Origin: Streptomyces sp. NBC_00490
Lineage (GTDB): Bacteria; Actinomycetota; Actinomycetes; Streptomycetales; Streptomycetaceae
DNA: 64,000 bases
Assembly (NCBI RefSeq): GCF_036013645.1
Contig: NZ_CP107869.1
Span: forward strand, 7,440,001 to 7,504,000
Direction of reading: 5' to 3'
A model generated the notes under the pieces. That model had not been told where the DNA came from and did no database searches. It saw nothing but the letters and a program-made list of their open reading frames with translations. Below are positions 1 to 64,000 of this stretch, in pieces (the first letter of the stretch is position 1; the number at the start of each line of letters is the position of its first letter). The translations under genes and the position numbers were made by a program.

Positions 1-440
1 TCGCCGAGGTCGCCGAGCAGGCGGTCGACCAGGTGTACGGGGAGGCCGAGGCGAAGGGCGTCGTGATCCGCGGTGAGCGGCAGTCCGCGGTCGTCCAGGG
101 CAACGGCGTGCTGCTGGAGCGGATCGCGCTGAACCTCGTGCAGAACGCCGTGCGGTACAACGTGCAGAAGGACGGCTGGGTCGAGGTCACCACCGAGGTC
201 CTGCACGGCCAGGCGGTTCTGGTCGTGTCGAACACGGGCCCGGTCGTTCCGGCGTACGAGATCGACAACCTCTTCGAGCCGTTCAAGCGGCTCCGGGGTG
301 CCGATCGCACCGGCAGCGACAAGGGTGTCGGTCTGGGATTGTCCATCGTCCGCTCGGTTGCCCGGGCGCACGGCGGGCACATTTATGCACAGCCGCGAGA
401 GGGGGGAGGCCTCGTGATGCGGGTCACCCTGCCGATCTGA
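1..440 (+). CDS. cutS: CutS-like sensor histidine kinase, 3' part
   Basis: C-terminal ATPase half of a membrane sensor kinase; the reading frame is open at the left edge from base 3, so the sensor, HAMP and phospho-acceptor His lie outside. Visible are the N box (NLVQNAVRYN), the G1 region (VSNTGPVV, with Gly where many kinases have D-x-G) and the G2 box (GVGLGLSIVRSVARAHGG). The name CutS is inferred because DUF4193, DUF3093, thioesterase, dut and DUF3710 follow in the order I remember for S. coelicolor cutRS. The partner regulator would lie upstream, outside the window. The kinase family is certain; the exact name is moderate. Confidence 0.8.
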   Translation, partial: AEVAEQAVDQVYGEAEAKGVVIRGERQSAVVQGNGVLLERIALNLVQNAVRYNVQKDGWVEVTTEVLHGQAVLVVSNTGPVVPAYEIDNLFEPFKRLRGADRTGSDKGVGLGLSIVRSVARAHGGHIYAQPREGGGLVMRVTLPI

Positions 441-833
441 GATCATGTCGCCGACACACGGGGATGTTCGCTTTGCGCGGAATTTTCTGGGCACTCGTCG
501 AGCTGTCCCGTGTGTGATCGATCACAAGGGCGAATTTCCGGCCATCTACTGTCAGTGATCAGGAATGCTGTCGGAAAGCCGGGAAAGTCCGGGTTTTCGA
601 GGGGCTTGATCACGGGAAGTACACGGTGAGACGCCTTTGAAGTGCGGCATTCGGACCGTGTACGGTCCCCATCGCCATCCCAGCCGATCACTCATGAGGA
701 GTCCGGTTGGGTGTCGATTGAGTAACAGACCTTGATGTGAGGCAAAATCTCCGCCTCGGGTCGGGCACAAGTCCGGCCTCTCACGCGTTACGTGCGCTGG
801 AGACACCGCAGACACCCAGAGGGGGAGAGCGAC
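441..833. other. 393-bp intergenic region
   Basis: No convincing gene on either strand. It holds the perfect palindrome at 513-526 listed separately, and a GGGGGAG ribosome binding site just before the DUF4193 start at 834. Open frames on the minus strand here lack a ribosome binding site and I treat them as chance frames of GC-rich DNA. Confidence 0.5.
513..526. promoter_or_regulatory. Crp-type palindrome TGTGATCGATCACA
   Basis: Perfect 14-bp palindrome. It fits the Streptomyces Crp pattern of GTG and CAC half-sites separated by six bases (GTG-ATCGAT-CAC). It lies about 310 bases upstream of the DUF4193 start and 73 bases after the kinase stop. Binding is an inference; no promoter elements were recognised beside it. 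Confidence 0.4.
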
Positions 834-1130
834 ATGGCAACGGATTACGACACCCCACGCAAGACCGACGACGACGTCGACTCGGACAGCCTTGAAGAAC
901 TGAAGGCTCGCCGGAACGACAAGTCGACCTCCGCAGTGGATGTCGACGAGTTCGAAGCCGCCGAAGGCCTCGAACTGCCCGGCGCGGACCTCTCGAACGA
1001 AGAGCTGGCCGTCCGGGTACTGCCCAAGCAGCAGGACGAGTTCACTTGCATGAGCTGCTTCCTGGTGCACCACCGCAGCCAGCTGGCCCGAGAGAAGAAC
1101 GGTCAGCCGATCTGCCGCGACTGCGACTGA
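834..1130 (+). CDS. DUF4193 family protein
   Basis: 98-residue acidic protein starting at ATG 834, behind a GGGGGAG ribosome binding site. The N-terminal two thirds are hydrophilic and rich in Asp/Glu/Ser. The C-terminus carries a paired-cysteine module, CMSC near residue 77 and CRDC near residue 94, expected to bind one zinc ion like the RbpA/DksA-type zinc ribbons of actinobacteria. The family is conserved throughout actinobacteria at this size; its function is not established. It stands alone downstream of the kinase, with the next gene starting 13 bases later. Confidence 0.85.
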   Translation: MATDYDTPRKTDDDVDSDSLEELKARRNDKSTSAVDVDEFEAAEGLELPGADLSNEELAVRVLPKQQDEFTCMSCFLVHHRSQLAREKNGQPICRDCD

Positions 1131-1143
1131 GGGCGGGTCGGCC

Positions 1144-2079
1144 GTGACTGGCTCGACCCCTCCTTGGAAGCGCCGCTCCCCCCTGCCGGGAGCGGACCAA
1201 GGGCCGTCCGACGGCCCTCACGGTGCGCGTGACGACGAGCGGGGCTCATCAGGTACGGGAGCCTCGCTCGAACCCGCGGCCGGCCGGGGTGACTTCCCGG
1301 CGTCCGCGGACCATCCCGCGCCCGTCGCCAGGCGACGGGTCGCGGTGATGCGCGAGAAGGTCGGGGAAGGCGTCCGCAGAAGCGGCAGCCGCGCCAGGGC
1401 GGGCTTGGCGTACCTCGCCGACCGAATCATCGACAATGCCCCGCGGATCCCCGTACGCGACCTCCAGACGCTCCGCAGGCAGTTCCCCGGCCTCGGGCCC
1501 GAGCAGCTCGCCGACAAGCTCGTGGCGGGTGCCGCGAACGCCTCCTCGACCGTCGGAGCCGGGATCGGCGCGGCGGCGATGCTGCCTGTCCCGCCGGCCA
1601 TGCCGACGGAGCTGGCCGCGGAGATCACCGGGGTCGCGGCGATCGAGCTGAAGCTGATCGCCGAGCTCCACGAGGTCTACGGCCTGCGGCCGCCGGGCGG
1701 TCTCAAGGACCGCAGCACCGTGTATCTGAACTCCTGGTCGGGGGAGCGCGGCATCGACGTGACCAAGCCGTCGACGATCAACTCCGCTCTCAGCGGCCCG
1801 ATGAAGCAGCAGCTGCGGCAGCAGATCATGAAGCGGATGGTCCGGAACCTGCCGAACCTGATGCCGTTCATGGTCGGCGCCGCCGTGGGCGCGGTCATGA
1901 ACCGCAGGGACACCAGGAAGCTCGCCGCGCGCATCCGCGCGGACCTGCGCAAGATCCAGGTGCCCTGGGACACCCTCGACGCGCTCCCGCCGCTGGAGGC
2001 GCCGGCGCACCCCCTGGAGATCGGGGACATCGCGAAGGAGCTCGGGCGGGGACACGGGGAGGACGGCGGAACCCGGTAA
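1144..2079 (+). CDS. Conserved actinobacterial protein with hydrophobic EcsC-like core
   Basis: 311 residues from GTG 1144, 13 bases after DUF4193, so probably co-transcribed. The first 75 residues are low-complexity and charged. The middle (about residues 135-180) is a hydrophobic Gly/Ala/Pro-rich stretch (GAGIGAAAMLPVPPAMPTEL) followed by helices, and a second hydrophobic patch lies near residue 240 (LMPFMVGAAVGAVMNRRDT). This pattern resembles EcsC/DUF697-type peripheral membrane proteins, but I recognise no catalytic motif and cannot assign a function. GTG 1144 is the first start after an in-frame stop; a later start is possible because the N-terminus is poorly constrained. Confidence 0.65.
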   Translation: MTGSTPPWKRRSPLPGADQGPSDGPHGARDDERGSSGTGASLEPAAGRGDFPASADHPAPVARRRVAVMREKVGEGVRRSGSRARAGLAYLADRIIDNAPRIPVRDLQTLRRQFPGLGPEQLADKLVAGAANASSTVGAGIGAAAMLPVPPAMPTELAAEITGVAAIELKLIAELHEVYGLRPPGGLKDRSTVYLNSWSGERGIDVTKPSTINSALSGPMKQQLRQQIMKRMVRNLPNLMPFMVGAAVGAVMNRRDTRKLAARIRADLRKIQVPWDTLDALPPLEAPAHPLEIGDIAKELGRGHGEDGGTR

Positions 2080-2146
2080 GAGTTCCGTGAGATTACGGGC
2101 CCGTCGGAAAACGGGTCAGTGCGGAGTGAAGCCTCGCGCGAACGTT

Positions 2147-2608
2147 CTAGGCGGCGTCCCGCGCCTGCTTGATCGCCTCCGCCAGCCGCTCCGGCTCCCG
2201 CGTCGACAGATACAGGTACGGCGTCGGGTCCTCGGGGTCCGTGACCTCCACGCGCAACGCCGTCGGGATGTAGGCGCGCAGCAGCAGGAAGGCGCGGGTG
2301 TCGGCCTTGTACGTGCGCCAGGCGCGCGCCTCCTCCGCGTCCAGTACCTCCGCCGCACCCAGCGCCGTGACCGGGATCTTCGCCTCGCCGGCGATCAGCG
2401 AGCCGCCGACCACGCGGATGCGGAGCGAGCCGTACGAGCTGGCGGCGACGGCCGCGACCGCGGTGCCGCCGACCAGGCCGCCGAGCAGCGGCAGCGTGCC
2501 GAACGGCAGCAGGATCAGAGCGAAGGAGACCCCCACCAGGAACGAGATGAGCCACCACGAGCGGGGGGCGGTGAGGCGTTCTTCGTAGGGGGCGGCGGAA
2601 AGCTGCAT
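2147..2608 (-). CDS. DUF3093 membrane protein
   Basis: 153 residues reading leftward from ATG 2608. The N-terminus (MQLSAAPYEERL) precedes two adjacent transmembrane helices at about residues 20-60, then a soluble beta-rich domain ends in REPERLAEAIKQARDAA. This is the DUF3093 layout, a small actinobacterial family of unknown function. The frame is open further upstream, but ATG 2608 gives the conserved N-terminus. The gene is transcribed away from the thioesterase, leaving about 113 bp for divergent promoters. Confidence 0.8.
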   Translation of the reverse strand: MQLSAAPYEERLTAPRSWWLISFLVGVSFALILLPFGTLPLLGGLVGGTAVAAVAASSYGSLRIRVVGGSLIAGEAKIPVTALGAAEVLDAEEARAWRTYKADTRAFLLLRAYIPTALRVEVTDPEDPTPYLYLSTREPERLAEAIKQARDAA

Positions 2609-2721
2609 GAGGCCAAGCTTGGCACGGTGTGAGAACCGGGCCGCTGTCAGGGGGAGCCAGTGCGAAGCGCTGTCAGGCAGGGTGGCGGTGGGAGGCGGGC
2701 GGACGGGTAAGGTCTGCGGCT

Positions 2722-3306
2722 GTGAGTGGTAGTTCCGCAGCTCTTCAGCCTCCCGCCGACGCCGTGCAGCCGGTGCGTCACCCCGACGCGCCCGCACCCG
2801 GCGAGCTCCTCGGCGCGCACTACGGCCAGTGCTTCGGCTGCGGCGGCGAGCAGGCCCACGGACTGCACCTGGAGGCCCGGGCCGGCGAAGGGGTCTCGGT
2901 GACCGCCGAGTTCACCGTGCGGTCCGCCCACCAGGGCGCACCGGGCCTCGCGCACGGCGGCGTGCTCGCGACCGCCCTCGACGAGACGCTCGGCTCGCTG
3001 AACTGGTTGCTGCGGACGATCGCGGTGACCGGACGCCTGGAGACCGACTTCGTGCGGCCCGTCCCGGTCGGCACGGTGCTCCATCTGGAGGCCGAGGTGA
3101 CGGCCGTCGCGGGACGGAAGATCTACTCGACTGCCACCGGACGGATCGGCGGCCCCGACGGGCCCGTCGCCGTCCGTGCCGAGGCGCTCTTCATCGAGGT
3201 GAAGGTCGACCACTTCATCGACAACGGCCGCCCGGAGGAGATCCGGGCCGCCATGGACGACCCGGACCAGGTCCGGCGTGCCCGTGCCTTCGAGGTGAAC
3301 CCGTGA
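2722..3306 (+). CDS. PaaI-family hotdog thioesterase
   Basis: 194 residues from GTG 2722. The core is a single hotdog domain of the PaaI/YiiD acyl-CoA thioesterase type: FGCGGEQAHGLHLEA, then the conserved AHGGVLATALDETLGSL segment with the helix-capping HGG and the catalytic Asp/Glu region, then ETDFVRPVPVGTVLHLEAEV. Such enzymes hydrolyse acyl-CoA or aryl-CoA thioesters; the substrate cannot be told from sequence. The stop overlaps the dut start (GTGA), so the two are translationally coupled. Upstream in-frame codons exist to 2629, but they would intrude into the divergent promoter region. Confidence 0.85.
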   Translation: MSGSSAALQPPADAVQPVRHPDAPAPGELLGAHYGQCFGCGGEQAHGLHLEARAGEGVSVTAEFTVRSAHQGAPGLAHGGVLATALDETLGSLNWLLRTIAVTGRLETDFVRPVPVGTVLHLEAEVTAVAGRKIYSTATGRIGGPDGPVAVRAEALFIEVKVDHFIDNGRPEEIRAAMDDPDQVRRARAFEVNP

Positions 3307-3854
3307 GCCGTGAACCCCTGAGCGTGCTGATCCGGCGCGTCGACCCCGACGTACCGCTTCCGTCGTACGCGCACCCCGGTGACGCGGGGGCCGATCTGCG
3401 CACCACCGAGAGCTGTGAACTGAAGCCTGGCGAGCGGGCCGTGCTGCCCACCGGGGTGTCTGTGGCGCTCCCGGCGGGGTACGCGGCCTTCGTGCACCCC
3501 CGATCCGGCCTCGCCGCCCGCTGCGGTGTCGCTCTCGTGAATGCCCCAGGGACGGTTGATGCCGGGTACCGTGGGGAGATCAAGGTGATCGTGGTGAATC
3601 TCGACCCGCGCGAGGTGGTGCGGTTCGAGCGCTTCGACCGGATCGCCCAACTGGTCGTCCAGCAGGTCGAACGGGTCCGCTTCCAGGAGGTCGCGGAACT
3701 TCCCGACTCGGCGCGGGCCGAAGGGGGCTTCGGGTCCACCGGAGGCCATGCCGCGGTGGCCGGGGCGAGCAGCACAAGCGGTCAGGCCGCCGACGGCGGC
3801 ACAACGGGTGGGAATCGATACGCTTCGGTCGTATCCGACCGGGAAGGACAGTGA
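3303..3854 (+). CDS. dut: dUTP diphosphatase
   Basis: 183 residues from GTG 3303, overlapping the preceding stop. Trimeric dUTPase that converts dUTP to dUMP and PPi, keeping uracil out of DNA and feeding thymidylate synthesis. The signature motifs are present in order: AHPGDAGADLR (motif 1), HPRSGLAAR (motif 2), GTVDAGYRGEIKV with the catalytic Asp (motif 3), RIAQLVV (motif 4) and the glycine-rich ARAEGGFGSTG (motif 5). After motif 5 comes a Ser/Gly-rich tail of about 40 residues. Length and arrangement match Streptomyces Dut. Confidence 0.97.
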   Translation: MSREPLSVLIRRVDPDVPLPSYAHPGDAGADLRTTESCELKPGERAVLPTGVSVALPAGYAAFVHPRSGLAARCGVALVNAPGTVDAGYRGEIKVIVVNLDPREVVRFERFDRIAQLVVQQVERVRFQEVAELPDSARAEGGFGSTGGHAAVAGASSTSGQAADGGTTGGNRYASVVSDREGQ

Positions 3855-3855
3855 C

Positions 3856-4623
3856 GTGTTCGGACGTCGCAAGAAGAAGGGTGCCGCCGAGGACGCGGCC
3901 GGCGAGGCCGAGCAGGTCGTCGACAGTGTCGACACTGAGGCGGACGACGAGAACGGCGCGCGCGAGCGCGTGAGGCTCGAGCCCGAGCCGCGGCCCGACG
4001 GGCCCTGGGACGACACCGAGGTGCGCGAGCCCGGCGAGGGCCGCGTGGACCTGGGCGGTCTCTTCGTGCCCGGCGTCGACGGCATGGAGCTGCGGGTCGA
4101 GGTCGCGGGTGACGCGATCGTCGCGGCGACCGTCGTGCTGCGCGACAGCGCCGTCCAGCTGCAGGCCTTCGCCGCTCCCAAGCGCGAGGGCATCTGGGGC
4201 GAGGTGCGCGAGGAGATCGCCACCGGCATCACCCAGCAGGGCGGCATCGTCGACGAGGTCGAGGGTCCGCTGGGCTGGGAGCTGCGGGCCCAGGTGCCGG
4301 TGCAGCTGCCGGACGGCACGGGCGGCTTCCAGGTCGTGCGGTTCGTCGGTGTGGACGGTCCGCGCTGGTTCCTGCGCGGTGTGATCTCGGGCCAGGGCGC
4401 GGTGCAGCCGCAGGCCGCGGGTCTTCTCGAGCAGATCTTCCGGGACACGGTCGTGGTCCGCGGCGAGGGCCCGATGGCTCCGCGCGATCCGATCGTCCTC
4501 AAGCTGCCGAACGACGCCCAGATGGTCCCCGAGGGCGTCCAGCAGCAGGAACAGGAGGGCTCCCGCTTCTCCGGCGGCATGGGCCAGCTCCAGCGCGGCC
4601 CGGAGATCACCGAGGTCCGCTGA
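3856..4623 (+). CDS. DUF3710 family protein
   Basis: 255 residues from GTG 3856, one base after dut. It begins with a basic patch (VFGRRKKKG), passes through an acidic linker, and then forms a single domain containing GRVDLGGLFVPGVDGMELRVE and WFLRGVISGQGA, the hallmark of DUF3710. The family is widespread in actinobacteria and commonly sits downstream of dut; its function is unknown. The gene is followed directly by a strong terminator, which makes it the last gene of the thioesterase-dut transcription unit. Confidence 0.88.
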   Translation: MFGRRKKKGAAEDAAGEAEQVVDSVDTEADDENGARERVRLEPEPRPDGPWDDTEVREPGEGRVDLGGLFVPGVDGMELRVEVAGDAIVAATVVLRDSAVQLQAFAAPKREGIWGEVREEIATGITQQGGIVDEVEGPLGWELRAQVPVQLPDGTGGFQVVRFVGVDGPRWFLRGVISGQGAVQPQAAGLLEQIFRDTVVVRGEGPMAPRDPIVLKLPNDAQMVPEGVQQQEQEGSRFSGGMGQLQRGPEITEVR

Positions 4624-4635
4624 GCGTCGTAGAAC

Positions 4636-4679
4636 CACGAGGGCCGCACCCCCACCGGGGGTGCGGCCCTTTCTCGTGC
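4636..4679 (+). terminator. Rho-independent terminator after DUF3710
   Basis: Perfect 14-bp stem, AGGGCCGCACCCCC at 4640-4653 pairing with 4657-4670 across a 3-base loop, followed by TTTC. Flanking CACGA/TCGTG bases can extend the stem. Confidence 0.85.
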
Positions 4680-4784
4680 GTGAACCCTTGACGGCGCATT
4701 GGTCTGTACCTACCGTCTCCGGCCAACGCGTCTGTTCATAAAGGCGCTTCGCGTTCATATACGAGAACGGAAGGCCCCCCACGT

Positions 4785-5951
4785 ATGCGCAGAACCGCTC
4801 TCCTCGCCGCCGTCGCCGCGCTCGTCGCCGGCGCCCTCGTCCGGCCCGCCGACGCCGCTCCCGCCACCTTCGCCCATCCCGGAGTCACCGTCTCCCAGGG
4901 GCAGTTGGACTTCGCCCGAGCCAAGGTCAACGCCGGCGCCCAGCCCTGGAAGGGCGCCTACGACCAGATGATGGCGAGCAGGTACGCCGATCTGAACCGC
5001 ACCCCCAAGCCCCGCGCGGTCGTCGAGTGCGGCTCGTACTCGAACCCCAACTACGGCTGCACCGACGAGCGCGAGGACGCCATCGCCGCGTACACACAGG
5101 CGCTCGCCTGGTACATCACCCGCGACGAGCGTTACGCGAAGAAGTCGATCCAGCTGATGGACGCCTGGTCGGCGGTGATCACGGACCACACCAACAGCAA
5201 CGCGCCCCTCCAGACCGGCTGGGCCGGCTCCTCCTGGCCGAAGGCGGCCGAGATCATCAAGCACACGTACACGGGCGGCTGGGCCAACTCCGGGCGCTTC
5301 GCGACCATGCTCCGCGATGTCTACCTCCCGGAGATCATCAACGGCTCGAACTCCAACGGCAATTGGGAGCTGTCGATGATGGAGGCCGCCGTCGGCATCT
5401 CCGTCTTCCTGGAGGACCGGACGTCCTACGACAAGGCCATGGCGAAGTTCCGCACCCGCACCGCCGCCTACGTCTATCTCGCCTCCGACGGCGATCTGCC
5501 GAAGACCGTTCCGAGCCAGAACCTCGACACCCGGGACAAGGTCGTCAGGTACTGGCAGGGGCAGTCCACGTTCGTCGCCGGCCTCACCCAGGAGACCTGC
5601 CGCGACTTCACGCACACCGGGTACGGCATCTCCGCGATCTCGCACATCGCCGAGACCAGCCGCATCCAGGGGCAGGATCTGTACGGCACCGACGTGGGCG
5701 AGCGGCTGCGGCAGGCGCTCGGGTTCCAGGCCAAGTACGAGCTGGGTACGGCCGTGCCGAGCTGGCTGTGCGGCGGGTCGCTGCATCTGGGCCTCGGGCC
5801 GGTCACCGAGGTCGGCTACAACGCCCTGCACAACAGGCTTGGCATGGGCATGACTAATACGCAGACGCTGACCGAGCGGAACCGCCCGGCCGGCAGCAAC
5901 AACCTGTTCGTGGCCTGGGAGACCCTCACCCACGGGGACAACCTGAGCTGA
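4785..5951 (+). CDS. Secreted alginate-lyase-family protein
   Basis: 388 residues from ATG 4785. The N-terminus is a Sec signal peptide (MRRTALLAAVAALVAGALV, cleavage near ADAAPA). The mature part resembles the alginate-lyase fold family (alpha-toroid): a cysteine pair early on (VECGSY, YGCTDERED), the AAYTQALAWYITRDERYAKK and LQTGWAGSSWPKAAEI segments, ENGSNSN-like loop, and a His/Tyr-rich C-terminal part (FTHTGYGISAISHIAETSRIQG). The family beta-eliminates polyuronates; actual substrate is unknown and other polysaccharide lyases are possible. It is monocistronic, between the terminator at 4640 and the ABC gene. Confidence 0.75.
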   Translation: MRRTALLAAVAALVAGALVRPADAAPATFAHPGVTVSQGQLDFARAKVNAGAQPWKGAYDQMMASRYADLNRTPKPRAVVECGSYSNPNYGCTDEREDAIAAYTQALAWYITRDERYAKKSIQLMDAWSAVITDHTNSNAPLQTGWAGSSWPKAAEIIKHTYTGGWANSGRFATMLRDVYLPEIINGSNSNGNWELSMMEAAVGISVFLEDRTSYDKAMAKFRTRTAAYVYLASDGDLPKTVPSQNLDTRDKVVRYWQGQSTFVAGLTQETCRDFTHTGYGISAISHIAETSRIQGQDLYGTDVGERLRQALGFQAKYELGTAVPSWLCGGSLHLGLGPVTEVGYNALHNRLGMGMTNTQTLTERNRPAGSNNLFVAWETLTHGDNLS

Positions 5952-6021
5952 AACCGTTGATCGGCCGGGCGTCCGGTGGGGATACTGGCGCCCGGTCGAA
6001 GGCGTCACGGGGGAGCGGCAG

Positions 6022-6714
6022 ATGAGCCAGGTGGTCACCGAGACCATGGTGCGGGTCGAGAACGTCCACAAGTCCTTCGGGCGCGGAGCGGGCATCGTCC
6101 ACGCCCTGCGCGGGGTCTCCCTGGAGGTGCCGCGCGGTGAACTCGTCGCCCTGAAGGGACGGTCGGGGTCCGGGAAGACCACGCTCCTCAACATCGTCGG
6201 CGGACTCGACACCCCCGACGAGGGGCGTGTCGAGGTCGACGGCCGCGACCTCGCCGGGCTCGACGAGGACGGGCTGCTCGCCCTGCGCCGCGACAGCATC
6301 GGCTTCGTCTTCCAGTCCTTCGGGCTCATCCCGATCCTCACCGCCGCCGAGAACGTCGGCGTCCCGATGCGGCTGCGCCGGGCCGAGGCACGCGCGCGTG
6401 AGGAGCGCGTCGAGCTGCTGCTGTCCCTGGTGGGCCTCGCCGACCACGCGGCGCAGCGGCCCACCGAGCTCTCCGGCGGCCAGCAGCAGCGCGTCGCCAT
6501 CGCCCGCGCCCTCGCCAACAGCCCCTCGCTGCTGATCGCCGACGAGCCCACCGGCCAGCTCGACGCGGAGACCGGACACGCCGTGATGGAGCTGCTGCGG
6601 GCCGTCGTACGCAGCGAGAACGTCACCGCGCTGGTCGCCACGCACGACGCGACCCTGCTGGATCTCGCCGACCGGGTGCTGGAGCTGGGCGACGGGGAGA
6701 TCGTCGAGGTCTAG
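6022..6714 (+). CDS. ABC transporter ATP-binding protein (MacB/LolD type)
   Basis: 230-residue ATPase. Walker A is GRSGSGKTT near residue 48, Q-loop FVFQSFGLIP, signature LSGGQQQRVAIARAL, Walker B LLIADEPTG and H-loop ATHD. The sequence falls in the MacB/LolD/FtsE-like group that normally pairs with an FtsX-type permease. No permease gene is adjacent on either side, which is odd for this group: the neighbours are the secreted lyase and kdpD. It may serve a permease encoded elsewhere. Start ATG 6022 has a GGGGGAGCGG ribosome binding site. Confidence 0.9.
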   Translation: MSQVVTETMVRVENVHKSFGRGAGIVHALRGVSLEVPRGELVALKGRSGSGKTTLLNIVGGLDTPDEGRVEVDGRDLAGLDEDGLLALRRDSIGFVFQSFGLIPILTAAENVGVPMRLRRAEARAREERVELLLSLVGLADHAAQRPTELSGGQQQRVAIARALANSPSLLIADEPTGQLDAETGHAVMELLRAVVRSENVTALVATHDATLLDLADRVLELGDGEIVEV

Positions 6715-6867
6715 ACGGGGAGACCGCGCAGGGCCGGCCGTCGCGGGTGTGCCGTCAGGGTTGCGTCAAAGACGGCTCCGGCGGCGCCCCTCCGCCCCGT
6801 TTGCCGCGATTGCTGGTCGTAAGGTCGACGCTGCGCAGGCAGTGATGACCGAAAGACAATGGGACCC

Positions 6868-9411
6868 ATGGGACGCGGCAGGCTTCGGATCTACCTCGGT
6901 GCGGCACCGGGCGTCGGCAAGACGTACGCGATGCTGTCCGAGGGACACCGCAGGACCGAGCGGGGCACCGACTGCGTGGTGGCGTTCGTCGAGCACCACG
7001 GCCGGCCCCGTACCGAGGTGATGCTGCACGGTCTGGAGCGGATCCCGCGCCGGGAGCTCGCGTATCGGGGGAGCGCCTTCACCGAGATGGACGTGGACGC
7101 CGTACTGCGCCGCGCCCCCGCCGTCGCCCTGGTGGACGAACTCGCCCACACCAATGTCCCCGGCTCCCGCAACGCCAAGCGGTGGCAGGACGTGGAGGAG
7201 CTCCTCGCGGCCGGGATCGACGTGGTGTCCACCGTCAACATCCAGCATCTGGAGTCGCTGGGGGACGTCGTCGAGTCGATCACCGGGGTACGGCAGCGCG
7301 AGACCGTGCCGGACGAGGTGGTGCGGCGGGCGGATCAGATCGAGCTTGTCGACATGTCGCCGCAGGCGCTGCGGAGGCGGATGGCGCACGGCAACATCTA
7401 CCGGTCCGACAAGGTCGACGCGGCGCTGTCGAACTACTTCCGGCCGGGGAACCTCACCGCCCTGCGGGAGCTGGCGCTGCTGTGGGTGGCGGACCGGGTC
7501 GACGAGTACCTCACGCAGTACCGCAGTGAGCACCGGGTGTCGAAGATCTGGGGTTCGCGGGAGCGGATCGTGGTCGGGCTGACCGGCGGCCCGGAGGGAC
7601 GGACGCTGATCCGGCGGGCCGCACGGCTCGCCGAGAAGGGCGCCGGCGGGGAAGTGCTCGCCGTGTACATAGCCCGCAGCGACGGACTCACCGCCGCCTC
7701 GCCCAAGGAACTCGCCGTCCAGCGCACCCTCGTCGAGGACCTCGGCGGCACCTTCCACCACGTCGTCGGCGACGACATACCCGCGGCGCTGCTCGACTTC
7801 GCACGCGGTGCCAACGCCACCCAGATCGTCCTCGGGTCCTCCCGCCGCAAGACCTGGCAGTACGTCTTCGGCCCCGGAGTCGGCGCCACGGTCGCCCGCG
7901 AGTCAGGGCCCGACCTGGACGTCCACATCGTCACCCACGACGAGGTCGCCAAGGGGCGCGGACTGCCCGTGGCCCGGGGCGCCCGGCTCGGACGGGCCCG
8001 GAACATCTGGGGCTGGGCGGTCGGGGTGGCCGGCCCACCGGTCCTGGCCGTGCTGCTCAGCACCGTCGACCTCGGCCTGGCCAACGACATGCTGCTGTTC
8101 CTGACCGTCACGGTCGCGGCCGCCCTGCTCGGCGGACTGGCGCCCGCGCTGGCCTCGGCCGCCGTCGGCTCCCTGCTGCTGAACTACTTCTACACACCAC
8201 CGCTGCACCACTGGACCATCGCCGACCCCAAGAACATCGTCGCCATCGCGATCTTCGTCGGCGTCGGTGTCTCGGTCTCCTCGGTGGTCGACCTCGCTGC
8301 CCGGCGCACACATCAGGCGGCGCGGCTGCGGGCCGAGTCGGAGATCCTCTCCTTCCTCGCGGGCAACGTGCTGCGCGGCGAGACCGGCCTGGAGGAGCTG
8401 CTGGAGCGGGTCCGGGAGACCTTCGCGATGGAGTCGGCGGCCCTGCTGGAGCGCGTGAGCGACGTCGAACCGTGGACCTGCGCGGGCCGGGCCGGGCTCG
8501 GGCGCCCGGTGGAGCGGCCGGAGGACGCGGACGTGGACGTGCCGGTCGGCGACCACATGGCCCTCGCGCTGACCGGGCGGGTGCTGCCCGCGGAGGACCG
8601 CCGGGTACTGGCCGCCTTCGCCGCGCAGGCGGCCGTCGCGCTGGACCGGCGGCGGCTCCGGGAGGAAGCCGACCGGGCCCGCACGCTGGCGGAGGGCAAC
8701 CGGATCCGGACGGCGCTGCTCGCCGCCGTGAGCCATGATCTGCGGACGCCCCTGGCCGGGATCAAGGCGGCGGTGTCCTCCCTGCGGTCCGACGACGTGG
8801 CGTGGTCCGAGGAGGACCAGGCGGAATTGCTGGAGGGCATCGAGGAAGGGGCCGACCGGCTCGACCACCTCGTCGGGAACCTCCTCGACATGTCCCGGCT
8901 CCAGACCGGCACCGTCACCCCGCTGATCCGGGAGATCGACCTCGACGAGGTCGTCCCCATGGCGCTGGGCGGGGTTCCCGAGGACAGCGTCGAGCTGGAC
9001 ATTCCCGAGACGCTGCCCATGGTCGCCGTGGACCCCGGACTGCTGGAGCGGTCCGTGGCCAACCTCGTCGAGAACGCCGTCAAGTACAGCCCGCCCGGCC
9101 AGGCCGTCCTGGTGGCCGCCAGCGCCATCGCCGACCGGGTCGAGGTCCGGGTGGTCGACGGCGGCCCCGGCGTCCCCGACGAGGCCAAGGAGCGCATCTT
9201 CGCGCCCTTCCAGCGCTACGGCGACGCCCCGCGCGGCGCCGGGGTCGGGCTGGGCCTCGCGGTGGCCCGGGGCTTCGCCGAGGCGATGAGCGGCACGCTG
9301 ACCGCCGAGGACACGCCGGGCGGCGGCCTGACGATGGTCCTCACGCTCAGGGCGGCAGGATCGCAGCCTGAGCCACAACCGGTCGTACAACCCGAAAGGC
9401 AGGTCACATGA
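6868..9411 (+). CDS. kdpD: KdpD-type sensor histidine kinase
   Basis: 847 residues from ATG 6868 (ATG 6859 is an alternative three codons upstream). Domain order: KdpD N-terminal P-loop domain with GAAPGVGKT near residue 12 and a Walker-B-like VALVDELAHTN; a universal-stress-type domain beginning ERIVVGLTGGPEG; four closely spaced DUF4118 transmembrane helices (about 370-475); a GAF-like linker; HisKA with AAVSHDLRTPLAGIKA near residue 620; and HATPase_c with NLVENAVKYS and GVGLGLAVARGF. It senses K+ limitation or ionic strength and phosphorylates KdpE, whose gene overlaps its stop by ATGA. The kdpFABC pump genes normally controlled by this pair are not in the window. Confidence 0.93.
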   Translation: MGRGRLRIYLGAAPGVGKTYAMLSEGHRRTERGTDCVVAFVEHHGRPRTEVMLHGLERIPRRELAYRGSAFTEMDVDAVLRRAPAVALVDELAHTNVPGSRNAKRWQDVEELLAAGIDVVSTVNIQHLESLGDVVESITGVRQRETVPDEVVRRADQIELVDMSPQALRRRMAHGNIYRSDKVDAALSNYFRPGNLTALRELALLWVADRVDEYLTQYRSEHRVSKIWGSRERIVVGLTGGPEGRTLIRRAARLAEKGAGGEVLAVYIARSDGLTAASPKELAVQRTLVEDLGGTFHHVVGDDIPAALLDFARGANATQIVLGSSRRKTWQYVFGPGVGATVARESGPDLDVHIVTHDEVAKGRGLPVARGARLGRARNIWGWAVGVAGPPVLAVLLSTVDLGLANDMLLFLTVTVAAALLGGLAPALASAAVGSLLLNYFYTPPLHHWTIADPKNIVAIAIFVGVGVSVSSVVDLAARRTHQAARLRAESEILSFLAGNVLRGETGLEELLERVRETFAMESAALLERVSDVEPWTCAGRAGLGRPVERPEDADVDVPVGDHMALALTGRVLPAEDRRVLAAFAAQAAVALDRRRLREEADRARTLAEGNRIRTALLAAVSHDLRTPLAGIKAAVSSLRSDDVAWSEEDQAELLEGIEEGADRLDHLVGNLLDMSRLQTGTVTPLIREIDLDEVVPMALGGVPEDSVELDIPETLPMVAVDPGLLERSVANLVENAVKYSPPGQAVLVAASAIADRVEVRVVDGGPGVPDEAKERIFAPFQRYGDAPRGAGVGLGLAVARGFAEAMSGTLTAEDTPGGGLTMVLTLRAAGSQPEPQPVVQPERQVT

Positions 9412-10094
9412 CCCGGGTGCTCGTGATCGAAGACGAGCCGCAGATCGTGCGCGCCCTCGTGATCAACCTCAAGGCCCGCAAGTACGAGGTCGACGCGGCC
9501 CACGACGGCGCCACCGCCCTCGAGCTGGCCGCCGCCCGCCACCCCGACGTGGTCGTCCTCGACCTCGGCCTGCCCGACATGGACGGCGTCGAGGTGATCC
9601 GCGGCCTGCGCGGCTGGACCCGGGTGCCGATCCTGGTGCTGTCCGCCCGGCACTCCTCCGACGAGAAGGTCGAGGCCCTCGACGCGGGCGCCGACGACTA
9701 CGTCACCAAGCCCTTCGGCATGGACGAGCTGCTGGCCCGGCTGCGGGCGGCGGTCCGGCGGGCCGAGCCGGTCGGACCGGGCGAGGACGACGTGACGACG
9801 GTGGAGACCGAGGAGTTCACCGTCGACCTCGCCGCCAAGAAGGTCAACCGGGCCGGCAAGGACGTACGCCTGACCCCCACGGAGTGGCATCTGCTGGAGG
9901 TGCTGGTGCGCAACACCGGCCGTCTGGTCAGCCAGAAACAGCTGCTCCAGGAGGTGTGGGGGCCCTCGTACGGAACCGAGACGAACTACCTGCGGGTCTA
10001 CATGGCCCAACTGCGCAGAAAGCTGGAGGCGGACCCCTCGCATCCCCGGCACTTCATTACCGAGCCTGGTATGGGCTATCGGTTCGAGGGCTAG
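9408..10094 (+). CDS. kdpE: KdpE response regulator
   Basis: 228 residues, ATG 9408 overlapping the kdpD stop. Receiver domain with acidic pocket (VIEDEPQ), phospho-acceptor Asp52 in VVVLDLGLPDMDG and the KPF switch lysine motif (DDYVTKPFGMDE). It is followed by an OmpR/PhoB winged-helix domain (RLTPTEWHLLEVLV, GTETNYLRVYMAQLRRKLE). It acts as a DNA-binding transcription factor phosphorylated by KdpD. The short gap to the next gene (45 bp) suggests the OB-fold gene may start from its own promoter. Confidence 0.95.
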   Translation: MTRVLVIEDEPQIVRALVINLKARKYEVDAAHDGATALELAAARHPDVVVLDLGLPDMDGVEVIRGLRGWTRVPILVLSARHSSDEKVEALDAGADDYVTKPFGMDELLARLRAAVRRAEPVGPGEDDVTTVETEEFTVDLAAKKVNRAGKDVRLTPTEWHLLEVLVRNTGRLVSQKQLLQEVWGPSYGTETNYLRVYMAQLRRKLEADPSHPRHFITEPGMGYRFEG

Positions 10095-10139
10095 TACTGC
10101 GGGTACGAACGTGTCAGTGCACCCCGGTACGCTTCACAT

Positions 10140-10538
10140 ATGAGTGCTGTTCCGCGTTCCGAAAAGCCGGTGGGCCGGTTCCGGCGCATGCTCGACAGGC
10201 TCTCCTCGTCGCAGGAGGACCTGGAGTCGGAGGAGCTGCGGGAGGACGCCGAGACCGCAGGCTGCATCAAGATCGGTGACTGCCACGACCGACAGATCGT
10301 GACCGTTACTGGTACCTTGCGCACGGTCACGCTGCGTCCCAGAGCCGGTGTCCCCGCGCTGGAGGCCGAGCTGTTCGACGGCTCCGCCGCACTGGACGTG
10401 GTGTGGCTCGGCAGGCGCTCCATCGTGGGGATCGAACCGGGGCGCAAGCTGATCGCATCGGGCCGGATCTCGATGAGCCGGGGCCGCCGGGTGCTGTTCA
10501 ACCCGAAATACGAACTGAGACCCCTCGGTAGGGAGTAG
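10140..10538 (+). CDS. OB-fold nucleic-acid-binding protein
   Basis: 132 residues from ATG 10140. About 45 charged N-terminal residues (coiled-coil-like, LSSSQEDLESEELREDAE) precede a single OB-fold of the tRNA-anticodon/RecG-wedge type: IVTVTGTLRTVTLRP, LEAELFDGSAALDVVWLGRR, GRKLIASGRISMSRGRRVLFNP. The family is common in actinobacteria next to DUF3159 and TrkA genes; the role is unknown, presumably nucleic-acid binding. Three bases separate it from the DUF3159 gene, so they form an operon. Confidence 0.85.
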   Translation: MSAVPRSEKPVGRFRRMLDRLSSSQEDLESEELREDAETAGCIKIGDCHDRQIVTVTGTLRTVTLRPRAGVPALEAELFDGSAALDVVWLGRRSIVGIEPGRKLIASGRISMSRGRRVLFNPKYELRPLGRE

Positions 10539-10541
10539 CCG

Positions 10542-11303
10542 GTGACGTCGCTCGACAAGCCGACCGAAGACACTGAGCAGCACGACGCCCGGGCGGTGAC
10601 CGAGGCCGCGCTGTTCGAGGCCTTCGGAGGCCTGCGGGGCATGGTGGAGACGGTGCTGCCGGGCCTCCTCTTCGTCACGATCTACACGATCAACAAGGAC
10701 CTCCACATGTCCGCGATCGCCGCGCTCGCGGTGTCGCTGATCCTGGTCGTGGTCCGCCTGGTGACGAAGGACACCGTCAAGCACGCCTTCAGCGGCGTCT
10801 TCGGCGTCGCCTTCGGTGTCGTCTTCGCGATGATGACGGGCAACGCCAAGGACTTCTACCTGCCCGGCATGCTCTACACACTGGGCCTGGGCCTGGCCTA
10901 CATCATCACCACGCTCTGCGGGGTCCCGCTGATCGGCCTGATCCTCGGCCCGGTCTTCAAGGAGAACCTCTCCTGGCGCACGCGCAACCCGGGCCGCAAG
11001 AAGGCGTACGCCAAGGCCAGTTTCGCGTGGGGCGCGATCCTGCTCGCCAAGTGCGCCATCCTCTTCCCGCTGTACTGGTGGGCCGACACGGCACAGCTGG
11101 GCTGGGTACTGGTCGGGCTGAAGATCCCCCCCTTCCTGCTCGCCGTCTGGCTGACCTGGGTCTTCCTGGCGAAGGCCCCGGCGCCCATCGACGTGTTCGC
11201 GGAGATGGAGGCGGCCGAGAAGGCGGAGGAGGAGCGCAAGGCGGCACGGGACGAGGAGCGCGGCGAGACGACCGGCGCCGCCCGGCACCGGCGCGACGCG
11301 TAG
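10542..11303 (+). CDS. DUF3159 membrane protein
   Basis: 253 residues from GTG 10542. About five to six transmembrane segments lie between residues 30 and 215 (LPGLLFVTIYTINK, AIAALAVSLILVVVRLV, FGVAFGVVFAMMTG, LILGPVFKENLSW, GWVLVGLKIPPFLLAVWL). The C-terminus is a long charged helix rich in Glu, Lys and Arg. The family is actinobacterial and uncharacterised. Its placement in one unit with an OB-fold protein, facing the trkA pair across a shared terminator, suggests but does not prove a link to ion homeostasis. Confidence 0.85.
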   Translation: MTSLDKPTEDTEQHDARAVTEAALFEAFGGLRGMVETVLPGLLFVTIYTINKDLHMSAIAALAVSLILVVVRLVTKDTVKHAFSGVFGVAFGVVFAMMTGNAKDFYLPGMLYTLGLGLAYIITTLCGVPLIGLILGPVFKENLSWRTRNPGRKKAYAKASFAWGAILLAKCAILFPLYWWADTAQLGWVLVGLKIPPFLLAVWLTWVFLAKAPAPIDVFAEMEAAEKAEEERKAARDEERGETTGAARHRRDA

Positions 11304-11319
11304 GTCGAGGACTTCCGTC

Positions 11320-11368
11320 ACGACGAGGGAGGGCGCCCCGGGATTCCCGGGGCGCCCTCCCTCGTCGT
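11320..11368. terminator. Bidirectional terminator between DUF3159 and trkA
   Basis: Perfect 22-bp inverted repeat, 11321-11342 pairing with 11346-11367 across the loop ATT; one more A-T pair extends it. It separates convergent genes and should terminate both transcripts. Confidence 0.9.
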
Positions 11369-11382
11369 CACGCCGGACGACG

Positions 11383-12060
11383 TCAGCTCGCGGTGTCCTC
11401 GCGGCGCACCGACAGCAGGTCCTCCAGCTGCTCCTCGCGGGCCGGGGCGGCCACGAAGAGGAGTTCGTCGCCGGCCTCCAGGGAGTCGTCCGGGGTCGGG
11501 GTCAGGACACGGGTGCCGCGGATGATCGTCACCAGGGACGTGTCCTGCGGCCACTCGACGTCGCCGACCTGGGTGCCGGCCAGGGCCGACTCCTCGGGCA
11601 GGGTCAGCTCGACGAGGTTGGCGTCACCGTGGCTGAAGCGGAGCAGCCGGACCAGATCGCCGACGCTCACCGCCTCCTCGACCAGGGCCGACATCAGACG
11701 CGGGGTGGAGACGGCGACGTCCACGCCCCAGGACTCGTTGAAGAGCCACTCGTTCTTCGGGTTGTTCACCCGGGCGACGACGCGCGGGACGCCGTACTCC
11801 GTCTTCGCGAGCAGTGAGACGACCAGGTTCACCTTGTCGTCACCCGTCGCGGCGATCACCACGTTGCAGCGCTGCAGCGCCGCCTCGTCCAGGGACGTGA
11901 TCTCGCAGGCGTCGGCCAGCAGCCACTCCGCCTGGGGGACGCGCTCGACCGAGATGGCGGTCGGCGCCTTGTCGACGAGCAGGACCTCGTGGCCGTTCTC
12001 CAGCAGTTCGCCCGCGATCGAGCGGCCCACCGCACCGGCACCGGCAATGGCGACCCTCAT
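11383..12060 (-). CDS. TrkA-family K+ transport regulatory subunit (CeoC-like)
   Basis: 225 residues from ATG 12060. It has an N-terminal RCK_N Rossmann domain (MRVAIAGAGAVGRSIAGEL, then VDKAP at the end of beta-2 and VVIAATGDDKVN) and a C-terminal RCK_C/TrkA_C domain (LVELTLPEESALAGTQVGDV, EAGDELLFVAAP). Such cytosolic subunits bind NAD(H) or other nucleotides and gate Trk/Ktr potassium channels. It overlaps the upstream trkA gene by ATGA. The integral membrane TrkH/KtrB partner is not present in this window. Confidence 0.9.
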   Translation of the reverse strand: MRVAIAGAGAVGRSIAGELLENGHEVLLVDKAPTAISVERVPQAEWLLADACEITSLDEAALQRCNVVIAATGDDKVNLVVSLLAKTEYGVPRVVARVNNPKNEWLFNESWGVDVAVSTPRLMSALVEEAVSVGDLVRLLRFSHGDANLVELTLPEESALAGTQVGDVEWPQDTSLVTIIRGTRVLTPTPDDSLEAGDELLFVAAPAREEQLEDLLSVRREDTAS

Positions 12061-12731
12061 CAGTGACCGCCCTCGTCTTCGGGACCCTTGGCGAATGACG
12101 CCTCGACCTTGTCGACCTCGTCGGTGCGCATCATCACGTGCACCAGGTCGCCTTCCTGCAACACCGTCTGCGAGCTGGGCAGGATCGCCTCGCCGAGGCG
12201 GGTCAGGAACGCCACGCGGACGCCCGTCTCCTCCTGGAGCCGGCTGATCCGCTGGCCCACCCAGGCGGCGGAGGTGTGCACCTCGGCCAGCTGGACGCCA
12301 CCGGTGGGGTCGCGCCACAGCGGCTCGGCACCCGAGGGCAGCAGCCGGCGCAGCATCTGGTCGGCTGTCCAGCGGACCGTGGCCACCGTCGGGATGCCCA
12401 GACGCTGGTAGACCTCGGCGCGGCGGGGGTCGTAGATCCGGGCCGCGACGTTCTCGATGCCGAACATCTCGCGGGCCACCCGGGCGGCGATGATGTTGGA
12501 GTTGTCACCGCTGGAGACGGCGGCGAAGGCACCGGCCTCCTCGATGCCGGCCTCGCGCAGGGTGTCCTGGTCGAAGCCGACTCCGGTGACACGCCGGCCT
12601 CCGAACCCGGAGCCCAGTCGTCGGAAGGCGGTGGGGTCCTGGTCGATCACGGCGACCGTGTGCCCCTGTTGCTCCAGGGTCTGGGCGAGAGCGGAACCCA
12701 CTCTGCCGCAGCCCATGATGACGATGTGCAC
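12060..12731 (-). CDS. trkA: TrkA-family K+ transport regulatory subunit (CeoB-like)
   Basis: 223 residues from ATG 12731, translated leftward and coupled to the second trkA through an ATGA overlap. RCK_N domain: MHIVIMGCGRVGSALAQTLE with the GxGxxG nucleotide site, VIDQDPTAFRRLG, and AAVSSGDNSNIIAARVAREMFG. RCK_C domain: VQLAEVHTSAAWVGQRISRL and LQEGDLVHVMMRTDEV. A paired set of TrkA proteins is typical of actinobacteria (CeoB/CeoC). Divergently placed from the KimA-like importer about 400 bp to the right, it completes the potassium-handling block. Confidence 0.92.
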   Translation of the reverse strand: MHIVIMGCGRVGSALAQTLEQQGHTVAVIDQDPTAFRRLGSGFGGRRVTGVGFDQDTLREAGIEEAGAFAAVSSGDNSNIIAARVAREMFGIENVAARIYDPRRAEVYQRLGIPTVATVRWTADQMLRRLLPSGAEPLWRDPTGGVQLAEVHTSAAWVGQRISRLQEETGVRVAFLTRLGEAILPSSQTVLQEGDLVHVMMRTDEVDKVEASFAKGPEDEGGH

Positions 12732-12856
12732 GACCGTCCTTCCGGTGTCAAGAGATACTGCTCAGCCCCATCAGGGTCTCAGACCGTCGCCCAAGCTACA
12801 CACGCACGGTAGGACGGCGGCACCCCTGTGCACGGTTGTCCCGGGGATCGGGACGA

Positions 12857-12952
12857 TCAGCGGCGGCTGATGCTGCGGACACTCACCAGGGTCAGGATTC
12901 CGAGGCCGACGAGGGTGCCGGCGGCACCGATCAGCTCCGCGGTGGCGTGCAT
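12857..12952 (-). CDS. 31-residue single-span membrane micro-protein
   Basis: Small frame reading leftward from ATG 12952, with a good ribosome binding site (GGAGG four bases upstream). The product has a short polar start (MHATAELIG), one hydrophobic helix (AAGTLVGLGILTLVSV) and a basic end (RSISRR), so an inside-positive C-terminus is likely. It lies between the divergent trkA and kimA-like genes. I do not recognise a family; the strong ribosome binding site and coherent topology support a real gene. A regulatory role on a neighbouring transporter is only a guess. Confidence 0.55.
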   Translation of the reverse strand: MHATAELIGAAGTLVGLGILTLVSVRSISRR

Positions 12953-13136
12953 GGGACCTCCAGGGGGCGGCGAGAGGCAGGTACTGCCCGGGCGACAGAC
13001 GGGTTTTTGTCATATAGGCATGCGCATCCGGCCACCTGCGGAATCCGCAGCCGGGGCGCCTCGTGTTTTCACCCGGAGGGCACAAGCGGGGTGGCGGGTG
13101 GTTGGGCACCCGTTCGAACGCCTACGATGTTCTGTC

Positions 13137-15185
13137 GTGTCCAAACTGACCGACGTGCCCAAGCGGATTCTGATCGGGCGCGCACTGCGCAGTGACCGGC
13201 TGGGGGAAACGCTCCTGCCGAAGCGCATCGCCCTCCCCGTCTTCGCCTCCGACCCGCTGTCCTCCGTGGCGTACGCGCCTGGCGAGGTCCTGCTGGTCCT
13301 GTCCATCGCGGGTGTGTCGGCCTACCACTTCAGCCCCTGGATCGCCCTCGCGGTCGTCGTGCTGATGTTCACGGTGGTCGCCTCCTATCGACAGAACGTC
13401 CACGCCTACCCGAGCGGGGGCGGTGACTACGAGGTCGCCAACACCAACCTCGGCCCCAAGGCCGGCCTCACCGTCGCCAGCGCCCTGCTCGTCGACTACG
13501 TCCTGACCGTGGCCGTCTCGATCTCCTCCGGCATCGAGAACCTCGGCTCCGCGGTGCCCTTCGTCGTCGAGCACAAGGTGCTCTGCGCGACCGCCGTGAT
13601 CGTGCTGCTCACCGTGATGAACCTGCGGGGCGTGCGGGAGTCCGGCTCGCTGTTCGCGATCCCGACGTACGTCTTCGTCGTGGGCGTCTTCATCATGATC
13701 GCGTGGGGGGCGTTCCGCGGACTGGTCCTCGACGAGACCATGCGGGCGCCGACGGCGTCGTACGAGATCAAGGCCGAACACCAGGGCCTGGCGGGCTTCG
13801 CCCTGGTCTTCCTGCTGCTGCGCGCCTTCTCCTCCGGCTGTGCCGCCCTCACCGGCGTCGAGGCCATCTCCAACGGCGTCCCGGCCTTCCGCAAGCCCAA
13901 GTCGAAGAACGCCGCCACCACGCTCGCGGCGATGGGTCTGCTCGCCGTCACCATGTTCTGCGGCATCATCGCGCTGGCCATGGTGACCAAGGTCCGCATG
14001 GCCGAGAACCCGGCCGTGGACCTGCTGAAGGACGGCGCCGCCGTCGGCGCCGACTACGTCCAGAACCCGGTGATCTCCCAGGTCGCCGAGGCCGTCTTCG
14101 GCAAGGGCAGCTTCCTGTTCATCGTGCTGGCCGCGGCGACCGCGCTGGTGCTGTTCCTCGCCGCGAACACGGCGTACAACGGCTTCCCGCTGCTCGGCTC
14201 GATCCTCGCCCAGGACCGCTACCTCCCGCGCCAGCTGCACACCCGCGGCGACCGGCTCGCCTTCTCCAACGGCATCGTGCTGCTCGCCGGCGCCGCCGGA
14301 CTGCTGGTGTGGATCTACGGCGCCGACTCGACCCGCCTGATCCAGCTCTACATCGTCGGCGTGTTCGTGTCCTTCACGCTGAGCCAGACCGGCATGGTCC
14401 GGCACTGGAACCGCCACCTGGCCGCCGAGAAGGACGAGGCCAAGCGCCGCCACATGGTCCGCTCCCGGGCCATCAACGCCTTCGGCGCCTTCTTCACCGG
14501 CCTGGTGCTGGTCGTCGTCCTGGTCACCAAGTTCACGCACGGTGCCTGGGTCGCCCTGCTCGGCATGGTGATCTTCTACGCGACGATGTCCGCGATCCGT
14601 AAGCACTACGACCGGGTGGCCGAGGAGATCGCGGCCCCCGAGGGCCCGAGCGACGACAGCGTACGACCGTCCCGCGTGCACTCCGTCGTCCTCATCTCCA
14701 AGATCCACCGCCCCACGCTGCGGGCCCTGGCGTACGCCAAGCTGATGCGCTCGGACACGCTGGAGGCCCTGAGCGTCAACGTCGACCCGGCGGAGACCAA
14801 GGCGCTGCGCGAGGAGTGGGAGCGGCGCGGGATCGACGTACCGCTGAAGGTGCTGGACTCGCCGTACCGCGAGATCACGCGACCGGTCATCGAGTACGTG
14901 AAGAGCCTGCGCAAGGAGTCGCCGCGGGACGCGGTGTCCGTGATCATCCCGGAGTACGTGGTCGGTCACTGGTACGAGCATCTGCTGCACAACCAGAGCG
15001 CGCTGCGGCTCAAGGGCCGGCTGCTGTTCACGCCGGGGGTCATGGTGACCTCGGTGCCGTACCAGTTGCAGTCCTCGGAGGCGGCGAAGAAGCGGGCCCG
15101 CAAGCGGCAGGACTGGAACGCGCCGGGTGCGGTGCGGCGGGGACCCGCGGAGGAGCGGGCGAAGGAGGCGTCGACGCCGAAGTAG
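13137..15185 (+). CDS. APC-superfamily permease, KimA (YdaO)-like K+ importer
   Basis: 682 residues from GTG 13137. About twelve transmembrane segments lie in the first 480 residues, and a roughly 180-residue cytosolic C-terminal domain follows. Segments closely resemble Bacillus KimA as I remember it: a basic N-terminus (KRILIGRALRSDRLGE), FASDPLSSVAYAPGEVL, SYRQNVHAYPSGGGDYEVAN and VDYVLTVAVSISSGIENL. KimA is a proton-coupled K+ symporter inhibited by c-di-AMP. The neighbouring kdpDE and trkA genes support a K+ function, though generic databases call such proteins amino acid permeases. The start follows the conserved N-terminus; the frame is open to 12828. Confidence 0.8.
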   Translation: MSKLTDVPKRILIGRALRSDRLGETLLPKRIALPVFASDPLSSVAYAPGEVLLVLSIAGVSAYHFSPWIALAVVVLMFTVVASYRQNVHAYPSGGGDYEVANTNLGPKAGLTVASALLVDYVLTVAVSISSGIENLGSAVPFVVEHKVLCATAVIVLLTVMNLRGVRESGSLFAIPTYVFVVGVFIMIAWGAFRGLVLDETMRAPTASYEIKAEHQGLAGFALVFLLLRAFSSGCAALTGVEAISNGVPAFRKPKSKNAATTLAAMGLLAVTMFCGIIALAMVTKVRMAENPAVDLLKDGAAVGADYVQNPVISQVAEAVFGKGSFLFIVLAAATALVLFLAANTAYNGFPLLGSILAQDRYLPRQLHTRGDRLAFSNGIVLLAGAAGLLVWIYGADSTRLIQLYIVGVFVSFTLSQTGMVRHWNRHLAAEKDEAKRRHMVRSRAINAFGAFFTGLVLVVVLVTKFTHGAWVALLGMVIFYATMSAIRKHYDRVAEEIAAPEGPSDDSVRPSRVHSVVLISKIHRPTLRALAYAKLMRSDTLEALSVNVDPAETKALREEWERRGIDVPLKVLDSPYREITRPVIEYVKSLRKESPRDAVSVIIPEYVVGHWYEHLLHNQSALRLKGRLLFTPGVMVTSVPYQLQSSEAAKKRARKRQDWNAPGAVRRGPAEERAKEASTPK

Positions 15186-15266
15186 AGTGGTGGGTTGTTG
15201 TCGGCCCATCCCGTGGGCCGGTCCCGTGGTCCATCCCTCACTCGATCGTTGTGGAGTCTCCCCGCC

Positions 15267-16595
15267 ATGCAGGCAGAACCGAAGAAATCACTGGTGGGGG
15301 TCGACTACGAGGTCGAGGTCGGCCCCGTCGCGCACGGCGGGCACTGCATCGCCCGTACGTCCGACGGCCAGGTGCTGTTCGTCCGGCACACCCTTCCCGG
15401 TGAGCGGGTCGTGGCCCGGGTGACCGACGGCGAGGAGGGCGCCCGGTTCCTGCGGGCGGACGCCGTCGAGGTCCTGGAAGCCTCCAAGGACCGTATCGAG
15501 GCGCCCTGTCCCTACGCCGGGCCCGGCCGCTGCGGCGGCTGCGACTGGCAGCACGCCAAGCCCGGGGCGCAGCGCCGGCTCAAGGGCGAGGTCGTCGCCG
15601 AGCAGTTGCAGCGGCTCGCGGGGCTCACGCCCGAGGAGGCCGGCTGGGACGGCACCGTGCTGCCCGCCGAGGGCGACAAGCTCCCGGCGGGCCAGGTGCC
15701 CCAGTGGCGGACCCGGGTGCAGTACGCGGTGGACGCCGACGGCAACGCGGGGCTCCGCCGCCACCGCTCGCACGAGGTCGAGCCGGTCGAGCACTGCATG
15801 ATCGCGGCGCCGGGCGTCAGCGAGCTGGGCATCGAGGACCGTGACTGGTCCGGGATGGCCTCGGTCGAGGCGATCGCCGCGACGGGTTCGCAGGACCGCA
15901 TGGTGATCCTGGAACCCCGTCCGGGCGCCCGCCTTCCCCTCGTGGAGCTCGACAAGCCCGTCTCCGTGATGCGCGTCGAGGAGCACGACGGCGGCATCCA
16001 CCGGGTCCACGGCCGCGCCTTCGTGCGCGAGCGGGCCGACGGCCGTACCCACCGGGTGGGCAGCGGCGGCTTCTGGCAGGTCCACCCGATGGCCGCCGAC
16101 ACGCTGGTCAAGGCCGTCATGCAGGGCCTGCTGCCGCGCAAGGGCGACATGGCGCTGGACCTGTACTGCGGCGTCGGCCTGTTCGCGGGCGCCCTCGCCG
16201 ACCGGCTCGGCGACAAGGGCGCCGTCCTCGGCATCGAGTCCGGCAAGCGCGCGGTGGAGGACGCCCGGCACAACCTCGCCGCCTTCGACCGCGTCCGCAT
16301 CGAACAGGGCAAGGTCGAGACCGTCCTCCCGCGCACCGGGATCACCGAGGTCGACCTCATCGTCCTGGACCCGCCGCGCGCGGGGGCGGGGCGCAAGACG
16401 GTCGAGCAGCTGGTGAAGCTGGGGGCGAGGAAGATCGCGTACGTGGCATGCGATCCGGCGGCGCTGGCGAGGGACTTGGGGTACTTCCGGGACGGGGGGT
16501 ATCGGGTGCGGTCGCTGCGGGTGTTCGATCTGTTCCCGATGACCCATCACATGGAGTGCGTGGCGATTCTGGAGCCTGCCTCCAAGGGGCGCTGA
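15267..16595 (+). CDS. TrmA/RumA-family RNA (uracil-5-)-methyltransferase
   Basis: 442 residues from ATG 15267. An N-terminal TRAM domain (DYEVEVGPVAHGGHCIAR to GERVVARV) is followed by iron-sulfur-type cysteines (Cys81, Cys89, Cys92 in CPYAGPGRCGGC), and then the SAM-dependent Rossmann domain (ALDLYCGVGLFAGALA, VDLIVLDPPRAGAG). The catalytic nucleophile is Cys395 in YVACDPAALARDL. The enzyme makes 5-methyluridine in tRNA or rRNA through a covalent Cys-uracil adduct. Which RNA is the target cannot be decided here. It is probably monocistronic, following the permease by about 80 bp. Confidence 0.92.
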   Translation: MQAEPKKSLVGVDYEVEVGPVAHGGHCIARTSDGQVLFVRHTLPGERVVARVTDGEEGARFLRADAVEVLEASKDRIEAPCPYAGPGRCGGCDWQHAKPGAQRRLKGEVVAEQLQRLAGLTPEEAGWDGTVLPAEGDKLPAGQVPQWRTRVQYAVDADGNAGLRRHRSHEVEPVEHCMIAAPGVSELGIEDRDWSGMASVEAIAATGSQDRMVILEPRPGARLPLVELDKPVSVMRVEEHDGGIHRVHGRAFVRERADGRTHRVGSGGFWQVHPMAADTLVKAVMQGLLPRKGDMALDLYCGVGLFAGALADRLGDKGAVLGIESGKRAVEDARHNLAAFDRVRIEQGKVETVLPRTGITEVDLIVLDPPRAGAGRKTVEQLVKLGARKIAYVACDPAALARDLGYFRDGGYRVRSLRVFDLFPMTHHMECVAILEPASKGR

Positions 16596-16722
16596 ACCGG
16601 GTCCTGGAAGCCCTCCCCTCCCCGGATCCGGGCGCGGGCCGCGTTGTCAGTGGTGACCTCTATTTTGGAATCACTGGGGATCGGCCGTCGCGGTCGACCG
16701 GGGTCTTGGGGAGGGGTGTGCT

Positions 16723-18189
16723 GTGTCCGCTGCGCAGGGACGACAGTCGGGGAGCACGACGTATCTGGAGCTGTCTCAGGAGAGCGGCGGTGCCCACAAG
16801 TTCTACGAGGTGACCGTCGAGGGGACCACCGTCTCCGTGCGGTACGGGCGGATCGGTGTGGACGGGCAGCGTCAGACCTCCGCGTTCCCGACGGTGGAGA
16901 AGGCGAACGCGGCGGCGGCGAAGAAGATCGCCGAGAAGGTGCGCAAGGGGTACGCGCCGGCGGTGCGGGGGCAGCGTGCGGCCCGGCCCGTGACGCGCCG
17001 TCAGGTGACGTCGGCGCCGTCCACGGCGCGGGCGACCGCCCCGGTGCTGTGGCGGTTCCGTACGGGCGCGTCGGCGTTCGGAATCCATGTCGACGAGGAC
17101 CGCTGCTGGGTCGGCAACCAGCACGGCAGTGTCTACAACCTGAGCCACGACGGCGAGGTGCTGGCCCACTACTCCCTGCCCGACGGTGTGAAGTGCCTGG
17201 TGGCGGACGACTTCTGGATCTACGCGGGCTGTGACGACGGCCGGGTGTACGACCTCTCGGCGAAGGTCCCGTTCGCCGCCTACGAGATCGCGGCCGAGGT
17301 GGACATCTTCTGGCTGGACATCCACGCGGGCGTGCTGAACGTCTCCGACCGCAACGGTGGTCTGACCGTCATCGACCACGAGGACGAGCTCCAGTGGTCG
17401 CGCAACTCCTCCGGCGAGCAGGGGTGGATGGTGCGGGCCGACGACCGCGCCGTCTACCACGGGCACAGCAGCGGTGTGACGGCCTACGCGGCGAACGGCA
17501 CCGGTCAGCTCTGGCACACCGCGACCAGCGGAAATGTGCTCTTCGGCTGGCAGGAGGCGGACGCGGTCTACGCCGGGACGGGGCGGCGGGTCGTGCAGCG
17601 GCTCGCGAAGTCCTCCGGGTGGGTCGAGGCCACCTACCAGTGCGATGCCGCCGTGTACTCGTGCGCCACCTCCCCCGGCGGGCGGTACGTCTTCGCGGGC
17701 GACTCCGCCTCCTCGGTCTACTGCTTCACCGCGGACGGCACCCGGCTGTGGAAGCTCGGCACGGGTGGTGGCTCGGCGCTCTCGATGCAGTACCACGACG
17801 AAAGGCTGTACATCGTCTCCACGGACGGCTCGCTCGCCTGCATCGACGCGAGCGAGGCCGCGATCAACGCCGCCCAGTCGGGCACCGTCCCGGTCGCCGC
17901 GGACGTCAAACTGGCGGCTGCCCTGCCGACGTACGCGCCGCTGACCACCGCCGCCTCCGTCGCCACGGTCAGCGCCGTGCCCGCGGCGGGGAGCGGAGTC
18001 GTCGTGGAGTGCGTCGAGCACGGAGGCCGTGTGCGGGTGCATGTGGTCTCCGAGGGCTACGAGCCGAGTTGGAACGTCCAGTTCCCCCGTGCGATACGCC
18101 AGCCCGGCGCACGGTATGTGGTGGACGCGCTGCACTCCTCCTCGGGCGGCTTCTACCGGGTGCGCGGAGAGATCAGGCGGCTGGTGTGA
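16723..18189 (+). CDS. WGR-domain protein with PQQ-like beta-propeller
   Basis: 488 residues from GTG 16723 (GAGGGG site upstream). Residues about 12-80 form a WGR domain (KFYEVTVEGTTVSVRYGRIGVDGQ, split here as KFYEVTVEG and VRYGRIGVDGQ), a module shared with PARPs and MolR-like regulators. The rest is a series of roughly 40-residue repeats typical of a PQQ-like propeller: VLWRFRTGASAFGIHVDED, CWVGNQHGSVYNLSHDGEV, YCFTADGTRLWKLGTGGG. No signal peptide, so cytoplasmic. The function is unknown; nucleic-acid or protein binding is likely from the domains alone. Confidence 0.8.
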   Translation: MSAAQGRQSGSTTYLELSQESGGAHKFYEVTVEGTTVSVRYGRIGVDGQRQTSAFPTVEKANAAAAKKIAEKVRKGYAPAVRGQRAARPVTRRQVTSAPSTARATAPVLWRFRTGASAFGIHVDEDRCWVGNQHGSVYNLSHDGEVLAHYSLPDGVKCLVADDFWIYAGCDDGRVYDLSAKVPFAAYEIAAEVDIFWLDIHAGVLNVSDRNGGLTVIDHEDELQWSRNSSGEQGWMVRADDRAVYHGHSSGVTAYAANGTGQLWHTATSGNVLFGWQEADAVYAGTGRRVVQRLAKSSGWVEATYQCDAAVYSCATSPGGRYVFAGDSASSVYCFTADGTRLWKLGTGGGSALSMQYHDERLYIVSTDGSLACIDASEAAINAAQSGTVPVAADVKLAAALPTYAPLTTAASVATVSAVPAAGSGVVVECVEHGGRVRVHVVSEGYEPSWNVQFPRAIRQPGARYVVDALHSSSGGFYRVRGEIRRLV

Positions 18190-18292
18190 CGGGTGGTTTG
18201 TCGCGGTCCGCGCCGGGCAGGCGGACCGAGTTCGCCTCGCGGACAGGCCCAATGCGTCGCGCGAACGGTGCTTTCCTGTAAGGCTCGCTCCT

Positions 18293-19435
18293 GTGACGTA
18301 CGTAGTGACCGTGGACACCTGCATCCCGGAGGGCACTCCGGAGATGGACCCGCTTCAGCGTGCCGGAGCCGTGGCGATCGTCGAGGACGGATTCGATTCC
18401 GTCCGGGCGATCGAAGGGCCCGACGGCGTGGCGGTCGAACTGCTGGACACCATCGTGGCCGTCCACCCCGGTGGCGCGCTGCTGAAGGTGATCGTGGACG
18501 CTCCGGCACTGGAGTTCGCCGAGGACTCGGTGCGGGCGCTCGTGGACGAACTGCTGGAGCGCTCCGAACTGTTGGCGGACTGGACGATCGAGCGATGCGA
18601 GGTGGAGCTGCACCAGGACCTGGCGAGGAAGAGCCTCGACGCGGCCGAAGGCCCCGATGCCCCGCCCGACGATCCCGCCACCCGCAAGGCACGGCACACC
18701 GGGGGCCTCACGCCGGAAGGCGCCGGGGAGGCGTCCGACGGTGAGGCGAAGGCCGCCGCGGTGCGGAGCCGGATGCTGGGGGTGGCGGCCGAACTGCGGT
18801 CCTTTCCACCGGCCGTGTTCGGTGTGCCCGGCGAGGAAGGCGACGGGAGGGCGGACGGCGAGGGCGAGTTCACCGTTTCGCCGGCGAGCGCCGCACTCGC
18901 CGCCGGCGCGTTGGTCCACGCGATCGACATCCTGGTGGACGAGCTGTTCGAGGACGTGCAGGTCCTGACGCAGGAGGACGCCACCGTCGCGGAATGCGAG
19001 GGCCCCCTGTGGCACTTGGAACGCCTGCCCGACCGGTACGCGCTCCAGTACGACGCCCGCTTCGCCCGCCGCTTCCTGGTGACGGTGATCGCCATGACCA
19101 CCCGCTTCACCGACGGGAGCTTCGAGCGGCTCAGCTGTGTCGCCGAGGAACTCGCCCTGCGGTTCCTCCTGAGCCGGGCCATCGTGACCCTGGAGCTGCA
19201 CGGGCTGCTCGACGACGAGGTGTCGGCCGCCCTCGACGCGTTCGCCGGGAACGTGTACGAGGACATGGACCACGAGTGGCTCTACGACGGCGCGACGGAC
19301 GGGATCGACGCCTCCGCCCTGGGGGTCGGGCTCGACGGCGCGCCCATCGCGTTCGGTTCGTGGTTCACCCCGTTCGGCGAGGACGGGTACGTCCACCCGT
19401 CCGCGACGGACGAACCCGAGGCGGCGGCACGCTGA
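18293..19435 (+). CDS. Hypothetical acidic protein
   Basis: 380 residues if started at GTG 18293, which is preceded by TAAGG at a normal distance; the frame is open further left, inside the end of the WGR gene. The N-terminus reads VTYVVTVDTCIPEGTPEMD, and the body is highly acidic (pI clearly low) with no transmembrane helix or signal. A helical region near residues 200-330 includes ALVHAIDILVDELFEDV and FLVTVIAMTTRFTDGSFERLS. I recognise no family. It may be co-transcribed with the WGR gene about 100 bp upstream. Confidence 0.65.
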   Translation: MTYVVTVDTCIPEGTPEMDPLQRAGAVAIVEDGFDSVRAIEGPDGVAVELLDTIVAVHPGGALLKVIVDAPALEFAEDSVRALVDELLERSELLADWTIERCEVELHQDLARKSLDAAEGPDAPPDDPATRKARHTGGLTPEGAGEASDGEAKAAAVRSRMLGVAAELRSFPPAVFGVPGEEGDGRADGEGEFTVSPASAALAAGALVHAIDILVDELFEDVQVLTQEDATVAECEGPLWHLERLPDRYALQYDARFARRFLVTVIAMTTRFTDGSFERLSCVAEELALRFLLSRAIVTLELHGLLDDEVSAALDAFAGNVYEDMDHEWLYDGATDGIDASALGVGLDGAPIAFGSWFTPFGEDGYVHPSATDEPEAAAR

Positions 19436-19483
19436 GCCAGGGGGCGGACTTCCGGTGGGCAGCGTGGGGGAGGCTTCGGCCGC

Positions 19484-20085
19484 ATGACAGCATCGGGTGG
19501 CATGAGTGCGTCCCTGGGGGTGCGGAGCCTGCGCGCGGCGGTGTTCGCCGTGCTGTGCGTGCTGCTGGCCACCGGAGGACATGCGCTGGCCGTGGGGGTG
19601 GCCCCGCCGGTGCCGGTGCAGGGCGCCGGGGGCTGGCGGTCTTCGTGGCCGCGCTGCTGCTGGGCGGGCGTGAGCGGTCGCTGGGCGGCATCGGTGGCGG
19701 GACGTCGGCCGCCCAGGGCGGGCTGCACCTCGCGTTCGGCGCCGCCCGGCCGCACACCGGGACGGTCATGCACGGCATGCGGATGGCTCCGCACCTCCAT
19801 GCGTCGGCACCCCACGCCACCGCCGCCCACGTCGGGGCGGCGCTCCTGCTGACCTGGTGGCTGCGGCGCGGCGAGGCCGCGCTGTGGTCCCTGCTGCGGT
19901 GGGCGGTCGCCTTCGTGCCGGGGCTCGCCGCCTGGTGGCGGGCGGCCGATGGCTTCCGGGGCGTGCCGAGCGGACCGCAGCCCGTGCGCCGGGCCGGCGA
20001 CCGGACGTGGTCGCCGCGGCAGGAGTGGCTGCGCCACGCCGTTCACCGGCGCGGGCCGCCCACCGGGATGTCGTACGCCGTCTGA
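19484..20085 (+). pseudogene. Frameshifted His-rich membrane protein next to ycnI
   Basis: Two frames together make one plausible protein of about 200 residues. The first, from ATG 19484 (GGGGGAGG upstream), reads MTASGGMSASLGVRSLRAAV and continues through a transmembrane helix to about base 19630. The second frame resumes as AVFVAALLLGGRERSLGGIG and ends at 20085 with HRRGPPTGMSYAV. The break is at the GGGGG run 19628-19632; one extra G would restore a continuous frame. The downstream half has a His/Met-rich loop (HGMRMAPHLHASAPH) and further membrane helices. Position before a YcnI gene suggests copper handling. A sequencing error is as likely as a true mutation. Confidence 0.7.
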
Positions 20086-20125
20086 TTCCCGACATCCCTT
20101 CCGCAGTACGGAGATCCACTCAGCC

Positions 20126-20836
20126 ATGTCCACCACCCCGCGCCGCGCCGGCGCCGTCGTCGCCCTCGCCGCGGTCGCAGTCCTCACCGCCGCCAGTGCC
20201 GCCTCCGCGCATGTCACCGTCCACCCGGAGAGCTACGCCAGGGGAGCCACCGACGGCACCCTGACCTTCCGCGTCCCCGACGAGGAGGACTCCGCCTCCA
20301 CCACCAAGGTCCAGATCTTCCTGCCCACCGACCACCCCCTCCTCGGTGTCCTCGTCGCGCCGCGGGACGGCTGGACCGCGAAGGTCACCGACACCAGGCT
20401 CAAGACGCCGGTCAAGACGGACGACGGCACCATCACCGACGCCGTCTCCGAGATCACCTGGACCGGAGGGAAGATCGGAGCCGGGCAGTACGAGGACTTC
20501 GACGTCGCCTTCGGACAGTTGCCCGACGACGCCGGCCGGCTGGCCTTCAAGGCCCTGCAGACCTACTCCGACGGCAAGACCGTCCGCTGGATCGAGGAGG
20601 CCGCGCAGGGCGACGAGGAACCGGAGAACCCGGCGCCGGTCGTGAAGCTCACCGCCAAGGAGGGCGGTGGCGGTACCGCTGCCACTCCGGCGAAGGCCCA
20701 GGAGGCCGCCGCCGACAGCAGCGACTCGACGGCGCGCGGGCTCGGCGTCGCCGGGCTGATCGTGGGCGTGCTCGGGCTGGCCGCGGCCGCGTTCGCCGTC
20801 GTGCGGACGCGGTCAGCCGGATCCAGGGACGCGTGA
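20126..20836 (+). CDS. ycnI: YcnI-like (DUF1775) secreted copper-binding protein
   Basis: 236 residues from ATG 20126. A signal peptide ends ASAASA, leaving a mature N-terminal histidine (HVTVHPESYARG), the residue that coordinates Cu(II) in characterised YcnI proteins. The beta-sandwich DUF1775 domain contains LTFRVPDEEDSASTTKVQI, GWTAKV and ITWTGGKIGAGQYEDFDV. After an Ala/Glu-rich linker, a C-terminal transmembrane helix (GVAGLIVGVLGLAAAAFAVV) followed by Arg residues anchors it outside the membrane. It functions in extracytoplasmic copper handling; the gene upstream is a likely partner but is frameshifted here. Confidence 0.9.
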   Translation: MSTTPRRAGAVVALAAVAVLTAASAASAHVTVHPESYARGATDGTLTFRVPDEEDSASTTKVQIFLPTDHPLLGVLVAPRDGWTAKVTDTRLKTPVKTDDGTITDAVSEITWTGGKIGAGQYEDFDVAFGQLPDDAGRLAFKALQTYSDGKTVRWIEEAAQGDEEPENPAPVVKLTAKEGGGGTAATPAKAQEAAADSSDSTARGLGVAGLIVGVLGLAAAAFAVVRTRSAGSRDA

Positions 20837-20840
20837 GGCG

Positions 20841-20876
20841 CCTGCCCTGCCGGCGGAATCCCGTCGGCAGGGCAGG
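20841..20876 (+). terminator. Hairpin after ycnI
   Basis: Perfect 12-bp stem, CCTGCCCTGCCG at 20841-20852 pairing with 20865-20876 across a 12-base loop, beginning five bases after the ycnI stop. There is no T-tract; GC-rich hairpins of this kind usually terminate in Streptomyces. The repeated GGCAG units continue to about 20886. Confidence 0.65.
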
Positions 20877-21028
20877 GCAGGGCAGGTCCGGCTCCGTGAC
20901 GTGCGCGAACGGCGCGGCTTCGGGGCGTCGAGGACCAGCCTGCGGACGCCTCGACGGGTTCGGGCGTGTTTCGCATACGATCGGGACGAGGCTCCGACAT
21001 ATGTGCAGGATGCGCACTTGCGCAGAAC

Positions 21029-21047
21029 TTAGGTAAGCCTTACCGTT
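21029..21047. promoter_or_regulatory. Iron box (DmdR/IdeR-type operator)
   Basis: TTAGGTAAGCCTTACCGTT matches the actinobacterial DtxR/IdeR/DmdR consensus TWAGGTTAGSCTWACCTWA at 16 of 19 positions by my count, and has a perfect GGTAAG-C-CTTACC core at 32-44 of this line. It lies 114 bases upstream of the TTG start at 21162, inside a 325-bp intergenic region that otherwise holds the ycnI terminator and a doubled TGCGCA motif (21011-21024). It predicts repression by iron-loaded DmdR and induction in iron starvation. Confidence 0.7.
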
Positions 21048-21161
21048 CACAATCGCACCACTCAGGGCCCTGGCCGGAACACCGGCCCCGCCCGCGGCGA
21101 GCGCTTCACCGACGCAGCCTGGCCGTCCGATGCCGGAACTCGCTGCTCCCAGGACGCCCCC

Positions 21162-24100
21162 TTGAATCACAGCACCTTCGGTCTGTACGACCCTGCCCTC
21201 GACCACAGCGACTGCGGCGTCGGCTTCATCACCCGGCTCGACGGGACACCGAGCCACGACGTCATCCGCAAGGGCGACGAAGCGCTCCGCGCCATCCCGC
21301 ACCGCGGCGGCAAGTCCGCCGAGGGTGTCGGGGACGGCGCGGGCGTGAACGTGGACCTGTCGGCGGAGTTCTTCGGCGCGATCACCGGCGAGGAACTGCG
21401 TGCCGGGCACTTCGGCGTCGCCAACTGCTTCGTGCCGGCCGACGGCGAACGCCGGGCCGCCGCGATCGACCTCGTGGGCCGGAGCATCGCCGAGCAGGGC
21501 TTCGACGTCCTCCTCGTCCGCGACGTACCCGTCGACCACGCCGTCGCCTGCCCCGCCGCCGAGCAGTACCAACTGCCCATCGTGCAGTGGGTGTTCCGGG
21601 CGCCCGTGAGCTGGGAGCGCGCAGACACCGACTCGGCCGCCAACCGTGCCCTGCTCGCCGTGGAGGCCGTGGCCTACGCCGACGAGGCGACGTACGCGGG
21701 GCTGTACGTGCTGTCGCTCAGCGCCCGCACCCAGGTGCTCAAGGGACGGCTCAACTCCGCGGAGGTCATCGGGTACTTCCGCGACCTCGTCGACCCCCGG
21801 CACTCCGTGCGCTCGCTCTACTTCCACACCCGGTTCTCCACCAACACCGAGCCGCACCCGACCATGGCCCAGCCGTTCCGGCTCATGGCGCACAACGGCG
21901 AGCTCAACACCGACCGCAAGAACCGCCTCAGCGACGAGGCCCTCGCACGGGCCCGGACCCGGAGCATCGTGCGCCCGCCGGGGCAGTCCGACTCCAGCCG
22001 GCTCGACCAGACCCTCCAGAGCCGCGTGTTCGACGACGGCCTGGACCTCGTCGAGGCGGTCGTGTCCCTCATGCCGCCCGCCTGGGAGAACGACCGCACA
22101 CTGCCCGCGGCCACCCGGGACATGCTGGAGTTCTTCTCCCTGTACGAGGAGAAGAACGACGGCCCCGCCGCCCTCATCTTCAGCGACGGCGACGTCGTCG
22201 GCGCCCGCCTGGACCGGCTCGGCCTGCGCCCGCTGCGCACCGTGGAGACCGCCGAGTACCTGATGGTCGCCTCGGAGGCCGGCCAGGTCGCCTTCCCCGA
22301 CGACGAGGTCGTGCACCGGGGCCGTATCGAGGCCGGCGGCATGCTCGTCGTCGACCACCGCACCGGACGCCGGCTGCGCACCCGCGAGGTGCTGGACGCC
22401 CTCGCCGCGCGCCGCCCGTACAGCGAACTGCTCACCTCCGCCCGGGTGAACCTCGACGACCTGCCCGCCCCCGACTACTACCGCGGCACCACGACACTCG
22501 GCTACGACGGCGACCTCACCCTCGCCGGGCGGTACGTGGCGTACTCGCTGAACCAGGAGAGCTTCCGGTTCATGCTCGACCCGATGCTCGCCGACGGGTC
22601 GGAGCGGATCTCGGCGATGGGCTACGGCAACGCCATCAACGCGCTCAGCGACACCGAGGGCGGCATGGCGAAGTACTTCTCGCAGCGCTTCGCCCAGGTG
22701 ACCAACCCGCCGCTGGACAGCATCCGCGAGGCCGACGGCATGAGCATGCGGGTCGCGCTCGGCCCCAAGCCCGACGGGACCCCGCACAGCGCCGGCCGCC
22801 AGCTCGTCGTCTCCTCGCCCGTGCTCGGGCACCTCGACATGGTCCGGCTGCGGGACCAGCGGATCGTGCCGCTGAAGCGGTTCGCCATGCTTTACGAGCC
22901 GGTGGCCGGGGACGAGACCGCCAACGCCGACGCCCTGCGCACCGCGCTCGGGCAACTCTGCGACGACGTCGAGCGGTTCGCGTCCGAGCAGGGCGGCATC
23001 GCGCTCCTCACCGACCGCGCGGTCTCCTCGACGCGGGCGCCGCTGCCGGTCATCCTCGCCGTCGCCGCCGTCAACCAGCGGCTCATCGAGACCGGGCTGC
23101 GGCTGCGCGTCTCGCTCGTCGCGGAGAGCGGCCAGCTGGCCTCCTCGCACCACGTGGCGACCGCGCTCGGCTTCGGCGCCTCCGCCGTCTACAGCCTCAG
23201 CGCACGGCTGCGCGCCGAGGAGAAGTTCCCGAGCGCACCGGCCCCCGCCGGCGAGATCACCGCGACCGACCGGGCGCTGGCGAAGTTCCGCAAGGCCGCC
23301 GAGAAGTCCCTCGCCAAGACCATGGGCCGGGTCGGCCTGTGCACCGCCGAGAGCTACATCGGCGGCGAGTTCTTCGAACCCAACTACCTCGACACCCGCG
23401 ACGACGTCTTCGCCCGGACCTTCCCGCACATGGACGCCCCGGTCGGCGGTGTCGGGTTCGCCCGGATCGCGCAGGCCGCCACGGACTGGCACGAGCGGGC
23501 CCGTACGGTCCAGGGCGAGCAGCAGATCCCGCTGCTCGGGCTGTTCAAGGAGCGCTCGGACGGCGCCGGGCACTCCTTCGGTGTCACGGCCGTGCGCGGC
23601 TTCGGCGACATGGTCGAGGAGAAGCCGGAGTTCGGGAAGCCCGAGGACTCCGACGCGCTCCGGCTGCTCACGCTCGGCCAGCTCGACGACGCGTTCGGCA
23701 TCACCGACGCCGCGTACCGCAACACCGGGTACGACGCGCTCAGCGACGCCGAGATCGACGCGTTCCGGATCACCCCCGGGTACCGCGCCTTCCTGCGGAC
23801 CACGCACGAGGAGCGCTCCCGCCGCCCGGCCGCGCTGCGGGACGTGCTCGCGCTGCCCGCGGACGTCACCGGACTGCGTACGGCCGAGGACTTCGCCCGG
23901 GAGCTGGGCCGGTTCTCGACGGACGGGAACGCGAGCGTCACGGTCCGGGGTGTCGCCGTCTCCCGAACGGAACAGGGCACCTTCCGACTGCGTCTCGCCG
24001 CACCGGACCTGGACCGTCACACCGCCCTCGCCGAAGCGCTCGCGCGCCTGGGCGAGGCCGAGATCCTCGCGGTGGGCGCCGACGGCATCGACGTGGCCCC

Positions 24101-26669
24101 CGCCGGTACCGAAGCCCGCCTCCTGGCCCTCCTCGACAGCGACAGCGCCCCCGCCGGCGTTCCGCTCGACGAGGTCCAGCCCGCGCACGAGATCACCCGG
24201 TCCCTCGCCTCCGGCGCCATGAGCCACGGCGCGCTCGTGGCGACCGCGCACGAAGCCGTCGCGCACGGCACGAACATGGTCGGCGGCATGTCGAACAGCG
24301 GTGAGGGCGGCGAGCACCACACCCGGTACGGCACCATCCGCGGCTCCCGGATCAAGCAGTTCGCGTCCGGCCGGTTCGGCATCTGGGCGGGCTATCTCGC
24401 CGACCCGATGCTCGAAGAGCTGGAGATCAAGATCGGGCAGGGCGCGAAGCCCGGCGAGGGCGGCCAGCTGCCCGCGCCGAAGGTCACCGTCGACATCGCG
24501 GCGGCGCGCGGCGGCACCCCCGGCATCGAGCTGATCTCCCCGCCCCCGCACCACGACACGTACTCCATCGAGGACCTCGCGCAGCTCATCCACGACTGCA
24601 AGGCGGCCCGGGTCCGGGTCGTCGTCAAGCTGGTGTCCTCGGAGGGCATCGGCACCATCGCGGTCGGTGTCGCCAAGGCCGGCGCGGATGTCATCAACGT
24701 CGCCGGGAACACCGGCGGCACGGGTGCCGCGGCCGTCACCAGCCTCAAGTACGCGGGCCGTTCGGCGGAGATCGGCGTCGCCGAGGTGCACCAGGCGCTC
24801 GTCGCGAACGGGCTCCGGCAGAAGGTCGTGCTGCGCTGCTCCGGCGCGCACCAGACCGGCGGCGACGTCGTCACCTCGGCCCTCCTCGGCGCCGACAGCT
24901 TCGAGTTCGGTACGACCGCGCTGATGATGCTCGGCTGTGTCATGGCGAAGAACTGCAACGTGAAGTGTCCCGCCGGACTCACCACGAACCCCGAGGTCTT
25001 CGAGGGCGACCCGCGCGCACTCGCCCAGTACCTGCTCAACATCGCCCACGACGTACGGCAGATCCTCGCCCGCCTCGGACTGCGGTCCCTGCGCGAGGCC
25101 CGGGGCCGCACGGACCTGCTCCAGCTGCTGGACCACCCCGCGAGCGTGGGCCGCCTGGACGTGCGCCGTCTGCTCGCGCGCGTGCCCGAGAAGGTCGTGG
25201 CGGACCCGGAGTACCTGGAGAAGAACTTCACCACCGACGACGCCCTCGTCGAGCGGGTGCGGACGGCGCTCCTCGACCGGCGCGAGCCGTCCCTGCTCGT
25301 CGAGGGCATCCGCCTCGGCAACAGCGACAAGTCGGTGGGCGGACAGCTGAGCATCGACATCGAGCGGCTGCTCAACCACGAGAGCGCCGCCGACGGACCC
25401 GCCGTCACCACCGACGACCGCGGCCGCCGCCGCCTCGTCGACGACGCGGTCCGCATCCGCACCACGGGGTCCGCCGGTCAGTCGTACGGCGTGTTCTGCA
25501 ACGACGGCATCACCCTCGAACACACCGGCACCGCCAACGACGGCGTCGGCAAGAGCCAGAGCGGCGGCCGGATCATCGTCCGGGCTCCCGGCGGTGGCAG
25601 CGCCGAACGCGGCGGCAACGTGCTCATCGGCAACTTCGCGCTGTTCGGCGCGACCGGCGGGCGGACGTTCGTGCAGGGCGAGGCCGGTGACCGGTTCGCC
25701 GTGCGCAACTCCGGCGCGACCGCGGTCGTCGAGGGCGTCGGCGACTTCGGCTGCGAGTACATGACCGGCGGCACCGTGCTCAACCTCGGCGGTTTCGGCA
25801 AGGGCCTCGGCAACGGGATGAGCGGGGGGTTCCTGTACCAGTACGACCCCTCGGGCGAGCTGGCCGGACGGGTGAGCGCCGACTCGCTGCTGGTGTTCCC
25901 GGTGACGGACACCGCGCGCGGTGCCTTCCACGAGGAGGCCGTACGACTGCTGCTGACCTGGCATGTCGAGGCCACCGGCTCCGAACTGGCGGCCCGGCTC
26001 CTGCACGACTGGGACACCGAGCGGCAGCACGTGTACTGCGGGATGCCCCGCGCGCTGCTGCTCTACCAGGACTCCACGGAGATCCTCGCCGCGGCGACCC
26101 GGTCCCAGCTCCTCGACGAGCTGGCGACCTCCATCGCCACCGACAAGCTCCGCGCGTTCAAGGTCGACTACCGCGACCGCCGCACCGTCCTCGACGGCCG
26201 GGCCCCGGCCTTCGGCGACCAGGGCAGCGACGACATGTTCTCGCTGCTGTCCTCGTACACGGTGCTCGGCGTCGCGCAGGACCTCGCGCTCCAGCGGGTG
26301 CCGGGCGCGAGCGGACCGGAGGACCCGCGCATCGCCGAAGCCGTGCGCAACCTCGTGCTCACCGAGGACTTCTTCGTCAAGCAGCGCGTGGTGAAGTACC
26401 TGCGCGGCACGCTCGACCGCTTCGACGGCGCCGAACTCGCCACCCTCATCGCGATCAAGCGCCTCGACGACTACAAGCGCGCGCTCAAGCAGCGCAACAA
26501 CCTCAGCGTGGACGCCCCCGGCACCTACGGCTGGATCATCCACCAGACCACCAAGAACGCCGGTCGCGTCCGCGCCGCCCGGTTCGACGAACTGCTCGCG
26601 AACGCCGCGCTGGAGGACATCGCCTCCCGCCGCGCCCCGCAGGCCCCGACCGAGGCGGTGACCGCATGA
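21162..26669 (+). CDS. Glutamate synthase (GOGAT)-like large protein
   Basis: 1835 residues from TTG 21162 (AGGA seven bases upstream); typical GltB is about 1500. Class II glutaminase domain: a 17-residue propeptide precedes Cys18 in HSDCGVGF, then RFSTNTEPHPTMAQPFRLMA. A central domain is followed by the FMN/synthase domain (SNSGEGGEHHTRYG, QGAKPGEGGQLPAPKV, SPPPHHDTYSIEDLAQLI, GNTGGTGAAAVTSLKYAG). The cluster cysteines Cys1259, Cys1265 and Cys1269 show C-x5-C-x3-C, one residue shorter than the usual C-x5-C-x4-C for [3Fe-4S]. The GXGXG repeat domain is at about 1440-1565, then a roughly 270-residue C-terminal part I cannot assign. No gltD follows; a diflavin reductase overlaps its stop instead. 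Confidence 0.9.
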   Translation: MNHSTFGLYDPALDHSDCGVGFITRLDGTPSHDVIRKGDEALRAIPHRGGKSAEGVGDGAGVNVDLSAEFFGAITGEELRAGHFGVANCFVPADGERRAAAIDLVGRSIAEQGFDVLLVRDVPVDHAVACPAAEQYQLPIVQWVFRAPVSWERADTDSAANRALLAVEAVAYADEATYAGLYVLSLSARTQVLKGRLNSAEVIGYFRDLVDPRHSVRSLYFHTRFSTNTEPHPTMAQPFRLMAHNGELNTDRKNRLSDEALARARTRSIVRPPGQSDSSRLDQTLQSRVFDDGLDLVEAVVSLMPPAWENDRTLPAATRDMLEFFSLYEEKNDGPAALIFSDGDVVGARLDRLGLRPLRTVETAEYLMVASEAGQVAFPDDEVVHRGRIEAGGMLVVDHRTGRRLRTREVLDALAARRPYSELLTSARVNLDDLPAPDYYRGTTTLGYDGDLTLAGRYVAYSLNQESFRFMLDPMLADGSERISAMGYGNAINALSDTEGGMAKYFSQRFAQVTNPPLDSIREADGMSMRVALGPKPDGTPHSAGRQLVVSSPVLGHLDMVRLRDQRIVPLKRFAMLYEPVAGDETANADALRTALGQLCDDVERFASEQGGIALLTDRAVSSTRAPLPVILAVAAVNQRLIETGLRLRVSLVAESGQLASSHHVATALGFGASAVYSLSARLRAEEKFPSAPAPAGEITATDRALAKFRKAAEKSLAKTMGRVGLCTAESYIGGEFFEPNYLDTRDDVFARTFPHMDAPVGGVGFARIAQAATDWHERARTVQGEQQIPLLGLFKERSDGAGHSFGVTAVRGFGDMVEEKPEFGKPEDSDALRLLTLGQLDDAFGITDAAYRNTGYDALSDAEIDAFRITPGYRAFLRTTHEERSRRPAALRDVLALPADVTGLRTAEDFARELGRFSTDGNASVTVRGVAVSRTEQGTFRLRLAAPDLDRHTALAEALARLGEAEILAVGADGIDVAPAGTEARLLALLDSDSAPAGVPLDEVQPAHEITRSLASGAMSHGALVATAHEAVAHGTNMVGGMSNSGEGGEHHTRYGTIRGSRIKQFASGRFGIWAGYLADPMLEELEIKIGQGAKPGEGGQLPAPKVTVDIAAARGGTPGIELISPPPHHDTYSIEDLAQLIHDCKAARVRVVVKLVSSEGIGTIAVGVAKAGADVINVAGNTGGTGAAAVTSLKYAGRSAEIGVAEVHQALVANGLRQKVVLRCSGAHQTGGDVVTSALLGADSFEFGTTALMMLGCVMAKNCNVKCPAGLTTNPEVFEGDPRALAQYLLNIAHDVRQILARLGLRSLREARGRTDLLQLLDHPASVGRLDVRRLLARVPEKVVADPEYLEKNFTTDDALVERVRTALLDRREPSLLVEGIRLGNSDKSVGGQLSIDIERLLNHESAADGPAVTTDDRGRRRLVDDAVRIRTTGSAGQSYGVFCNDGITLEHTGTANDGVGKSQSGGRIIVRAPGGGSAERGGNVLIGNFALFGATGGRTFVQGEAGDRFAVRNSGATAVVEGVGDFGCEYMTGGTVLNLGGFGKGLGNGMSGGFLYQYDPSGELAGRVSADSLLVFPVTDTARGAFHEEAVRLLLTWHVEATGSELAARLLHDWDTERQHVYCGMPRALLLYQDSTEILAAATRSQLLDELATSIATDKLRAFKVDYRDRRTVLDGRAPAFGDQGSDDMFSLLSSYTVLGVAQDLALQRVPGASGPEDPRIAEAVRNLVLTEDFFVKQRVVKYLRGTLDRFDGAELATLIAIKRLDDYKRALKQRNNLSVDAPGTYGWIIHQTTKNAGRVRAARFDELLANAALEDIASRRAPQAPTEAVTA

Positions 26670-28378
26670 CCGTCATGCCCCCGACCGGATCCCTCATCCC
26701 GGCCGACGCGCCCTTCTCCGCCCAGCAGGAGTCCTGGCTGGCCGGGTTCATCGCCGGCATCGCGGCCGCCGGACGCCGGGACAGCGCCGGCGCCGACGCG
26801 CCCGCGGCCACCGTCGACGTGCTGATCGGCACCCAGACCGGCAACGCCGAACTCGTGGCCGACGACGTCGTCGCCGGTGCCCGCGCCCGCGGACTCGGCG
26901 GCCGGGCCACCGCCCTCGACGACGTCACCCCCGAGGCGCTCGCCGCGATGTCCCACGTCATCGTCGTCACCTCGACGTACGGCGAGGGCGAGATGCCCGA
27001 CAACGCCGGGCTGTTCTGGGAGGCGCTCCAGTCCGACACGGCCCCGCGCCTCGAAGGCGTGCGCTACTCGGTCCTCGGGCTCGGCGACCGCGGCTACGAC
27101 GACTTCTGCCAGGCCGCCAAGCTCATCGACACGCGTCTGGAGCAGCTCGGGGCGACCCGGCTGCACGAACGCGTGGACTGCGACGTGGACTTCGAGGAGC
27201 CCGCGGGGCAGTGGACGGCCGCGGTCCTGGACCTGGTCGCCGCCGAGACCGGCGCGAAGGGCACGGGCGCCGCGGAGGCACCGAAGAAGCCCCGCTCCCA
27301 GTGGAACAAGCGCACCCCCTACCCGTCCCGGCTCGCCACCAACAGGCTCCTGTCCGCCCCGCACAGCGCGAAGGAGATCCGCCACTACGAGTTCGACCTC
27401 GGCGACAGCGGCATCACCTACGAGGCGGGCGACGCGCTGGCCGTCGTACCGGTGAACGACGCCGCACTGGTCGAAGCGCTGCTGGAGCACCTGGGCGCGA
27501 GCGGCGACCGGGAGAGCGCCGAACTGCTGCGCACCGAACGCGAGATCCGCACCCCCTCCAAGGAGTTGATCGCCGACCTCGTCGAGCGGGCGCCCGCGAG
27601 CGAGCTGGCCTCGGTCGTCGCCCACGGCGACCGGTCCGACCTCGACTCCTGGCTCTGGGGCCGGGACGTGCTCGACCTGCTCCGGGATGCCGGTCCGGCC
27701 GCCCCCGGCCTCGCCGAACTGCTGCCGTTCCTGCGGCCGTTGCAGGCACGCCAGTACTCGATCTCGTCGAGCCCGCTCGCCCACCCGGGCAGCGTCCACC
27801 TCACGGTGGCGTCGGTGCGGTACGGCAGGTACGAGGGCGTCACGTCGACGTACCTGGCGGACCGGGTCGGTGAGTCCCCGGTGGGCATCTACCTCCAGCC
27901 GAACGCCTCCTTCAGCGTCCCGGCGGACGACGACGCCCCGATGGTCATGATCGGCCCCGGCACCGGCATCGCCCCCTTCCGCGGCTTCCTGCACGAGCGG
28001 GCCGCGCGCGGCGCCTCCGGACGGAACTGGCTGTTCTTCGGGGACCAGCACCGCGAGACCGACTTCGTCTACGAGGACGAGCTGACCGAGCTGCGAACGC
28101 GCGGCGTGCTCACCGAACTCGACCTCGCCTTCTCGCGCGACCAGGCCGAGAAGGTCTACGTACAGACGCGGATGCGGGAGCGGTCGCGGGAGCTGTACGC
28201 GTGGCTGGAGGAGGGCGCGCACCTCTACGTCTGCGGCGACGCCTCCCGCATGGCGAAGGACGTGGAGACGGCCCTGCTGGGCGTCATCGCCGAGCAGCGC
28301 GGACGCGGGGACGACGACGCCGCGGAGTACCTCGCGGATCTGCGCCGGGCCAAGCGCTACGTCCGGGACGTGTACTGA
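26666..28378 (+). CDS. CysJ-like diflavin reductase, partner of the GOGAT-like protein
   Basis: 570 residues, ATG 26666 overlapping the upstream stop (ATGA). A short N-terminal segment (ADAPFSAQQESWLAGFIAGI) is followed by a flavodoxin domain (LIGTQTGNAEL, TSTYGEGEMPDNAGLFWEAL), then an FAD-binding ferredoxin-reductase-like domain ([10 protein letters not shown] near residue 362; GVTSTYLADR) and an NADPH-binding domain ([33 protein letters not shown]-terminal YVRDVY). Such enzymes pass electrons from NADPH through FAD and FMN to an iron-containing partner. Its closest visible relative is the C-terminal half of the nitrate reductase at 41539-45582. Electron delivery to the GOGAT-like protein is inferred from coupling. 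Confidence 0.92.
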   Translation: MTVMPPTGSLIPADAPFSAQQESWLAGFIAGIAAAGRRDSAGADAPAATVDVLIGTQTGNAELVADDVVAGARARGLGGRATALDDVTPEALAAMSHVIVVTSTYGEGEMPDNAGLFWEALQSDTAPRLEGVRYSVLGLGDRGYDDFCQAAKLIDTRLEQLGATRLHERVDCDVDFEEPAGQWTAAVLDLVAAETGAKGTGAAEAPKKPRSQWNKRTPYPSRLATNRLLSAPHSAKEIRHYEFDLGDSGITYEAGDALAVVPVNDAALVEALLEHLGASGDRESAELLRTEREIRTPSKELIADLVERAPASELASVVAHGDRSDLDSWLWGRDVLDLLRDAGPAAPGLAELLPFLRPLQARQYSISSSPLAHPGSVHLTVASVRYGRYEGVTSTYLADRVGESPVGIYLQPNASFSVPADDDAPMVMIGPGTGIAPFRGFLHERAARGASGRNWLFFGDQHRETDFVYEDELTELRTRGVLTELDLAFSRDQAEKVYVQTRMRERSRELYAWLEEGAHLYVCGDASRMAKDVETALLGVIAEQRGRGDDDAAEYLADLRRAKRYVRDVY

Positions 28379-28380
28379 GC

Positions 28381-29274
28381 ATGACGGACCAGCACGGGTG
28401 CGCGTTCGAGGGCTGCCGCCCCCGGCGGAACACCGGCGCGCGGCTGATCGACCCGCGCATGCCGGAACTGGCGCGCTGCCTGACCCTCTTCCAGTACGTC
28501 CAGGCCGTCACCGGGGGACCGGTCGCGCGCATCGACCAGGCCGGCAGCTACGCCGTCCCGAGCCTGCGCGGCGACGCGTTCGCCGTGCACCCGGGCGAGA
28601 TCGCGCTGCGTCTGGACGCGGACGGGGTGGACACGGCCGTCGTCGCGCGGGACGAGGGCTCGGTCGCCGTGCGCCTGCTCGACGCGCAGGGCCGGATCGT
28701 GCACGAGGGGCGGCTGCTCTCCGACGGGGACCGGCTGCTGGCCGGGCTCGCCCCCACGGTCCACGCCGGGTCGACGGCCGCGGCACCTTCCCCGGTCCGC
28801 GACGTACCGGCGTGGGAGAACGGCGACCAGCTCGCCCAGCTCGACGCGATCCTCGCGGACGGCGGGCTCGCCCGGCGTGCCGCGTTCGACCGCTACCGGG
28901 GCGAGCACCGGGACATCGACGTCGATGTCGTGCCCGCGGTCCTCGACCACGTCTGCTCCGTCGGACTGCCGATCGGCGTCGCGGTGTTCGCCCCCTCGGC
29001 CATGCAGGCATGCGCCGGCCGGGTCCACGTCACCGACCGGACCACCGGCGGGCGGGTGTTCGCGGCGATCGCGCGGAGCTCGGTGGAGATCGACCTCGCG
29101 GGCGTCCGGGCCTGCCGGCTGGTCCGCTCCACGGCGGCCCAAGGCCCGACCTCGGCGCTCGAACTCGACGACGCCGACGGCCGCTGCGCCGCGGTCGTCA
29201 CCCAGTTCGGGATCGTGGGCGAGCAGGTGCACACGGCGTGGGAGCACCTCGCGGCGTCGCTGCCCGGCGCATAG
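28381..29274 (+). CDS. HemS/ChuX-like putative haem-utilisation protein
   Basis: 297 residues from ATG 28381, two bases after the diflavin reductase stop. The sequence looks like two similar halves, as in haem-trafficking/degrading HemS: the first has GDAFAVHPGEIALRLDADGV and VRLLDAQGRIVHEG; the second has VGLPIGVAVFAPSAMQACAG, RSSVEIDLAGVRACRLVRST, LELDDADGRC and ends W-x2-L-x3-LP. These match the HemS layout (hydrophobic patch, LxLxxxxVxxxWxVR, SLExFDxxG). Haem ligands are not identifiable by eye. Assignment rests on pattern resemblance and the iron box; an unrelated small-molecule-binding fold is possible. Confidence 0.55.
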   Translation: MTDQHGCAFEGCRPRRNTGARLIDPRMPELARCLTLFQYVQAVTGGPVARIDQAGSYAVPSLRGDAFAVHPGEIALRLDADGVDTAVVARDEGSVAVRLLDAQGRIVHEGRLLSDGDRLLAGLAPTVHAGSTAAAPSPVRDVPAWENGDQLAQLDAILADGGLARRAAFDRYRGEHRDIDVDVVPAVLDHVCSVGLPIGVAVFAPSAMQACAGRVHVTDRTTGGRVFAAIARSSVEIDLAGVRACRLVRSTAAQGPTSALELDDADGRCAAVVTQFGIVGEQVHTAWEHLAASLPGA

Positions 29275-29361
29275 CCCGGGCGCACGGAAATTCAGGATCA
29301 ACTTCCTTTGTCCTCAGGTAGGTTCGGGCGCGACCAGTTGTTCGAAGAGAGGAACGCTGTC

Positions 29362-29766
29362 TTGCGCACGTCCCATCGCCGACTGACGACCGTTCTCGGG
29401 CTCGCCGCGGCCTCCGCATCGGCGCTCGCCCTCGGCATCGCCCCGGCCCAGGCCGCCGGCGAGGTCTACGAGGCCTCCAACTCCATCATCTCGTCGAACG
29501 TCACCGCGAAGACGTACTTCGCCGCCGACGGCGAGATCCTCACCGCCCTCGACATGGCGAAGGACGGCCACGGCACCGCCGCCCAGTGGCGGTACAACTC
29601 CAGCTCCGCCACCCACTCGTACTACAACGGCTCCGGCTACGCCGTCGCCCACGACTGGAACCTGTCCTTCGCGGAGGGCACCACCCTCCAGATCCGCGCC
29701 TGTCTCCAGGAAGGCTCCGACGGCACCCCGTACAGCTGCGGTGGCTGGGAGTACGCCAAGGCCTGA
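29362..29766 (+). CDS. Small secreted protein
   Basis: 134 residues if started at TTG 29362, which has AGAGAGGA at good spacing; a start 18 codons upstream (29308) lacks one. N-terminal signal peptide (basic RTSHRR, hydrophobic TTVLGLAAASASALALGIA, cleavage near AQAAG). The mature part of about 100 residues is neutral, rich in Ser/Tyr/Trp, with two cysteines (RACLQEG, YSCGGWEYAKA) that could form one disulfide. It resembles a common class of small secreted Streptomyces proteins of unknown function. Followed by a terminator. Confidence 0.75.
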   Translation: MRTSHRRLTTVLGLAAASASALALGIAPAQAAGEVYEASNSIISSNVTAKTYFAADGEILTALDMAKDGHGTAAQWRYNSSSATHSYYNGSGYAVAHDWNLSFAEGTTLQIRACLQEGSDGTPYSCGGWEYAKA

Positions 29767-29795
29767 GCACCAGGTCCGACGGTCGCACGGCAGTG

Positions 29796-29823
29796 AAGGG
29801 GCGGGCCCGCGGGCCCGCCCCTT
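29796..29823 (+). terminator. Terminator after the secreted protein
   Basis: Perfect 13-bp stem, AAGGGGCGGGCCC at 29796-29808 with 29811-29823; the inner bases form the loop, so the working stem is slightly shorter. Confidence 0.75.
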
Positions 29824-29878
29824 CCGTGACCGCTTAGGGTCGAGGCGTTCCGTCCCTCGTCGAGCCGGAGGTCGCCGC

Positions 29879-31054
29879 ATGCGGATCTCGCAGCGGGCCC
29901 AGTCCGTCGCCCCGTTCTACGCCATGGAGTTCGGCAAGCATGCCGCCGCCCTGGAGGCCCAGGGCCACCACGTCGTCAAGCTCAGCCTCGGGGAGCCCGA
30001 CTTCGGCGCGCCCCCGGCCGTCGTCGAGGCGATGCGGACGGCCATGGACGGGCGGCCCATGAGCTACACCGAGGCCCTCGGGATGCCGTCCCTGCGGCAG
30101 GCGATCGCGGGGTTCTACGGGGAGCGGCACGGCGTCGACGTCGACCCGGGCCGTGTCGTCGTGACCGCCGGGGCCTCGGCCGCCCTGGTGCTGGGCGCGG
30201 CCGCCCTGGTCGACGCCGGGGACGAGGTGCTCATCGGCGACCCGTCCTACCCCTGCAACCGGCAGATCATGGAGAGCTTCGGCGCCCGGGTCACGCTCGT
30301 CCCGACCAGCGCGGCCTCCCGTTTCCAGCTGGACGCGGAGTCCGTGCGGTCGCACTGGACGGACGGCACGCGCGGGATCATGGTCGCCACCCCCTCCAAC
30401 CCGACCGGCACCTCCATCCCGGAGGGCGAACTGGCCGCGCTGTGCGACCTCGCCCGGGAGCGGGACGCGTGGCGGATCGTCGACGAGATCTACCTGGACC
30501 TCGGTGACCACGACGACCAGGGCCGGCCGCCGCGCAGCGCGCTGGCGTACGACCCCGACGCCGTCGTCATCAACAGCTTCTCGAAGTACTTCGGCATGAC
30601 CGGCTGGCGGCTCGGCTGGTGCGTCGTCCCGGAGATCCTCGTACCGGCGCTGGAACGTCTGGCGCAGAACTACTTCCTGTGCGCCTCGACCCCCGCCCAG
30701 CACGCCGCGCTGGCCTGCTTCACCCCCGACTCCCTCGCCGTCTGCGAGGAGCGGCGCGCCGAGTTCGGGCGCCGGCGCGCGCTCGTCCTCGACGGCCTGG
30801 CACAGCTCGGACTGCCGGTGCCCGTGCCGCCCGACGGGGCGTTCTACGTCTACTTCGACGTCAGCGGAACCGGGCTCACCTCGTGGGAGTTCTGCGCCCG
30901 GGCCCTCCAGGAGGCGCATGTCGCGCTCACCCCGGGGCGGGACTTCGGGGTGGGCACGGCGGAGACGCATGTACGCCTGTCGTACGCGGCCTCCGCCGGG
31001 GAACTGCGCGAAGGGATCGCCCGCCTGGGGAAGTTCGTCGCGGCGCTGCGGTAG
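29879..31054 (+). CDS. Class I/II PLP-dependent aminotransferase
   Basis: 391 residues from ATG 29879. Fold-type I aminotransferase: SLGEPDFGAPPAV near the start, GDPSYPCNRQIMESFG, TPSNPTGTSIPEGE with the substrate-binding Asn, DEIYLDL with the cofactor Asp, and the Schiff-base lysine Lys236 in NSFSKYFGMTGWRLGW. The group transfers amino groups between an amino acid and 2-oxoglutarate; the pattern is near aspartate/aromatic aminotransferases, but the substrate cannot be fixed. Monocistronic, started behind the terminator at 29796. Confidence 0.92.
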   Translation: MRISQRAQSVAPFYAMEFGKHAAALEAQGHHVVKLSLGEPDFGAPPAVVEAMRTAMDGRPMSYTEALGMPSLRQAIAGFYGERHGVDVDPGRVVVTAGASAALVLGAAALVDAGDEVLIGDPSYPCNRQIMESFGARVTLVPTSAASRFQLDAESVRSHWTDGTRGIMVATPSNPTGTSIPEGELAALCDLARERDAWRIVDEIYLDLGDHDDQGRPPRSALAYDPDAVVINSFSKYFGMTGWRLGWCVVPEILVPALERLAQNYFLCASTPAQHAALACFTPDSLAVCEERRAEFGRRRALVLDGLAQLGLPVPVPPDGAFYVYFDVSGTGLTSWEFCARALQEAHVALTPGRDFGVGTAETHVRLSYAASAGELREGIARLGKFVAALR

Positions 31055-31193
31055 CGCGTCGCTTCACGGAACGCACACACACCTCACCCTTTAGCTTTAA
31101 AGTTCAAGCGATAGGCTCGACGCCAGTCGAGTGGGGGCGACGGAGCCCACGCGCCGCGCTGCTCACTTCCCCCCACATGCACAGGAGAGTCGT

Positions 31194-32297
31194 GTGAGCG
31201 ACGGCGACGTAGTGGTGATCGGCGGCGGCTACGCGGGAGTCCGCCTGGCGAAAAAGCTGGACGGCACGGCGCGGGTCACGCTGGTGGACCGCAAGGAGGT
31301 CTTCTTCCACCGCATCGCCTCACTGCGCGCCGGGATCCGGCCGGAGTGGTCGGTGACGCCGTTCATCCCGTACGACCGGCTGCTGAACGGCGGCCGGGTG
31401 GTGCTGGGCAAGGCGCTGCGCATCGACACGGAGGCCCGGCAGGTCGTCCTGGCGACGGGGGAGCGGCTGCCGTACGACGTGGTGGTGATCGCCACCGGCG
31501 CCGACTATCCCGAACCGGCCCGCTTCAACGGCACCACCCCGGACGAGGCGGTGAAGGCCTTCGCCGGGCACCAGCAGGCGGTCGCCCGTGCCGGGCACGT
31601 CCTCGTGGTCGGCGGCGGGCCCTCCGGCGTGGAGCTCAGTGCGGAGATACGGCTGGCCCGGCCGGACGCCCGCGTCACGCTGGCCCACTCCGGGTCGGCG
31701 CTGCTGCACGGCACGGGCAGTGAGCGCGCCGGGCGCAGGGCGCTGGCCTGGCTGGAGGCGCACGACGTGGACGTGCGGCTGAACTCCTTCATGTCGCCCG
31801 GCTTCGACTTCGGCACCTATCGCGACGCGCACGGCAACGTCATGGAGGCCGACCTCTCCTTCTGGGCCACCGGCACCACCCCCAACACGCTCTGGCTACG
31901 ACTCGGCGGCCACGGCGACTGGCTGAACCACTCCGGACACGTCAAGGTCGACCGCACGCTCCGGGTCGACGGGCGCCCGGACGTCTTCGCGGTCGGTGAC
32001 GTCAACGACGCTACGGAGCTGAAGATCACCCCGGCCGCGCTGGCCCAGGCCGACCTGGCGTTCCACAACATCCGCGCCCACCTCCAGAGCGGCAGGCACC
32101 GCAAGGAACCCCGCTTCTACCGGCCTCTCCACCGCACCCCCCTCATCGTCCCCTTCGGCTCGGCCGACGGCATGACCCTGCTGCCGGTGCCGGGCGGGGA
32201 GAGCGCGGTGCTGGGAGGACGGACGTCGGTGCTGGCGAAGGCGAAGACGCTGATGACGCCTTATATGCGGCGGCAGTTGGGGTACACGGCGGCCTGA
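31194..32297 (+). CDS. NDH-2/AIF-like NAD(P)/FAD oxidoreductase
   Basis: 367 residues from GTG 31194 (ACAGGAGAG upstream). Two Rossmann folds: FAD site GDVVVIGGGYAGVRLAKKL at the N-terminus and NAD(P) site HVLVVGGGPSGVELSAEI near residue 140. The FAD-contacting FAVGDVNDATE is near residue 265. The family includes type II NADH dehydrogenases and FSP1-like quinone reductases; no transmembrane anchor is present, so it is soluble or peripheral. A conspicuous AT-rich stretch with CTTTA-GCTT-TAAAG at 31089-31102 lies upstream and may be an operator or promoter. Convergent with katG across a terminator. Confidence 0.85.
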   Translation: MSDGDVVVIGGGYAGVRLAKKLDGTARVTLVDRKEVFFHRIASLRAGIRPEWSVTPFIPYDRLLNGGRVVLGKALRIDTEARQVVLATGERLPYDVVVIATGADYPEPARFNGTTPDEAVKAFAGHQQAVARAGHVLVVGGGPSGVELSAEIRLARPDARVTLAHSGSALLHGTGSERAGRRALAWLEAHDVDVRLNSFMSPGFDFGTYRDAHGNVMEADLSFWATGTTPNTLWLRLGGHGDWLNHSGHVKVDRTLRVDGRPDVFAVGDVNDATELKITPAALAQADLAFHNIRAHLQSGRHRKEPRFYRPLHRTPLIVPFGSADGMTLLPVPGGESAVLGGRTSVLAKAKTLMTPYMRRQLGYTAA

Positions 32298-32339
32298 GGC
32301 GACGGAGCGGCCGGCCGGCCACCCGCGGAGGAACGGGGA

Positions 32340-32375
32340 ACGCCCCGGCCGACCCGTGAGGGCCGGCCGGGGCGT
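32340..32375. terminator. Terminator between NDH-2-like gene and katG
   Basis: 12-bp stem, ACGCCCCGGCCG at 32340-32351 pairing with 32364-32375; two more G-C pairs can form inside the loop. It sits between convergent stops and can serve both strands. Confidence 0.8.
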
Positions 32376-32394
32376 CCCGGCGATCGGATCAGGC

Positions 32395-35054
<2,660 letters not shown>

Positions 35055-35079
35055 GGGGGCCAACCTACCCCCACAAACA

Positions 35080-35103
35080 CGAATGGTTCAAGAAATGGAT
35101 TCG
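35080..35103. promoter_or_regulatory. Candidate autoregulatory operator of the fur-katG operon
   Basis: AT-rich segment with an inverted repeat CGAAT (35080-35084) and ATTCG (35099-35103), centred about 38 bp upstream of the fur start. It is the only low-GC stretch in the 124-bp gap. FurA/FurS-type regulators bind such sites in front of their own genes, but the exact consensus was not checked. Confidence 0.5.
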
Positions 35104-35178
35104 TTCCAACTCTGTGCCATGTCGTGTCGCCGTGCGTTCACCTTCCGGACCGGTCCCTCGCGGGCGTGAAGGCGGGCC

Positions 35179-38100
35179 TCAGCGCCGCGACCGGCGCACG
35201 AGTCCCGCCGCCGCCCCTGCCGCGGCCAGCCCGACGCCCGCCAGCGCGATGCCCTGCGCCCGGCGTCCTGGGGCCGCCGGCCGGGCGCCGGGGGCGACTC
35301 CGTACGCGCTGCCGTCCGCACCGGGCAACCCGCAGGCCAGCAGCTCCGCCAAGTGCACCGCCTCATGGCCCCCGCTGTCGAATTCGTGGATCTGGGTGCG
35401 GCAGCTGAACCCGTCCGCCAGTACCGCCGTGCCCGCGTCCGCCTCCCGCAGCCGGGGCAGCAGCACCCGCTCCGCGCACGCCTCGCTGACGTCGAGATGG
35501 CCGGGCTCGAAGCCGAAGTTCCCGGCGAGTCCGCAGCAGCCGGAGTCCAGCCGCTCGGCGTCGACCCCGGCGCGGCGCAGCAGCTCGCGGTCGGCGTCCC
35601 AGCCCAGGACCGCGTGCTGGTGGCAGTGCACCTGGGCGAGCGCCCGCGCGGAGCGGTCCGGCACCTGGGGCGGCTCGTAGCCGGGGGAGTGCGCGGTGAG
35701 GAGTTCGGCGAGGGTGACGGTCTGTGCGCGCAGCCGCCGTACGTCCGGGTCGCCGGGGAACAGGTCGCCCGCGTCCGAGCGGAACACGGCCGTGCAGCTC
35801 GGTTCCAGGCCGACCACGAGGCCGCCGTCGCGCAGATGCCCGGCCAGCCGGCGCACGGTACGGCCCAACACCCGCTCGGCGACACCGAGTTGTCCCGTGG
35901 AGATCCAGGTCAGCCCGCAGCACAGCGGCTCTTCGGGCAGCTCGACGCGCCAGCCCGCGTGCTCCAGCAACCGCACGGCCGCGCGGCCGACGTGCGGGTG
36001 GAAGTGGTTGGTGAAGGTGTCCGGCCAGAGCAGGACGCTGCCGCGCGCCCCGTCGCCGTACGGCTCATGCCCCGCGAACCACTGCTGCAGCGTCTGCCCG
36101 GCGAACAGCGGCACCTCCCGGTTCTCCACGCCCGCGACGGCGACGGCCGCCCGGGACAGCAGCGGCGTGTGGGTGAGGGCGTTGACGACCGGCCCGAGCC
36201 GGGCGCGGCCGACGGTCTGCGCGAGGAGCGGCAGCCAGCCCATGGACAGATGCGCGCGCGGCCTGCGCCACCAGCGGCCCTCGTAGTGGTGGGACAGGAA
36301 CTCCGCCTTGTAGGTGGCCATGTCGACGTCGGCCGGGCAGTCCTTCTTGCACCCCTTGCAGGCCAGGCACAGGTCGAGCGCGTCCCGTACCGCCTCGGAG
36401 CGCCAGCCGTCCTGGATCGCGCTGTCGCCGTGCCCGTCGAGCATCTCGAACAGCAGCCGGGCCCGTCCGCGCGTGGAGTGCTCCTCCTCCCGGGTGACCT
36501 GGTACGAGGGGCACATCACGGAGCCCTTGGTCTCCAGCTGGCGGCATTTGCCCACGCCCACGCACCGGTTGGCGGCCGAGGCGAAGGAGCCGCCGTCCTC
36601 CGGGAAGCCGAAGTGCAGGTCGAGGGGGTCGTACGGGGTCCAGTCGCCGCCGAGGCGCAGGTTCTCGTCGAGCCGGTACGGGGCCACGACCTTCCCGGGG
36701 TTCATCCGGTCGCGGGGATCGAAGACCGCCTTCAACTGCCCGAAGACCGCCACCAGTTGCTCCCCGAACATCCTGGGGAGCAGCTCGCCCCGGCTCTGGC
36801 CGTCCCCGTGTTCGCCGGAGAAGGAGCCGCCGAACTCGACGACGAGGTCGGCGGCGCGTTCCATGAACCGCCGGTAGGCGGCGACCCCGTCGGCGGAGTA
36901 CAGGTCGAAGGGGATCCGGGTGTGCACGCACCCCTGCCCGAAGTGGCCGTACAGGCTCGGCCCCGCGTCGCTCTGGTAGCCGAACTCCTCGTACAGGCCC
37001 CGCAGTCGGCGCAGGTAGTCGCCGAGCCGCTCGGGCGGCACCGCCGAGTCCTCCCAGCCCTCGAAGGTGTCCGGCCGGTCGGGCACATGGGCGGTGGCCC
37101 CGAGCCCGGCCTCCCGCACCTGCCACAACTCCGCCTGGTGCGCGGGTTCGTCGAGGAAGGCGACCTCCGGGTCGTGCTCGGACTCATGGAGCGCGTCCAG
37201 CATCCGGTGCGCCCGTTCGTCCACCTCCCCGACGGTGTCGCCGCCGAACTGCACCATCAAGTAGGCGCCTCCCTCGGGGAGTTGGGCGCGCGCCTTGGGG
37301 TTGAGGTGCTTGAGCTGCTCGTCGTGCAGGAGGTAGGAGTCGAGGCCCTCCAGGGCGATCGGCTCGTACGGCAGGATCTCCGGTACGGCGTCGGCGGCCC
37401 GGTCGATACCGGGGAACCCCAGGACCACCAGCGCGCGTTCCTTCACCACCGGCACCAGTTTCAGTTCCGCCCGCAGGACGGTGACGAGCGTCGACTCGCT
37501 GCCGACGAGGAGCCCGGCGACGTCGAAGCCGTGCTCGGGGAGCAGGGAGTCGAGGTTGTAGCCGGAGACGCGGCGCGGGATGTCGGGGTAACGGCGGCGG
37601 ATCTCGTCGGCGTGGGCGTCGCGCAGGGCGCGCAACTGCCGGTAGACCGCGGCCCGCAGATCACCTTGCCGCTCGATCTCGGCGTACTCCTCGTCACTCG
37701 TCCTGCCGCACCAGAACCGGGTGCCGTCGTAGAGCAGCACCTCCAGACGGGCGACGCCGTCGACGACCTTGCCGTACGCCTGTGCCGTGGCTCCGCAGGA
37801 GTTGTTGCCGATCATGCCGCCGATCGTGCAGTTGGCGTGGGTCGCGGGCTCGGGTCCGAAACGCAGTCCGGTCGGGGCGAGTCGCCGATTGAGCTCGTCG
37901 AGGACGATGCCGGGCTGGACGACACAGGTACGGGCTTCGGTGTCCACGGACTCCAGCGTGTTGCCGTACTTGGACCAGTCGATCACCACGGCCGTGTTGG
38001 TGCACTGCCCGGCCAGACTGGTCCCCCCGCCCCGCGACAGCACGGGCGCGTCGTGCTCCCGGGCGACGGCGACCGCCTCCACCGCCGCCTCGGGTGTGTG

Positions 38101-38283
38101 CGGCACGACCACCCCGATCGGTGTCTGCCGGAAGTTGGAGGCATCGGTGGAGTAGGCGGCCCGGCTCCCGTCGTCGAAGCGGACCTCACCGTCGACACGG
38201 TCGCGCAGGGCGGCCTCCAGGGACCTCGCGTCGACCCTCGCCCCTCGTCGTACGACGGGAGCGGGCAGCTCCGACCCGCCCAT
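35179..38283 (-). CDS. FAD-linked oxidase fused to Fe-S/CCG domain (GlcD-GlpC type)
   Basis: 1034 residues from ATG 38283, behind GGAGGAGG. Domain order: an FAD-binding type 4 domain (SRGGGTSLAGQCTN, HANCTIGGMIGNNSCG), the FAD-oxidase C-terminal domain (about 260-550), a 4Fe-4S segment with CLACKGCKKDCPAD near residue 640, and two CCG domains (EEPLCCGLTW, DSGCCGLAGNFG). A final Ala/Arg-rich tail has a weak hydrophobic stretch. This fused layout belongs to D-2-hydroxyacid dehydrogenases (D-lactate, D-2-hydroxyglutarate) that reduce quinone or another carrier. The substrate is not determined. It stands alone, transcribed toward fur. Confidence 0.88.
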   Translation of the reverse strand: MGGSELPAPVVRRGARVDARSLEAALRDRVDGEVRFDDGSRAAYSTDASNFRQTPIGVVVPHTPEAAVEAVAVAREHDAPVLSRGGGTSLAGQCTNTAVVIDWSKYGNTLESVDTEARTCVVQPGIVLDELNRRLAPTGLRFGPEPATHANCTIGGMIGNNSCGATAQAYGKVVDGVARLEVLLYDGTRFWCGRTSDEEYAEIERQGDLRAAVYRQLRALRDAHADEIRRRYPDIPRRVSGYNLDSLLPEHGFDVAGLLVGSESTLVTVLRAELKLVPVVKERALVVLGFPGIDRAADAVPEILPYEPIALEGLDSYLLHDEQLKHLNPKARAQLPEGGAYLMVQFGGDTVGEVDERAHRMLDALHESEHDPEVAFLDEPAHQAELWQVREAGLGATAHVPDRPDTFEGWEDSAVPPERLGDYLRRLRGLYEEFGYQSDAGPSLYGHFGQGCVHTRIPFDLYSADGVAAYRRFMERAADLVVEFGGSFSGEHGDGQSRGELLPRMFGEQLVAVFGQLKAVFDPRDRMNPGKVVAPYRLDENLRLGGDWTPYDPLDLHFGFPEDGGSFASAANRCVGVGKCRQLETKGSVMCPSYQVTREEEHSTRGRARLLFEMLDGHGDSAIQDGWRSEAVRDALDLCLACKGCKKDCPADVDMATYKAEFLSHHYEGRWWRRPRAHLSMGWLPLLAQTVGRARLGPVVNALTHTPLLSRAAVAVAGVENREVPLFAGQTLQQWFAGHEPYGDGARGSVLLWPDTFTNHFHPHVGRAAVRLLEHAGWRVELPEEPLCCGLTWISTGQLGVAERVLGRTVRRLAGHLRDGGLVVGLEPSCTAVFRSDAGDLFPGDPDVRRLRAQTVTLAELLTAHSPGYEPPQVPDRSARALAQVHCHQHAVLGWDADRELLRRAGVDAERLDSGCCGLAGNFGFEPGHLDVSEACAERVLLPRLREADAGTAVLADGFSCRTQIHEFDSGGHEAVHLAELLACGLPGADGSAYGVAPGARPAAPGRRAQGIALAGVGLAAAGAAAGLVRRSRR

Positions 38284-38362
38284 GATCGCCTCCTCCGCTG
38301 CGGCCCGCGACAAGGTGCGCCACGGGTACCCGGCGCGGTACGGGGCAATCAGCGGACGGTGA

Positions 38363-38584
38363 TCACCGGCCCTGGCAGGCCCGGGAGCGGAAGCCCTCGA
38401 CGGACCCCGTCTCGCAGCCGCCGCCGGCCGTGTCGAGCGGCCAGGTCGCGGATCCCTTCACGGACACGTCGCCGCTCCACCTCCCGACCTCGACCGACCT
38501 GCTCGCATCCGAGTCGGCGGGCTTGCTGTCGGTGTACAACGTGGCGCCGTCGATGTGATCGTGACAGACCATCAGCACCCCCAT
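38363..38584 (-). pseudogene. Possible truncated exported protein
   Basis: Frame of 73 codons from ATG 38584 with almost every third position G or C, so it looks coding. It has paired cysteines (MVCHDHIDGATLY, GGGCETG, SRACQGR) and ends QGR. No ribosome binding site precedes the ATG. In frame upstream, the codons read GACSRISP, reminiscent of the residues after a lipoprotein cleavage cysteine, but the hydrophobic signal sequence expected before it is missing because the marR stop is only about 35 bp away. I therefore read it as a remnant that lost its 5' end. A short intact cytoplasmic protein is an alternative. Confidence 0.4.
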
Positions 38585-38618
38585 CGGCGAGATCCGGGAA
38601 CAGGCCCCGCGCCCGCGA

Positions 38619-39101
38619 CTACTCCGGTGCCGCGCCCTCGGCGAAGTCGGGCATCAGCGCGCCCATCGCCTCGCGCTGGGTGGGTCCCATGATGCGGGCC
38701 AGCGCCTCCTTGACCGTCTGCGCCAGGACCCCCGAGGCGTCCTTCAGCAGGCCCCGGGCCTTCTCGGTGAGGGCGACCTCGATGCCGCGCTTGTCGCCGC
38801 AGACCGATTGGCGGGTGACGAGGCCGGCGTGCTGGAGGCAGGCGATCTGGTAGGTGAGGCGGGTCTTGGGGCGGCCCAGGAGTTCGGCGATCCGCGTCAT
38901 GCGCAGACCTTCCGAGGGGTTCCCGGCCAGCAGACACAGGACCAGGAACTCGTCGTGCGAGACGTCCAGCCGCTCCTTGACCACGGAGCGCAGCTCCTGC
39001 TCGACGGCTCCGGTCGCGGCCAGCATCAGCATCCAGGCGTGCAGCTCTGCGGGCAGGAGCCCGTCACCTGCGGTGGAGGGGCAGTCGGAGTGGTCGGCCA
39101 T
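38619..39101 (-). CDS. MarR-family transcriptional regulator
   Basis: 160 residues from ATG 39101. Winged helix-turn-helix of the MarR type: SHDEFLVLCLLAG, LRMTRIAELLGRPKTRLTYQ (recognition helix), LVTRQSVCGDKRGIEVALT (wing with the conserved D-x-R), then a dimerisation helix. A cysteine in the wing region (SVCGDKR) might allow redox sensing, but this is speculative. It is divergent from yceI, and the shared 139-bp promoter region has three copies of a candidate operator, indicating control of both genes. Confidence 0.9.
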   Translation of the reverse strand: MADHSDCPSTAGDGLLPAELHAWMLMLAATGAVEQELRSVVKERLDVSHDEFLVLCLLAGNPSEGLRMTRIAELLGRPKTRLTYQIACLQHAGLVTRQSVCGDKRGIEVALTEKARGLLKDASGVLAQTVKEALARIMGPTQREAMGALMPDFAEGAAPE

Positions 39102-39121
39102 GACACCCAGTCTACCTGTTG

Positions 39122-39200
39122 TCCAATTTTGAATCAGATGACTCGGAGGGGTTGTTCATATTTGGATGACCCGATAGCGTGAGGTCATTCAAATTTGGAT
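39122..39200. promoter_or_regulatory. Triple MarR operator in the marR-yceI intergenic region
   Basis: Three related AT-rich near-palindromes: TCCAATTTTGAAT at 39122-39134, TTCATATTTGGAT at 39155-39167 and TTCAAATTTGGAT at 39188-39200. The second and third are both followed by GACC, so they read as direct repeats spaced 33 bp apart, three helical turns. Placement between divergent marR and yceI supports autoregulation and control of yceI. Confidence 0.65.
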
Positions 39201-39240
39201 GACCTCTGGACATGAACATCAGCACGAAGGAGACCCCGCC

Positions 39241-39756
39241 ATGACCGTCGCCGTGGAAACAGGCCTGTGGCAGCTCGACACCGCCGCCTCGACCGTCGCG
39301 ATCAAGCACAAGTCGATCTGGGGGCTCGTCACCGTGAAGGGCGCCTTCACCGCCGTCACCGGCCAGGGCGAGGTCCGCCCCGACGGATCCGCCGTCGGCA
39401 CCCTGACCCTGGCCGTCGCGTCCCTGGACACCAAGAACCCCAAGCGCGACACCCACCTGAAGGGCCCCGACTTCTTCGACGCCGACAACCACCCCGAGCT
39501 CACCTTCGCGGTCCGCAGCGCCGAACTCCGCGACGGCGACCAGGTCCACGTCGTCGGCCAGCTCACCGCGCGCGGCATCAGCCGCCCCCAGACCTTCACC
39601 GCCCGCCTCACCGGCGCGGACGCCGACGCCCTCACCCTGGACGCCGAATTCTCCGTGGACCGCAACCAGTTCGGGATGGGCTGGAACCAACTCGGCATGA
39701 TCGCCCGCCTCACCACGGTCACCGCCACCCTCCGCTTCATCCGGACGGCAGCCTGA
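39241..39756 (+). CDS. YceI-family protein
   Basis: 171 residues from ATG 39241 (GAAGGAGACC upstream). A YceI lipocalin-like beta-barrel: WQLDTAASTVAIKHKSIWG, GQGEVRPDGS, NPKRDTHLKGPDFFDADNHP with the conserved R-D-x-H-L segment, and GMGWNQLGMIARLTTVTATL. The family binds long-chain isoprenoids or amphiphilic lipids inside the barrel. There is no signal peptide, so this copy is cytoplasmic, unlike E. coli YceI. The divergent MarR protein probably represses it. Its 3' end overlaps the next, convergent gene by 20 bp. Confidence 0.92.
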   Translation: MTVAVETGLWQLDTAASTVAIKHKSIWGLVTVKGAFTAVTGQGEVRPDGSAVGTLTLAVASLDTKNPKRDTHLKGPDFFDADNHPELTFAVRSAELRDGDQVHVVGQLTARGISRPQTFTARLTGADADALTLDAEFSVDRNQFGMGWNQLGMIARLTTVTATLRFIRTAA

Positions 39757-41452
39757 CGTACACGCTCGACAGCGTCTGCGGTACGGCGGTGAAGGCCCGC
39801 AGCCGGATTCGCGCGCCCGCGCGGGGCAGCCCGTACCCCCCGGCGGGCGGCCGGAGTTCATAACGCGCCGTGGCGTGGGCGGGCAGCGTCGCCGGCCCCC
39901 GGACGACCGTCCAGTACCGGCTCATGCCCTGTCCCACGGTCAGCATGAAGTGGGGCGTGAGGGCGCTGTCGGCCGTGTTGACGACCCGGATCGTCAGCCG
40001 GGAGCCGTCGGCAGGCCTGGCCCGCTGCAACCCGGTGACCCGCATCCGCAGCGGCGGCGTGCCCGTCACCGCCAGGGCCGCGCTGACCAGCGCCGGCGAC
40101 AGCACGAGCAGGGCCACCGCGATCCGTGCCGCACGGGAGCCCGGTCGCGGGCCCGGCTGCCACGCGTCCGCGAACTCCGACGCGGGGGCGGTGACGGCCG
40201 CCGCCAGCCACAGCGGCGTCATCATCAGGTAGTAACCGTCCTGCGAACGCGTCGCCAGGAAGAAGGCACACCACGGCAGCACGGTCGCGGCGGGCCCCAA
40301 CCGCCGTACGAACAGCACGAACAGCACCAGCAGACCCGCCGCCAGCAGCATGCTCGCGTGCCCGTACCAGTCCAGCCGGTCGCTGCCGCCCGTGAGATAC
40401 GCGGACACGTCCACCAGGCCCTGCCCGTGCAGCACCGCGCCCTGGGTCAACGGCAGGGCGACACCGGTGAGCCAGGGGCCCGGCTCGCTCACGAGGAAGT
40501 ACGTGTCGATCAGCAGCCACACGGTGGCGGCGACCCCGACGACCCGCAGCACGACCAGCGCCGCGCCCCGGCCGCCGAGCTCCCCGCGGCGCACCGCGTA
40601 GATCCCGGCCAGCAGGAACGGCGCGAGGAACCACGGCAGTTGCTGCGCCGCACACGCCGCTCCCAGGCACACGGCCCGCGCCACCCCGGCCGCGCCCAGC
40701 AGCCCGCCCCGCCCGATCCGCGGCCAGCGCACCACCACCGGCACCAACAGGGCGAGCGCGAGGATCGCGGGATAGCCGAGCCGGCCGTACTGCGGCAGCA
40801 TCGCGAAGCCCAGGCACACCATGGTCGCCGCCGGACGCCACGGCACCGGCAGCATCCGCCACAGCACCACCGCGCCGACGACCAGCGCACCCGTGCTCAC
40901 CGCCGTCGCCGGGGTGCCGCCGTGGCCCAGCCACAGCAGGGGCGCGGTCAGCAGCGGGGCGAGCGGGGGATAGCCGTACGTGAAGTCGTAGCCGCCGGTC
41001 ACCGTGGGGGTCAGGGCGACGCCGTGACCGAAGAGCCAGGGCCACGACCGGCCGTAGACGGGGTGCCCCGCGACCAGCTCCCGGGCGGCCTGCGTGGTCA
41101 GGAGCGCCTCGTCGCTGCCCTGGTGGAGCACCGACCAGGCGCACAGCGTCAGGGTCACGGCCGTCACCAGCACGCACAGGTCGACGCGGGCAAGCGAACG
41201 GGTCCGGCGCACCACCAGCGCCAGCACCCCGCACACCAGGATCGAGGCGTAGCAGACCGAGATGACCGCGGCCACGGCGACCTGGTGCGAGGCCGCCTGT
41301 GTCCACACCGCGCGGGTCCCGATGAGGAGGCTGATGTCGGCGAGCAGCGTCAGGACGCGATGCCACTGCGCGGGTGTTTCCGGACCGGGGGAGGACACCG
41401 CCGACTGTGTGCGCCGACCGGGTGTCACCGGCTTCAGTTCTGCCAAGTGCAC
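39737..41452 (-). CDS. Polytopic membrane protein, GT-C glycosyltransferase-like
   Basis: About 571 residues if started at GTG 41452; a TTG two codons later (41446) is equally possible, and neither has a clear ribosome binding site. At least ten transmembrane helices alternate with loops such as GHPVYGRSWPWLFGHG and GGYDFTYGYPPLAPLL, the Tyr/Pro-rich loops typical of GT-C polyprenyl-phosphate mannosyltransferases (GT87-like). The last 120 residues form an extracytoplasmic beta-rich domain (LTIRVVNTADSALTPHFMLT). The likely role is sugar transfer to a cell-envelope acceptor, inferred from fold only. Confidence 0.65.
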   Translation of the reverse strand: MHLAELKPVTPGRRTQSAVSSPGPETPAQWHRVLTLLADISLLIGTRAVWTQAASHQVAVAAVISVCYASILVCGVLALVVRRTRSLARVDLCVLVTAVTLTLCAWSVLHQGSDEALLTTQAARELVAGHPVYGRSWPWLFGHGVALTPTVTGGYDFTYGYPPLAPLLTAPLLWLGHGGTPATAVSTGALVVGAVVLWRMLPVPWRPAATMVCLGFAMLPQYGRLGYPAILALALLVPVVVRWPRIGRGGLLGAAGVARAVCLGAACAAQQLPWFLAPFLLAGIYAVRRGELGGRGAALVVLRVVGVAATVWLLIDTYFLVSEPGPWLTGVALPLTQGAVLHGQGLVDVSAYLTGGSDRLDWYGHASMLLAAGLLVLFVLFVRRLGPAATVLPWCAFFLATRSQDGYYLMMTPLWLAAAVTAPASEFADAWQPGPRPGSRAARIAVALLVLSPALVSAALAVTGTPPLRMRVTGLQRARPADGSRLTIRVVNTADSALTPHFMLTVGQGMSRYWTVVRGPATLPAHATARYELRPPAGGYGLPRAGARIRLRAFTAVPQTLSSVYVRLPSG

Positions 41453-41538
41453 GGCACCGGACCGTAATCGCGCCCGGTGAGCGAGGTGGTGGGGGAGGTG
41501 AAGAGTCCGGTAGGAGAGGGGTAAGAAAGCGAGGTTTG

Positions 41539-44500
41539 TCAGTAGACGTCCCGCACATACCTTTTCGCCGCGGCCAACTGCTTCACATACGCCGACGCCT
41601 CCTGCTCGCCCAGCCCGCCGTGCGCGACCGCGATGTCCTTCAGCGCCCGGTCCACGTCCTTGGCCATCCGGGAGGCGTCCCCGCACACATAGAAGTGGGC
41701 ACCGTCCTGGAGCCAGCGCCACAGCTCGGGGCCGTGCTCGCGCATCCGGTCCTGGACGTAGACCTTCCGGCGCTGGTCGCGGGAGAAGGCGGTGTCGAGA
41801 CGGGCGAGGGTGCCCTCGTCGAGCAGCTCGGTCAGCTCCTGCTCGTAGTAGAAGTCGCTGGCCCGGTGCTGCTCCCCGAAGAACAGCCAGTTGGGCGCCC
41901 GGTGCCCGAGCGCGCGCCGCTCCTGGAGGAAGCCCACGAACGGCGCGACCCCCGTGCCGGGACCGACCATCACCATCGGCGTCGCCGGGTCGGCTGGCGG
42001 CCTGAAGTGCGGGGAGGCCTGGACGAACACCGGCACCTCGGTGCCCGCCTCGGCGTCCGCGAGGAACGGCGAGCAGACCCCGCCGCGCGGTGTGCCGCGC
42101 AGGTTCTCGTACCGCACGACGGACACCGTCAGCGAGACCAGGTTCGCGTCGACGAGGGGGCTGGAGGATATGGAGTACAGGCGCGGCTGAAGCTTCTTGA
42201 GGACGGCCGCCCAGTCCCGCGCGTCCGCCCGCACCGGATGCTCGGCGAGCACATCCACCGCCTGCCGTCCCCAACTCCACTGCGCCAGGCCGTCCTTGTT
42301 GTCGGGCCGCAGGAGCTTCTTCAACTCCCGCCCGTCACGGACGCGTTCACCGACGAAGCGGAGGAAGTCGGGGGTGATACGGGTGATGTCGAGGTGCCGG
42401 TGCAGGGCCTCCGCGAAGGGGACCTCGCCGACCCCGTCCAGGTCCACGGCGGTCGATCCGTCGACACCGGTGACCGCCAGCCACTCCTCCACCAGGGCGG
42501 CCGAGTTGACCGGCCGCACGCCGAGCGCGTCCCCCGCCTCGTACGTCAGCGGGGTCCCGCTCGTGTCAAAGGTGAACCGCCGGACCTCCTTGACCGCGCC
42601 GGGCAGGCTCAGCAGCCGGTTGCCGACGAGGCGGGCTGTGGTGACGGCGGGCCTGGGGGAGCGGGCGGGCCGCTTCGGCGCCTCGGTGGCGGCGGTGGGG
42701 CGGGTGCTGGTCTCGCTTCCCAGCGCGGAGAGCACCTCGTCCAGCCAGGCGTCCGCGGACGGCTCGAAGTCCGGCTCGCAGTCGGTACGCGGCGCCAGCC
42801 GCACCCCGCCCAGCTCGTCGAGGCGGTCGTCGAGCCGTCGCCCGTGCCCGCAGAAGTCGTCGTAGGAGGAGTCGCCGAAGGCCAGGACGGAGTAGCGGAC
42901 GCCGTCCAGGCGCGGGGCCTGCTCGGCGGCGAGCCGGTCCCAGAAGCCGGAGCCGTTGTCGGGCGCGTCGCCGTCCCCGAAGGTGCTGGTGACCAGCAGC
43001 AGGTCGGCGCCCCGGGGCAGCGCGCCCGGGTCGGTGTCGTCCATGCCGACCAGCAGGGGGCGGTGTCCGCTCGCGGAGAGCCGGTCGGCGACGGCACCGG
43101 CGAACTCCTCCGCGTTCCCGGTCTGCGAGGCCCACAGCACGACCACCTCACGGCCGGGCTGCGTGCGGGGCGCCTGGGCCGTCCGCGAGTACATGCCGGC
43201 CAGCACCCCGTTGACCCACAGCGCGTGCTCGGGACTGAACGGCGCGTCCGGCGGCAGCACCGGGACGCCGGGGGCGCCGGAGTCGATGCCCGCGAGGAAG
43301 CCGGTCAGATACAGGCGCTCCTGGGCGGTCAGGACGGGCGGCGGGGCGGGGTCGAGGCCGAAGGGATCGGCGCCGGGGGTGACGGAGGTGGGGGTGACGG
43401 AGGTGGGGACGAGGACCGCGGGTGCGGGCACCGGCGCGGGAGCGGCGGAGACCCGGGTCAGCGACACCGCGCACACCTTGAACTCCGGCTGGAAGGAGAT
43501 CGGGTCCACCGCGTCGCTGGTCACGGCGTTGACGCTCAGATACTCGCCGAAGAGGTCGTTCCAGTGGAACGGCGCGAAACAGCACCCCGGCCGCACCCGG
43601 TCCGTCACCACCGCGGGCAGCACCGCCCGCCCCCGCCGCGAGGCCACCTCCACCCGGTCGCCCTCGGCGATCCCGAGTGCGCCGGCGTCCTCGGGGTGCA
43701 GTTCCACGAACGGCCCGGGGTTCAGCTTGTTGAGCTTGGCGACCCTTCCGGTCTTGGTCAGCGTGTGCCACTGGTGCTGCACCCGCCCCGTGTTCAGCAC
43801 GAAGGGGAAGTCGTCGTCCGGCATCTCCGCGGCGGGTAGGTGCGGCCGCGCGTGGAAGACGGCCCGGCCGCTCGCGGTGGGGAAGCGCAGCCCGTCGTCG
43901 CTGACGTACCGGATCGGATTGCGCGCGGGCCCGCCCTCGGCGGCCGGCCACTGCACGGGGGTCTCCCGCAGCCGCTCGTAGGTCACCCCGCGCAGGTCCC
44001 AGCCCGTGACGGGGTTCCAGGCCCGCCGGATCTCCTCGAAGACCTGCTCGGCGCTGTCGTACGAGAACCCCTTCTCGTACCCCATCTCCCGCGCGACGGC
44101 CGCGATGATCCGCCAGTCCGCCATCGCCTCGCCCGGCGGGTCGGCGACCGGCTGGGTCAGGGTGAGGTTGCGCTCGCTGTTGACGAAGACGCCCTCGCCC
44201 TCGGTCCACATCGCCCCGGGGAGCACGACATCGGCGTAGGCATTGGTCTCCGTCTCCCCGAACACGTCCTGGGTGACGACGAACTCGGCGGCCTCCAGGC
44301 CCTCGATGACGGTACGGCGGTTGGCGACCGAGGCGACCGGGTTGGTGCAGATGATCCAGCAGGCCTTGATCTCGCCGTCGGCCATCTTCTGGAACATCTC
44401 GACGGTGCCCTTGCCGACGCCGTCCTTGCGGACGGTGCCCGCCGGCAGCTCCCAGAGCTCCTCGACGAACTCCCTCTCGGAGTCGACGAGGACGGACCGC

Positions 44501-45582
44501 TGACCGGGGAGACCGGGCCCCATGTACCCCATCTCGCGCCCGCCCATGGCGTTCGGCTGGCCGGTGAGGGAGAAGGGGCCGCTGCCGGGGCGGCAGATGG
44601 CGCCGGTCGCGAGATGCAGGTTGACCAGGGCGTTGGTGTTCCAGGTGCCGTGCGTGGACTGGTTGAGGCCCATGGTCCACAGGCTCATCCACTCACTGGC
44701 CGAGCCAATGAGCCGGGCGGCCTCGCGAAGGTCGTCCTCGTCCAGTCCCGTGATCTCGGCGACGACGTCGGGCGCGTAGTCGGCGAGGAACTCCGGCATC
44801 GCCTCCCAGCCCTCGGTGTGGGCGGCGACGAACTCGGGGTCGGTGTGCCCCTCCTCGACCAGAAGGTGCAGCAGACCGTTCAGCAGCGCCAGGTCGGTAC
44901 CCGGCTTGAGCTGCAGAAACAGATCGGCTTTGGCGGCGGTCGCGGTGCGCCGCGGATCGACGACGATCAGCTTCGCGCCCGCCTTGACCCGCTCCATCAT
45001 CCGCAGGAAGAGGATCGGATGGCAGTCGGCCATGTTCGACCCGATGACGAGGAAGGCATCGGCCCGGTCGAAGTCCTCGTACGACCCGGGCGGCCCGTCG
45101 GCGCCCAGCGACAGCTTGTAACCGGCTCCGGCGCTGGCCATGCACAGCCGGGAGTTCGACTCGATCTGATTGGTGCGGACGAACCCCTTGGCGAGCTTGT
45201 TGGTGAGGTACTGGGCCTCCAGGCTCATCTGCCCGGACACATAGAAGGCGACCGAGTCCGGACCGTGCTCGTCGATGACCGCGCGCAGCCGCCGCGCGGT
45301 CTCGGCGATGGCGTCGCCGATGGGCGCCGGGACCGGCTCCGCTCCGCGGTCGTCCCGGACCAGCGCGGTGGTCAGCCTCCCGGGCGCGGAGAGCATCTCG
45401 GCCGTGGTGGCGCCCTTGGTGCACAGCCGGCCCGCGTTCGCCGGGTGCGCCTTGTCCCCGGAGGCCTTCAGGACCGTACGCCGCCCGTCGGGCCCCATGC
45501 CGACGTCCAGCAGGATGCCGCAGCCCACTCCGCAGTAGGAGCAGACCGAGCGCACCTGGGACGTGGGAGTGGTGGGGGTCAC
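41539..45582 (-). CDS. Assimilatory nitrate reductase fused to diflavin reductase
   Basis: 1347 residues from GTG 45582. Residues 1-60 hold the 4Fe-4S site (Cys14, Cys17, Cys21, Cys54). The molybdopterin oxidoreductase domain follows ([49 protein letters not shown]), then the dinucleotide-binding domain ([18 protein letters not shown]). From about residue 810 come flavodoxin ([12 protein letters not shown]), FAD ([10 protein letters not shown]) and NADPH domains ([14 protein letters not shown]), ending YVRDVY. One polypeptide can thus take electrons from NADPH to reduce nitrate to nitrite in the cytoplasm. The C-terminal half is paralogous to the reductase at 26666-28378, including the [13 protein letters not shown] linker. 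No nitrite reductase is adjacent. Confidence 0.92.
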
Positions 45583-45644
45583 ACGGGGCCCTTTCCGCGG
45601 TCGGTTCTTGCCCCCAGAGCGTACGAATCGCCCATTACGCCGAT

Positions 45645-45672
45645 GTCACATGGCTTGATCATGAGGAGTTAC
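45645..45672 (-). promoter_or_regulatory. Candidate GlnR site upstream of the nitrate reductase
   Basis: On the minus strand, GTAAC (45672-45668) and GTGAC (45649-45645) half-sites lie 23 bp apart, with GTAAT six bases after the second. GlnR boxes have GTnAC half-sites spaced 22 bp, so the match is imperfect. Location about 63-90 bp upstream of the nitrate reductase start fits GlnR control of nitrate assimilation. Confidence 0.35.
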
Positions 45673-45812
45673 GTCGGACACACACCCGTTCGTGGCGCGA
45701 TGTGAGGGGGGCGGGTCTGTCGCGGTCCGTGTCGCTGTTGGGCCGAACAGGTGACTTGGCGTAAGAATTGGCCGGTGCAGGCAATCAAGGCGAGCGAGTC
45801 CGGGGGGAACCG

Positions 45813-46202
45813 GTGAGCAGGTACGACGTCACCGATGAACAGTGGGAAGGGCTCGCCCAGGTCGTTCCGTTGCGCGGCCGGGACGCCTGGCCGTCCGCGG
45901 TGGACCACCGGGTGCCGCCCGAAGCGGTGACGGAACCGCGCCGCCGCTTCGTCGTGCTGAGGGTGAATGTCTTCGGCGACGCCCGCGAGGTCGCCGAGAC
46001 CCTGATGGCGGGCATCCCGGTGCTGCTCGACCTGACCGGGGCGGAGGGCGAGGTCGCGAAACGGGTCCTCGACTTCAGTACGGGCGTCGTCTTCGGCCTC
46101 GCCAGCGGCATGCACCGCGTGGACCGCAACGTCTTCCTGTTGACCCCGCCCGGCACGGAGGTCAGCGGCCTGATGGAGACCGCGGGCGCCCCCAGCGCCT
46201 GA
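45813..46202 (+). CDS. SepF-like cell-division protein
   Basis: 129 residues from GTG 45813 with GGGGGGAACC upstream. The SepF core is recognisable: RRFVVLRVNVFGDAREVAETL, GIPVLLDLTGAEGEVAKRVLDFSTG (split by me into GIPVLLDLTGAEG and AKRVLDFSTG) and GLASGMHRVDRNVFLLTP. SepF polymerises and tethers FtsZ to the membrane, but the usual N-terminal amphipathic membrane helix is replaced by a short polar segment (SRYDVTDEQWEGLAQVV). Streptomyces encode SepF plus such SepF-like proteins (SflA/SflB) that modulate FtsZ during sporulation; this looks like one of the latter. Confidence 0.85.
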   Translation: MSRYDVTDEQWEGLAQVVPLRGRDAWPSAVDHRVPPEAVTEPRRRFVVLRVNVFGDAREVAETLMAGIPVLLDLTGAEGEVAKRVLDFSTGVVFGLASGMHRVDRNVFLLTPPGTEVSGLMETAGAPSA

Positions 46203-46276
46203 GCCCGGTCCCCCGATCGTAGGAAGCGGCGTCCGGCGGAACGGTTCGCCTCGTTCCGGAGGCTTACGGTCCGGAC

Positions 46277-47635
46277 ATGTGCGCCACTTCTGTGCCGGCG
46301 GGTTCCGCGGCTCATGCGGTTCCGGAGACTTCCAGCGACCGGCGGGTGCCGTCCCAGGGACGGTCGGCGGGTGACGGGAAGCATCCAGGGACGTCCGGCG
46401 AATCGACGGCCGCGAGACACGCGGAGCCGTCCGCCGAGACGCCCCCGGGGGTGTCCGCAGACGACCGCCCGGCGGCCCCGCTGCCCGGCTCGCCCGGCGT
46501 CCGGGTCGCGGCCGGTCACCACCCCAGCCGTCCCCACCTCACCGAGCTGCGGCTGTCCGCCTTCGCCGCGCACCGGCGGGCGAGCTTCCCGCTGGGCCCG
46601 CTCACCCTGCTCGTCGGGCCCAGCGGATCCGGCAAGTCGAGTGCGCTGCGGGCGTACGAGGCGCTGGCGCGGCTTGCCGCCGGGGCGGAACTGGGGGAGG
46701 TGTTCCCCGATCCGCTCGCGTGCGTCCCGGAGTGGGCGCGCCCCGACGCGCAGCGGCGGCGCGGGTTTCGGATCGGGTGCACGACGGACGGTCCCGAGGG
46801 GCCGGTCCGGCTCGACGTCGCCGTCCAGGCCGAGCCCGAGCTCCGGGTCGTGGGGGAGCGGCTGGCCGTCGGCGGACAGATCCTGCTGGAGACGGCGCTG
46901 CGCGACCCCTCGCGACGGGCCGTACAGGCCGCCTGGCACACGGCCGGCTCCGCGACGGTGACCCGCGCCCCGTTCCCGGACGACCGGCTCGGCACCGCAC
47001 TGCTCCCGCTGAGGGTGGCCGGCAAGACCGACGGCCAGCGCCGGGTGCTCGCCGCCGCCGAACAGACGGTCGTCGCCCTGCGTTCCGTGTTCGCCTGCGA
47101 CCCCCGCCCCGACCGGATGCGCGCCCCGGTGCCCACCGGCTCCGGGCGCCTCCTCGGCGGCTGCGACAACCTCGCCGACGTGCTGTGGCGCACCCGCTCC
47201 GAATGCGGGCGCCGCCACGCGCAGTTCGTCGCGGCGGTGCACACCGGATGCGCGGGCCCGGTGGCGGACGTCCTCGCCGAACTGCTCGGCGACGGCAGGG
47301 TCCGGGCCGTGCTCGACCGCGGCGAGGGTGCCCGTACGGAACTCGCGCGGCTCGGCGACGGCGAGCTGAGGTACCTCGCGCTCGCCCTCGTGCTGTTCAC
47401 CGGACCCGGCGTCCTGGAGGTCGACGCCGCCGGCGAGGTGCCCGCGGCGATGCAGACGCTCACCGTGCTCGCCGACGGGCTCGACCGGCGGCTGGACCCG
47501 CGCCAGCGGGACGAAGTCCTGGGGCTCGCCGCCCGGATGTGCGACCGCGGGCACATCCGGCTGCTCGGCACGGCGACCGACGCGTCCTGGGCCACGAGGA
47601 CCGAGGGGCTCACGGTGGTACACCTGGACCCGTGA
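46277..47635 (+). CDS. SMC/ABC-type AAA ATPase
   Basis: 452 residues from ATG 46277; the true start may be later because the first 80 residues are low-complexity. After the linker, LTELRLSAFAAHRRASFPLG leads into Walker A GPSGSGKSS near residue 118, followed by a long helical insertion and LARLGDGELRYLALALVL as an ABC-signature-like/Walker B region and LLGTATDASWA near the end. The pattern is that of a RecF/SMC-like AAA_23-type ATPase of unknown role. Its stop overlaps the start of the MazG-like gene (GTGA), so the two are translationally coupled. Confidence 0.7.
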   Translation: MCATSVPAGSAAHAVPETSSDRRVPSQGRSAGDGKHPGTSGESTAARHAEPSAETPPGVSADDRPAAPLPGSPGVRVAAGHHPSRPHLTELRLSAFAAHRRASFPLGPLTLLVGPSGSGKSSALRAYEALARLAAGAELGEVFPDPLACVPEWARPDAQRRRGFRIGCTTDGPEGPVRLDVAVQAEPELRVVGERLAVGGQILLETALRDPSRRAVQAAWHTAGSATVTRAPFPDDRLGTALLPLRVAGKTDGQRRVLAAAEQTVVALRSVFACDPRPDRMRAPVPTGSGRLLGGCDNLADVLWRTRSECGRRHAQFVAAVHTGCAGPVADVLAELLGDGRVRAVLDRGEGARTELARLGDGELRYLALALVLFTGPGVLEVDAAGEVPAAMQTLTVLADGLDRRLDPRQRDEVLGLAARMCDRGHIRLLGTATDASWATRTEGLTVVHLDP

Positions 47636-47958
47636 CAGACCCTCTCGATGTGGCGAAACTGCAGCGCAGGCTGGCCGAGTTCGCGGCGGCGCGCGACTGG
47701 CAGCCCTACCACACCCCCAAGAACCTCGTCGCCGCGCTCAGCGTGGAGGCCTCCGAACTCGTCGAGATCTTCCAGTGGTTGACCCCGGAGGAGTCGGCCC
47801 GCGTCATGGACGACGCCGACACCGCGCACCGGGTCACGGACGAGGTCGCCGACGTGCTCGCGTATCTGCTGCAACTGTGCGAGGTGCTGGGCATCGACCC
47901 GTTGGCGGCACTGGACGCGAAGATCGATCGGAACGAGCGGAGGTTTCCGGCGCCGTAG
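47632..47958 (+). CDS. MazG-like nucleotide pyrophosphohydrolase
   Basis: 108 residues from GTG 47632, overlapping the ATPase gene. Single MazG domain: LRRLAEFAAARDWQPYHTP-like start, then LVAALSVEASELVEIFQWL with the E-x2-E metal motif and DEVADVLAYLLQLCEVLGID with the E-x2-D motif. Such proteins hydrolyse non-canonical or surplus NTPs/dNTPs to monophosphates with Mg2+. Length fits the compact iMazG/RS21-C6 type. Coupling to the upstream ATPase may indicate joint nucleotide surveillance, but this is inference. Confidence 0.9.
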   Translation: MTDPLDVAKLQRRLAEFAAARDWQPYHTPKNLVAALSVEASELVEIFQWLTPEESARVMDDADTAHRVTDEVADVLAYLLQLCEVLGIDPLAALDAKIDRNERRFPAP

Positions 47959-48138
47959 CAGGGGCGGCAACTCCGGTGCACAGGGAGTAGCTCGGTCCGT
48001 TTTCACTCTCCGGAGTCAAAATCCGGCCCGAAATCGATTCGTTGTCCACAGATTTCCGCCTTCCTCTGGCTTTTCGTCCCGCCGACCCTCACTCTGGGTA
48101 GTGGACAACGGAGTTCGGGCGGCAGACGGGGGCAGCGC

Positions 48139-48609
48139 ATGGATGCGGTGCGGCTCATAGTGACGAGCAGGCGGGCCCTCGCGGGGAGCGGCGCGGCGCC
48201 TCAGGTGCTGACGGAGGTGTGGCAGGCGCAGGCGCTGGCCCAGGCGATAGGCAGCAGGCTGGCGGTCTCCGGCCCTCCCCGACTCCGCGGCGAGGCACTG
48301 GGGTTGACCGAGCTGGCGGGCAGAGGCTGCGGGGTCCTGGACCGTCCCGACCTGGACACCGCCGACCTGCGCGCCGCCCAGCTCACCGAACTGGGCGACG
48401 CCCGCCAGGTTCTGCTCTGCCTCGGCGGACTGCTCGGCGAGGTGGGCATCGCCCTCGTCGGCCTCGCCTGCGCGGTGGAGGACGAGGGCACGTACTGGCA
48501 GTGCATGGAGGCGATCGACGCGGCGGACGAGTCCCGGGACCGCGTCCTGGAAATGCTCAACAAGCTCGCGGACCGGGATCAGGTCTTACCGGAGCGGGAG
48601 GCGGGGTGA
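48139..48609 (+). CDS. DUF6099-like hypothetical protein
   Basis: 156 residues from ATG 48139. Mainly helical, with no signal peptide: RLIVTSRRALAGSGAAPQVL, VWQAQALAQAIGSRLA, LLGEVGIALVGLACAVEDEG and a cysteine-Trp pair in TYWQCMEAID. I associate the pattern with the Streptomyces-restricted DUF6099 family, with no known function; the name is from memory. The upstream gap (47959-48138) has an AT-richer stretch, ATTCGTTGTCCACAGATTT, that could hold the promoter. Confidence 0.65.
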   Translation: MDAVRLIVTSRRALAGSGAAPQVLTEVWQAQALAQAIGSRLAVSGPPRLRGEALGLTELAGRGCGVLDRPDLDTADLRAAQLTELGDARQVLLCLGGLLGEVGIALVGLACAVEDEGTYWQCMEAIDAADESRDRVLEMLNKLADRDQVLPEREAG

Positions 48610-48656
48610 GCACTCAGCGGATCCCGGCCCCGGGGTGAGCGACGTCGGCGCTTTCC

Positions 48657-48824
48657 TCAGCGGCTCTCGGCCTCGTCCGCACCGCGCCCCGCCGACTGCA
48701 GATCCGCGTCCAGGGCGGAGAGGTCCGCGTTGAGCGACGCCATCAGCTCCTCCATCTGCTGCAGCAAGCCTTTCGGCTGACCGGTCGGCCCGGCCCCTTG
48801 CTGCGGGACGGATTCTTCGGACAT
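48657..48824 (-). CDS. 55-residue acidic helical protein
   Basis: Reads leftward from ATG 48824 behind GAGGAGG, an almost ideal ribosome binding site. The product starts MSEESVPQQGAGPTGQPKG and continues with an amphipathic helix (LLQQMEELMASLNADLSALD) and an acidic tail ending EAESR. The heptad spacing of Leu/Met suggests a short coiled coil. It is convergent with the DUF6099-like gene. I do not recognise a family; the excellent ribosome binding site and coding bias support a real gene. Confidence 0.7.
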   Translation of the reverse strand: MSEESVPQQGAGPTGQPKGLLQQMEELMASLNADLSALDADLQSAGRGADEAESR

Positions 48825-49063
48825 GACGGCCTCCTCGGCCCAGGCCTCCGCGGGAGGCCGACACGGGTGACGCCCGGCGCTGACCGGCCGGGCGCGGGTG
48901 CCGGTCGGTCCGGCTCCGCCCGAGCAACGATCATCACCTTCGCCGGGTCACTGGCCCGGGCAGCCCCCGTGCGCCGCGTTGACGGAATTTCACCCGACCG
49001 GGCAGGGGAGGGACGGCGGGGGCAGGTGGGGTTGACCGGCGGGACGGCGTGCAGGATGGAGGT

Positions 49064-49669
49064 ATGGATCTTCGCATCTTCACCGAGCCCCAGCAGGGGG
49101 CCACCTACGACACCCTTCTCACGGTCGCCAAGGCCACCGAGGACCTCGGCTTCGACGCCTTCTTCCGGTCGGACCACTATCTGAAGATGGGCTCCGCGGA
49201 CGGCCTGCCCGGTCCCACCGACGCCTGGATCACCCTCGCCGGCCTCGCCCGCGAGACCAAGCGCATCCGCCTCGGCACGCTGATGACCGCCGGCACCTTC
49301 CGGCTGCCCGGTGTGCTCGCCATCCAGGTCGCGCAGATCGACCAGATGTCCGGCGGCCGCGTCGAACTGGGCCTGGGTGCGGGCTGGTTCGAGGAGGAGC
49401 ACAAGGCGTACGGCATCCCCTTCCCGAAGGAGAAGTTCGGCCGCCTGGAGGAGCAGCTGGAGATCGTCACCGGGCTCTGGGCGACCGAGGCCGGCAGCAC
49501 CTTCGACTTCCACGGCACGTACTACGACCTCACCGACTCGCCCGCGCTGCCCAAGCCGGCCCAGGCGAAGATCCCCGTCCTCGTCGGCGGCCACGGCCCC
49601 TCCCGTACCCCGGCGCTGGCCGCGAAGTACGCCGACGAGTTCAAGGATTCGGGCATGGTGCGCACGTGA
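49064..49669 (+). pseudogene. LLM-class F420-dependent oxidoreductase, truncated by prophage
   Basis: From ATG 49064 the protein is a normal luciferase-like F420-dependent oxidoreductase: MDLRIFTEPQQGATYDTLL, GFDAFFRSDHYLKMG, RIRLGTLMTAGTFR, QIDQMSGGRVELGLGAGWFE, IPVLVGGHGPSRTPALAAKY. Family members are about 300 residues, but this frame stops after 201. The conserved ADEF near residue 192 is followed by an unrelated KDSGMVRT and a stop. The last third, which closes the barrel, is missing, so activity is unlikely. Phage genes begin immediately, so the truncation is explained by integration at about 49645. Confidence 0.88.
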
Positions 49670-49690
49670 AAGTCAGTCACACCTCTTGGC
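49640..49690. other. attL junction region (approximate)
   Basis: Reading through the LLM gene, family similarity stops at codons for ADEF (about 49633-49644) and the following bases encode no LLM sequence. The crossover is therefore within or just after GACGAGTTCAAGG. No tRNA gene is present, which favours a serine integrase, the type that commonly uses protein-coding attB sites in Streptomyces. Core sequence cannot be fixed without the right end. Confidence 0.6.
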
Positions 49691-49710
49691 CGCCTGACCT
49701 GCACAAACCC

Positions 49711-49736
49711 AAGGCCCCCGCCGGAGCGGGGGCCTT
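49711..49736 (+). terminator. Hairpin just inside the prophage
   Basis: Perfect 11-bp stem, AAGGCCCCCGC at 49711-49721 with 49726-49736, loop CGGA. It follows the truncated LLM frame and precedes the first phage gene, so it probably insulates the prophage from host transcription. Confidence 0.75.
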
Positions 49737-49752
49737 CGTCATGGGAGGAACC

Positions 49753-49980
49753 GTGGCCGCACCGGAGTGGCTGATCAAGGCCCGCAACGAGCTGGGCAGG
49801 GCGATACGGGCAGGGCACGGCACCCACGGGACGTCACCCTGCCGACACTGCGAGGCCGTCACGTCAGAGGTCGCCCTGATCTTCAGCCGCGAGACCGCGG
49901 CTGCGTACCAGCGAGGCCTGATGGCCGGGCGGAGCCAGGAGGGCTACCGCACCACCCGCCGCAAGTCGAAGGAGGAATGA
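49753..49980 (+). CDS. Small phage protein, unknown
   Basis: 75 residues from GTG 49753, with GGGAGGAACC directly upstream; the frame is open to 49666, but that would run through the terminator hairpin. Sequence begins AAPEWLIKARNELGRAIRAG and has one CRHC pair with a nearby His (TSPCRHCEA), so it could bind metal. It ends in a basic tail (TTRRKSKEE). First gene of the rightward module. I recognise no family. Confidence 0.65.
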   Translation: MAAPEWLIKARNELGRAIRAGHGTHGTSPCRHCEAVTSEVALIFSRETAAAYQRGLMAGRSQEGYRTTRRKSKEE

Positions 49981-50024
49981 TGGTCTGCCCGTTCTGCCAC
50001 CGCATGAAGTGCATTTGCGGGTGA
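49980..50024 (+). CDS. 14-residue cysteine-rich micro-ORF
   Basis: ATG 49980 (another ATG at 49977 is in frame) directly after the preceding stop, with AAGGAGG just upstream. It encodes MVCPFCHRMKCICG, that is a CxxC and a CxC pair in 14 residues. It is too short to judge by composition. It may be translated as a metal-binding peptide or only serve to couple ribosomes to the next gene. Confidence 0.3.
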   Translation: MVCPFCHRMKCICG

Positions 50025-50028
50025 GCCC

Positions 50029-50118
50029 GTGATTCACCTCAACCGCCTTCAGAAAGCAATCATCGTGGCCGCCTTCGTGGCGGCCTTCGTCATGAACGGG
50101 GTGCCGTATTGGAACTGA
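50029..50118 (+). CDS. 29-residue single-span membrane protein
   Basis: GTG 50029 to TGA 50118. Product has a short basic start (MIHLNRLQKA), one hydrophobic helix (IIVAAFVAAFVMNGV) and the end PYWN. The next small frame overlaps its 3' end. Coherent one-helix topology and its place in a string of overlapping genes support it, but the ribosome binding site is weak. Confidence 0.4.
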   Translation: MIHLNRLQKAIIVAAFVAAFVMNGVPYWN

Positions 50119-50234
50119 TCAAGCGCGCCGGTCGGGCGCTGTACGAAAGCCAGGTGGGGTGGACGATCACCAGCGGCGTGCTTGGCGCTGCCATCGGCCT
50201 GTTCTTCGTCACGCTCTACTTGAGGGCCCAGTGA
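50109..50234 (+). CDS. 41-residue single-span membrane protein
   Basis: TTG 50109 (GGGGTG upstream) to TGA 50234, whose last bases overlap the ATG of the whiB-like gene. Product: an amphipathic start LELIKRAGRALYESQVGW, then one membrane helix (GVLGAAIGLFFVTLYL) and the end RAQ. No family recognised. Overlap with both neighbours suggests translational coupling. Confidence 0.5.
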   Translation: MELIKRAGRALYESQVGWTITSGVLGAAIGLFFVTLYLRAQ

Positions 50235-50950
50235 TGCTGTACGACCCTCACCGGCGCTGGGCTCCGCGCGGCATCTGCCGCCCGGAAGACCTCAATCTCT
50301 TCTTCGCCCGGCACGGTCAGCCCGACCGTGCACCGTCAGCCAAGACCCGGGCCCGATGGGCCCAGGCCAAGGAGATCTGCGCGGCCTGCCCCGTCCTGGC
50401 GGAGTGCCGCAGAGACACCCTGGGTGAGGAGTACGGGGTGTTCGGGGGCCTGGACGAGCACGAGCGCTACCGAGTGCGGCGCAGCCTGAGTCAGGCTGTC
50501 TGGCGCTGGCCTGAAGAACGGCGCCTGGCCTGGGCGCAGGAGATACACCGCCTGCGCATGGCGGGGCTCTCCGCCGCGGTGATCCGCACACGGACGGGCA
50601 TACCGCAGGGCACCGCAGAGAAGCTCAACAAGCTGTGGGCAGAGCACCTGGAGAAGCGGGGCAGCAAGGGCCAGGTCGTGAACCTGGAGCTGCCCGAGCC
50701 CAACAAGACCCCCTTTCCCGTGCGTTCCGGGCAGCGCCACGCCTGGACCCGGGACCGCGCCATCGTCCGGGACGCCTGGTACCGGGGTGAGACCCCGGAC
50801 GGCGAGTGGATCTGCGTCACCACGACCGGCGCCCACGGCGGGGGAACGATCAAGTGGTTCCCCCGCGATGACGTGCACCTCTACCAGCCGCAGCCGGTAG
50901 TGATCCTCAACCGCTACGAGAAAGGAGTGAGCCGTGCTCCAGCTGCCTGA
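50234..50950 (+). CDS. WhiB-like iron-sulfur transcription factor
   Basis: 238 residues, ATG 50234 overlapping the previous stop. The N-terminal third is a WhiB domain: Cys15, Cys49, Cys52 and Cys58 (C-x33-C-x2-C-x5-C) to hold a 4Fe-4S cluster, followed by GVFGGLDEHER, the equivalent of the GVWGG turn. Uncommonly long for WhiB: the remaining 150 residues include an HTH-like segment (LRMAGLSAAVIRTRTGIPQG) and a basic C-terminal domain. Host WhiB proteins bind the sigma factor; phage copies can reprogramme host transcription. Likely an early regulator of the prophage. Confidence 0.88.
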   Translation: MLYDPHRRWAPRGICRPEDLNLFFARHGQPDRAPSAKTRARWAQAKEICAACPVLAECRRDTLGEEYGVFGGLDEHERYRVRRSLSQAVWRWPEERRLAWAQEIHRLRMAGLSAAVIRTRTGIPQGTAEKLNKLWAEHLEKRGSKGQVVNLELPEPNKTPFPVRSGQRHAWTRDRAIVRDAWYRGETPDGEWICVTTTGAHGGGTIKWFPRDDVHLYQPQPVVILNRYEKGVSRAPAA

Positions 50951-51800
50951 CCACACCAGCCACAGCGCCAGGGAGACGCTGGAGCGCTGCGCTCGGGCCT
51001 ACTTCCTTACCCGCGTCGCCAAGGCCCCGCAGGCGCCCTCTCTGTGGCTTGCGGGCGGCAGTGCGGTGCACGAGACGACAGAGTTCTACGACCTGCTCAG
51101 GGTCGGAGAAGCGGGCGACGGAACCCCCGAAGAGCTGATGGCCTTCGAAGTGGCCGGGATCTGGGAATCCTGCTTCAACGTCCAGTTGGGCAAGGCATGG
51201 GAGCGGGAGGACGACGAGAGTAAGTGGCGCTCCTCCAAGACCGAGCCCATAGAGGTCTGGCGGAGCATGGGCCTGCAATTCGTCCAGGCCTACATCGAGT
51301 GGCGGGAACGCTCCCCGTGGGAGATCTGGATTGCCCCGGATGGCCAGCCGGCCATCGAGCTGGACGTGTCGGGCAAGCTGCCCGGCTGCGACGTCGAGAT
51401 CAAGGCCTTCCTCGACCGGGTCTTCTGGGACCCCGTCATGAAGAAGCTGGTCATTGTCGACATCAAGACCAGCAAGAAACCGCCCAAGACCGCGGCCCAG
51501 TTCGGCACGTACGCGGCCCTGCTCAAGGTCAAGTACGACGTGGACGTGACCATGGGCGCCCCGTTCATGAACCGTAAGGCGGCGCTGGGCACGCCCTTCG
51601 ATCTCGCCGAGTACACGCCAGAGTTCGTGGGCGAGATCTTTGCTGCCGCTTGGAAGCAGATCCAGAGCGGCTACTTCCCCGCCAACGGCTTCCCGGGCGA
51701 GTGCTTCATCTGCGACGTGAAGTCCTCGTGCGCCGCCCAGAACGGGCCGTTGGCCCCGCAGTACGACCCGGCATCGCCGGGCTACCCACCCCCTTTCTGA
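50934..51800 (+). CDS. PD-(D/E)XK nuclease, RecB/Cas4-like
   Basis: 288 residues from GTG 50934, overlapping the WhiB gene by 17 bases. The nuclease core is visible: His in GGSAVHETTEF, Asp in VEIKAFLDRVFW, and VIVDIKTSKKPPKTAAQ with the D-x-K catalytic pair, followed by QFGTYAALLKV. C-terminal cysteines in GECFICDVKSSC, together with the early CARAY cysteine, fit an iron-sulfur staple as in Cas4/AddB nucleases. Probably acts with the ATPase and primase genes in phage DNA replication or recombination. Confidence 0.85.
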   Translation: MLQLPDHTSHSARETLERCARAYFLTRVAKAPQAPSLWLAGGSAVHETTEFYDLLRVGEAGDGTPEELMAFEVAGIWESCFNVQLGKAWEREDDESKWRSSKTEPIEVWRSMGLQFVQAYIEWRERSPWEIWIAPDGQPAIELDVSGKLPGCDVEIKAFLDRVFWDPVMKKLVIVDIKTSKKPPKTAAQFGTYAALLKVKYDVDVTMGAPFMNRKAALGTPFDLAEYTPEFVGEIFAAAWKQIQSGYFPANGFPGECFICDVKSSCAAQNGPLAPQYDPASPGYPPPF

Positions 51801-51808
51801 GGAGAGGC

Positions 51809-52084
51809 ATGAACAAGACCGCGGGCGCCCTGGTGGGCGCCCTTCTGCTGTTCGGCGCTGTTGGCTGTTCCGAGTACAACGACGAGCGCGGCAAGGGCGA
51901 CGCCCCCGTGGCGGGCAGGGGAGGCGACGACTCGGCGAAGCACGTGACCAACAACCCGGACGGCTTCGGGAACGTCGCTACCGGCTGCGTCTACGGAGCC
52001 CCCGGCTTCCGGTACTTCGTCACGACGAACACCGGTAGCGCCCCGTCGAACCTGGTGGTCCGCGTGGACGAAGCGTGCAAGTGA
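51809..52084 (+). CDS. Phage-encoded putative lipoprotein
   Basis: 91 residues from ATG 51809 (GGAGAGGC upstream). N-terminus is a lipoprotein signal: MNKTAGALVGALLLFGAVGC with Cys20 as the lipidation site, then SEYNDERG. The mature 70 residues are polar with two cysteines (ATGCVYGAP, DEACK) that could form a disulfide. A lipoprotein expressed from a prophage could act in superinfection exclusion, but this is inference. Its stop overlaps the start of the zinc-finger gene. Confidence 0.7.
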   Translation: MNKTAGALVGALLLFGAVGCSEYNDERGKGDAPVAGRGGDDSAKHVTNNPDGFGNVATGCVYGAPGFRYFVTTNTGSAPSNLVVRVDEACK

Positions 52085-52206
52085 GAGCCCGGCTCCACCT
52101 GGTGGCCACGCTCCAGACCACATGGACGTGCGTGTACCCGGGCTGCGGCGCGTCCTTCTCGGCGTACGTGGACATGGCGGCCCACCTGAGCACGCACTAC
52201 AGCTGA
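52081..52206 (+). CDS. 41-residue C2H2 zinc-finger protein
   Basis: GTG 52081 overlaps the previous stop (GTGA); ends at 52206. The product contains one complete classical C2H2 finger: Cys17, Cys22, His35, His39 (C-x4-C-x12-H-x3-H), with Phe26 and Met32 at the two hydrophobic core positions. The 16 residues before it are basic/hydrophobic (VRARLHLVATLQ). Single C2H2 fingers are rare in bacteria (Ros/MucR have a different spacing) and may bind DNA, RNA or protein. Too short for gene finders, yet the motif is exact. Confidence 0.75.
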   Translation: MRARLHLVATLQTTWTCVYPGCGASFSAYVDMAAHLSTHYS

Positions 52207-52209
52207 GCC

Positions 52210-52905
52210 GTGCTCCCCAACTGTGACTGTGGCGCCTGCTGCGAGAGCTGCGGGCATTACAGCGACTGCATACGCAACGAGAACGAGAAAGAGGATCAGT
52301 TGACCGACCACGCTGACGCTGTTGAGCCTGACAACGAGGCCGAGGGCTGGGACGGCACCGTAGATGGTGTGTCGTACCCGGAGACCCCGGACAACCCGCA
52401 CAACCACCCGTACACCCTCTCCCTCACCCCGAAAGAGGCGCCCTTCCTGGTGGTCCGCGCGTCCACCGAGGGCGAGCTGAAGGAGAGGCTCGACAGCCTG
52501 GAGACGTCCGGCACGATGGCCGCCATCGGGGCGGCCTGGTCGGCCTACAAGGGCCACGCGACCCTGGGCGCAGGCATGGGCCCGACGACCCCCGTCCCGG
52601 CCGCTCCCGCGGCCCCCGGCGTCCCTGCACCGCCTCCCATGCCGGGAGCCCCGGCGATGCCCCCGCCTCCGGCTGCGCCCGCGGTGAGCAACAGGACTGC
52701 CGAGTACGCGCAAGCCGGCTGGTACCGGCTGAACGTGCCCTTCAAGGACAAGGCGACCTTCGACGGGATCACGGCGCAGTACGGCATGACCAAGGGCCGC
52801 CCCTCCGAGGGAGGGCAGTTCTCCTTCCACAAGGACACCAAGGCCTGGTACGTCCACCCGCAATATGCGGGAGCCTTCCCGCAGTTCTCGCCCGTTCCGG
52901 CATGA
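52210..52905 (+). CDS. Phage protein with Pro-rich linker, unknown
   Basis: 231 residues if started at GTG 52210; TTG 52300 (MTDHADAVEPD start, AAAGAGGA upstream) is a good alternative giving 201 residues. The longer form adds a cysteine cluster (CDCGACCESCGHYSDC) that looks like a zinc knuckle, so it may be genuine or a separate tiny gene. A middle Ala/Pro linker (about 135-165) joins an N-terminal acidic domain to a C-terminal domain (WYRLNVPFKDKATFDGITA, FSFHKDTKAWYVHP). Family unknown; place among replication genes hints at a DNA-binding accessory role. Confidence 0.6.
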   Translation: MLPNCDCGACCESCGHYSDCIRNENEKEDQLTDHADAVEPDNEAEGWDGTVDGVSYPETPDNPHNHPYTLSLTPKEAPFLVVRASTEGELKERLDSLETSGTMAAIGAAWSAYKGHATLGAGMGPTTPVPAAPAAPGVPAPPPMPGAPAMPPPPAAPAVSNRTAEYAQAGWYRLNVPFKDKATFDGITAQYGMTKGRPSEGGQFSFHKDTKAWYVHPQYAGAFPQFSPVPA

Positions 52906-52928
52906 TGTCCGGCGGGAGAGGGGGTGTC

Positions 52929-53069
52929 ATGACGAACTACAGGTTGTCCGAGTACGACCGGCAGCGCATCGAGGAGATGAAGCGGGCCAACTTGGCGGGC
53001 TTCTGGCTGGTCTTCGCAGCGCTGGCTGGCGTTGCGCTGGTCCTGCTAGCGATCAACGGCGGGTTGTAG
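52929..53069 (+). CDS. 46-residue single-span membrane protein
   Basis: ATG 52929 with GAGAGGGGGTG upstream, stop TAG at 53067-53069; the next gene starts at the following base. A charged N-terminus (MTNYRLSEYDRQRIEEMKRA) precedes one membrane helix (GFWLVFAALAGVALVLLAI) and a three-residue end. Predicted N-in. No family recognised; third micro-membrane protein in this early region. Confidence 0.6.
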   Translation: MTNYRLSEYDRQRIEEMKRANLAGFWLVFAALAGVALVLLAINGGL

Positions 53070-53906
53070 GTGCTCACCCTCTCCCGCTCCGTGAAGCGGG
53101 GGGCAGTCGGCAAAGAGCCGCTGCCCCCCGCTTTTGCTTCCTGGGAGTCGAGGGCGATCCGCTTCAGGCGGGCCTCTGTGTCGATGCTGTTCGGGCAGTC
53201 CGGGTCTCACAAGACCCGGATCGTCCTGAACGCCGTGCTCAACATGCGGGTGCCGACCCTCGCTTACTCGACCGACAGCGACCAGGACACGGTGGCCAGC
53301 CGTCTGCTGGCCATCTCCACTCGCACCTCCACGGAGGTGACTGAGCAATGGCTCAGGACTGAGCCCGACAAGTGCGCCCAGCTCCTTGGGGCGTTCGACT
53401 TTCTGCGGTGGGACTTCAGGCCTGACCCGACCATGGATGACGTCTGGCTCGGGGCGTACGCGTACCACGAGGCCGAGGGGCGCTGGCCCGAACAGATCGT
53501 CATCGACATTGCCTCTGACGTCGGTCACGACGTCGGCGACGAGTGGGCCTCCCTGCGGGATCTGCTGCGGCAATCCAAAGTCTTGGCTCGCGAGACAGGC
53601 GCACACGTGCTGCTGGTGCACCACGCCTCGGATGCCGAGCGCACCAAGCGGCCCTGCCCCCGCAAGGGGGACATGCAGGGCAAGGTTTCCGCCCTGCCCG
53701 AGGTCATCATCACGTGCGGCCTGACCATGACCGGTGACCTGCACGTGGCGTGCGTGAAAAACAGGCACGCCAAGGCGGACGCCGACGCCAGCAACCACTT
53801 CCCCATGCATCTGGACGCCGCAACGTCCTTCGTCGGGGACTACGTACAGCGGATCGCCCCACCCGCCTATGCGGGCTGGGATCAAGAACAGGAGGGCTGG
53901 GGGTGA
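53070..53906 (+). CDS. RecA/DnaB-like P-loop ATPase
   Basis: 278 residues from GTG 53070. Walker A is FGQSGSHKTR near residue 42, followed by a strand ending with the acidic LAYSTDSDQD, Walker-B-like IVIDIASDVGHD near residue 145, and a sensor strand VLLVHHASDAERTKR, the layout of RepA/DnaB-type AAA_25 hexameric helicases. Together with the downstream primase parts it is the likely replicative helicase or recombination ATPase of the phage. Stop overlaps the start of the next gene (GTGA). Confidence 0.75.
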   Translation: MLTLSRSVKRGAVGKEPLPPAFASWESRAIRFRRASVSMLFGQSGSHKTRIVLNAVLNMRVPTLAYSTDSDQDTVASRLLAISTRTSTEVTEQWLRTEPDKCAQLLGAFDFLRWDFRPDPTMDDVWLGAYAYHEAEGRWPEQIVIDIASDVGHDVGDEWASLRDLLRQSKVLARETGAHVLLVHHASDAERTKRPCPRKGDMQGKVSALPEVIITCGLTMTGDLHVACVKNRHAKADADASNHFPMHLDAATSFVGDYVQRIAPPAYAGWDQEQEGWG

Positions 53907-54682
53907 AACACGTGGTGATGTGGTCCGGCGGGATCACATCGTGGGCAACGGCCCGCATCGTTGTCGAACGTCACGGCTCAGAAGCCGTGACGTTCTTGTT
54001 TGCGGACACTAACTCTGAGGACGAAGACCTACACCGCTTCAACGAGGAGGCCGCCGCCATGCTGGGCGGCCAGGTCGTACGCGTCGCCGATCCGCAAGAG
54101 CGGGACACGTGGGACGTCTTCGACGATGAGCGGTACATCGGCAACACGCGACTCGCCCCGTGCGCCAAGCTGCTGAAGCAGGTCCCCGCGCGGCGGTGGA
54201 TCGTTGCGAACACCACCCCCGAGGACTCCATCATCTACGTCGGTATGGACTGGATGGAGCCTCACCGCATCCCGGGCAACCGGGCGCACTGGGCGCCGTG
54301 GCGGGTCGAGTACCCGCTGACCGAGCCGCCGTTGTTCGGCAAGGATCATTGGATGGAGGAGGCCCGCAGAGCGGGCCTGAGACCTCCGCGGTTGTACGAG
54401 TTGGGCTTCTCGCATAACAACTGCGCCGGGGCCTGCGTGAAGGGCGGCCAGGGCCAATGGGCCCTTCTCCTGAAGACCTTCCCTGAGCGCTACGCCTACC
54501 ACGAAGAGCGCGAGCGACAGTGGCGGGCCAAGACCGGCAAGGACGTGACGATCCTCCGGGATCGGCGAGGAGGCATCACTAGGCCGCTCACGCTCGAAGC
54601 GCTGCGTCAGCGGATCGAGGCCAAGGAGGCCGTGGACATGGATGACATCGGCGGATGCGGCTGCTTCACGGATGCGGCATGA
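53903..54682 (+). CDS. PP-loop ATPase, PAPS-reductase-like
   Basis: 259 residues from GTG 53903, coupled to the ATPase gene. PP-loop motif MWSGGITSWATARIV at the N-terminus, then FLFADTNSEDEDLHRF, typical of the PAPS reductase/DndC-like adenylating group. Cysteines in LAPCAKLLK, NNCAGACVKGG and IGGCGCF could hold an iron-sulfur cluster. True PAPS reductases act in sulfate assimilation; phage relatives lack that context, and adenylation or sulfur transfer to nucleic acid or nucleotide is plausible but unproven. The rest of a DNA phosphorothioation (dnd) set is not seen here. Confidence 0.8.
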   Translation: MKHVVMWSGGITSWATARIVVERHGSEAVTFLFADTNSEDEDLHRFNEEAAAMLGGQVVRVADPQERDTWDVFDDERYIGNTRLAPCAKLLKQVPARRWIVANTTPEDSIIYVGMDWMEPHRIPGNRAHWAPWRVEYPLTEPPLFGKDHWMEEARRAGLRPPRLYELGFSHNNCAGACVKGGQGQWALLLKTFPERYAYHEERERQWRAKTGKDVTILRDRRGGITRPLTLEALRQRIEAKEAVDMDDIGGCGCFTDAA

Positions 54683-54852
54683 GGCGTCGTAGGGTCCGCC
54701 GGACGTGCCGAGTGATGCACCGCTTCGGCAAGTGGGCGTACATCAAGACCGAGACCGCGCCGGGCCTGCTGCCCGACGTCGAGCCCGACATGCAGTTCCG
54801 GATGTGCCACCGGTGTGGCTACCAGGATCTCAGGGAGGTTATATGCGCGTGA
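54679..54852 (+). CDS. 57-residue basic Cys/His protein
   Basis: ATG 54679 overlaps the previous stop. The N-terminus is strongly basic (MRRRRVRRTCRVMHRF), and four potential zinc ligands pair as CRVMH and CHRCGYQ, a zinc-ribbon-like spacing. Ends inside the start of the next gene. Likely a small nucleic-acid-binding protein; no family recognised. Confidence 0.6.
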   Translation: MRRRRVRRTCRVMHRFGKWAYIKTETAPGLLPDVEPDMQFRMCHRCGYQDLREVICA

Positions 54853-55208
54853 TCGTCAGAGGGTCAGCCACCTGGACCGACCGGGGCGCCGTGTTCGAGA
54901 CGCTGAACCGGCTCTATCTCCAGCACGGTCCGTTCGTGCTGGTCCACGGGGCCGGGGCCACCGGCTCCGATGACGCCGCCCACGTATGGATGCAGACAGC
55001 CGGCCGGGATCTGGGGTGCTTCGAAGTCCCGCATCCCGCGGACTTCGAGAAGCACGGGAAGGCCGCCCGCTCCATCAGGGACAAGGCGCTGACCGAGACG
55101 GGCGCCGATCTGGCCGTCGTCTTCTCGACCCTCGGGGACGAGGAGTCAAAGCAGGTCGTAGACCTGGCCACGGAAGCAGGCATCCCCGTGCAGGAGATCG
55201 CCGCGTGA
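54843..55208 (+). CDS. DUF2493/YspA-type SLOG-domain protein
   Basis: 121 residues from ATG 54843, overlapping the previous gene by 10 bases. N-terminal MRVIVRGSATWTDRGAVFETL, HGAGATGSDDAAHVW and DLAVVFS match the cpYpsA-related SLOG Rossmannoid superfamily, which binds nucleotides or nucleotide-derived ligands. Such proteins are frequent in actinophages, where their function is not known. The stop overlaps the next start (GTGA). Confidence 0.8.
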   Translation: MRVIVRGSATWTDRGAVFETLNRLYLQHGPFVLVHGAGATGSDDAAHVWMQTAGRDLGCFEVPHPADFEKHGKAARSIRDKALTETGADLAVVFSTLGDEESKQVVDLATEAGIPVQEIAA

Positions 55209-55612
55209 GCGCCTCCAAGCAGAAAGGCACCGCCGCGGAAACGGCGGTCGTGCGATTCCTCCAGCACTGGTGGCCCGACGCTGAGCGGCGGGCCCTGTCC
55301 GGCAACAAGGACAAGGGCGACGTCGCGGGAGTGCCCGGCGTGGCCGTGGAGATCAAGGCGGCAGCCCGCCTGGCGCTGGCCAAGTGGCAGCGCGAAACGC
55401 TCGACGAGCAGGAGAACGCCGGGGCGCTGCGCTGCGTGCTGGTGGTCAAGCGGCCGTACAAGCCAGTCGCTCAGTGGGACGCCTACCTGCCCGCCTGGCA
55501 GGTAGGCATAGAGACGGAGGCCTCGGAATGGGTGCGTATGGATCTGCTCGTGGCCGTGCTGTTCCTGACCTGCCCATCACCCCCGTACTTGCTCACTACG
55601 GTGTCTCCCTGA
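55205..55612 (+). CDS. Holliday-junction-resolvase-like PD-(D/E)XK nuclease
   Basis: 135 residues from GTG 55205. KGTAAETAVVRFLQHWW at the start resembles the Glu-containing first helix of Hjc/VRR-NUC nucleases, then KDKGDVAGVPGVAVEIKAA supplies the D...E-x-K active site, followed by RETLDEQENAGALRCVLVVK. The last 29 residues are coded in the region shared with the primase zinc-finger gene (55528 onward) and look less conserved. Role: resolution of branched DNA or restriction-like cleavage during phage replication. Confidence 0.75.
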   Translation: MSASKQKGTAAETAVVRFLQHWWPDAERRALSGNKDKGDVAGVPGVAVEIKAAARLALAKWQRETLDEQENAGALRCVLVVKRPYKPVAQWDAYLPAWQVGIETEASEWVRMDLLVAVLFLTCPSPPYLLTTVSP

Positions 55613-55944
55613 ACGAGGGTCGCTGGGGCAACGAAATGGTGTGCTGCCCCGTGCACGGGGAGCGCCGCCCGTCCATGTCCGTCTCTTCGGAGAAGGGCGT
55701 CTTCCACTGCTTCGCCTGCGGTGCCACCGGCACCGCTGTGACGCTCGTCAAGCTCATGGAGGCCTGCGACCTTGCAGACGCTCTCCGCCGCACAGAGGAC
55801 ATTCTTCGAGCAGGCGGCATCGACGTACCAAGCCGATCTAGCGGGCGATACCGCCGTCCAGGAGTATCTGGCGAAGAGGGGGCTCAGCCCCGCACTCGCT
55901 ACGTTCCGCCTGGGCGTCGTACGGAGACCGCTGGTCGGCCATGA
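55528..55944 (+). CDS. CHC2-type primase zinc-finger subunit
   Basis: 138 residues from ATG 55528 (GGAGG seven bases upstream). Contains the zinc-binding domain of DnaG primases: VCCPVHGERRPSMSVSSEKG, then FHCFACGATGTAVTLVKLME, with ligands Cys, His, Cys, Cys. Similarity fades after LADALRRTEDILRAGGID. The final 40 residues overlap the Toprim gene in another frame and look like non-conserved read-through. The catalytic Toprim domain is on that second frame, so the primase is either two subunits or joined by a +1 frameshift. Confidence 0.8.
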   Translation: MGAYGSARGRAVPDLPITPVLAHYGVSLNEGRWGNEMVCCPVHGERRPSMSVSSEKGVFHCFACGATGTAVTLVKLMEACDLADALRRTEDILRAGGIDVPSRSSGRYRRPGVSGEEGAQPRTRYVPPGRRTETAGRP

Positions 55945-56407
55945 GCAGTACCAGGGCCGTCTGGCCATCCCGTACCTGACCCCCGCGGGGGTCGTGAACC
56001 TCCGCTTTCGCTGCCTTGAGCCCCACGACTGCCATGCGCTGGGCTGCCCGAAGTACCTGTCCCTGCCCGACGCAGGGACGAACCTCTTCGGCGTCCTGGA
56101 CCTCAAGCGGGACTCACCCCACATCGTGGTGTGTGAGGGCGAGATCGATGCCATCTCCTGGTCCCTGGCGGGCGTGCCCGCCGTGGGCATCCCCGGCGTG
56201 GACGCCTGGCAAAAGCACTTCGGGCGCTGCCTGGAGGACTTCGACGTCGTCTACAGCGCCGGTGACGGGGACAAGGCGGGCGCCAAGTTCAACAGCCTGA
56301 TGGCCCGCGAGGTCAAGGCCCGTCCGCTCCGCATCCCGCGGGGCCTGGACAGCAACGCTCTGTACGCGCAAGGAGGGGCCGATGGCCTCCGACGACTCAT
56401 CGAGTGA
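55772..56407 (+). CDS. Toprim-domain primase subunit
   Basis: About 211 residues; TTG 55772 is the first possible start in this frame, 173 bases inside the zinc-finger gene. N-terminal helix and strand (TAVQEYLAKRGLSPALATF, FRLGVV, QGRLAIPYLTPAGVVNLRFR) resemble the DnaG/gp4 region before Toprim. Toprim core: VVCEGEIDAISWSLAG with the catalytic Glu and VVYSAGDGDKAGAKF with the D-x-D. The zinc-knuckle-like CHALGCPKY lies in between. It synthesises primers with the CHC2 domain. Independent initiation at TTG 55772 is uncertain. Confidence 0.8.
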   Translation: MQTLSAAQRTFFEQAASTYQADLAGDTAVQEYLAKRGLSPALATFRLGVVRRPLVGHEQYQGRLAIPYLTPAGVVNLRFRCLEPHDCHALGCPKYLSLPDAGTNLFGVLDLKRDSPHIVVCEGEIDAISWSLAGVPAVGIPGVDAWQKHFGRCLEDFDVVYSAGDGDKAGAKFNSLMAREVKARPLRIPRGLDSNALYAQGGADGLRRLIE

Positions 56408-56783
56408 CCACGACTTCGTATCCCCGGCGCACTGCGTGCAGTGCGCGCAGTCGTGGCTGCCGCCGCGGGCCGCCCCGGAGGAGGAGCCCCCCATGACCGC
56501 CGAGGAGGAAGAGGAGGCCGAGGCCCTAGACGAACGCTGGGCCGAGGCCATGGGGGATGACGAGCCTCCCCCGCCGCAGCCCGCACGACGGCCACCGTAC
56601 GCCGTCACGTATTCCGTCTCGGGCCACCTCTATGAGGTGGCCCTTCCTGGTGACGCCACCGTGAGGGCCGTAGACGGAGCCCTTGTCATTCAGCACCACT
56701 TGGGCCCCGTCGCCGGGATCGTCCAGGTGCTCCCCGTCCTCAACGAAGGAGGCGCCAATGGCGCTGAGTCTGACGGCCGGTAG
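56382..56783 (+). CDS. Acidic phage protein, unknown
   Basis: 133 residues from ATG 56382 (AAGGAGGGG upstream), overlapping the Toprim gene end. It has an N-terminal CVQC pair, a strongly acidic middle (MTAEEEEEAEALDERWAEAM), a Pro run and a C-terminal beta-rich part (YAVTYSVSGHLYEVALPG). No family recognised. Overlaps the next gene by 26 bases. Confidence 0.6.
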   Translation: MASDDSSSDHDFVSPAHCVQCAQSWLPPRAAPEEEPPMTAEEEEEAEALDERWAEAMGDDEPPPPQPARRPPYAVTYSVSGHLYEVALPGDATVRAVDGALVIQHHLGPVAGIVQVLPVLNEGGANGAESDGR

Positions 56784-57144
56784 AGGCGCCGTCACGTTCA
56801 CGTACGTCGATGACAACCTCACCGCCTCCTGGACCGTCAAGGCCGACGACGGCGAAGAGAAGCTGATCGGCACCATGAAGCGGGTCATCGCCTTCGTGGA
56901 GGGCGAGAGCGCGGCACCGGCGCTCCCCGCGCGCACGCCTGGCGTGGCGCTGGAGATGACACAGATGACCCACCCGCCCATGGTCGAGGTCACGGAAGAG
57001 GAGGGCATGGCCCTCAAAAAGGCCAAGCCGGGATCGGTCGTCAACGGCTGGGCCGCCTACGCCGGCCAGGCCCCGCCCGCGCCCGAGATCCCCGCACGCC
57101 TCGCGAACGAGGTCGAGATGATCCCCCCGGAGGAGCAGGAGTGA
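56758..57144 (+). CDS. Hypothetical phage protein
   Basis: 128 residues from ATG 56758 with GAAGGAGGCG upstream. Beta-rich start (GAVTFTYVDDNLTASWTVKA), then helical and Pro/Glu-rich to the end (MIPPEEQE). The first 50 residues resemble those of the preceding gene product in general character (short beta domain), but I see no clear homology. GTGA overlap with the next gene. Confidence 0.6.
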   Translation: MALSLTAGRGAVTFTYVDDNLTASWTVKADDGEEKLIGTMKRVIAFVEGESAAPALPARTPGVALEMTQMTHPPMVEVTEEEGMALKKAKPGSVVNGWAAYAGQAPPAPEIPARLANEVEMIPPEEQE

Positions 57145-57356
57145 ACAAGCCCAAGCCGTTCGAGGTGCCCGAGATTAAGGGCATCGTCGGCTTCCGGCCG
57201 ACAGAGGAGGACAAGCGCAACTTGCGTGTCCTGATGGCCACGAAGGGTGAGGCGAGCTTCTCGAAGCTCCTGCGGGATCTGGTGGCCGAGGCCGCGGTGC
57301 CCGCCCGTCGTCGGATGCGCGAGGCCGCAACGCGTATCGCAGCGATGGAGGACTGA
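57141..57356 (+). CDS. Ribbon-helix-helix-like small DNA-binding protein
   Basis: 71 residues from GTG 57141. Sequence IVGFRPTEEDKRNLRVLMAT (ribbon then helix) followed by SFSKLLRDLVAEAAV (second helix) is the MetJ/Arc/CopG fold pattern. Basic C-terminal helix (ARRRMREAATRI). Probably a repressor or nicking-accessory protein of the phage. Its stop overlaps the start of the next gene (TGATG). Confidence 0.7.
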   Translation: MNKPKPFEVPEIKGIVGFRPTEEDKRNLRVLMATKGEASFSKLLRDLVAEAAVPARRRMREAATRIAAMED

Positions 57357-57589
57357 TGGCCGAGCAAGAGTGGTGGGCCGTGGAGACGTCCAGCGGAACG
57401 CAGTTGGCCAAGCCGGGGGAGCTGCCTACGGTCTCGCGGTTCGCCAATCGCGAGGAGGCCACGGCAGTGGCTAAGCAGGCTGCCCCGCAGTACGACGACA
57501 CGCTGTCTCTCGTGAAGTACACGCGCAAGGAAGTCCGGACCTACAGGCGGACCGTCTCCGTCGCCGAAACGGACGTTCCCGCGTCGTAG
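57356..57589 (+). CDS. Small phage protein, unknown
   Basis: 77 residues from ATG 57356, overlapping the previous stop. Sequence begins MAEQEWWAVETSSGTQLAK and looks like a small alpha/beta domain (TVSRFANREEATAVAKQAA, LVKYTRKEVRTYRR). No motif recognised. It is the last gene of the rightward operon; hairpins begin five bases after its stop. Confidence 0.6.
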   Translation: MAEQEWWAVETSSGTQLAKPGELPTVSRFANREEATAVAKQAAPQYDDTLSLVKYTRKEVRTYRRTVSVAETDVPAS

Positions 57590-57593
57590 AGTG

Positions 57594-57739
57594 CGGAGGC
57601 CCCTCCGGCCTCCGGACTCGTCCCCCGGAACCTCTCCCCGGAGAGGGTGGGCGCGCAGCGCCAGGCCCACTGCCTCGGGTACTGGAAACGTGGTCCGCCC
57701 CAAGGGAAAGCCCCCCTGATCTTCGGATCAGGGGGGCTT
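57594..57739. terminator. Hairpin array between the convergent phage operons
   Basis: Three hairpins in a gene-free 228-bp gap (57590-57817): CGGAGGCC 57594-57601 with 57607-57614; CCTCTC 57631-57636 with 57641-57646; and a very strong bidirectional terminator, AAGCCCCCCTGATC 57708-57721 with 57726-57739 and a TTCG tetraloop. The intervening 57647-57700 can also pair (GTGGGC with GCCCAC). The last stops both early (rightward) and late (leftward) transcripts. The rest could be a small RNA. Confidence 0.8.
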
Positions 57740-57817
57740 CTCTATGCCCGCCGGGACCAGCACGGGCATTGGCTGCCATGCCACTTACGACATTACCCGC
57801 GGCATACGACAATCGGT

Positions 57818-58147
57818 TCACTCTGTGCTCGTGTCTTCACGGCGTGTCAACTCCGCGCGCACGTCCTCCACGGCGACCTTGATCCCTTCCGTCACTGCAT
57901 CGTTGATCCGTTGCGTCAGAACTCCGTTGGTCTGGTGCGTAATCTGCGCCAGGGCCTCGTCCTGCTGGGCAAGCTGCTCGTCCTGCTTGTCCGTGCGGTG
58001 GTCCAGGTGCTGAATGACGAACACAGCGGCCAGGATGGGCGCCACCAGGGCGACGTACCCCGTCGTCTCCGCGCCCTTCAGGGTCAGCACGACGAAGCCG
58101 CCGACGACCAGGCCGGCTGTGCCGAGCTGAAGGAATGTCGACCTCAC
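57818..58147 (-). CDS. Holin-like membrane protein with coiled coil
   Basis: 109 residues from GTG 58147, overlapping the upstream gene's stop. Two adjacent transmembrane helices (FLQLGTAGLVVGGFVVLTL, YVALVAPILAAVFVIQHL) are followed by a polar coiled coil (DEQLAQQDEALAQITHQ) in the cytoplasm. Place at the end of the late operon, beside the PG-binding gene, fits a holin or holin partner. No sequence family confirmed. Confidence 0.6.
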   Translation of the reverse strand: MRSTFLQLGTAGLVVGGFVVLTLKGAETTGYVALVAPILAAVFVIQHLDHRTDKQDEQLAQQDEALAQITHQTNGVLTQRINDAVTEGIKVAVEDVRAELTRREDTSTE

Positions 58148-58230
58148 TTGGGCAGCACCCCCAGTACCTGGAGGAGCACCATCACGAAGATGCCCACGAT
58201 CAGCAGGAACGTTACGTTTCCTTCGGACAT
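58144..58230 (-). CDS. 28-residue membrane micro-protein
   Basis: ATG 58230 to TGA 58144, GTGA-overlapping the holin-like gene. One hydrophobic span (FLLIVGIFVMVLLQVLGVL) between short ends (MSEGNVT, PK). Its position between the PG-binding protein and the holin-like protein suggests a second lysis membrane component; that is inference. Confidence 0.55.
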   Translation of the reverse strand: MSEGNVTFLLIVGIFVMVLLQVLGVLPK

Positions 58231-58231
58231 G

Positions 58232-58465
58232 TCAGTCCTCCCTGAGAGATGGGTGCTTGAGCTGATCCAGGGCCTCTGCTGTGGCCCTGTCGAGTACCCC
58301 GGTTACGGGGAGCTTGAAGAGGTGCTGTACGGCCCGCAGGGAGGCCTTCGTGGCCTCGTCCATCGCTCCTGTCACGTTGAGCCGCAGGGCCCGCTGCGCG
58401 GTGCGTACGGCATCCCTCTCGCCCTCGTTCGCGGGGGCGATAATCACGCGATCAGGCGGCCACAT
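58232..58465 (-). CDS. Peptidoglycan-binding-domain protein
   Basis: 77 residues from ATG 58465. One PG_binding_1 repeat pattern, VRTAQRALRLNVTGAMDEAT, followed by a second, LRAVQHLFKLPVTGVLDRAT, each ending in the xTGxxDxxT turn. No catalytic amidase or muramidase domain is attached, and none lies in the window, so it may be a cell-wall-targeting subunit of the endolysin encoded to the right or a spanin-like accessory. Confidence 0.75.
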   Translation of the reverse strand: MWPPDRVIIAPANEGERDAVRTAQRALRLNVTGAMDEATKASLRAVQHLFKLPVTGVLDRATAEALDQLKHPSLRED

Positions 58466-58523
58466 GGCGCCCCTCCTGCTTTACTGGTCCCCGGGTTGAT
58501 CCCTGGTGGGTCCTGACCCTCTT

Positions 58524-58560
58524 CGATGGGCCCCGCGGCTGGTGACTGCGGGGCCCATCG
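58524..58560 (-). terminator. Hairpin in the late operon
   Basis: Perfect 13-bp stem, CGATGGGCCCCGC at 58524-58536 with 58548-58560, loop of 11 bases. Lies between the 58574 gene and the lysis genes, so it may attenuate lysis-gene expression. Confidence 0.7.
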
Positions 58561-58573
58561 GTCTGTGCGGCCA

Positions 58574-58873
58574 TCAGTGGCCCCCGCAGGGCCAGTGCCA
58601 GGAGCCCTGAGCCTTCGTGCCCTCGATGTGCGGGACATCCCGCACCGGCCGCAAGGACGTCTCGCCGGGGGCGACGCAGGAGAGCCAGACAGAGAAGAGG
58701 TCGTCTCTGGTGACGAGTGCCGCCCAGCACTCGTCACCGGTCCAGTAGTGGACCCAATCGCCCACGTCGGGGTCCCGCTCGTCCTTGTCCGTACGCCGGG
58801 CGCGGGCGTAGTTCAGGAAGGGGGCGGGGTCGTACCTGTCCTGCTCGTCGGGCTTGATCAGTTCGTAGTCCAC
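58574..58873 (-). CDS. Hypothetical phage protein
   Basis: 99 residues from GTG 58873, behind GAGG at six bases. Polar, with Trp-rich middle (VGDWVHYWTGDECWAALV) that suggests an SH3-like or carbohydrate-contacting domain, and ends SWHWPCGGH. Downstream of the large tail protein by 8 bp; part of the late operon. Family unknown. Confidence 0.6.
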   Translation of the reverse strand: MDYELIKPDEQDRYDPAPFLNYARARRTDKDERDPDVGDWVHYWTGDECWAALVTRDDLFSVWLSCVAPGETSLRPVRDVPHIEGTKAQGSWHWPCGGH

Positions 58874-58881
58874 GTCGTACC

Positions 58882-60795
58882 TCAGCTTGTGATCACGTCT
58901 GCGATGGTCCGCAGCTCCACCCACAACACCCCGCCGTACACGGAGCGGTTGTTGCCGGGCTGGGCTGCCTGCTCGAAGCGGTAGTCATCGATCACCACCA
59001 GGTCAGAGGTGCCGTTCTTCAGGTCCTGGAAGGCGACGGCATCGCCGCGAGAGAAGATCTGCTCAAACATGGCCAGGCGCGCGAGGCTACGACCCTCGTA
59101 GCCGACTTGCTGCCCTGAACTCGTCATCTCCTTGTCCCAGCACGCCAGCGGGATAGTGATCACGCGCTGGCGCACGGCCCCCGGCATGGCCTTGAGCTGC
59201 CATCCGTTGACCTCACCGCCCTTGGTCGTGTCCGTCCCGGACCTGCTCAGGGTCAGCTTCAGCTGCACCCACTCCGAGGCGGAGGAGGGCGCGGGCAGGA
59301 TGACGTCCTGAATGACCTGAGAGCCGCCCTGCGAGACGGTGAGGACCGAGGTATCCCCGCCTCCCGGATCGAGCACGGAGACGCCCACGGACCCCCATAG
59401 AGGGGTCGGGGTCTTCACGGAGACGAACTTGAAGATCTTGTTTTCGAGCGTGTTGTAGCGCACCCGACCCGTGGTCAGGGTGCCGCTGGACTCCAGCACG
59501 GTGGCGGACTCCAGGTAGGCCGCCTGGCCCGAGACGGCCACCACCATGCGGTCCGAATTGCCAAAGTTGGTGGCCCCGGTGACCTCACCGGTCACGTGCG
59601 TCTGAAGGTCCGTCGCGTAGGCGAAGCGCACGGACGGACTGATGTCGCCGCCCTGGAGCGGCTGGCCGAGATCTACCCGATACAGCCCGCTGTTGCCAGA
59701 GATGGCGTTCGTTGCCCCGACGAAGAAGAAGCGGTCATAGGCCGCGATGGCCTTCACGCCCGAGGAGTTGGTGAAGAGCAGCGGCCCGTACTGAATGTCC
59801 CCGTTGTCGTCGATCTGCCCGACCCGGAAGCCCCTGTTGGTGCCGATGCCCACGAAGCTGCCCAGGTACGTGGTGATGGCGTAGACGATCTCGCCGCGCG
59901 GCAGCTGGGCGGCGAGTACGCCGCCCGAGGACAGCACCGGCACCGCCCCGCTGGTGTCCAGGCCGAATTTGAGGATCTCGCCCTGGCTCCCGGCATGGCC
60001 GGCCGCGTAGATGGCGTTGGTGCCCTCCGCGAAGTCGGTGAAGACGAAGGCCGAGTTGAGGTGCGTGAACCTCAAGTTCTTCGCGGGCGTGTTGTCGCAC
60101 TCGTAGATCTTGTTGTCCAGGGCCAGCATGAGGCGGCCCTTCACCCACCGGCACACCACGGCCGTGGTGCCCGTGGTCACGAACGAAGCGCCGACGCCGT
60201 TCCCGGCGCCCTTGTAGACCGCCACGTCGTCCGCGGCGAAGTAGTTCGTGCCGTCGCTCGTCAGAGAGCGGATGACGTTCGCCCCGCCCCACGTGATGGT
60301 CGTGGTGGCGGCGCCCGTGTCGCTCTTCAAGGCCGTGCCCGCGGCCGACCAGAAGCGGTCAGTGCCGTCGTTCCAGCCCACCACGAAGTGGGGGTTGGCG
60401 GTGCCGTCAGAGACTCGCAGAGACGTGGAGCGCAAGAGCGTGAGCCGGCCGTTCACCCACGGGTTCAGGCCCACGGATTCCCCGTAGCGGATGGCGTACT
60501 GGTTGTCCGCCGAAGGGTCCTGGTAGAGGACCCCGGCGCCGCCGATCCAGGACGACTGAGAGCGCAGCCACCAGGAGGCGAGCGACTGTTCGCCAGGTAC
60601 CTGCTGGTTGTCGAACTGTTCCTTTTTGATGGGCGCTCCGGCCCTGGTCATCTTCCGCTCATCGGAGATGGCGGAGAGCCAGGGCATCCCGCTCAGGGCG
60701 AACTGGTACTGAACGCCCGACAGGGCGAAACTCGATGCTGCGGCGGTCATCCGCCCGGACAGGGCGAAGGGCAGCCGGCTCACGATGCCTGCCAT
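58882..60795 (-). CDS. Large tail-associated protein, beta-propeller-like
   Basis: 637 residues from ATG 60795, which overlaps the tail-fibre stop (TAATG). The first 36 residues contain the pentapeptide FALSG three times (10-14, 23-27, 32-36), probably a virion-attachment segment. The rest is repetitive beta sheet with Gly/Asn turns (TSDGTNYFAADDVAVYKG, RGEIVYAITTYLGSFVGIG, FFVGATNAISGNSGLYRVDL), like a propeller or beta-helix minor tail protein. Likely receptor-binding or baseplate component. Confidence 0.75.
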   Translation of the reverse strand: MAGIVSRLPFALSGRMTAAASSFALSGVQYQFALSGMPWLSAISDERKMTRAGAPIKKEQFDNQQVPGEQSLASWWLRSQSSWIGGAGVLYQDPSADNQYAIRYGESVGLNPWVNGRLTLLRSTSLRVSDGTANPHFVVGWNDGTDRFWSAAGTALKSDTGAATTTITWGGANVIRSLTSDGTNYFAADDVAVYKGAGNGVGASFVTTGTTAVVCRWVKGRLMLALDNKIYECDNTPAKNLRFTHLNSAFVFTDFAEGTNAIYAAGHAGSQGEILKFGLDTSGAVPVLSSGGVLAAQLPRGEIVYAITTYLGSFVGIGTNRGFRVGQIDDNGDIQYGPLLFTNSSGVKAIAAYDRFFFVGATNAISGNSGLYRVDLGQPLQGGDISPSVRFAYATDLQTHVTGEVTGATNFGNSDRMVVAVSGQAAYLESATVLESSGTLTTGRVRYNTLENKIFKFVSVKTPTPLWGSVGVSVLDPGGGDTSVLTVSQGGSQVIQDVILPAPSSASEWVQLKLTLSRSGTDTTKGGEVNGWQLKAMPGAVRQRVITIPLACWDKEMTSSGQQVGYEGRSLARLAMFEQIFSRGDAVAFQDLKNGTSDLVVIDDYRFEQAAQPGNNRSVYGGVLWVELRTIADVITS

Positions 60796-61994
60796 TACGC
60801 CTCCCGGTACCAGCCCTGAAGAGTGATGATCGTGCCGGACTGGATATAGCCGGACTGCATGCCCTGGTTGTCGTACATGTTCACGGCCATGGCCGTACCG
60901 GCACCGCCCGCCAGGATCTGGCCCATGACCATGCCGGGGCTGATCACGTTCGTCCCGGTGATGAAGCCGGAGACGAACTGCCGCGTGCTCGCCGCCCCGT
61001 TGCCCTCACGGAACGGCGTGCTCGGCAGGTTCCCTTGGATGTTGACCGCACCGGAACCGCTGGCGCTCCATACCGTGTAGATCTCGAAGAAGACGATCTT
61101 GCCCAGCTTCTTGTACCAGCCCACGTTCGTGGTCGTCGCCGGAGAGCCGGTGATCGTCCACGTCGGCGTGAAGGGCGTCCATGTGGTGGTGCCGACCGAG
61201 AGGTCTGCGCCCACGGAGAAGGCGTCGTCCGTGGCCAGGACGTTGGCCGCGGAGCGGTACAGGTTCGTGTCCACGGCAGCGGCGCCAGAGCCCCACTGCA
61301 ACCCGCCCCCCGCCAGGATCTCGACCCTGTTCTGTGCGTCACCCGTGACCGAGGCGCGCAGCGCCAGGTTCGTGTCCGCACCACGCTGGAAGAGCACACC
61401 AGCACTGGTCAGGAAGGTCGGGGCACCGGTGAAGTTCACGTTGCCGGACAGCGTGGGGTTCCCGGTGAACATCCCGGCCAGGGCTGCGCCGCTGGAGATG
61501 CTCGGGGTGCCGGACAGCACCGCCGCACCCGAGAGAGTCACGGCCCCGGAGAAGGTGGGCGCACCGGTGAAGGTGCCCGACAGGGCACCACCGTTGACGG
61601 TCGGGGAGGTCAGCGTCTTGTTCGTCAGCGTCTGCGTCTGCGTGGCGCCCACCAGGGCGCCGGTGACCCCGTGCACGGACGCCGTGGCGTCCTCGTGCGT
61701 GCGGAAGTCCACGGCATCCTGGGCGTTGTAGACGTGCCGGACCACGGCGCCGATCGAGTGCGACTGCGCAGAGGTCCCGGAGAAGCCGCGGGTCACCGTG
61801 AGCGTGGTCCCGGCCACGCCCGTGACCACCACCAGCTCCTCCGCGGAGGCCCCGTAGTCCAGCGCCAGGACGTAGGGCGTGGTGCCGGGGAAGCCCGTGG
61901 TTGCGGCGACCGTCACGGACGTGGCGGCGCCGGAGATGTTGCCGGACAGCGTGGTCTGAATGGCCGTGTTGGAGTAGTTGTAGGCGTTCGCCAC
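60795..61994 (-). CDS. Tail fibre protein
   Basis: 399 residues from ATG 61994. Signature tail-fibre segment TQTQTLTNKTLTSPTVNGG, then collagen-like/beta repeats with FTGAPTFSG, LSGTPSISSG and FTGNPTLSG units, and a Gly/Trp-rich C-terminal part (WTPTWTITG-like, GKIVFFEIYTVWSASGSG). The N-terminus SVTVAATTGFPGTTPYVLALDYG resembles phage adhesin collar domains. Trimeric host-recognition fibre is the likely role. Two bases separate its start from the upstream gene's stop. Confidence 0.85.
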   Translation of the reverse strand: MANAYNYSNTAIQTTLSGNISGAATSVTVAATTGFPGTTPYVLALDYGASAEELVVVTGVAGTTLTVTRGFSGTSAQSHSIGAVVRHVYNAQDAVDFRTHEDATASVHGVTGALVGATQTQTLTNKTLTSPTVNGGALSGTFTGAPTFSGAVTLSGAAVLSGTPSISSGAALAGMFTGNPTLSGNVNFTGAPTFLTSAGVLFQRGADTNLALRASVTGDAQNRVEILAGGGLQWGSGAAAVDTNLYRSAANVLATDDAFSVGADLSVGTTTWTPFTPTWTITGSPATTTNVGWYKKLGKIVFFEIYTVWSASGSGAVNIQGNLPSTPFREGNGAASTRQFVSGFITGTNVISPGMVMGQILAGGAGTAMAVNMYDNQGMQSGYIQSGTIITLQGWYREA

Positions 61995-61995
61995 G

Positions 61996-62901
61996 TCAGC
62001 TCCCCTGGAATGTCGCGAAGTTGGGGACCTCGTCGAACTGCCGAGTGCGCTCCTCTTGGAGCCGCTCGGCGTACAGGCTGGCGTACAGGGACGCGGCCTT
62101 GGCGGCCGACTGCGGAGGCACCAGGGCGGCCCGCTCGGTCGTCTCGACGCTCTGGAGCTGGAGGCGCGCGGCCTCCAGGCCGGGGATCAGGCGCTTGCAG
62201 GCGCCGTACGTGATCAGGTCCGCGAAACGCTCCGGGTAGCCCGTGGTCGTCAGCTCGTCGGAGCCGTTGACGAGAGCAGTCGGAGCCTTGGAGTAGACGA
62301 CCTTGATGGCCTGGCCGGCTGTGACGTAGTCGAAGACCTGAAGCGACTTCCCCGAGGGGAAGTTGGCGCTCCGGGCCTCGGGGTTGTAGCGCCAGTTCGG
62401 CAGCGGCTGCGCCACCTTGGACGGGCCGATCAGCTGGCCCGTCACGTACCAGACGCCCTCGACTTCCGAGGGAAGCTCGTACTCGATGACGGGTGCGAGC
62501 TTGGTCAGCTCCGTGGAGCCGAAGACCACAAGGTCCGGGTACAGGCAGCGGATCGTTTCGTTGACGGCCTCCTTGATCCGGACCTTGGGGAAGGCCGGGG
62601 AGGAGGTGATCAACGAGTTGACCGCGTGGGAGGCCGCCGTGGTGCCTTCGTACCCGCGGCCATTCGTCAGGCCCATGACGGAGACGACACCGCTCGTCGA
62701 GTCGTAGGCCTTGACCAGGATCAGTTCGTCGTCGATCTCGACCAGGCCGCGCGAGAGGTTGTTCACCGTCTCCGTGTCGCACGTGAAGGTCGTGTCCCCG
62801 GCGCCCATGGGCGCGGACAGCTCCGAGACGCTCTCCTGGCTCAGGGCGTAGCCCAGGAGATTCTGGCGGACCTTGCGGACGAGCTGATCGAAGGTCGTCA
62901 T
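61996..62901 (-). CDS. Phage structural/adaptor protein
   Basis: 301 residues from ATG 62901. MTTFDQLVRKVRQNLLGYAL start, beta-rich first third (GDTTFTCDTETVNNLSRGLV), and a helical rest (ADLITYGACKRLIPGLEAAR, AASLYASLYAERLQEE). Similar segments occur in head-tail adaptor or tail-connector proteins of dsDNA phages, but identity is tentative. One base from the next gene. Confidence 0.6.
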   Translation of the reverse strand: MTTFDQLVRKVRQNLLGYALSQESVSELSAPMGAGDTTFTCDTETVNNLSRGLVEIDDELILVKAYDSTSGVVSVMGLTNGRGYEGTTAASHAVNSLITSSPAFPKVRIKEAVNETIRCLYPDLVVFGSTELTKLAPVIEYELPSEVEGVWYVTGQLIGPSKVAQPLPNWRYNPEARSANFPSGKSLQVFDYVTAGQAIKVVYSKAPTALVNGSDELTTTGYPERFADLITYGACKRLIPGLEAARLQLQSVETTERAALVPPQSAAKAASLYASLYAERLQEERTRQFDEVPNFATFQGS

Positions 62902-62902
62902 G

Positions 62903-63283
62903 TCACGCCGCCATCATGGTGGCGGTGCAGGTACCGGCGCCCGAGATGCCAGACAGGGACGTGCGGTAGTAGCGGAACGCCTTGTCGACGCTGGTGGCGG
63001 TCACCGTTCCCGCGGCGGTCAGCGCCACGGTGGCGCCCGTGGAGACCCACGTGGCCCCGTCCAGGGACCCTTCGATCGTCAGCGTCCCCGCCAGGGTTGC
63101 CGTACCCACGGCCACTACCGTGGCCACGGTCTTTGCGGAGCCGTAGGACACCGTGCCGCCCGTAGCGGCACCGGTCACGGCGTTGAGCGTCAGCGAGGCG
63201 TTCTGCGCGCCCGTGCTGACCTGAAGCGCGTTATCCGCACCGGCGTTCACGCCGTCGATGGAGACCTTCATCTCTGCCGACAT
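62903..63283 (-). CDS. Phage structural protein, unknown
   Basis: 126 residues from ATG 63283. Thr/Ala/Gly-rich beta protein (MSAEMKVSIDGVNAG start; GTATLAGTLTIEGSLDGATW; AFRYYRTSLSG). The segment LDGATWVSTGATV resembles discoidin-like modules seen in tail or decoration proteins. No family confirmed. Confidence 0.6.
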   Translation of the reverse strand: MSAEMKVSIDGVNAGADNALQVSTGAQNASLTLNAVTGAATGGTVSYGSAKTVATVVAVGTATLAGTLTIEGSLDGATWVSTGATVALTAAGTVTATSVDKAFRYYRTSLSGISGAGTCTATMMAA

Positions 63284-63284
63284 G

Positions 63285-63572
63285 TCAGGCCCCTTCCGGC
63301 ATCGGAGTGGCCAGGGAGAAGTCCTTGCCGTATGCCGCACCCGCGGCATCCGAGAGCTTCACGGCTTCCGTGATCTTGTTCATGGTGGTGCCGTCCGGCT
63401 GGATACCCTCCTTGCGCACCGTGCGGTACGCCTCCAGCTCCGCGTCCCACTTCTTCTGTGTGGTGCCGTCCAGCCCCTTGGAGGGGCTCGCGAGGTACGT
63501 ACGCACACCGGCGTCACGCAGGCAGTCACCCCACGTGGCGTGATCCTTCGTCTTGCATCCCTTACGGCACAT
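63285..63572 (-). CDS. Small phage protein with N-terminal Cys pair
   Basis: 95 residues from ATG 63572. MCRKGCKTKDHATWGDCLRD start with three cysteines and a His; remainder helical and charged (KKWDAELEAYRTVRKEGIQP). Start overlaps the stop of the upstream gene (TGATG). Function unknown. Confidence 0.6.
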   Translation of the reverse strand: MCRKGCKTKDHATWGDCLRDAGVRTYLASPSKGLDGTTQKKWDAELEAYRTVRKEGIQPDGTTMNKITEAVKLSDAAGAAYGKDFSLATPMPEGA

Positions 63573-63712
63573 CAGTGACGCCCCGGCTCCTGCATGCCTT
63601 CAGCACGCGTGTGGCACCCCTCGGTCGTGCGGGTGAGGATCTCTTGCTCGTCCTGGTTGGTGAGCTGGTGGTTGCCGCCCGGCCCGACCGGGCAGCACTT
63701 CTGGTCATCCAT
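63572..63712 (-). CDS. 46-residue Cys/His phage protein
   Basis: ATG 63712 with AGGAG upstream, stop at 63572 overlapping the next start. MDDQKCCPVGPGGNHQLTNQ and EGCHTRAEGMQEPGRH carry three Cys and three His. Its tight coupling on both sides argues for a real gene. No family recognised. Confidence 0.55.
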   Translation of the reverse strand: MDDQKCCPVGPGGNHQLTNQDEQEILTRTTEGCHTRAEGMQEPGRH

Positions 63713-63721
63713 GGGGATCTC

Positions 63722-64000
63722 CTAGGAGAGGGCGGCCCAGCGGGCCCCGGACGTGACGGTCTGGCTGGCGAGCGTGATCGAGGCAGGAAGCGACGTCTGG
63801 GCGGTCGGCCCGGTCAGGAACCGGGACGCAGCCGTGGACAGCCCGGCGCTCACGGTGGTGGCGCCACCGGCGCCCATGGCGAACTGCGGCGGCGTGGTGC
63901 CGACGCTGAGAATCGCGACGTAGTAGGAGCCCACGGCCAGGGTCTGGGGGGCGGACAGGGCGATCGTCTTCAGGCCCGTGCTCGTCCAGTTGGCCGACTG
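63722..64000 (-). CDS. Phage structural protein, 5' part outside window
   Basis: Open to the right edge; the visible C-terminal 92 residues are Thr/Ser/Ala/Gly-rich beta sequence (TGLKTIALSAPQTLAVGSYY, VSAGLSTAASRFLTGPTAQT, ARWAALS end), typical of tail-fibre or tail-tip carbohydrate-binding domains. A GTG at 63934 is an internal codon, not the likely start. Family unknown. Confidence 0.6.
   Translation of the reverse strand, partial: QSANWTSTGLKTIALSAPQTLAVGSYYVAILSVGTTPPQFAMGAGGATTVSAGLSTAASRFLTGPTAQTSLPASITLASQTVTSGARWAALS

Follow-up and report, generated by a model that had tools for sequence, protein, structure and literature searches.

A glutamate synthase-like gene paired with a diflavin reductase gene behind a predicted iron box in Streptomyces sp. 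NBC_00490

Glutamate synthase is a main gate through which nitrogen enters biomass and is among the more iron-costly enzymes of central metabolism. In GltBD, the large subunit works with the Fe-S protein GltD, which carries two [4Fe-4S] clusters, and the cofactor numbers of the complex amount to about 11 Fe per unit. The ferredoxin-dependent glutamate synthase (Synechocystis, PDB 1llw/1ofd) has no GltD and relies on a separate electron carrier. The canonical enzyme is lowered under low iron in Bacillus through FsrA-gltAB (PMC8464778), gltBD is likewise lowered in Caulobacter (PMC3751524) and gltB2 is a predicted target of IsrR (PMC9410917), so that glutamate synthase appears there as a target of iron economy. 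These responses lower the iron-rich enzyme, whereas the locus described here would bring up a substitute that needs less iron; the lowering of the canonical enzyme reported in PMC8464778 and PMC3751524 is what makes an iron-sparing substitute sensible. Our search of the literature found no description of a system of this kind.

The locus lies in a 64,000-nucleotide stretch of the Streptomyces sp. NBC_00490 genome (the window, to whose positions all coordinates refer) and consists of an iron box and three forward-strand genes that form one unit. The first gene (21162-26669), complete and with a TTG start, encodes a glutamate synthase-like large subunit of 1835 residues, hereafter GOGAT2, recognised by its domains and motifs. 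The second (26666-28378) encodes a CysJ-like diflavin reductase of 570 residues (FMN plus FAD/NADPH; Pfam domains and full-length similarity), and the third (28381-29274) a HemS-family protein of 297 residues with a cysteine cluster at its N-terminus (Pfam and profile search). An ATGA overlap joins the first two genes, and the HemS-like gene starts with ATG at 28381 after a 2-bp gap. This tight coupling behind a box at 21029-21047 is as an earlier note on this DNA had described it, and the note's view of the first protein as oversized also holds, the open frame of the organism's own canonical GltB being 1561 residues long.

GOGAT2 shares with GltBD (Azospirillum, 1ea0/2vdc/6s6s; Bacillus, 7mfm) the four domains of the large subunit, the N-terminal cysteine, the core motifs and three cluster cysteines. 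Pfam recognises full GATase_2, Glu_syn_central, Glu_synthase and GXGXG domains. Cys18, the mature N-terminal glutaminase cysteine, is kept in 78 of 83 aligned GOGAT2 rows, and CGVGF is found in 220 of 229 long GOGAT2 proteins, the other nine being eight late-starting models and one CGVGL. The core motifs GAKPGEGGQLP, SPPPHHD and NTGGTGA are intact, and the protein narrowly misses the NCBIfam equivalog for canonical GltB (NF008730; 1043.2 bits against a cut-off of 1047). GOGAT2 departs from GltBD in its cluster loop, an insert and a C-terminal extension. The loop reads C-x5-C-x3-C in all 240 GOGAT2 proteins listed (239 by pattern, the last by eye), whereas the organism's own GltB and L098-L100 have the canonical C-x5-C-x4-C. 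The cluster cysteines themselves (1259, 1265 and 1269) are invariant in 83/83 aligned rows, a selection of the family, which argues against an Fe-S-free GOGAT; this alignment, like the tree, was made without L075, L074, L093 and L095 and took L079 as a 3' piece only. The insert (residues ~806-987; 23577-24122), located by alignment between the central and FMN domains, is an unaligned gap of about 180 residues compared with about 35 in Azospirillum GltB, and the region 23583-24128 gave no Pfam match. The C-terminal extension (residues ~1631-1835; 26052-26666), which served as family marker in the searches for GOGAT2 relatives, had no match in Pfam or, at E values up to 10, in the PDB.

The partner gene sets the locus further apart from GltBD, since it encodes a diflavin reductase rather than the Fe-S protein GltD and the pair stands behind an iron box. 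The ferredoxin-dependent enzyme (1llw/1ofd) resembles GOGAT2 in dispensing with GltD, but GOGAT2 has an NADPH-diflavin protein as gene partner and a different cluster loop. Flavodoxin_1, FAD_binding_1 and NAD_binding_1 occur in one chain of the diflavin protein, the layout of an NADPH diflavin reductase. It shares domain order and full-length similarity with CysJ (6efv, 9c91) and passes the 'sulfite reductase subunit alpha' model NF004859 (442.2 against 432), yet stays below the cut-off of the CysJ equivalog TIGR01931 (554.5 against 668.15 bits) and is tied to GOGAT2. Given that none of 29 genomes searched holds an NADPH-type CysI above cut-off, each showing one or two remote matches that fall short of it, an ordinary CysJ role is unlikely.

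Of 40 further loci, found in Actinomycetes and Alphaproteobacteria, 38 have the diflavin gene immediately 3' of GOGAT2, and the remaining two are decayed copies. Decay affects two of seven Streptomyces copies, indicating that the operon is dispensable. Canonical GltB and GltD also occur in 30 of 31 genomes, making GOGAT2 an extra isozyme; the exception, G371, carries no weight because its assembly is 78% complete. The evolutionary distances of the three proteins are alike (Spearman 0.77-0.88; L074, L093 and L095 omitted, L079 as 3' piece only), a likeness set aside as evidence because shared ancestry alone would produce it.

The box, TTAGGTAAGCCTTACCGTT, came from a genome pattern search and is conserved upstream of relatives. 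It overlaps the spacer end and the -10 element of a probable promoter read from the sequence (21018-21046; TTGCGC at 21018-21023, a 17-nt spacer, TACCGT at 21041-21046). It agrees with TTAGGTWAGSCTWACCTAA at 16 of 19 positions and is the single site in the window by degenerate pattern search. The non-degenerate 19-mer, at up to three mismatches, had no match in the window, so the label "near-consensus" given earlier holds against the degenerate pattern, on which it rests, and fails against the stricter one. The genome has 18 box sites at up to three mismatches, this one included, compared with none for a reversed-pattern control. When 1000 random 300-bp stretches were drawn from the window, the best score in each was 8-12, save for eight stretches scoring 16, taken to be the operon's own box because only one site is listed there; four canonical gltB upstream regions reached only 10-12 of 19. 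In all 12 Streptomyces-type loci, the window's copy counted, the box is the top-scoring upstream site, with 12-17 of 19 positions matching (down to 12 in S. caniscabiei L011), and the alignment of leaders of this type shows CTTGC ahead of the box in 11 of 11, the window's among them. The box is also kept in further actinomycete genera. Other box sites examined mostly adjoin siderophore, iron-uptake or haem genes: of 13 proteins scanned at 15 loci (L043-L057, where L049 coincides with L045 and L056 was left out), eight are clear iron or haem genes, namely a haem oxygenase, two SIP, two Peripla_BP_2, two FecCD and one Chorismate_bind protein. Box conservation at the promoters of orthologues, box-less loci excepted, is suggestive of membership in a predicted DmdR/IdeR iron regulon. 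Downstream of the box, the leader carries a conserved hairpin (21092-21129) with the loop motif CGCTTCACCGACGCA (21102-21116), which covaries and is present in several genera; a search of Rfam for a known RNA family gave no match up to E = 5.

The HemS-like gene is a less constant member. No profile match at E 1e-4 was found for it in 15 of the 40 loci, where the GOGAT2-diflavin pair stays. Among actinomycete loci (L074, L093, L095 and four alphaproteobacterial loci set apart), the box is found in 21 of 22 with the HemS-like gene and in 1 of 11 lacking it (Fisher, 1.3e-6, a figure that overstates independence as the loci are related). Box and gene occur together in Streptomyces, g140 (Tsukamurella-like), g141, g120, g78 and two g134 loci. 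The three-gene order that the earlier note suggested looking for in relatives is kept in its first two genes, with the HemS-like gene optional and the box not always present.

We consider it probable, from the conserved features described above, that the operon encodes an accessory NADPH-glutamate synthase for iron starvation, in which the diflavin reductase stands in place of GltD. What is observed is the layout of the genes, their conservation and pairing, the iron boxes, the unbroken motifs and the altered cluster loop; the pairing, the conserved box, the iron genes at other boxes and the complete synthase core support the earlier suggestion that the diflavin protein replaces an Fe-S-rich donor under iron scarcity. 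When iron is plentiful, DmdR/IdeR-Fe2+ bound to the box would keep the operon off; as iron falls, GOGAT2 and the diflavin reductase would be made. The N-terminal cysteine of GOGAT2 would then hydrolyse glutamine, with the ammonia channelled to the FMN site, where 2-oxoglutarate would be reductively aminated, presumably to glutamate. Electrons from NADPH would reach GOGAT2 by way of the diflavin protein and its two flavins, FAD and FMN, bypassing GltD and probably entering at the remodelled three-cysteine site, should it hold a cluster. The iron cost per unit may fall from ~11 Fe to ~3-4, a partial saving because the three cluster cysteines are retained. The iron-controlled versions may use the HemS-like protein as an optional accessory.

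If true, this would show how cells short of iron, in soil and perhaps also in the sea, can go on assimilating nitrogen. Relatives of GOGAT2 occur in other soil bacteria and, as regards the enzyme itself, in marine Rhodobacterales. It would also provide CysJ-like diflavin reductases with a new physiological partner, and give meaning to several hundred database proteins of the GOGAT2 family named only 'glutamate synthase-related protein'. A broader proposition, to which we give an even chance, is that GOGAT2 and its partner are an undescribed NADPH-diflavin GOGAT class of Actinomycetes and Alphaproteobacteria for nitrogen assimilation with few or no Fe-S clusters. On this view the class has lineage-specific regulators and a leader hairpin peculiar to it, and its iron-controlled form includes a HemS-family protein that has lost the haem ligand, acquired a cysteine cluster and been turned to a new use, perhaps the handling of metals or clusters.

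An extension compatible with the iron-starvation synthase, although on balance doubtful, is that the pair spares Fe-S clusters more widely (low iron, low sulfur, oxidative stress), iron control and the HemS-like gene being one of several wirings. Nine loci without the HemS-like gene (eight of genus g138 and L075) have no box and share a different dyad, CRGAC-AANGNY-GTCTG, showing that the pair is not always iron-controlled. The dyad core resembles what we take to be the McbR site of C. glutamicum, and its exact form was found solely at the GOGAT2 locus in four of four genomes searched; near-matches elsewhere are, however, at control level, and an McbR-type regulon for the box-less loci is tentative. 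The rhizobial loci show a TGA-N9-TCA pattern, presumably RirA-like, in two of three only, at one of them as far as 313 bases upstream of the start. The pattern recurs in actinomycete locus L033, and the case for RirA-like control is weak.

Alternatively, GOGAT2 may be a glutamine-dependent, diflavin-driven reductive amidotransferase acting on another keto acid, perhaps in siderophore- or iron-linked metabolism, which we think unlikely. In the FMN domain, the stretch TDG..KTGRD is replaced by CSGAHQTGGD, making another substrate possible, and the shortened cluster loop, the insert and extension without recognised relatives and the canonical GOGAT already present in nearly all genomes all fit such a role. 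Against this, the GOGAT2 synthase domain has 222 columns with conservation of 97% or more, and the organism's own GltB carries the same residue at 133 of them, core motifs included; inspection of the annotated neighbourhoods of GOGAT2 loci revealed no obvious biosynthetic cluster.

The relationship of the third protein to HemS, proposed in the earlier note, is borne out. It narrowly passes Pfam HemS (24.9 bits, cut-off 24) and had no PDB match up to E = 1 as a single query, and a profile of 20 relatives matched Yersinia HemS in the PDB at 3.8e-13, with similarity in both halves. Like HemS/ChuS (2j0p, 2j0r), it has the conserved arginine, Arg77 aligning with HemS Arg102 and kept in 24 of 24 members, but differs in its own cysteine cluster and at the haem-ligand column His196, which is mostly Ala or Thr (20/24) and His in 1 of 24, with His one residue on in two more. 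The diflavin protein has relatives in the PDB that include P450 reductases, some solved as haem oxygenase fusions. Cytochrome P450 reductase reduces haem for haem oxygenase. By analogy, the three proteins might all serve a reductive mobilisation of haem or iron, in which the diflavin protein would reduce what the HemS-like protein carries and the amidotransferase would be ancillary, much as also suggested earlier and in keeping with the iron box and its co-occurrence with the HemS-like gene, yet this idea is weakened by the pairs at which that gene was not detected, by the mostly lost ligand histidine and by a separate haem oxygenase gene with its own iron box in the same genome, so that it appears weaker than an iron-sparing synthase and, in our estimation, highly improbable.

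The Ketogulonicigenium copy lies upstream of a siderophore receptor and uptake genes. A HemS-like remnant is present elsewhere in the Streptomyces sp. NBC_00490 genome, and weak HemS-like matches occur in G069, G244, G256 and G272.

The three genes form one tightly coupled forward-strand unit, as the earlier note had read them: GOGAT2 (21162-26669; TTG start, 1835 residues) overlaps the diflavin reductase gene (26666-28378) in an ATGA, and the HemS-family gene (28381-29274) begins two bases past the latter. The host is a Streptomyces near S. canus, whose own locus (L008) encodes proteins 97-99% identical. The near-consensus iron box that the note had placed in front of the operon (TTAGGTAAGCCTTACCGTT; 21029-21047, 115-133 bases 5' of the GOGAT2 start) was confirmed and exceeds chance expectation, the pattern TTAGGTWAGSCTWACCTAA being found at 18 places in the 10.8-Mb genome with up to three mismatches versus no site for the reversed-pattern control. 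Among 13 proteins scanned next to the other boxes, the clear iron or haem genes are a haem oxygenase, two siderophore-interacting proteins, two Peripla_BP_2 binding proteins, two FecCD permeases and a chorismate-binding enzyme; a pyridoxal decarboxylase and a formyltransferase, presumably desA and cchA, are consistent with siderophore synthesis. Less clear are a DUF2470 protein, an aspartate decarboxylase and an Antibiotic_NAT protein. We note that an Antibiotic_NAT-domain gene behind an iron box (L051; G000:C1:3063973) is unexpected for an iron regulon. When 11 Streptomyces-type leaders, among them that of the window, are aligned, the box falls at a single place, has a mean column identity of 0.90 versus 0.56 overall, and ranks 43rd of 345 windows by conservation, other leader stretches being better conserved; S. 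caniscabiei (L011) retains 12 of its 19 positions. Upstream of canonical gltB in the own genome and three others, the best box score is 10-12.

The first two genes of the operon stay paired, the diflavin gene lying directly 3' of GOGAT2 in 38 of 40 loci. Both exceptions (L093, L095) are decayed operons that lack the GOGAT2 body and the diflavin gene, an N-terminal GOGAT2 remnant running into HemS-like sequence; another decayed copy (L079) has a broken GOGAT2 frame. The HemS-like gene comes next in 23 of the 40 loci, Ketogulonicigenium among them, and was not detected in 15. On a quick GOGAT2 tree, loci that have it are scattered among loci that lack it, suggesting that this third gene is old and was lost repeatedly. 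Conservation of the box divides likewise: where the upstream region of an actinomycete locus could be read, a score of at least 14/19 is reached in 21 of the 22 loci that have the HemS-like gene and in 1 of the 11 that lack it. Box and HemS-like gene therefore occur together, a pattern rather than a clean probability because the loci are related.

Other upstream elements were also found. The dyad CRGAC-AANGNY-GTCTG is common to eight loci of genus g138 (L080-L085, L087, L088) and L075, all without the HemS-like gene, and its exact form occurs only at the GOGAT2 locus in the four genomes searched. At a TTGACT element, two of three rhizobial loci carry TGA-N9-TCA, which we take to be the form of RirA sites; this pattern also lies upstream of GOGAT2 in the actinomycete locus L033, so that its rhizobial occurrence carries little weight. 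Downstream, L074 and L075 show an extra flavodoxin-half match (residues 50-169) 3' of the diflavin gene, genome G129 a second FAD/NADPH half (205-570) 3' of the HemS-like gene, and Ketogulonicigenium an AraC-type regulator, a siderophore receptor and iron-siderophore uptake genes. In genus g78 (L033, L034) the operon is preceded, at a distance of about 250 bases or less and on the strand opposite GOGAT2, by a ribosomal L31 leader (Rfam RF03158); a further copy occurs at L089.

The C-terminal marker of GOGAT2 was found in 3 of 296 genomes of the class, in 5 of 393 in a second draw overlapping the first, and in 24 of the 151 genomes from the family of G139, spread over 8 of its 31 genera (own genome counted each time). 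An N-terminal query detected 7 of 246 Streptomyces, the own genome included, two being decayed copies. Nine records, from Tsukamurella, Sinorhizobium, Shinella, Neorhizobium and Ketogulonicigenium, place GOGAT2 on plasmids. The Ketogulonicigenium C-terminus matched 235 proteins; many of the 120 listed are named from Rhodobacterales (Shimia, Yoonia, Phaeobacter, Celeribacter), known from the protein listing alone. These and like Rhodobacterales are sea-living. A Curtobacterium GOGAT2 is 83% identical, which, taken with the scattered occurrence and the copies on plasmids, points to transfer between lineages. Canonical GltB and GltD also occur in 30 of 31 GOGAT2 genomes (three with decayed copies, G416, G469 and G599, included), and GOGAT2 is therefore an extra isozyme; neither subunit was found in the remaining Streptomyces, G371, whose assembly is 78% complete. 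That the diflavin protein serves as an NADPH sulfite reductase subunit is unlikely, since none of 29 genomes holds a CysI over the cut-off, weaker matches occurring in all 29.

GOGAT2 is a distinct family. It has all four GltB domains in full and unbroken synthase core motifs, Cys18 presumably being the mature catalytic Cys1; its relatives of solved structure are glutamate synthases from Azospirillum, Bacillus and Synechocystis. Of 222 columns of the synthase domain that are strongly conserved in GOGAT2, 133 are identical in the host's own GltB. GOGAT2 differs in that about 180 residues separate the central and FMN domains, versus about 35 in GltB, and in being longer by some 200 C-terminal residues, an extension with no Pfam or PDB match. 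Its cluster loop lacks one residue (C-x5-C-x3-C in each of the 240 family proteins listed), and TDG..KTGRD of GltB is replaced by CSGAHQTGGD, with a near-invariant Cys1226 (79 of 83 rows) that may be a fourth cluster ligand. Elsewhere in the genome, two frames carry broken pieces of a Glu_synthase domain (L036; G000:C1:10234649-10235166); tblastn with GOGAT2 matched nothing at E 1e-3 within the stretch that was fetched.

In GltBD, electrons pass from NADPH through the FAD and two [4Fe-4S] clusters of GltD to the [3Fe-4S] cluster and FMN of GltB. Replacement of GltD by the diflavin protein would save 8 of 11 iron atoms per unit. A lean isozyme derepressed by low iron would be the counterpart to the lowering of iron-rich glutamate synthase under iron limitation, described in the available text for FsrA acting on gltAB (PMC8464778) and for Caulobacter gltBD (PMC3751524); for IsrR, the available text names gltB2 as a predicted target whose mRNA stability was not significantly affected (PMC9410917). 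Searches of the open-licence literature, which largely omits subscription journals and preprints, gave no title or abstract opening that describes the gene set, so that an earlier description may exist.

The relationship of the third protein to HemS, as first proposed from the window, is real, because a profile built on 20 members reaches Yersinia HemS (3.8e-13) with a match that spans both halves. HemS His196, presumably the haem ligand, aligns with Ala152 of the window protein and is His in 1 of 24 members, two having a His one residue further on. Arg102 aligns with Arg77, kept in 24 of 24, as are His108 and Cys269; Cys245 is kept in 23. An N-terminal cysteine cluster recurs and is not universal, as, of 120 proteins (fragments counted), 68 have four cysteines in their first 45 residues, 29 have three, and 23 have two or fewer. 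That the protein acts on a metal or cluster is a guess. Near the chromosome end lies another, incomplete HemS-like sequence (L021, L035; G000:C1:10175382-10175732), and S. canus has one likewise (L013), the length being about 117-124 residues; the 10-kb stretch L035 shows no match to GOGAT2.

Between promoter and GOGAT2 start, the leader contains a hairpin (21092-21129) with the loop YCAYCGWCGCA; this region of the window matches no Rfam family. Across 11 sequences, 74% of cells pair, changes on both sides occur in 5 of 7 pairs, and the covariation score is 0.286, where shuffles gave 0.113, with one in 500 as high, and sliding gave no more than 0.182; the pair-type count is not exceptional (87 of 500 shuffles). 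A model built from these sequences matched the L010 leader (E 0.0056) and, weakly, L078 and L079 (0.059 each) and L068 (0.78), and also other places at like score, e.g. L038 (0.014). The pattern has no match in leaders of the Tsukamurella type, g120, g141, g31 or alphaproteobacteria. It occurs, with or without the box, in Streptomyces, g78 and g138, the g134 leaders (L078, L079) carrying a variant; the leaders with the hairpin are those of L008, L009, L011, L012, L033, L034, L080-L083 and L085-L095 and, more weakly, L010, L078 and L079.
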